In this document: in pieces, positions 1 through 18,575 of the stretch | Layout of the letters: each line of letters begins with the position of its first letter | Numbering within the stretch: the stretch's first letter is position 1 | Source: JACPSX01 sp035288405 [NCBI: bacterium] | Lineage (GTDB): Bacteria; JACPSX01 | Assembly: GCA_035288405.1 (NCBI GenBank) | Contig: DATEAK010000336.1 | Location: 1 to 18,575, forward strand | Direction of reading: 5' to 3' | Length of the DNA: 18,575 bases | The notes under the pieces: model-generated | The model's database searches: none | The model's input: the letters and a program-made list of their open reading frames with translations, nothing else | Told to the model about the DNA's origin: nothing | Program-made: the position numbers and the translations under genes

Positions 1-42
1 AAACGTACAAATATTTGTTACATCTTGCCCGAGCACCCCTCA

Positions 43-77
43 CTCTTCCCCTTTCCCCTTACAAGGGACAGGGAGAG
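43..77. terminator. Imperfect hairpin downstream of the DAO gene
   Basis: A pyrimidine-rich arm (43-60) faces a purine-rich arm (63-77). CTCT/AGAG and CCC/GGG pair with one bulged T at 47. An internal loop follows, then an inner CCCTT/AAGGG stem at 56-60 and 63-67. It lies about 30 nt past the stop codon of the minus-strand oxidoreductase. No U-run follows on the minus strand, so it is a weak terminator candidate at best and could equally be a dispersed intergenic repeat. Nothing else is visible in positions 1-107. Confidence 0.22.
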
Positions 78-107
78 AGGTTCGTGATCCACTTAAATCC
101 TGAAGCT

Positions 108-1283
108 TTAAACGTGGGCACTTTTCTCACTGGCCAGGCGTTCGATTCCGAAGGATTTTAAGACTTCGCTTTCTTTCCCGTTGAGAATGTATTCTGCCAA
201 ATGGGCTGAGCACGCGGGGCCGATTTGAATTCCCGTCCCGCTAAATCCGACCGCGCACAGGAGCCCGGGACGTGGCGTGCGGCCCAGAAGCGGATGAGCA
301 TCCGGGGTCACAGTCCGCAAACCCACCCAACCCTTGTGGGTAGGTGCGTCAAGGAGGGCGGGAAGGAAAGTTTCGAGCATCCGGAAAGCAAAGGAGCGAT
401 GAGCATCGCTGGGTTTTTGCTCCCAGCCGTAGTAGTCATCCGGGTCCGTTGGCGGACGGGGTGCGTTGAAATCTGTATCAAGGCGCCCCAGCAGGACCAC
501 TCCGCCAGTTTCTTCCCGGAAGTAGAAAGTGGACTCCACGTTCAAGGTCATAGGAAAGATGTAAGGGTGGAGCTTGGGTGGTTTTAAAGCCACGATTTCT
601 CCACGCACGAGCTTTAGCGGTAGATGAAGTCCCGCCAGTTCGAAAAGTTTTGGTGCCCAGGGACCTGCTGTGTTCACAACAACACCCGCCTGAAATTCCC
701 CATCTGTCGTTTGAACTCCGCTGATTCCCTTGGAGTCGGTGAGAAATTCGAGCACAGGGGTATCCGTATGGATCTCGACCCCACGCTCCTGGGCTTGGCG
801 AGCGAAAAGCTGGGTGGCTCCGTAAGGATCCAGATAGCCATCCTTGGGACAGAAGCCTGCTGCGAGAATTTCTTGAACCCGAAGGAGAGGGAGAATTTCA
901 TGCAGCTCAGCGGGACTCAGAGATTCCACGGGGACTCCCATCTTCTCTTGTAGAGCGATATCCCGTTCCAGGATTTTTTGGGCCCCCGGCGTGGTCACCG
1001 TGTGGAGAAAACCGATGGGTTTATAGCCGATCTGGGCGGGAAACTCGCTGGCCAGTTCCAGATAAATCTTGCGGCTCTGCTGGCGCAACTCGATGTTCAG
1101 TGGGGTGGATTGCTGGTGATCGATCGTCGCTACCGATTTTCCGGTGGTGCCTTCGGCCAGACCCCGTTTTTCCAGCAGCATGACCTTCAAACCAGGCGGC
1201 TTGCGCAGCGCCAGATGATAGGCCAGGCTGGTGCCGATGATTCCCCCGCCAATGATCACGATGTCAGCCGTTCGAACAGGCAT
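108..1283 (-). CDS. FAD-dependent oxidoreductase, DAO family (SoxB/DadA-like)
   Basis: A 391-residue protein of the D-amino-acid oxidase / sarcosine oxidase beta fold, which usually oxidises a secondary or primary amine or 2-hydroxyacid with FAD. The N-terminal Rossmann motif GGGIIG is at residues 12-17, and the dinucleotide-binding acid is probably E38 (LLEKR). A VVNTAGPWAP segment in mid-protein and a C-terminal GFSGTGIQIGP stretch are typical of the family and contact FAD. The length is normal. The ATG at 1283 is preceded on the minus strand by a purine-rich GGAGAAGGA ribosome site. It is transcribed away from the benzoyl-CoA cluster and has no visible partner subunit, so its substrate cannot be told. 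There is no signal peptide, so it is presumably cytoplasmic. The link to aromatic metabolism is unproven and may be only adjacency. Confidence 0.85.
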   Translation of the reverse strand: MPVRTADIVIIGGGIIGTSLAYHLALRKPPGLKVMLLEKRGLAEGTTGKSVATIDHQQSTPLNIELRQQSRKIYLELASEFPAQIGYKPIGFLHTVTTPGAQKILERDIALQEKMGVPVESLSPAELHEILPLLRVQEILAAGFCPKDGYLDPYGATQLFARQAQERGVEIHTDTPVLEFLTDSKGISGVQTTDGEFQAGVVVNTAGPWAPKLFELAGLHLPLKLVRGEIVALKPPKLHPYIFPMTLNVESTFYFREETGGVVLLGRLDTDFNAPRPPTDPDDYYGWEQKPSDAHRSFAFRMLETFLPALLDAPTHKGWVGLRTVTPDAHPLLGRTPRPGLLCAVGFSGTGIQIGPACSAHLAEYILNGKESEVLKSFGIERLASEKSAHV

Positions 1284-1665
1284 AACGGTCCTTCTCCTTT
1301 TTACATGATTGAGTCTGGCGCCCGTGCCGATAAGCTACAAGATGCACCTAGCCCAATTTTTCTAATGCAGATGCTCCACGAGGGAGCTAGGGAAATGTCC
1401 ACTCCCAGATCTTCACTGCTGCGCTCTCGAGGTTCCTCGCGGCCCATTCTATTGGAAGTACATACAGCCAATCAAAGGGGGATTGCGATTAGTGGTCGTG
1501 CCCCAAGAGAATGAAATGTTTGCATCATTTACGGATATTCCACCCGGCGATAGAGTACAATCCCGGTGATCTTTGCGGCCGGTTGCGATCGGCTGGAGGG
1601 GAAGTAAGCGGGGCAATGACGGGGACAACGAAGGGGCCCCTGATGATTAGGAGAGCGGATGAACC
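1284..1665. other. Divergent intergenic region, no gene seen
   Basis: This 382-nt gap separates the minus-strand oxidoreductase from the plus-strand 2-oxoacid oxidoreductase, so it should hold promoters for both. I see no convincing coding region: open frames crossing it have no recognisable protein and no good ribosome site. A minus-strand promoter candidate is listed separately. On the plus strand TTGCGA (1483-1488) and GAGAAT (1507-1512), 18 nt apart, are a weak sigma-70-like pair. AGGAG at 1649-1653 is the likely ribosome site for the next gene. Confidence 0.4.
1446..1475 (-). promoter_or_regulatory. Candidate sigma-70 promoter for the DAO gene
   Basis: Read on the minus strand, TTGATT (1475-1470) is followed 18 nt later by TAGAAT (1451-1446). 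These match the -35 and -10 consensus at four and five of six positions. The predicted start near 1438 would give a leader of about 155 nt. Identified by eye only. Confidence 0.3.
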
Positions 1666-3648
1666 ATGACAGATAAAACTTTCCCCTATCCTGGGATTCC
1701 CACGACGGCTGATGGATCTAGCGTCATCGTCTGGGTGGAGTCCTACATTGCACAGGGGGCTTGCGCTTACCCTATCACTCCATCGACCAATATGGGTACT
1801 GGATTTCAGGAAGAAGTTTCTAACGGCAAGAAGAACCTGTGGGGAGAAACTTTGGTGTTTCTGGAGCCCGAGTCGGAGCACAGCTCCGCTTCGGCGTGCG
1901 AAGGCTTTGCTTTGGCCGGTGGCAGGGTAACCAACTTTACATCCGGGCAGGGCCTCGTGCTCATGAAAGAGGTGCTCTTCACCATTTCCGGCAAACGTCT
2001 TCCCGTTGTCTTCCACATCGGTGCCAGAGCCCTCACTTCTCATTCCCTGAACATCCACGCGGGCCACGACGACGTGATGGCCGTGGCGGACGCGGGCTGG
2101 GGGATGCTCTTTGCGAAGAATGCCCAGGATGCAGGCGACCTGGCTCTCATCGCGCGGCGGACTGCCGAAGCTTCCTTTACGCCGTTTTTCAACATTCAAG
2201 ATGGATTCCTGACTACCCATACAATCGAGAGTGTTCGACTCCCCGAACCGGAGATGATGAAGGAGTATGTCGGGAATCCCTCCGACAAGCTGCGCTCTCT
2301 GATGGATCCCGAGCGCCCCGTCATGAGCGGTGTGGTCCAGAACCAGGACAGCTATATGAAGGGCAAGATTGCGCAGCGCTATTACTACGATAAGGTGCCG
2401 GAGGCACTTCGGGAAGCGATGGAAGAATTCTACCGTTTGACCGGAAGACGGTACGATGTGGTCCAGAGTTACCGTCTGGAGGATGCGGAGTACGCCATTG
2501 TCGGTATGGGAACCTACATGGAAACAGCCATGGCCACGGCGGACTGGCTGCGCGACCACGAAAGGATAAAAGTCGGAGTGCTCCATGTGACCTCTTTCCG
2601 ACCCTTTCCTGGAGCTCAGATTGTTTCGTCCTTGGCTCATCTCAAGGCTTTCTCGGTCGTGGAGCGTCTGGATATCCCTCTAGCTCAGTCCAACCCTCTG
2701 ACGGCGGAGATCAAGGCGGCCTTTGCCGACGCGGTTCAAGAAGCGCCGGGATATCCGAAAGTCGATCGAGTTCCAACCATCTATTCCGGCTCAGCAGGAC
2801 TGGGGAGCCGGGACGTGCGGCCGGGAGATTTCATTACCGCAGTGAAGAACATGTCCGTCCCCAACGGGAAACGGTTCTTCGTCGTTGGGATCAAGCACCC
2901 GTTGGCTCTTGCTCGCGTGCAGGATCCTGACGTGAGGCCGCCCCAAGCTTTTTCCATGCGCGGCCATTCGGTGGGAGGCTATGGTTCCGTGACCACCAAC
3001 AAAGTCATTGCGACAATTGTGGAGGATCTCTTTAGCCTGCAAGTTCAAGCCTACCCTAAGTACGGCTCCGAGAAGAAAGGGTTGCCCACGACCTATTACC
3101 TGACGGCAGCGCCGGAAAAAGTGCGCACGCACTGTGAGCTTGAGCAGGTGGAGTTTGTACCTCTCAACGACGTGAACGCGTTTCAACAAGGCAATCCCCT
3201 GGCCGGTCTCGGCAGCGGAGGGATGGTTTTTATTCAGACCGACAAGACGAATCCCGAGGAAGTCTGGGCCGATGTTCCCGAGCATGCTCGAAACAACATC
3301 CGGAATAAGAAGATCCGCGTTCTAGCCATGGATACCGTGCAGATTGCCCGCGAGGTGGCCACCAGTCCTGACCTGATTCAACGGATGCAAGGAATTGTCC
3401 TCTTAGGGATTTTCCTGCGTTTCACCCCATTCCGGGAACGTTTGGGGCTGAGCGAGGAGGATCTCTTCAAAGGAGTGGAGAAGTCCTTGCGCAAATATTT
3501 CGGTCGCCGGGGGGACCAGGTCGTGCGGGATAACTTACTGGCGGTCCGCCGGGGTTACGAGGAGGTCTTTGAGATTCCCCGCGACGTAATCGAGGGGCGC
3601 CTCACTCCTGTGGTAGCCGGAGGCACGGATCATTCTCCAAAAGTTTGA
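1666..3648 (+). CDS. 2-oxoacid:ferredoxin oxidoreductase, fused alpha-gamma subunit
   Basis: A 660-residue subunit of a pyruvate:ferredoxin-type oxidoreductase, which oxidatively decarboxylates a 2-oxoacid with CoA and thiamine diphosphate to reduce ferredoxin. The alpha domain comes first: YPITPST at residues 35-41, and a segment from R121 (RALTSHSLNI) to GHDDVM (133-138) that resembles the substrate-binding loop of NifJ-type enzymes. A second alpha domain begins near the AIVGMGTYMETA segment. The gamma domain follows (GIKHPLALARVQDPDV, then MRGHSVGGYGS). The order alpha-then-gamma is that of NifJ, not the gamma-alpha order of KorA proteins. The catalytic thiamine half is in the next gene, 9 nt downstream. 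Substrate is uncertain. 2-Oxoglutarate enzymes supply electrons for ring reduction in Thauera and Azoarcus, but this sequence looks closer to pyruvate enzymes. ATG 1666 has AGGAG 12 nt upstream. Confidence 0.88.
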   Translation: MTDKTFPYPGIPTTADGSSVIVWVESYIAQGACAYPITPSTNMGTGFQEEVSNGKKNLWGETLVFLEPESEHSSASACEGFALAGGRVTNFTSGQGLVLMKEVLFTISGKRLPVVFHIGARALTSHSLNIHAGHDDVMAVADAGWGMLFAKNAQDAGDLALIARRTAEASFTPFFNIQDGFLTTHTIESVRLPEPEMMKEYVGNPSDKLRSLMDPERPVMSGVVQNQDSYMKGKIAQRYYYDKVPEALREAMEEFYRLTGRRYDVVQSYRLEDAEYAIVGMGTYMETAMATADWLRDHERIKVGVLHVTSFRPFPGAQIVSSLAHLKAFSVVERLDIPLAQSNPLTAEIKAAFADAVQEAPGYPKVDRVPTIYSGSAGLGSRDVRPGDFITAVKNMSVPNGKRFFVVGIKHPLALARVQDPDVRPPQAFSMRGHSVGGYGSVTTNKVIATIVEDLFSLQVQAYPKYGSEKKGLPTTYYLTAAPEKVRTHCELEQVEFVPLNDVNAFQQGNPLAGLGSGGMVFIQTDKTNPEEVWADVPEHARNNIRNKKIRVLAMDTVQIAREVATSPDLIQRMQGIVLLGIFLRFTPFRERLGLSEEDLFKGVEKSLRKYFGRRGDQVVRDNLLAVRRGYEEVFEIPRDVIEGRLTPVVAGGTDHSPKV

Positions 3649-3657
3649 GGGGGAAAC

Positions 3658-5235
3658 ATGAACGGAGAAAAGAGCGGCACGATGGAAGAAATCATCAATA
3701 TAGCCGATTTCAACGAGCGGATTGTGGGGAGTTACAATGCGGGAACGGCTGAGGAAGAGTTACCCGCGGACCTGGACGTTGCCCGCAGCCTCATTGCGCC
3801 TGGAACGGGTGCCCTGCGAGACTTTAGCTACATTGCTCCCGAGATGCCCCTGCTTATCGCCGAGAAGTGTGTGGGGTGCATGGAGTGCGTCGTGGCTTGC
3901 CCGGATACGGCGATCCTCGGACGAGTGGTTGCGAAAAACGCTTTGCAGAAAAAGCTCGCAGATCTCTCTGCTGAGGGCGCTTCGGAGATCCTGAAAGCAC
4001 GATTTGCTGAGACCACTAAGTACTTCGGTAATCCAGAAAAAAAAGGAGAAGAGGGAGGATACTTTGGGATCTTTGTAGATCCAACGAAGTGCAAGGGATG
4101 CGGTGAGTGTGTGGAGGTGTGCGGGGACCATCTCGCACTGGAAATGATCAAGAAAACCCCCGAAAACCTCGAGGAATATCGCCGGGCTTTTGCGTTTTTC
4201 CGCGAACTGCCGCCGACCCCGGATCGCTACATTCAAGAAAAGGTCCTGGCGGATATGATGCTTGCTGACCGCTCTTTGCTCTTCCTAGGAGGAGCGGGAT
4301 CCTGCATGGGGTGCGGCGAGGCGACCGCTTTGCGCATGATGCTTGCTGCCACCGGGTTTGTCTACGGGGCAAACAGTGTGGGACTGGTTGCGGCCACGGG
4401 GTGCAACACGGTTTACGGTGCAACCTATCCTTACAATCCGTTCCTGGTTCCCTGGTCTAACTCCCTCTTCGAGAACGTGTCCACGATGGCCATGGGAGTT
4501 CGGGCCCGCTGGGACCAGATGGGCTACAAAGATAAGAAACTGTGGGCCATCGGCGGAGATGGAGCCATGCTGGATATCGGCTTTCAGGCTCTTTCCCGGC
4601 TTCTTATGTCCGGAATGAACATCAACGTTATTGTTCTCGATACGCAGGTGTATTCCAACACGGGCGGGCAGGCGTCGACCAGTTCGTTTATGGGGCAAGA
4701 TGCCAAGATGTCGATGATTGGCACGGCGCAGATGGGTAAATCGGAGCGCCGCAAGGAGCTGGGGAATATCGCCATGATGCATCCCGACGTTTATGTTGCC
4801 CAGACCACGCCGGCTCACATTAACCACTTCTACCGAGCTATCATGACCGCCAACGAATACCCCGGCCCTGCTCTCGTCAACGTCTACTCCACCTGCCAGC
4901 CCGAGCATGGAGTGGCCGACGACCAGTCCTTCGAGCATGCCCGGATGGCCGTGGATTCCCGTGCCTTTCCGATCTTTATCCATGACCCCCGTAAAGGGCC
5001 CCGGCTTCAGGACCGTCTTTCCCTGCAGGGAAATCCGGGCCAGAAGGAAGATTGGTATACGAATCCCAAGACTGGAGAGACTTTCGACTTTGTCGCCTTT
5101 GCCCGTACGGAGAGGCGGTTTGCGAAACAGTTTAGAAAGGACGGCACCCCTTCCGAAGCCCTCTTGAAAGCGCAAGAAGACCGTCTGGCGAACTGGCGCC
5201 TTCTGCAAGAACTGGCGGGCTTCAAGACGAAGTAG
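3658..5235 (+). CDS. 2-oxoacid:ferredoxin oxidoreductase, fused ferredoxin (delta)-beta subunit
   Basis: A 525-residue partner of the preceding alpha-gamma protein. The N-terminal ferredoxin domain carries two [4Fe-4S] motifs, C71-C74-C77-C81 and C145-C148-C151-C155. They are separated by about 63 residues, much longer than in a simple 2[4Fe-4S] ferredoxin. The beta domain holds a proximal cluster set C216, C219, C249 and C413, as in NifJ. The thiamine-diphosphate motif is GGDGAMLD (299-306), followed by DTQVYSNTGGQ near 328-338, a strong NifJ-type signature. Together the two genes cover NifJ domains in the same order, but split between gamma and delta. The reduced clusters would pass electrons to the ferredoxin at 10521 or directly to the reductase (inference). 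ATG 3658 follows a GAGGGGG ribosome site. The C-terminal 80 residues extend past the usual beta core. Confidence 0.9.
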   Translation: MNGEKSGTMEEIINIADFNERIVGSYNAGTAEEELPADLDVARSLIAPGTGALRDFSYIAPEMPLLIAEKCVGCMECVVACPDTAILGRVVAKNALQKKLADLSAEGASEILKARFAETTKYFGNPEKKGEEGGYFGIFVDPTKCKGCGECVEVCGDHLALEMIKKTPENLEEYRRAFAFFRELPPTPDRYIQEKVLADMMLADRSLLFLGGAGSCMGCGEATALRMMLAATGFVYGANSVGLVAATGCNTVYGATYPYNPFLVPWSNSLFENVSTMAMGVRARWDQMGYKDKKLWAIGGDGAMLDIGFQALSRLLMSGMNINVIVLDTQVYSNTGGQASTSSFMGQDAKMSMIGTAQMGKSERRKELGNIAMMHPDVYVAQTTPAHINHFYRAIMTANEYPGPALVNVYSTCQPEHGVADDQSFEHARMAVDSRAFPIFIHDPRKGPRLQDRLSLQGNPGQKEDWYTNPKTGETFDFVAFARTERRFAKQFRKDGTPSEALLKAQEDRLANWRLLQELAGFKTK

Positions 5236-5279
5236 TTCCCAAAAGGGCGCCTCTGCTTCAAGGGAGTGACCGGAGTTCG

Positions 5280-6077
5280 ATGAGGTGGAGTGAGATTCCT
5301 TTTCCCAGAGAGCACGGGGGCTGGGCGATTTTCCTGATCCCCCTCGTCATTGGAACTGTGGTGAACGGCCGATTCACCGCTGCCACAGTTCTTTTCGTTT
5401 TTGCTGCTCTGTTCTCCTTTGCAGCCCGGGCTCCGCTGGTTGGTCTAGTTCTGGATACCCCTGGAGGAAAGGCTTCAGGAGTTAATCACAGGAACCTTTT
5501 CATCTGGCTTTTCATGTACGTCGGGATTTCATTTCTTTTCTGTTTCCCCCTGCTTTCTTTCTATAGGCGGCCGCTTCTGATTCTGATTGGTGGTGGCGCG
5601 CTCTCTTTTCTACCGTTTCATTTGTGGGCTGTCAGGCGGCGCCGGGATCGCGCTTTGTCCAACCAACTCTTGGCGGCTTTGGGGCTTACCCTGACGGCTC
5701 CAGGGGCGTATTACGTAGCTGCGGGGGTTCTGGATTCTCGGGCCCTGATTTTGTGGATCCTGAATGCTGCGTTTTTTGGCTCCGAGGTTTGCTACGTGCA
5801 GATGAGAGTGCAATCCTTGCGGCTCCACCGTCCGATCCTGCGGGGAGCAGCTTGCGCAGCGTTTGCCGGGATTCTCACCGGTGTTCTTATCCTTTCCCTG
5901 TTCTCCATTCTCCCGGCGGCCTTTCTTCTCCCCTTTGTCCCTTCTCCTCTAAAAGCCCTTTGGTCGGCCTTGAAATCGTCGAGACGTTTTCAGATTAAAC
6001 GTCTGGGGTGGTTCGGTGTGGCCCATGCGATGGGTTTTGTCGGGCTCTGTCTCCTTTCCTGGTCTCTGGTTTATTGA
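5280..6077 (+). CDS. YwiC-like polytopic membrane protein
   Basis: A 265-residue very hydrophobic protein with roughly seven or eight membrane segments. Its N-terminal FPREHGGWAIFLIP (8-21) is the signature of the YwiC-like family, whose function is not known. A basic cytoplasmic loop (RRRRDR, about residue 118) and a basic stretch near residue 230 (KSSRRFQIKR) fit a positive-inside topology. It follows the 2-oxoacid oxidoreductase by 44 nt, with a short GGAG (5272-5275) just before ATG 5280, so it is probably on the same transcript. Nothing in the sequence links it to electron transfer or aromatic uptake. A transport or prenyl/lipid-modifying role would be a guess. Confidence 0.75.
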   Translation: MRWSEIPFPREHGGWAIFLIPLVIGTVVNGRFTAATVLFVFAALFSFAARAPLVGLVLDTPGGKASGVNHRNLFIWLFMYVGISFLFCFPLLSFYRRPLLILIGGGALSFLPFHLWAVRRRRDRALSNQLLAALGLTLTAPGAYYVAAGVLDSRALILWILNAAFFGSEVCYVQMRVQSLRLHRPILRGAACAAFAGILTGVLILSLFSILPAAFLLPFVPSPLKALWSALKSSRRFQIKRLGWFGVAHAMGFVGLCLLSWSLVY

Positions 6078-6098
6078 TCCCAGACGGCCAGGACATTG

Positions 6099-6116
6099 CT
6101 AGTGCAAAATCACTAG
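6099..6116. repeat. Inverted repeat CTAGTG-N6-CACTAG
   Basis: Perfect 6-bp arms around a CAAAAT spacer, 21 nt after the membrane-protein stop codon. It is followed by A-rich rather than T-rich sequence on the plus strand, so it does not look like an intrinsic terminator for the upstream operon. An operator is possible, lying about 20 nt upstream of the candidate -35 box. Confidence 0.4.
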
Positions 6117-6137
6117 AAAAATAGGGGACCTGCATTC

Positions 6138-6166
6138 TTGAAGGGGGTTAGGGGAAAAGGTAAGTT
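6138..6166 (+). promoter_or_regulatory. Candidate sigma-70 promoter for the bzd operon
   Basis: TTGAAG (6138-6143) and TAAGTT (6161-6166) are 17 nt apart, matching four and three of six consensus positions. The predicted start near 6173 falls inside the CGAACATTC site, a placement that would suit repression. Called by eye. Confidence 0.35.
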
Positions 6167-6171
6167 TAGAA

Positions 6172-6180
6172 CGAACATTC
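6172..6180. promoter_or_regulatory. Operator-like site CGAACATTC
   Basis: Differs at one position from the core CGAACGTTC of the perfect palindrome at 6291-6302, and lies 120 bp from it. It overlaps the predicted transcription start. Proposed as the second half of a two-site operator for one regulator. No regulator gene is in the window. Confidence 0.3.
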
Positions 6181-6240
6181 AGGAGGCAAGAGCGGAGGGG
6201 ATCCGAATTGCCTAGTTACAAACGAAGGAGAACATGCAGC

Positions 6241-6318
6241 ATGGAGAACGCGGGGATGAAAGTGAGTTCTTTTTTAGGTCTTATTTCCTATCGAACGTTC
6301 GAGAGACCAAACGGGTAA
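6241..6318 (+). CDS. Possible 25-residue leader peptide
   Basis: ATG 6241 opens a 25-codon frame (MENAGMKVSSFLGLISYRTF, then ERPNG) ending TAA at 6316-6318. The stop lies against the AAAGGAGGGG ribosome site of bzdN, which would allow translational coupling. AAGGAG about 10 nt upstream is a good ribosome site, but it also serves ATG 6234 in another frame, 3 nt away. A weak AGAAC/GTTCT stem (6245-6249 with 6266-6270) followed by six Ts lies within it. No similarity is recognised and coding status is unproven. Confidence 0.25.
   Translation: MENAGMKVSSFLGLISYRTFERPNG
6291..6302. promoter_or_regulatory. Perfect palindrome TCGAACGTTCGA
   Basis: A 12-bp perfect dyad 29 nt upstream of the bzdN start codon, with a near copy of its core at 6172-6180. 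A related 8-bp palindrome GTTCGAAC lies at 6349-6356 inside bzdN codons. Likely a transcription-factor operator, though a chance palindrome is possible. Confidence 0.4.
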
Positions 6319-6331
6319 AGGAGGGGAGCGA

Positions 6332-7462
6332 ATGGCTGCCATCGACAAGTTCGAACACTGGTACCACAACCGCCACGAATACGCAAAAGAATGGAAAAAG
6401 AGGACCGGGGGAAAAGTCATCGGGACGTTCTGTACGTACGTTCCCGATGAAATCCTGACAGCGGCGGGGATGCTCCATTCCCGCATACTGGGGAGCCATG
6501 AGCCTCAGGATGTGACGGAGCCTCACATCTTCGGGATGTTTTGCCCGTTCTGCCGCGACTCTCTGGCCCAGGGGCTGAAAGGAAGATTCAACTACCTGGA
6601 CGGGATCGTGCTGGCCCACTCTTGCATTCATTACCGTCAGACCTTTGATAGCTGGAAAGCCCACATCCCGACCGAATTCACTTACTACCTGCCGATGCCC
6701 AACATGGTTCAGAGCCCCTCAGCGAAGCCTTACTACCTGGGGGAGGTGGCAAAATTCAAGGCCGCCCTTGAGGAGTACGCCGGCAAAAAGATCACGGATG
6801 CGGATTTGGATAGAGGGATTGAGCTTACCAACAAGAATCGTCAGTTGCTTCACCAGATCTATGAGTTTCGCAAAACCGACCCGCCGAAAATGACGGGGAC
6901 GGAAGCTCTCTACGTTGCCACGACTGCCCAGTTTGTCGATTATGAAGAGCACAACAAGTCCTTGGAAGAAGCCATCAAGGAACTGGCCAACCGTCAGGTC
7001 GACCGGGATCCGGGAGTCCGCCTGATGGCGGTGGGAAGCGAAAACGACGATGTAGAGTTCTTCAAGATGGTAGAGTCCGTGGGAGCCACCGTGGTGATTG
7101 ATGAGCAGTGTGCGGGCACCCGCTACTTTTGGAACGAGGCGCGGATCCAACCGGATCGTTTGCAGACAATCAGCGATCGGTATGTAGAGCGGCCTCCTTG
7201 TCCGACCAAAGATTATCCCGAACGAACGAGATTTCCCCACGTGCTTCAATTGGCCAAGGACTATAAAGCTCAGGGTGCTATCATCATGCAGGAGAAATTC
7301 TGCGATCCCCATGAGGGGGATAACCCGATCCTCAAGAAGTATCTGGAAGACAACGGGATCCCGACGCTGGGGCTGGAATTTGACTCCACGAACCCTCTGG
7401 GGCCATTCCGTATCCGGGTTGAGGCTTTCCTGGAAACGCTGAGAACGGACGATCTTTTCTAG
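6332..7462 (+). CDS. bzdN: Benzoyl-CoA reductase, Bzd type, subunit N (BcrC/HgdB family)
   Basis: A 376-residue subunit of the ring-reducing half of class I benzoyl-CoA reductase, which reduces benzoyl-CoA to cyclohexa-1,5-diene-1-carbonyl-CoA at the cost of ATP. The protein has the 2-hydroxyacyl-CoA dehydratase alpha/beta fold. Candidate cluster or active-site cysteines are C34, C71, C74 (FCPFC), C98 (HSC), C260, C290 and C324 (KFCDPHEGDNP). The length fits BzdN and BcrC (about 380). ATG 6332 is set by AAAGGAGGGG just upstream. It is first of four genes in the order N-O-P-Q, which distinguishes the Bzd type from the C-B-A-D naming of Thauera and Rhodopseudomonas. The protein ends in DDLF, the same tail as the flavoprotein ending at 13248. 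A 2-hydroxyacyl-CoA dehydratase subunit is the alternative, but two distinct ATPase subunits downstream argue for the reductase. Confidence 0.92.
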   Translation: MAAIDKFEHWYHNRHEYAKEWKKRTGGKVIGTFCTYVPDEILTAAGMLHSRILGSHEPQDVTEPHIFGMFCPFCRDSLAQGLKGRFNYLDGIVLAHSCIHYRQTFDSWKAHIPTEFTYYLPMPNMVQSPSAKPYYLGEVAKFKAALEEYAGKKITDADLDRGIELTNKNRQLLHQIYEFRKTDPPKMTGTEALYVATTAQFVDYEEHNKSLEEAIKELANRQVDRDPGVRLMAVGSENDDVEFFKMVESVGATVVIDEQCAGTRYFWNEARIQPDRLQTISDRYVERPPCPTKDYPERTRFPHVLQLAKDYKAQGAIIMQEKFCDPHEGDNPILKKYLEDNGIPTLGLEFDSTNPLGPFRIRVEAFLETLRTDDLF

Positions 7463-7507
7463 GGTCGGAATGGAAACCGCAACGAATTTTTGGATGGGGA
7501 GAACATC

Positions 7508-8818
7508 ATGGCAACGGTAACCAAATATCCCACGGAACCTTTGAAGTGTTGGAATAAGGCGAAGGAACTGCGCCTGAAGTATTACAAGGATTACGCGGAG
7601 TGTAAACAGCGTGGAGGCATTCGCTGGAGCGGAGGGGCCTGGGCAATGGACGCGATTCCTGCCGGGCTGGGGGATGACGTATACACCCTGACCAGCGAGC
7701 CCTACGCTGCTTCCGTGGCTTTTGATCCGAAGCTCAATGCGGAATGTCAGAGCGCAGCGGATGCCAAGGGTTGGTCACGGGACCTCTGTTCCTACATGAG
7801 AACCTACTGGGGATCCATGTATGTCAACAAATACGCCTTTGGCGGTGAGTTTCCCAAGCCTGACTTTGTATATCAGACCCAGATTTGCTGCAGCCACCAC
7901 AAGTGGTACCAGCATGTCTCCGAGTATAAGAAAGTTCCCTATTTCACCATCGATGTCAGCGTGGGAGCATATAAGGACCTGGATGAAGGCAAAATCCAGT
8001 ACGTGGTCAACCAGATGCAGGAATCCATCCCCTGGATGGAGAAGGTGACGGGACGCAAGTTTGATGACGAGAAGTTTATCGCTGCCGTCAACAGTGAGTG
8101 TCGCACGACCTCTCTTTGGGCCGAGGTTTGCACGCTCAACAAGGCAATTCCGGCTCCTCTGGAAGAGAAGACGATGTACGCTCTCTATGTTCTGGCCACC
8201 CTTTCCAAACATTCCAAAGAGTTCGGGGACTTCTATGCAGAGCTCAGGGATGAGGTGAAGGACCGCATTGCCCGGGGCATCGCTGCGGTGTCCAACGAGC
8301 GCTGCCGCCTGATCACGGACACCCAGCCCCCGTGGAGCTATCTCTCCATGTACCGCTATATGGAGAAATACGGGGCCGTTTCCGTGGGTTCGCTGTATAC
8401 GTTCGCACTGGAAGGGGTCTTCGCGGATCAGCCGGATGGCTCCTGGGGCCCCAGGCCTACACCAGAACAGCTCGGAATCAAGATTCGCACCCGGGAAGAA
8501 GCCTTGCGGATCTACGCCGACTGGAACCTGTGCAAGCCCGAGTGGCAACACTTTTACGACCCCCAGATCAAGACCGACATAATGCTCAGGATGGTCAAGG
8601 AGTTTAAGCTGAATGGGGTGATCCTGCACCTGAACCGAGGTTGCGAGGGCTTGAGCAAAGGAATTATGGAAAACCGGCTTGGGCTCGTCAAAGCGGGGGT
8701 GCCTGTAATGACCTATGAAGGGAACATGGGCGACGAGAAGGAAATGGATTACCCGCGGACTCTAAGCCGCATCGACTCCTTTATGGAAAGTCTGGGTTTG
8801 GGCAAGCTTGAGAATTAA
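7508..8818 (+). CDS. bzdO: Benzoyl-CoA reductase, Bzd type, subunit O (BcrB family)
   Basis: A 436-residue large subunit partnering BzdN in the substrate-reducing module, the normal size for BcrB/BzdO (about 435-450). Cysteines likely to hold the [4Fe-4S] clusters include C94, C127-C128 ([12 protein letters not shown]) and the cysteine in the [11 protein letters not shown] segment near the C-terminus. The GGNMGD-like segment [16 protein letters not shown] near the end is typical of this family. The frame opens at TTG 7490, but ATG 7508 is preferred: GGGGAG at 7496-7501 gives a 6-nt spacing and the protein then starts [10 protein letters not shown]. It lies 45 nt after bzdN and 12 nt before bzdP. 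Together N and O would hold two electron-donating clusters at the benzoyl-CoA site (family knowledge). Confidence 0.92.
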
Positions 8819-8830
8819 GGGAGGAATGTC

Positions 8831-9607
8831 ATGATTACAGCGGGAATCGATGTGGGAGCCAAAACAATCAAGGTGGTGCTTCTTGACGGTGACAAGATCT
8901 TGGCTAAAGCCCAGGTGCTGGCCGGCTTTGAGACGGAGCAGTCTGTTGAGGAGGCTTATAAAGAAGCGCTCGGCAAGGCCGGAATTGAGCGTAGCGCCGT
9001 GGTCAAGGTAGGGGCGACCGGAGCGGGCCGCAAAGCCGTTGCATTTGCCCAGACTGTGGTCACGGAGGTGAGTGCGGATGCACGGGGAGCTGTCTTCCTC
9101 CATCCGTCTGCCCGCACGGTCATCGATGTGGGCGCCGAAGAGGGGCGCGGAATCAAAACCAATGCCGCCGGCAAGGTTGTTGACTTTGCGGTGAACGAGA
9201 AGTGTGCCGCCGGGGCGGGAGCCTTCACGGAGTCCATGGCGCGGGCACTGGAAGTGACCCTGGCGCAGTTCGGGGAGATTTCCCTGAAATCCGATAAGAC
9301 GATTCCCATGAACGCCCAATGCACCGTCTTCGCCGAATCCGAAGTGGTGTCCCTGATCCACTCAAACATCTCCAAGGAGGACATCGCTCGGGCAGTGCAT
9401 GACGCGATCGCCAGCCGAATTTCCGCCATGGTGCGCAGGGTCGGCTTGGAGCAGGATGTGGTTTTGATGGGCGGAGTTGCCTACAACATAGGGTTTTTGG
9501 AGTCCATCAAGCGGACGATGGGGATCGAGAATGTTGTGGTCCTGGAGGATCCTGAATACGTGGGAGCTCTGGGGGCTGCTGTCGTTGCCGGCGCGGATGG
9601 AAACTAG
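8831..9607 (+). CDS. bzdP: Benzoyl-CoA reductase, Bzd type, ATPase subunit P (BcrD-like)
   Basis: A 258-residue ASKHA-fold ATPase, one of the two subunits that couple ATP hydrolysis to electron transfer from ferredoxin into BzdNO. The phosphate-1 loop is IDVGAKTIK (6-14). GATGAG (61-66) is the adenosine-side loop. C125 (NEKCAAGAGAF) and C164 (NAQCTVFAESE) are positioned like the two cysteines that hold the dimer-bridging [4Fe-4S] cluster in HgdC-type activators. The second phosphate loop reads DVGAEEGRG (99-107) instead of the DMGGQDCK seen in the next subunit, so the two ATPase halves are not equivalent. The 258-residue size, close to subunit Q, fits the Bzd type rather than the large BcrA of the Bcr type. 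GGGAGG precedes ATG 8831. Confidence 0.9.
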   Translation: MITAGIDVGAKTIKVVLLDGDKILAKAQVLAGFETEQSVEEAYKEALGKAGIERSAVVKVGATGAGRKAVAFAQTVVTEVSADARGAVFLHPSARTVIDVGAEEGRGIKTNAAGKVVDFAVNEKCAAGAGAFTESMARALEVTLAQFGEISLKSDKTIPMNAQCTVFAESEVVSLIHSNISKEDIARAVHDAIASRISAMVRRVGLEQDVVLMGGVAYNIGFLESIKRTMGIENVVVLEDPEYVGALGAAVVAGADGN

Positions 9608-9624
9608 AGGGGAGGAGGTTAACC

Positions 9625-10503
9625 GTGGCTGAATTCTGGAGATGGAAGGAATACAACTGGAAAGATCCCGATAAGGATTGGAAATCCGCGAAGTTGATCA
9701 CGTCGGGAATTGACGTCGGTTCCGTAAGCTCCCAGGCGGTCATCGTGGCCGACGGGGAACTCTACGCCTATGCCAGCATGCGCACCGGGTCCAATAGTCC
9801 GGACAGCGCCCGCAACGCGCTGGAATGGGCCTTGCGGGACACGGGGATGAAGCAGGAGAACATTCAGTACGTCGTCGGCACCGGGTACGGGCGTGTAAAC
9901 GTTCCCTTCGCCAACAAAGCGATTACGGAAATCGCCTGTCACGCCCGGGGCGCGAATTTCATGGCCGGCAACAGCGTGCGCACGATCCTGGACATGGGAG
10001 GACAGGATTGCAAAGCAATCCATTGCGACGAGAAAGGGAAAGTGACCAACTTCCTCATGAACGATAAATGCGCTGCCGGCACAGGGCGCGGGATGGAAGT
10101 CATTGCGGACTTGCTGGGGGTCCCGGTCGAGCAGGTCGGGGAGCTTTCATTTAACGTTCCCGAGGAACCCGAACCGGTCAGCAGCACCTGCGTGGTGTTT
10201 GCCAAGTCCGAGGCCATGGGTCTTCTCAAGGACGGTTGGACCAAGAGCAAGGTCTTGGCCGCGTACTGTCTGGCCATGGCCAAGCGGGTCTCCGAACTTC
10301 TGGAGCGCATCGGTGTGGAGAAGGAGTTCTTCATCACCGGAGGGATCGCCAAAAACGCGGGGGTCGTCAAGCGTCTGGAGCAGGTCATCGGTGTAAGTGC
10401 CATCCAGAGCAAGTACGACAGCCAGCTTGCGGGGGCACTGGGGGCGGCTCTGTTTGGCCAGGCCTTGCTGCAAAAAGAGAAAGCGGCCGGCAAAGTGGCC
10501 TGA
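9625..10503 (+). CDS. bzdQ: Benzoyl-CoA reductase, Bzd type, ATPase subunit Q
   Basis: A 292-residue ASKHA ATPase that pairs with BzdP. A short tryptophan-rich N-terminal extension (about residues 1-25, FWRWKEYNWKDPDKDWK) precedes the ATPase core. The core shows GIDVGSVSSQ (28-37), GTGYGR (85-90), DMGGQDCKAI (123-132), the cluster cysteines C149 (NDKCAAGTGR) and C189 (STCVVFAKSE), and GGIAKN (239-244). The start is GTG 9625, with an exceptionally strong GGAGGAGG at 9611-9618. The extension and size match BzdQ as I know it. Gene order (after P, before a ferredoxin) also supports the name. Assignment of P versus Q rests on order and extension rather than alignment. Confidence 0.9.
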   Translation: MAEFWRWKEYNWKDPDKDWKSAKLITSGIDVGSVSSQAVIVADGELYAYASMRTGSNSPDSARNALEWALRDTGMKQENIQYVVGTGYGRVNVPFANKAITEIACHARGANFMAGNSVRTILDMGGQDCKAIHCDEKGKVTNFLMNDKCAAGTGRGMEVIADLLGVPVEQVGELSFNVPEEPEPVSSTCVVFAKSEAMGLLKDGWTKSKVLAAYCLAMAKRVSELLERIGVEKEFFITGGIAKNAGVVKRLEQVIGVSAIQSKYDSQLAGALGAALFGQALLQKEKAAGKVA

Positions 10504-10520
10504 AACCTTGGGGGTTGAGA

Positions 10521-10802
10521 ATGCTCGCAAATTACGGTTACAAGGACGGCTCCGGGGAGTACTTCATAACGATCGACACAGACAAGTGCACTAGCTGCCC
10601 TCATCACGGCTGCATTGATGGATGCCCCGAGCATATCTACGAGATGATCACGGACGATTACGACGACAACGTGTCGGCGGTCCGTCGGGACGTCCGCAAT
10701 ACTTTGAAGTACCTCTGTGCTGCCTGCAAGCCGACTACGGGGCGTGGGGTACTCCCTTGCATGGCCGCGTGCACTCCGGGCGCCATTACTCATTCCTGGT
10801 AG
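10521..10802 (+). CDS. 8-Cys ferredoxin, likely electron donor to benzoyl-CoA reductase
   Basis: A 93-residue ferredoxin starting at ATG 10521, 17 nt after bzdQ. A longer in-frame extension back to 10236 lies inside bzdQ and is not used. The eight cysteines form two sets: C23-x2-C26-x4-C31-x3-C35-P, and C66-x2-C69-x10-C80-x3-C84-T-P. Both depart from the standard C-x2-C-x2-C-x3-C-P. The long second loop recalls the Allochromatium/Thauera ferredoxin group, whose members have very low potentials and donate to benzoyl-CoA reductase in Thauera. The extra two residues in the first motif are less usual. An acidic stretch (DDYDDN, 46-51) between the motifs may dock partners. It probably carries electrons from the 2-oxoacid oxidoreductase or the flavoprotein downstream to BzdPQ. 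Its place matches bzdM in Azoarcus, but I leave the symbol open. Confidence 0.87.
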   Translation: MLANYGYKDGSGEYFITIDTDKCTSCPHHGCIDGCPEHIYEMITDDYDDNVSAVRRDVRNTLKYLCAACKPTTGRGVLPCMAACTPGAITHSW

Positions 10803-10812
10803 GAGGCTCGCT

Positions 10813-13248
10813 GTGGAAACGGTCACCTTGAGCCTGGATCAAGAACAGGTAACGGTTCCGGATGGCCTCTCTTTGTTGCAGTTGGCGTGGAAGCAAGGGA
10901 AATACATCCCCAGCCTCTGCGCACATCCGGACCTCTCGCCCGAGGGCTCATGCCGGCTCTGTCTGGTAGAGGTGGAGGGACAGCCGGGTTTGGTGCAGGC
11001 CTGCGATGTGAAGGTGCAGGCCGGCATGGTGGTAAGAACGGAATCGCCCGCCATCGCGGCGGCCCGTCAGGATAATCTGGCCAAGATTCTTGCGAACCAC
11101 CCTCACGTGTGCTTGACCTGTCCGCAGAGGGAAGGATGCACACGCACGACCTGTTCTTACGGGATTCCCGTCGAGGAGCGCTGCTGCTCCATCTTCAACG
11201 ACTGCGAGATCCGACGCGCTTCGGACTATGTGGGAATTAAGAACGACACTCCCCGCTATATCCATCGCAAGCTTCCCATCGTTCATGATGAGCCGTTTTA
11301 CAACCTCGACTTTAACCTGTGCATTTCCTGTGGCCGCTGCGTCCGGGTGTGCCGTGATGTGAGAGGCATCGGGGCCCTGGGAGTTCGGGAACTGGACGGC
11401 CATGTCTACATGGGGCCCATTGCGGATACGCTGGAGGAATCGGGGTGCAAGTTCTGCGGATCTTGTGTGGAGGTTTGCCCCAGCGGCTCTTTGTTGGACA
11501 AAGTGGCCGAGGTTCCCGGAAAAGTGGAGACCTCCCTGGTTCCCTGCCGGGAGGCCTGCCCGGCCGGAATTGACGTCCCGCGTTACGTGCGTCTGATCGC
11601 CGATGGAAAGTTTCCGGAAGCGGTAGCCGTGATTCGGGAAAAAGTCCCTTTCCCCGAGGTTCTGGGATACATCTGCTTTCACCCCTGTGAGCCTGTGTGC
11701 CGGCGGGGGAAAATCGATGAGCCGATCTCCATCTGTTCCCTGAAGCGATTTGCATCGTCTCGGGATACGGGCCTGTGGAAGGAAAAAGCGAATTTCGCTC
11801 CTGCCACGGGGAAGAAGGTGGGTGTCATCGGATCGGGGCCTGCGGGCCTGACGACAGCCTACTACTTAGCCCGTAAAGGGCACTCAGTCACCGTGTTTGA
11901 AGCGTACTCTGAGCCAGGCGGCATGCTGCGTACGGGAATTCCTGAATATCGCCTTCCCCGTGAAGTCCTTGACAGGGAAATTCAAGAAATCGTGGATGCG
12001 GGGGTGAAGATTCAGTACAACTCTCGGGTGGATGACCTGGATGCCCTGTTTGCAGAAGGCTTTGAGGCTCTGTTTCTCGCCATCGGAGCTCATCAAGGGA
12101 GCAAACTCGGATTGAAAGGACAAGATTCACCCAGAGTGATGGATGGGGTGAGTTTCCTGCGCCGGGTGAACCTTGGCGAAGATGTCTCCGTAGGCCAGAA
12201 AGTGGCAGTCATCGGGGGCGGAAACGCGGCTATTGATGCAGCCCGTACCGCCCGGCGCTTAGGAAGCCAGGAAGTAACCCTGATTTACCGGCGCACCCGC
12301 GCCGAGATGCCGGCCTTCCCCCATGAAGTGGATGAGGCGATCCACGAGGGGATCACCCTGGAGTTTCTAACGGCCCCGGTGTCGATCCAGCCCGGTAACG
12401 GGAATCTCCAGGTGGAGTTCGTGAGAATGGAGCTTGGCGATCCGGATGAGAGCGGCCGGCGCAGGCCCGTACCGCTGCCTGGTAGCGAGTATACCCGGGA
12501 GTTTGATACGGTCATTGCCGCGATTGGTCAACGCCCCGAGGTTCCCGATCATTTTCATCTTCCGTTGGGGAAGGGAGACATTCTGGAGGTTCACAGGGAC
12601 ACCCTGAAGACCAATCGAGAAAAGGTGTTTGCTGGGGGAGATGCGGTGAGCGGGCCGGCTTCCGTTATCGAAGCCATCTCCATGGGAAGGACTGCCGCCT
12701 CGGTCATCGATTGTTCTCTGGGCGGCGACGGGATTATTGATGAATCTCTCGTGGATTTTGAAGACGCAAGTCCTTTCCTGGGGAGAGAAGAGGACTTTTT
12801 GGCACGCCTGCGATCCGCAATGCCCACTTTACCCCTGGCGGAACGCTTGATCGGCTTCCCTGTGGTCGAATTGGGGCTGGACGAGAAGGCTGCCATCGCG
12901 GAAGCCAACCGCTGCCTGCGCTGTGACCTTCGCCTGGATTTGGCCCCGCTTCCGCATCCACCTGCCCATTGGCTGGAGTTCACCACGGAACAGGTGGCGC
13001 AGGTTCCGGAAGCGGAAGGGGTGTTCGAGTTGTTGGACGAGGAAAAGAACGTCCTGATGATTTGCGGAACGCCAAATCTTCGTCACAGCTTGACCGAAAA
13101 ACTCCAAGAAAATTCCCAGGCCCGCTACTTTACTTTCGAAGAGGAACCCATGTACACTCAAAGGGAGAGTGAGCTTTTGCAGCAGTACCTCCAGCAGCAT
13201 GGGCAGATGCCCGGGGGCGGGGCGTCGGACCTCGACGATCTTTTCTAG
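10813..13248 (+). CDS. Iron-sulfur flavoprotein: NuoG-like N-terminus, GltD-like NAD(P)H core, GIY-YIG-like tail
   Basis: An 811-residue composite electron-transfer protein. Residues 1-80 are a [2Fe-2S] domain (C36, C47, C50, C64). H96-C100-C103-C109 is the NuoG-type His-Cys3 motif. Two [4Fe-4S] motifs follow, C170-C173-C176-C180 and C212-C215-C218-C222-P. Residues 240-310 hold the cysteine-rich GltD entry (C245, C249, C288, C292, C296, C308). The FAD Rossmann motif is GVIGSGPAG (337-345) and the NAD(P) motif is VIGGGNAAIDAA (466-477). C701 and C704 close the core. The tail (about 730-811) looks like a GIY-YIG fold with altered catalytic tyrosines and ends DDLF. It probably shuttles electrons between NAD(P)H and ferredoxin, like the flavoprotein subunit of the Azoarcus 2-oxoglutarate:NADP oxidoreductase or BzdV. 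The start is GTG 10813 with AGGAGG at 10800-10805. The longer frame from 10717 overlaps the ferredoxin and is rejected. Confidence 0.87.
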   Translation: METVTLSLDQEQVTVPDGLSLLQLAWKQGKYIPSLCAHPDLSPEGSCRLCLVEVEGQPGLVQACDVKVQAGMVVRTESPAIAAARQDNLAKILANHPHVCLTCPQREGCTRTTCSYGIPVEERCCSIFNDCEIRRASDYVGIKNDTPRYIHRKLPIVHDEPFYNLDFNLCISCGRCVRVCRDVRGIGALGVRELDGHVYMGPIADTLEESGCKFCGSCVEVCPSGSLLDKVAEVPGKVETSLVPCREACPAGIDVPRYVRLIADGKFPEAVAVIREKVPFPEVLGYICFHPCEPVCRRGKIDEPISICSLKRFASSRDTGLWKEKANFAPATGKKVGVIGSGPAGLTTAYYLARKGHSVTVFEAYSEPGGMLRTGIPEYRLPREVLDREIQEIVDAGVKIQYNSRVDDLDALFAEGFEALFLAIGAHQGSKLGLKGQDSPRVMDGVSFLRRVNLGEDVSVGQKVAVIGGGNAAIDAARTARRLGSQEVTLIYRRTRAEMPAFPHEVDEAIHEGITLEFLTAPVSIQPGNGNLQVEFVRMELGDPDESGRRRPVPLPGSEYTREFDTVIAAIGQRPEVPDHFHLPLGKGDILEVHRDTLKTNREKVFAGGDAVSGPASVIEAISMGRTAASVIDCSLGGDGIIDESLVDFEDASPFLGREEDFLARLRSAMPTLPLAERLIGFPVVELGLDEKAAIAEANRCLRCDLRLDLAPLPHPPAHWLEFTTEQVAQVPEAEGVFELLDEEKNVLMICGTPNLRHSLTEKLQENSQARYFTFEEEPMYTQRESELLQQYLQQHGQMPGGGASDLDDLF

Positions 13249-13276
13249 GCAGCACAGGGGGGCCAGGAGGAATGCC

Positions 13277-13744
13277 ATGACAGCCAAGCTGGCGCAGGAA
13301 CAAATTCGGATTCGTCTGATCCAGAGAGGGGACATGGATGCCATTGTCTTCATAGATGCCCAGTCCTTTGGCAAGAAAAGGCCCGAGTATTATGAGCAAA
13401 AGGTTGATCTCGCCCTGGATGACCGGCGACACTTGGTTACCTCTTTGGTAGCTGAGGTCGGGGGGAAAGTCGTCGGATTCATTATGGGAGAGATTTACCG
13501 CGGCGAGTTCGGAATCCCGGACACGGTGGCAACGATCGATACCATCGGAGTTGACTCCAAGTACCAGAGAAACGGCATCGGCCAGTTCCTGATGGAAGAG
13601 TTTGTGACGATCGCACGGAAGGCCGGCGTCGAGGTGATCAATACCCGGGTGGCTTGGAATGATTGGGATCTGTTGAGATTTTTTGACAGCAGCTCATTCC
13701 AACTCCAACAAAGCAAGGCGATCCATCTGGAGCGCAGGCTCTAA
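13277..13744 (+). CDS. GNAT family N-acetyltransferase
   Basis: A 155-residue protein of the GNAT fold, which transfers an acetyl group from acetyl-CoA to an amine. The central strand and pyrophosphate-binding loop are visible as TIDTIGVDSKYQRNGIGQFL (about 90-109), where Q-R-N-G-I-G is the Q/RxxGxG/A motif. RIRLIQRGDMDAI near residue 10-24 is the usual N-terminal strand-helix. ATG 13277 follows AGGAGG (13265-13270), and the gene sits 28 nt after the flavoprotein, clearly in the same operon. The Rhodopseudomonas benzoate cluster also contains an acetyltransferase gene (badL), so the association recurs. The target could be a protein lysine, for example on an acyl-CoA ligase, or a small amine. 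The sequence does not decide. Confidence 0.85.
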   Translation: MTAKLAQEQIRIRLIQRGDMDAIVFIDAQSFGKKRPEYYEQKVDLALDDRRHLVTSLVAEVGGKVVGFIMGEIYRGEFGIPDTVATIDTIGVDSKYQRNGIGQFLMEEFVTIARKAGVEVINTRVAWNDWDLLRFFDSSSFQLQQSKAIHLERRL

Positions 13745-13756
13745 CGAGGGAGTTCC

Positions 13757-13999
13757 ATGGCGGAACAGGAAAATAGAGGGAAAACTGCGGTCCTCAAGAT
13801 GGAGGGCTGGGAGCGACGCACTACAGCCTGCGAGCCCCGCCTCAGTGAGTTGGTGGAACTTTACGAATCGCTGGGGTTTGAGGTGCGCGTGGAGCCTTTT
13901 GAGGCCGAGCCAGGCTATGAGTGTCTCGATTGTTACACCATGGAGCCCGGCAGGTACAAGATCATATTCACAAGGCCTCATGACGCTGGCGCCGCGTAG
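13757..13999 (+). CDS. Small CxxC protein, unknown function
   Basis: An 80-residue soluble protein I do not recognise. C25, and the pair C56-x2-C59 in YECLDCYTMEPGRYK (54-68), are its only cysteines. A short motif of three thiols could bind a metal, with the site perhaps completed in a dimer. There is an amphipathic helix (LSELVELYESLG, 29-40), then a strand (FEVRVEPFE) and a final strand (YKIIFTRP), giving a compact alpha/beta protein. GAGGGAG precedes ATG 13757 by 4 nt. Its stop codon (13997-13999) touches the upstream frame of the hemerythrin gene, so the two are probably translated together. Redox sensing or metal handling with the hemerythrin is only a suggestion. Confidence 0.7.
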   Translation: MAEQENRGKTAVLKMEGWERRTTACEPRLSELVELYESLGFEVRVEPFEAEPGYECLDCYTMEPGRYKIIFTRPHDAGAA

Positions 14000-14026
14000 A
14001 TGAAGTTGGAAGGAGGAAAGAGGGCG

Positions 14027-14527
14027 ATGGTGGATGTTTCCAGTGGGAAGGTGGGACTGTGCCCCGAGCACATCGGGTTGCTGGACACGCTGGAAGGGTT
14101 GCGCGCGAAGCTGGTTCGGCTCGGCTGCATGGGCGATATTCCAAGGGAAAACGAGTGGCAGAATTTATGCCGATGGCTAAGGGGTTTTTCCCGGGAACTG
14201 GAAGACCATATGTCCTGCGAAGAGACCAACTTTTTTCCCGTGGTGGACTGGGGCTTGGGGGGAGGCGAAGAGAGCCCCACTCGCTTCGTTCTGGCTGAAC
14301 ACCAGCAGATCCGGCGGATCTTGGAGGACGTCAGGAAGGTAGCCACGCCGTCCCTCGGGGCCTCGGAGGACCAGTTCTGGCCTTATTTCGGCCGCTTGAG
14401 CGAACTCATGAGCATTCTGACCTCTACTTTGACAAGTCATATCCGCAGTGAGGACCGCATTTTTTTCCCGCTCGGTCAACAGATCCTCCACCAAAGGATG
14501 GTGGATAAGCAAAATCCAGCTCAATAA
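14027..14527 (+). CDS. Hemerythrin-like (HHE) domain protein
   Basis: A 166-residue four-helix-bundle protein with a full set of di-iron ligands: H15 (PEHIGLLD), H61-x3-E65 (DHMSCEE), H92 (AEHQQI) and H138-x3-E142 (SHIRSED), followed by FFP in both repeats. Such proteins bind a diiron centre and react with O2, NO or peroxide. Four cysteines are also present (C12, C34, C48, C64). The frame opens at ATG 14000, directly after the previous stop. The ATG at 14027 is preferred because AGGAGG (14011-14016) sits 10 nt upstream. Inside an operon for an extremely oxygen-sensitive reductase, an oxygen-scavenging, sensing or iron-delivery role is reasonable (inference). Confidence 0.84.
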   Translation: MVDVSSGKVGLCPEHIGLLDTLEGLRAKLVRLGCMGDIPRENEWQNLCRWLRGFSRELEDHMSCEETNFFPVVDWGLGGGEESPTRFVLAEHQQIRRILEDVRKVATPSLGASEDQFWPYFGRLSELMSILTSTLTSHIRSEDRIFFPLGQQILHQRMVDKQNPAQ

Positions 14528-14543
14528 TAACGAAGGAGGGGGA

Positions 14544-15500
14544 ATGGGTTATTTTTCGCCGAAGCCCGCCGAGGGCTTCCGATTCAACAGCATTCTCTAT
14601 ACGAAGAAGGACTGGGTGGCCACCATTACCCTGAACCGCCCGCAGGTGTTTAATGCAATTAACACCGAGGTTCTCGATGAAATGGCCCAGGCTCTCCTGG
14701 ACGTGTCCTGGGATGACTCCATTGCGGTTCTAGTTCTGACGGCGGTCGGAGAAAAGGCCTTTTGCACCGGCGGGGACGTAAGTGAATACGCGACCACCAT
14801 GTTACCCCGCCCGCGAAACTACTGGAAGTGGTTTGCCTATTTCGATCGGGTCATGACTCTTCTCTTGGACCTGGGAAAGCCCGCCATAGCGCGCATTAAC
14901 GGTATGGTCGTCGGGGGCGGAAACGAGTTGCATCTGGCCTGCGATCTTTCCATCGCCGCCGAGCACGCCAAGATCCGGCAGATCGGTCCCAGCGTCGGGA
15001 GTGTTCCCGCTGGTGGCGCCACGCAGTGGCTGCCGATATTGATCGGAGATCGCCGGGCCCGGGAGATGTGTTTTGTCAATGAATGGGTGGAAGCCCGGCA
15101 GGCCTTGGAGTGGGGTCTTGTGAATCAAGTGGTGCCGTACAAAGATCTCGATGGTGCCGTGGCAGCCCTGTGTGAGAAGTTGATCAACAAGTTCCCCGAA
15201 TGCGCTCGTTATACGAAGGAACAGGTGAATTTCTGGAAAAAGCTTTCCTGGGCGGCCACGATTGGTCATGCCCGAGACTGGTTGACCTTGCACTATAGCT
15301 CCATCGAACCGTACGAAGGGATGAAGGCTTTTGTGGAGAAGCGCCCTGTGGATGTCATCGGTCTCCGAAAGCGCGCGGCCGCGGGAGGATCCAGTGAATT
15401 TCTCTGGGGCCCTTACACCCAAACCTGTTCGTCCTGCAATGCGAAAGGCATTCCGGATGATTTCCGGTTCTGCGGTTCTTGCGGGGCTTCGCTGAAATGA
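14544..15500 (+). CDS. Crotonase-family protein, BamA/MenB-like, with C-terminal zinc ribbon
   Basis: A 318-residue enoyl-CoA hydratase/isomerase-fold enzyme. The CoA oxyanion-hole segments are FCTGGD (73-78) and GMVVGGGNELH (120-130). E128 matches the first catalytic glutamate of hydratases. The second is replaced in GPSVGS (148-153, S150), as in BamA and MenB where a QPE motif becomes GPK. The segment AGGATQWLP (156-164) and KFPEC near 216-220 resemble 6-oxocyclohex-1-ene-1-carbonyl-CoA hydrolase (BamA/BzdY). BamA is about 375 residues and carries an insert of about 50 residues that is missing here. After residue 290 there is a zinc ribbon, C295-C298 and C310-C313, absent from classical members. 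It could open the ring, hydrate a ring double bond, or act on a later intermediate. The start is ATG 14544 behind GGAGGGGG. The longer frame from 14448 overlaps the hemerythrin and is rejected. Confidence 0.83.
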   Translation: MGYFSPKPAEGFRFNSILYTKKDWVATITLNRPQVFNAINTEVLDEMAQALLDVSWDDSIAVLVLTAVGEKAFCTGGDVSEYATTMLPRPRNYWKWFAYFDRVMTLLLDLGKPAIARINGMVVGGGNELHLACDLSIAAEHAKIRQIGPSVGSVPAGGATQWLPILIGDRRAREMCFVNEWVEARQALEWGLVNQVVPYKDLDGAVAALCEKLINKFPECARYTKEQVNFWKKLSWAATIGHARDWLTLHYSSIEPYEGMKAFVEKRPVDVIGLRKRAAAGGSSEFLWGPYTQTCSSCNAKGIPDDFRFCGSCGASLK

Positions 15501-15534
15501 GATTTGGCGACACGAGAGTCGGGAGGATTTGAAA

Positions 15535-16737
15535 ATGGATTTTCGCCTGACAAATGAGCAGGTCTTGTTTCGGAATATGGCCCGTGAGTTCAGCGAGAAA
15601 AACATCCGCCCGCTCGCCAAGGAGATCGACCGCAGCGAGAAGATTCCCTTGAGCCTGCTCAAAGGGATGGCGGACCTGGGACTTCTGGGAGTGACCATCC
15701 CCGAAAACTACGGCGGCCCGGGCGGTAACGCAGTTCTAGCTGCCGTAGGCGCCATGGAAGTGGCCCGCGGCGACGTGAGTATGGCTTTACCTGTGTACTA
15801 CCTTCTGGCAGCGGGCTGGAGCTCTGTGATCAGCAAATACGGCACTGAGGAGGCCAAAGGAGAGATTCTCCCCCGGATTGCCAAGGCCGAGCATTTTGTC
15901 GGCATCGCCACCACGGAGCCTGGTGGAGGTTCGGATCTGGCAAATCTGAAGACCACCGCGGTCCGTAAGGGGGACAAGTTCATCATCAACGGAGAAAAGG
16001 CCTTCTACAGCGGCTACAGAGAGTGCGAGCAGCTCGGCCGCGGCGGGCATGTGACCCTGCTGCGAACAGACCTTTCGAAAGGCACTCGGGGCTTCAGCTT
16101 CATGTATGTTCCCTACAATTGCCCGGGGATGAAATACACCAACTACAGCCACCTGGGCCGCACAGGTTTTTCCACAGGAGGAATGACCTACGAGAACGTG
16201 GAAGTCCCGGCGAAGTATCTCCTGGGAGAGGAAAATCGCGGGTACAACTACGCCATGGACGGTTTTTCTCTGGCCCGAACTCTGGTGGCCTCGGCCTGCA
16301 TCGGGGCCGCGGAGAGGGCTCTGGAACTCGGTATGGACTACATCAAGACCCGGGAGGCCTTCGGCAAACCGATTGCCAGGTTCGAAGGGATCCAGTTTGA
16401 GCTTGCCAATGATTACGCCATGCTGGAGATGGTACGCACCGCGGTGCTCAAGGCCGCCTGGCTCTACGATGAAGTTCAGAGAGGTGGAGATGCCACGATT
16501 TCGGAGCTCAACATCCAGATGGCCATCAGCAAGCTCATGGCTCCGCAAGTGGCCTTCGATATTTTCAAGCATGTCATGATGTGGTACGGAGGAGCCGGCT
16601 ATAACAACGATGTGGAGCTTGGCATGGGGCTCAAAGGCATCCTCTCTTACCTGGCAGGCGCCGAAGGGGCATTGAACATTATGCGGATCATTATCGGCAA
16701 GGAGCTTCTCGGCAAAGAGTTCATGCCCACGAGCTAG
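15535..16737 (+). CDS. Acyl-CoA dehydrogenase
   Basis: A 400-residue flavoprotein that introduces a C=C bond next to a CoA thioester and gives electrons to ETF. It shows an all-helical N-terminus, the FAD/substrate segment TTEPGGGSDLANLKT (126-140) and the mid-domain INGEKAFYSG (151-160). The C-terminal segment has E377 in LAGAEGALNIMR, in the place of the catalytic base in the usual YEGTxE motif. The match is by position only, since the neighbouring residues differ. Length is normal. An in-frame TTG at 15529 exists, but GGGAGG (15521-15526) places ATG 15535 at ideal distance. Neighbouring ETF:quinone oxidoreductase genes fit its electron path. Substrate may be glutaryl-, pimeloyl- or a cyclic acyl-CoA and cannot be assigned. 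Confidence 0.9.
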   Translation: MDFRLTNEQVLFRNMAREFSEKNIRPLAKEIDRSEKIPLSLLKGMADLGLLGVTIPENYGGPGGNAVLAAVGAMEVARGDVSMALPVYYLLAAGWSSVISKYGTEEAKGEILPRIAKAEHFVGIATTEPGGGSDLANLKTTAVRKGDKFIINGEKAFYSGYRECEQLGRGGHVTLLRTDLSKGTRGFSFMYVPYNCPGMKYTNYSHLGRTGFSTGGMTYENVEVPAKYLLGEENRGYNYAMDGFSLARTLVASACIGAAERALELGMDYIKTREAFGKPIARFEGIQFELANDYAMLEMVRTAVLKAAWLYDEVQRGGDATISELNIQMAISKLMAPQVAFDIFKHVMMWYGGAGYNNDVELGMGLKGILSYLAGAEGALNIMRIIIGKELLGKEFMPTS

Positions 16738-16746
16738 GAGATTGGG

Positions 16747-18036
16747 GTGGAAAAGTTCGACGTCATTGTTGTGGGCGCCGGGCTTTCCGGTCTAGCGGCT
16801 GCCTCCGTGTGCATCGGGGGAGGACTTAACACCCTGGTTCTGGAAAGAGGGATCTTCCCCGGTGCGAAAAACGTCTCGGGGGGCCGGCTGTACTTGAAAC
16901 CGGTTGCCAGCCTTCTCCCGGAATTCTCGAAGGGCGATCTTCCTATCGAACGGCCTGTGACTCACGAACGGCTCACACTGATGGATGGCTCCGATTCTCT
17001 GACCCTTTCTCTGCAAACTCCGGAATTTCGCTCCTCCATGCCGCAGAGCGTGACTGTGCTGCGGGCTGTTCTTGACCGATGGTTTGCGGAGCACCTCGGC
17101 GAGTGCGGGGGGATCGTGGTCCCCAAAATCCGTGTGGATGGGGTTATTCGGGAGAAAGGCCGGATTTGTGGTATTCGAGCTGCAGGAGATGAAATCGGAG
17201 CCAACGTAGTCATCGCCGCCGATGGGGTCAATGCGCTGCTGAGCGAAAGGGCGGGATTGCGATCTTCCCATGATCCCGCTCACTTTGCAGTGGCTGCTAA
17301 GGAGATCATCGAACTTTCCAGCGGAGCCATTGAAGAGCGCTTCCAGCTGAACAATGGAGAAGGCGCGGCTCAGCTTTTTGCCGGGTCCGTAACCCGGGGG
17401 ATGCCGGGCGGCGGCTTCCTGTACACAAACCGGGAGACCCTTTCTTTGGGGGTCGTGGTCGGAGTCCAGGCGGCTGGTTCTTCGAAGGTGCCGGTGCATG
17501 AATTAGTCGAGGAGTTTAAGGATCACCCGGCGGTGGCTCCTCTCGTGCGCGGCGGAAACGTGGTTGAGTACTCAGCCCACTTGATTCCTGAGGCGGGCCC
17601 GTACCATGGGACTTCGCTTAGCACCGACGGCTTTTTGACCGTAGGGGACGCCGCAGGGTTTTGCCTGAATCTGGGTGTGACCGTAAGAGGCATGGATTAC
17701 GCTTTGGCTTCCGGTGTTCTGGCGGGTCAAGCTGTCCTGAAGGCTCACGAAACGGGAGATTTTTCCCGCGAGATCCTCTCAACTTATGACCGGTCTGTCC
17801 GGGAAAGCTTTATCGGCAAGGATTTCAAAACCTACCGGAAGGTTCCCCGATTTTTGGGTAATCCCCGGCTCTATAGCCTTTACCCGCAGGCACTGACCGG
17901 GGCATTTAAGGATCTCTACCGCGTGACGGAAAATCCGAAGGGGAAAATTGTGCGAGGCTTCCGAAATTCTCTGTTCTCGCGGATCTCCTTGGGACAGGCC
18001 TTGAGGGATGTGATTCGAGGATATCAGGCCTTATGA
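16747..18036 (+). CDS. fixC: ETF:quinone oxidoreductase-like flavoprotein (FixC type)
   Basis: A 429-residue FAD protein of the FixC/ETF-QO family, which takes electrons from reduced electron-transferring flavoprotein toward quinone. The N-terminal Rossmann motif GAGLSGLAAA is at 10-19. KNVSGGRLY (41-49) is a conserved FAD-side loop. GDAAGFCLNLGVTVRGMDYA (about 300-319) is the second FAD motif plus the family helix. The length matches FixC, which lacks the C-terminal ferredoxin domain of mitochondrial ETF-QO. That part is the separate fixX next door. The start is GTG 16747 with AGGAG at 16736-16740, overlapping the previous stop region. Its stop codon overlaps the fixX start (ATGA at 18033-18036). 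It probably works with the acyl-CoA dehydrogenase and EtfB/EtfA, and is likely membrane-associated. Confidence 0.9.
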   Translation: MEKFDVIVVGAGLSGLAAASVCIGGGLNTLVLERGIFPGAKNVSGGRLYLKPVASLLPEFSKGDLPIERPVTHERLTLMDGSDSLTLSLQTPEFRSSMPQSVTVLRAVLDRWFAEHLGECGGIVVPKIRVDGVIREKGRICGIRAAGDEIGANVVIAADGVNALLSERAGLRSSHDPAHFAVAAKEIIELSSGAIEERFQLNNGEGAAQLFAGSVTRGMPGGGFLYTNRETLSLGVVVGVQAAGSSKVPVHELVEEFKDHPAVAPLVRGGNVVEYSAHLIPEAGPYHGTSLSTDGFLTVGDAAGFCLNLGVTVRGMDYALASGVLAGQAVLKAHETGDFSREILSTYDRSVRESFIGKDFKTYRKVPRFLGNPRLYSLYPQALTGAFKDLYRVTENPKGKIVRGFRNSLFSRISLGQALRDVIRGYQAL

Positions 18037-18320
18037 GCTTAAAACTGTCCATTGCGGAGCGCCTGGGAAAAGATGTTTTCGAACTGAACGGACAGCCCCA
18101 CATCCTGGTGAACTCCCAGATTTGCCGGGAAAAATGTCTGGAGAAACCCTGCCTCTATTTTTGCCCGGCGGATCTCTTTAAGCTGAATACGGAAGGGGAC
18201 ATCACCCACGACTGCGACGGCTGCCTGGAGTGTGGCACGTGCCGCGTCGGCTGTCCCCATGAAGCGGTGACCTGGGATTATCCCGAAGGCGGTTACGGGG
18301 TCAGCTTTCGGTTCGGCTAG
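18033..18320 (+). CDS. fixX: FixX-like ferredoxin of the ETF:quinone oxidoreductase system
   Basis: A 95-residue iron-sulfur protein, the separate equivalent of the C-terminal domain of ETF:quinone oxidoreductase. The [4Fe-4S] ligands come from the set C61, C64, C67, C70 and C74-P. A further row C31, C35, C40 and C44-P resembles the degenerate first motif kept in FixX proteins. It starts by the 4-nt overlap ATGA with fixC, so the two are translationally coupled. The ending GVSFRFG is typical. It passes electrons between FixC and quinone, or between ETF and FixC (family knowledge). Confidence 0.92.
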   Translation: MSLKLSIAERLGKDVFELNGQPHILVNSQICREKCLEKPCLYFCPADLFKLNTEGDITHDCDGCLECGTCRVGCPHEAVTWDYPEGGYGVSFRFG

Positions 18321-18328
18321 GGGGAGAA

Positions 18329-18575
18329 ATGAACATTCTTGTTTGTGTCAAGCAGGTCTTGGATCTTAATCAGATCCGGATCAAAGCGGACACGGGGGAA
18401 CCAGTGATCAGCGGCGTTCCCTATCGGCTGAGCGAATTTGACAAGAACGCGTTGGAAGCTGCCATCACCCTCAAGGAGAAACACGGGGGTAAAGTAACGG
18501 CGCTCTCCTTCGGAACTTCCAGTTTTCCTCCACGATCAGCATGGCTTCATCGGCTCCCATGGCGAGAGCTTCCTT
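18329..18575 (+). CDS. etfB: Electron transfer flavoprotein beta subunit (EtfB/FixA), partial
   Basis: The start of EtfB: ATG 18329 with GGGGAG 4 nt upstream, reading MNILVCVKQVLDLNQIRI and then GVPYRLSEFDKNALEAAITL and ALSFGT. These are standard for the AMP-binding beta subunit of ETF. The gene follows fixX by 8 nt, giving the common fixX-etfB order. From about 18516 the translation stops looking like EtfB. The reverse complement of 18521-18575 does read as the expected EtfB continuation (KEALAMGADEAMLIVEEN). The true gene is therefore intact only up to about 18515 here, and the last part is inverted. EtfA would be expected next but is outside the window. Confidence 0.88.
   Translation, partial: MNILVCVKQVLDLNQIRIKADTGEPVISGVPYRLSEFDKNALEAAITLKEKHGGKVTALSFGTSSFPPRSAWLHRLPWRELP
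18521..18575 (-). other. etfB: Inverted fragment of etfB at the window end
   Basis: The minus strand of this 55-nt stretch translates, starting at the window end, as KEALAMGADEAMLIVEEN. That is the segment expected about ten residues after ALSFGT on the plus strand. The junction lies at GGAACTTCC (18512-18520), an imperfect palindrome with 4-bp arms. This is the pattern of a fold-back chimera at a contig end. Confidence 0.8.

Follow-up and report, generated by a model that had tools for sequence, protein, structure and literature searches.

Why would a flavoprotein encoded beside a benzoyl-CoA reductase end in a domain that resembles a nuclease, and what might such a domain do there? The question arises from a locus in a stretch of bacterial DNA of 18,575 nucleotides, analysed at its full length and referred to here as the window. 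A preliminary description, made from the sequence alone, had reported an apparently inactivated GIY-YIG-like domain fused to a GltD-like oxidoreductase, and the results given below support it on this point.

The window is a bzd cluster, and the following genes were found on its + strand. A pair labelled KorA/KorB, of the 2-oxoacid:ferredoxin oxidoreductase type, lies at 1666..5235; it has Pfam POR domains, the NCBIfam equivalogs score below their cut-off and the Kor name was taken from the context. Class I benzoyl-CoA reductase is encoded by bzdN, bzdO, bzdP and bzdQ (6332..10503); BzdN, BzdO and BzdQ score above their respective NCBIfam cut-offs, and bzdP was assigned from a general activase family and its position. 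A small ferredoxin-like gene (10521..10803), BzdM by position, lies directly upstream of the gene for a BzdV-like oxidoreductase of 811 aa (10813..13248). The cysteine motifs of the ferredoxin-like product are present, and its Pfam Fer4_10 score, 20.9 bits, is under the cut-off of 25.5. The likely start of the BzdV-like gene is GTG 10813, the mechanical open reading frame beginning at 10717. For the gene at 13757-13999 Pfam assigned no family at E up to 0.001, and a DUF2249 label was dropped on that ground.

The BzdV-like protein consists of a 2Fe-2S domain (Fer2_4), a NuoG-type Fe-S domain, Fer4, Fer4_20/GltD with Pyr_redox_2 and, finally, the tail. The gene arrangement by which a BzdV-type donor is recognized, a GltD-like flavoprotein gene adjoining bzdNOPQ and a small ferredoxin, is present in the window, with the ferredoxin itself below the Pfam cut-off, and we regard the product as a putative NADPH:ferredoxin oxidoreductase. 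BzdV is described in passages of PMC5658619 and PMC5736913 as just such a putative enzyme, which together with KorAB forms a ferredoxin-regenerating system; the Azoarcus-type BzdV in these passages resembles the window protein in its position beside bzdNOPQ and a ferredoxin and in its GltD-type body.

The tail comprises the last 97 aa (12955..13245, + strand). It belongs to DUF7508 (PF24348), which Pfam lists as a family of unknown function, matching the model at 37.8 bits where the curated cut-off is 26. When the window tail was aligned with 21 relatives, all 22 members matched DUF7508 at E up to 0.1; the Pfam GIY-YIG model did not match the window tail at E up to 1. Compared with the nearest relative (L001), dN/dS was 0.058 for the tail and 0.065 for the body, and the tail is thus under purifying selection. 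A sequencing or frame artefact was ruled out by the open frame, the dN/dS of 0.06 and the existence of 23 related loci.

Occurrence of the tail and its link to bzd genes

The 23 related loci were found by scanning genome contigs with the tail only. The groups in which they occur include Tectomicrobia, Chloroflexota, Dehalococcoidia, Deltaproteobacteria, Bipolaricaulota, Delongbacteria, Phycisphaerae, Actinomycetota, Thermoleophilia, Electryonea and Zixibacteriota, among others. In 34 of 40 fetched regions bzdQ was present together with the tail gene, and in 30 of those 34 a ferredoxin match lay between the two. As for the six regions without bzdQ, three (L097, L119 and L129) stop a short way from the tail gene and in one (L114) the gene adjoins a run of N; in the other two (L099 and L128) the tail gene lies away from bzdQ, which is located elsewhere in both genomes.

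Additionally, genomes were surveyed by phylum, with a limited number of candidates scored in each genome, so that some occurrences may have been missed. In a sample of 132 genomes around G014, tail and bzdQ were found together in 20, the tail only in 4, bzdQ only in 4 and neither in 104; in a sample of 297 genomes around G010 the corresponding numbers were 10, 1, 31 and 255. Two more phylum samples gave tail matches in 4 of 301 and 3 of 296 genomes. Three of these genomes showed nothing beyond a weak stand-alone match, and they were omitted from the tail counts together with another weak match, L051.

The genomes with bzdQ only were inspected further. Three of the four in the G014 sample were fetched, and in each the BzdV gene breaks off at a contig end or at a run of N; in the fourth, bzdQ lies 637 bases from the contig end. 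In the G010 sample 17 of the 31 such genomes were fetched, and no BzdV-like gene was found beside bzdQ except for L137, where the Fe-S part was matched at 26%. It follows from these cut or absent BzdV genes that the tail accompanies BzdV and that BzdV is optional. Since 31 of the 41 bzdQ genomes of the G010 sample have no tail, benzoyl-CoA reductase does not need it.

We then compared bodies with and without a tail in the 297 genomes of the G010 sample, counting a body as full when it ran from residue 46 or earlier to residue 708 or later. Among the matches listed there were at least 11 full-body proteins, and L183 and L184, added by blastp, raised the number to at least 13. Eight of these are tailed, all in genomes with bzdQ above the cut-off. 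Five among the matches listed (L180, L181, L182, L183 and L184) are tail-less and end just past the GltD part, which rules out that the tail is a general part of all 2Fe-2S/GltD proteins. No bzd genes were found in the fetched flanks of these five. The genomes of two of them (G188 and G276) hold bzdQ elsewhere, and G188 also has a tailed copy. L181 adjoins a NuoF-like gene. There is one counter-example, a body fragment in G019 (L185) that is 56-57% identical to the window body and has no tail. The tail recurs on the BzdV-like proteins that bzd clusters encode; it sits on the bzd-linked copies and is missing from the few unlinked relatives examined.

The tail was also found on shorter proteins. 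In five hosts of 384-435 aa (L017, L020, L021, L045 and L066) the tail is joined to the 2Fe-2S/Fe-S part and the GltD part is lacking; no GltD-like gene was seen nearby in the four regions examined, one of which covers only 7.6 kb. Because the tail follows the Fe-S part even where the flavin part is absent, and because it sits on bzd-linked copies and not on the unlinked body relatives examined, the best interpretation is that it serves docking or specificity. We are inclined to regard it as a pseudonuclease-fold module serving docking or specificity on BzdV, the electron donor of the reductase, where it would bind a partner. The preliminary description had suggested a docking or regulatory role, and a docking role would fit.

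The main alternative is that the tail is a structural or oligomerisation element, which would stabilize the BzdV chain or hold homodimers together and make no contact with other proteins of the pathway. The tail is always C-terminal, and its similarity covaries with that of the body over 34 proteins (r 0.68, reached in 0 of 2000 permutations). A constrained and covarying tail is equally compatible with a purely structural role. There is also a precedent in fungal SLX1, a GIY-YIG protein that a passage of PMC9071465 describes as a homodimer with hidden catalytic residues. However, the tail stays when the GltD half is missing, as in the short hosts, and is absent from the five full-body relatives outside bzd clusters, and we consider this alternative less likely than docking.

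Fold of the tail and its kinship to GIY-YIG proteins

The fold was predicted for two tails, those of the window and of L021, which are 47% identical. The AF2 model of the window tail, built from 22 sequences, had a pLDDT of 76.8 and a pTM of 0.55; according to DSSP it has strands at 22-27, 33-39 and 58-63 and helices at 42-51 and 69-82, which is the GIY-YIG order. The model of the L021 tail had a pLDDT of 78.8, and the topology strand-strand-helix-strand-helix was the same in both. Another topology would have spoken against the fold that the preliminary description proposed, and instead both models, together with the searches and profile comparison below, confirmed it.

With Foldseek, the ten best PDB chains for the window tail were all GIY-YIG (2LWF and UvrC entries, E 1.5e-3 to 7.6e-2), and the top ten for L021 were again all GIY-YIG, with E from 1.0e-3; neither tail gave a match below E 0.001. 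Superposition with VIA gave, for the window tail, a Z of 8.2 to AtGRXS16 (2LWF; 1.7 Å over 64 residues) and, for UvrC, Z from 7.0 (1.5 Å over 57 residues) down to 5.5. The shared core with the UvrC N-terminal domain (1YD6, 1YCZ) extends over 57-58 residues at 1.5-2.2 Å. The L021 tail reached Z 7.3 and 7.0 to GIY-YIG structures and 5.4 to RimK. In nearly all rows and for both models the alignments to GIY-YIG structures end near residue 66-70, and the last helix, although present in the models, was not superposed. By its predicted fold the tail is a member of the GIY-YIG superfamily.

A VIA Z under 8 can reflect a common arrangement, and for this reason sequence evidence matters for the question of kinship. 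A PDB search with an HMM of the tails reached 2LWF at E 0.0038; a single entry ranked above it, 8fje, and it was matched through short repeats only, none of them significant singly. The tails were also compared by hhalign with a profile of four UvrC domains whose identity had been checked with Pfam, a fifth locus, the exonuclease fusion L061, being left out. The local run gave a probability of 92.7 and a score of 41.6, whereas 200 column shuffles scored at most 19.3 and the reversed alignment 18.9; a global run gave a lower probability, 40.4. In addition, five weak DUF7508 matches in these genomes were checked and each proved to have a Pfam GIY-YIG domain, four being UvrC and one an exonuclease fusion; intermediates such as L065 retain GVY, LYIG and LRTR.

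It might be argued that the tail is unrelated to GIY-YIG and that a small strand-strand-helix-strand unit has arisen in it by chance. The Foldseek E of 1.0e-3 at best, the VIA Z of at most 8.2 and the C-terminal helix left out of the superpositions are compatible with this, and the RimK rows equal the lowest UvrC rows of the window tail at Z 5.5; we took the RimK and Y-family polymerase rows (Z up to 5.5) as chance arrangements. Against it stand the agreement of the second model, the weak DUF7508 matches and intermediates just mentioned, and the independent sequence evidence with its controls, which make a chance resemblance very improbable. The profile similarity above controls indicates that the tail is related to GIY-YIG also by sequence. 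We conclude that the DUF7508 tail descends from the GIY-YIG superfamily and that the nuclease site has apparently been lost.

The nuclease site and the composition of the tail

Residues were tallied over 57 distinct tail cores, after duplicates in a set of 68 rows had been removed; the features below lie on the + strand. The motifs GVF, MIC, NLR and RESELLQ were all found in the window protein with the spacing that had been pointed out. GVF (residues 736-738, 13018..13026) takes the place of the GIY motif in strand 1, and its Gly22, in tail numbering, is present in 57 of 57 tails. MIC (residues 749-751, 13057..13065) takes that of the YIG motif in strand 2, where the Tyr position is degenerate. 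In a gap-free profile alignment Phe24 and Met35 of the window tail occupy the two signature Tyr positions, just as had been described. Position 24 is Phe in 25 and Tyr in 19 of the 57 tails, position 35 is Tyr in 3, and both are Tyr in 2 (L045 and L095). In Thermotoga UvrC, according to a passage of PMC9426483, changing the second Tyr alone abolished the activity of the GIY-YIG domain.

The Arg and Glu positions had been thought to be kept, and here our results differ. Two solved UvrC sequences have Arg only at the second of two Arg-like positions, the first being Lys or Ser. In the gap-free alignment Arg43 of NLR (residues 755-757, 13075-13083) falls on the first of these positions, and Ser45 (13087..13089) on the second, where UvrC GIY-YIG domains have their conserved Arg. 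Position 45 is Ala in 15 tails, Ser in 14, Gly in 10, Asp in 6, Glu in 5, Leu in 4 and Thr, Tyr and Arg in 1 each, the sole tail with Arg being L104. The conserved Arg is therefore not retained in the window.

For Glu the evidence points the same way, less firmly. The residue most likely to correspond to the catalytic Glu of GIY-YIG enzymes is Gln76 (13180..13182), both by the alignment to 2LWF and by the helix motif; this position is Gln in 49, Ala in 4 and Ser in 4 of the 57 tails and never Glu. MAFFT placed Leu75 there, which is likewise never Glu in the 57. Only a slip of the last helix, which was not superposed, by three or more would bring Glu73 to the Glu position; this may be the case, since the structural alignments stop near residue 66-70. 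Glu73 is part of MYTQRESE (13150..13173), the most conserved block of the tail, with Glu71 in 57 and Glu73 in 56 of the 57 tails; RESELLQ (residues 784-790, 13162-13182) overlaps this block. The window tail thus lacks both signature tyrosines (Phe24, Met35) and the conserved arginine (Ser45) of an active nuclease, and, judging from the aligned residues, the GIY-YIG nuclease site is apparently inactivated.

The tails are also acidic. Their mean net charge was -11.1 over the 57 (range -19 to -3), while the four UvrC domains have charges of 0, 7, 4 and 4, and the tails finish in an acidic DDLF end (13234..13245) with Leu96 in 56 and Phe97 in 55 of the 57. UvrC, in spite of the similar core and the profile match, differs in having Tyr, Tyr, Arg and Glu in place, in being neutral to basic in the four relatives and in its role in DNA repair.

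The closest parallel is AtGRXS16, a plant redox protein with a GIY-YIG-type domain, which was the best or near-best match in fold and sequence. It differs from the window protein in that the domain is N-terminal, is joined to a glutaredoxin and is reported in a passage of PMC5890173 to be a nuclease; in the HMM alignment to 2LWF it has Glu where the tail has Gln. This likeness could suggest that binding or cutting of nucleic acid has been retained in the tail: the GRXS16 domain, the best or near-best match of known structure, has endonuclease activity according to PMC5890173, a review, it too deviates from the motif where the two are aligned, and among the tails there are those with Arg at position 45 (L104) or with both Tyr (L045, L095). 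But the Tyr, Tyr and Arg positions are degenerate in most tails, Gln stands at the likely Glu position, the composition is acidic and the genes are located in catabolic clusters. On the degenerate site and the acidic composition we rejected the reading as an active nuclease or DNA-binding domain, and retained nucleic acid binding or cutting seems highly improbable. A cysteine redox switch between tail and body, for which the precedent described for AtGRXS16 in a passage of PMC5890173 and Cys37, the single Cys of the window tail, might be cited, is hardly credible and was rejected, because no Cys position is conserved in the tails (Cys37 is present in 2 of 57, and the commonest, position 49, in 10 of 57).

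A candidate docking module and its meaning

Returning to the proposed docking module, we suggest the following course of events. NAD(P)H or KorAB would supply the electrons, which would travel over the flavin and the Fe-S centres to BzdM and from there to BzdNOPQ, while the tail would hold the NAD(P)H-linked Fe-S flavoprotein against a dedicated bzd partner. Candidates for this partner are benzoyl-CoA reductase itself or an assembly of KorAB, ferredoxin and BzdV. Such docking would steer low-potential electrons to the reductase and away from other acceptors. The results above show the fold, the degeneracy of the site, the inheritance of the tail together with the body and the association with bzd genes; the binding of a partner, and its identity, are inferences.

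A comparable donor is known from Rhodopseudomonas palustris. AadN, an Nfn-type protein needed for benzoate use, is proposed in passages of PMC9973337 as the ferredoxin-reducing donor for benzoyl-CoA reductase and is described there as functionally insulated from nitrogenase, so insulation is a real need in the benzoyl-CoA reductase pathway. AadN differs in its fused Nfn architecture, and these passages mention no such tail. We suggest, tentatively, that a GIY-YIG nuclease domain that had lost its cutting site may have been co-opted as a dedicated module for docking and insulation, which plugs BzdV into the benzoyl-CoA reductase chain.

What was known already is a Pfam family without a function and a plant redox protein with a GIY-YIG domain (GRXS16, in a passage of PMC5890173). 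Our literature search found no paper naming DUF7508 and none joining GIY-YIG with benzoyl-CoA reductase; a search for inactive GIY-YIG domains on other proteins found nothing relevant among the entries listed. The present analysis assigns a fold to a Pfam family whose function is unknown, and it indicates a use of the GIY-YIG fold that is likely not that of a nuclease. If the recruitment suggested above is true, the fold would have a non-nuclease role in central anaerobic metabolism. The supply and insulation of the very low-potential electrons for benzoyl-CoA reductase are only partly understood, and a conserved tail on the bzd-linked donor offers a direct handle on them.

Genes flanking bzdNOPQ and BzdV

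A YwiC-like gene (5280-6077) is located between the Kor-like pair and bzdN. Downstream of the BzdV-like gene, a GNAT acetyltransferase gene was found at 13277-13744, and several bzd clusters likewise have a relative of this gene close to BzdV or bzdQ. We also noticed an 80-aa gene (13757-13999), for which a Pfam search at E-values up to 0.001 returned no family. In bzd clusters, its relatives were repeatedly found as the gene directly following BzdV; many clusters that lack BzdV have them directly after bzdQ-ferredoxin. A hemerythrin-domain gene (14000-14527) is part of the same gene run.

BzdV-body relatives without the tail

In four of the full-body relatives that do not carry the DUF7508 tail (L180, L181, L182 and L184), the tail is replaced by a common end, KFWG.Y or RFWG.Y. 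Another tail-less relative, the fragment L185, was 56-57% identical to the body of the window protein, and a tailed copy is also present in the same genome.

Stand-alone relatives of the tail

The tail also has short, stand-alone relatives, the loci L064, L065 and L067. L065 matched DUF7508 with 51 bits, and GVY, LYIG and LRTR are all retained in it. It is possible that L065 is nearer to an active ancestor.
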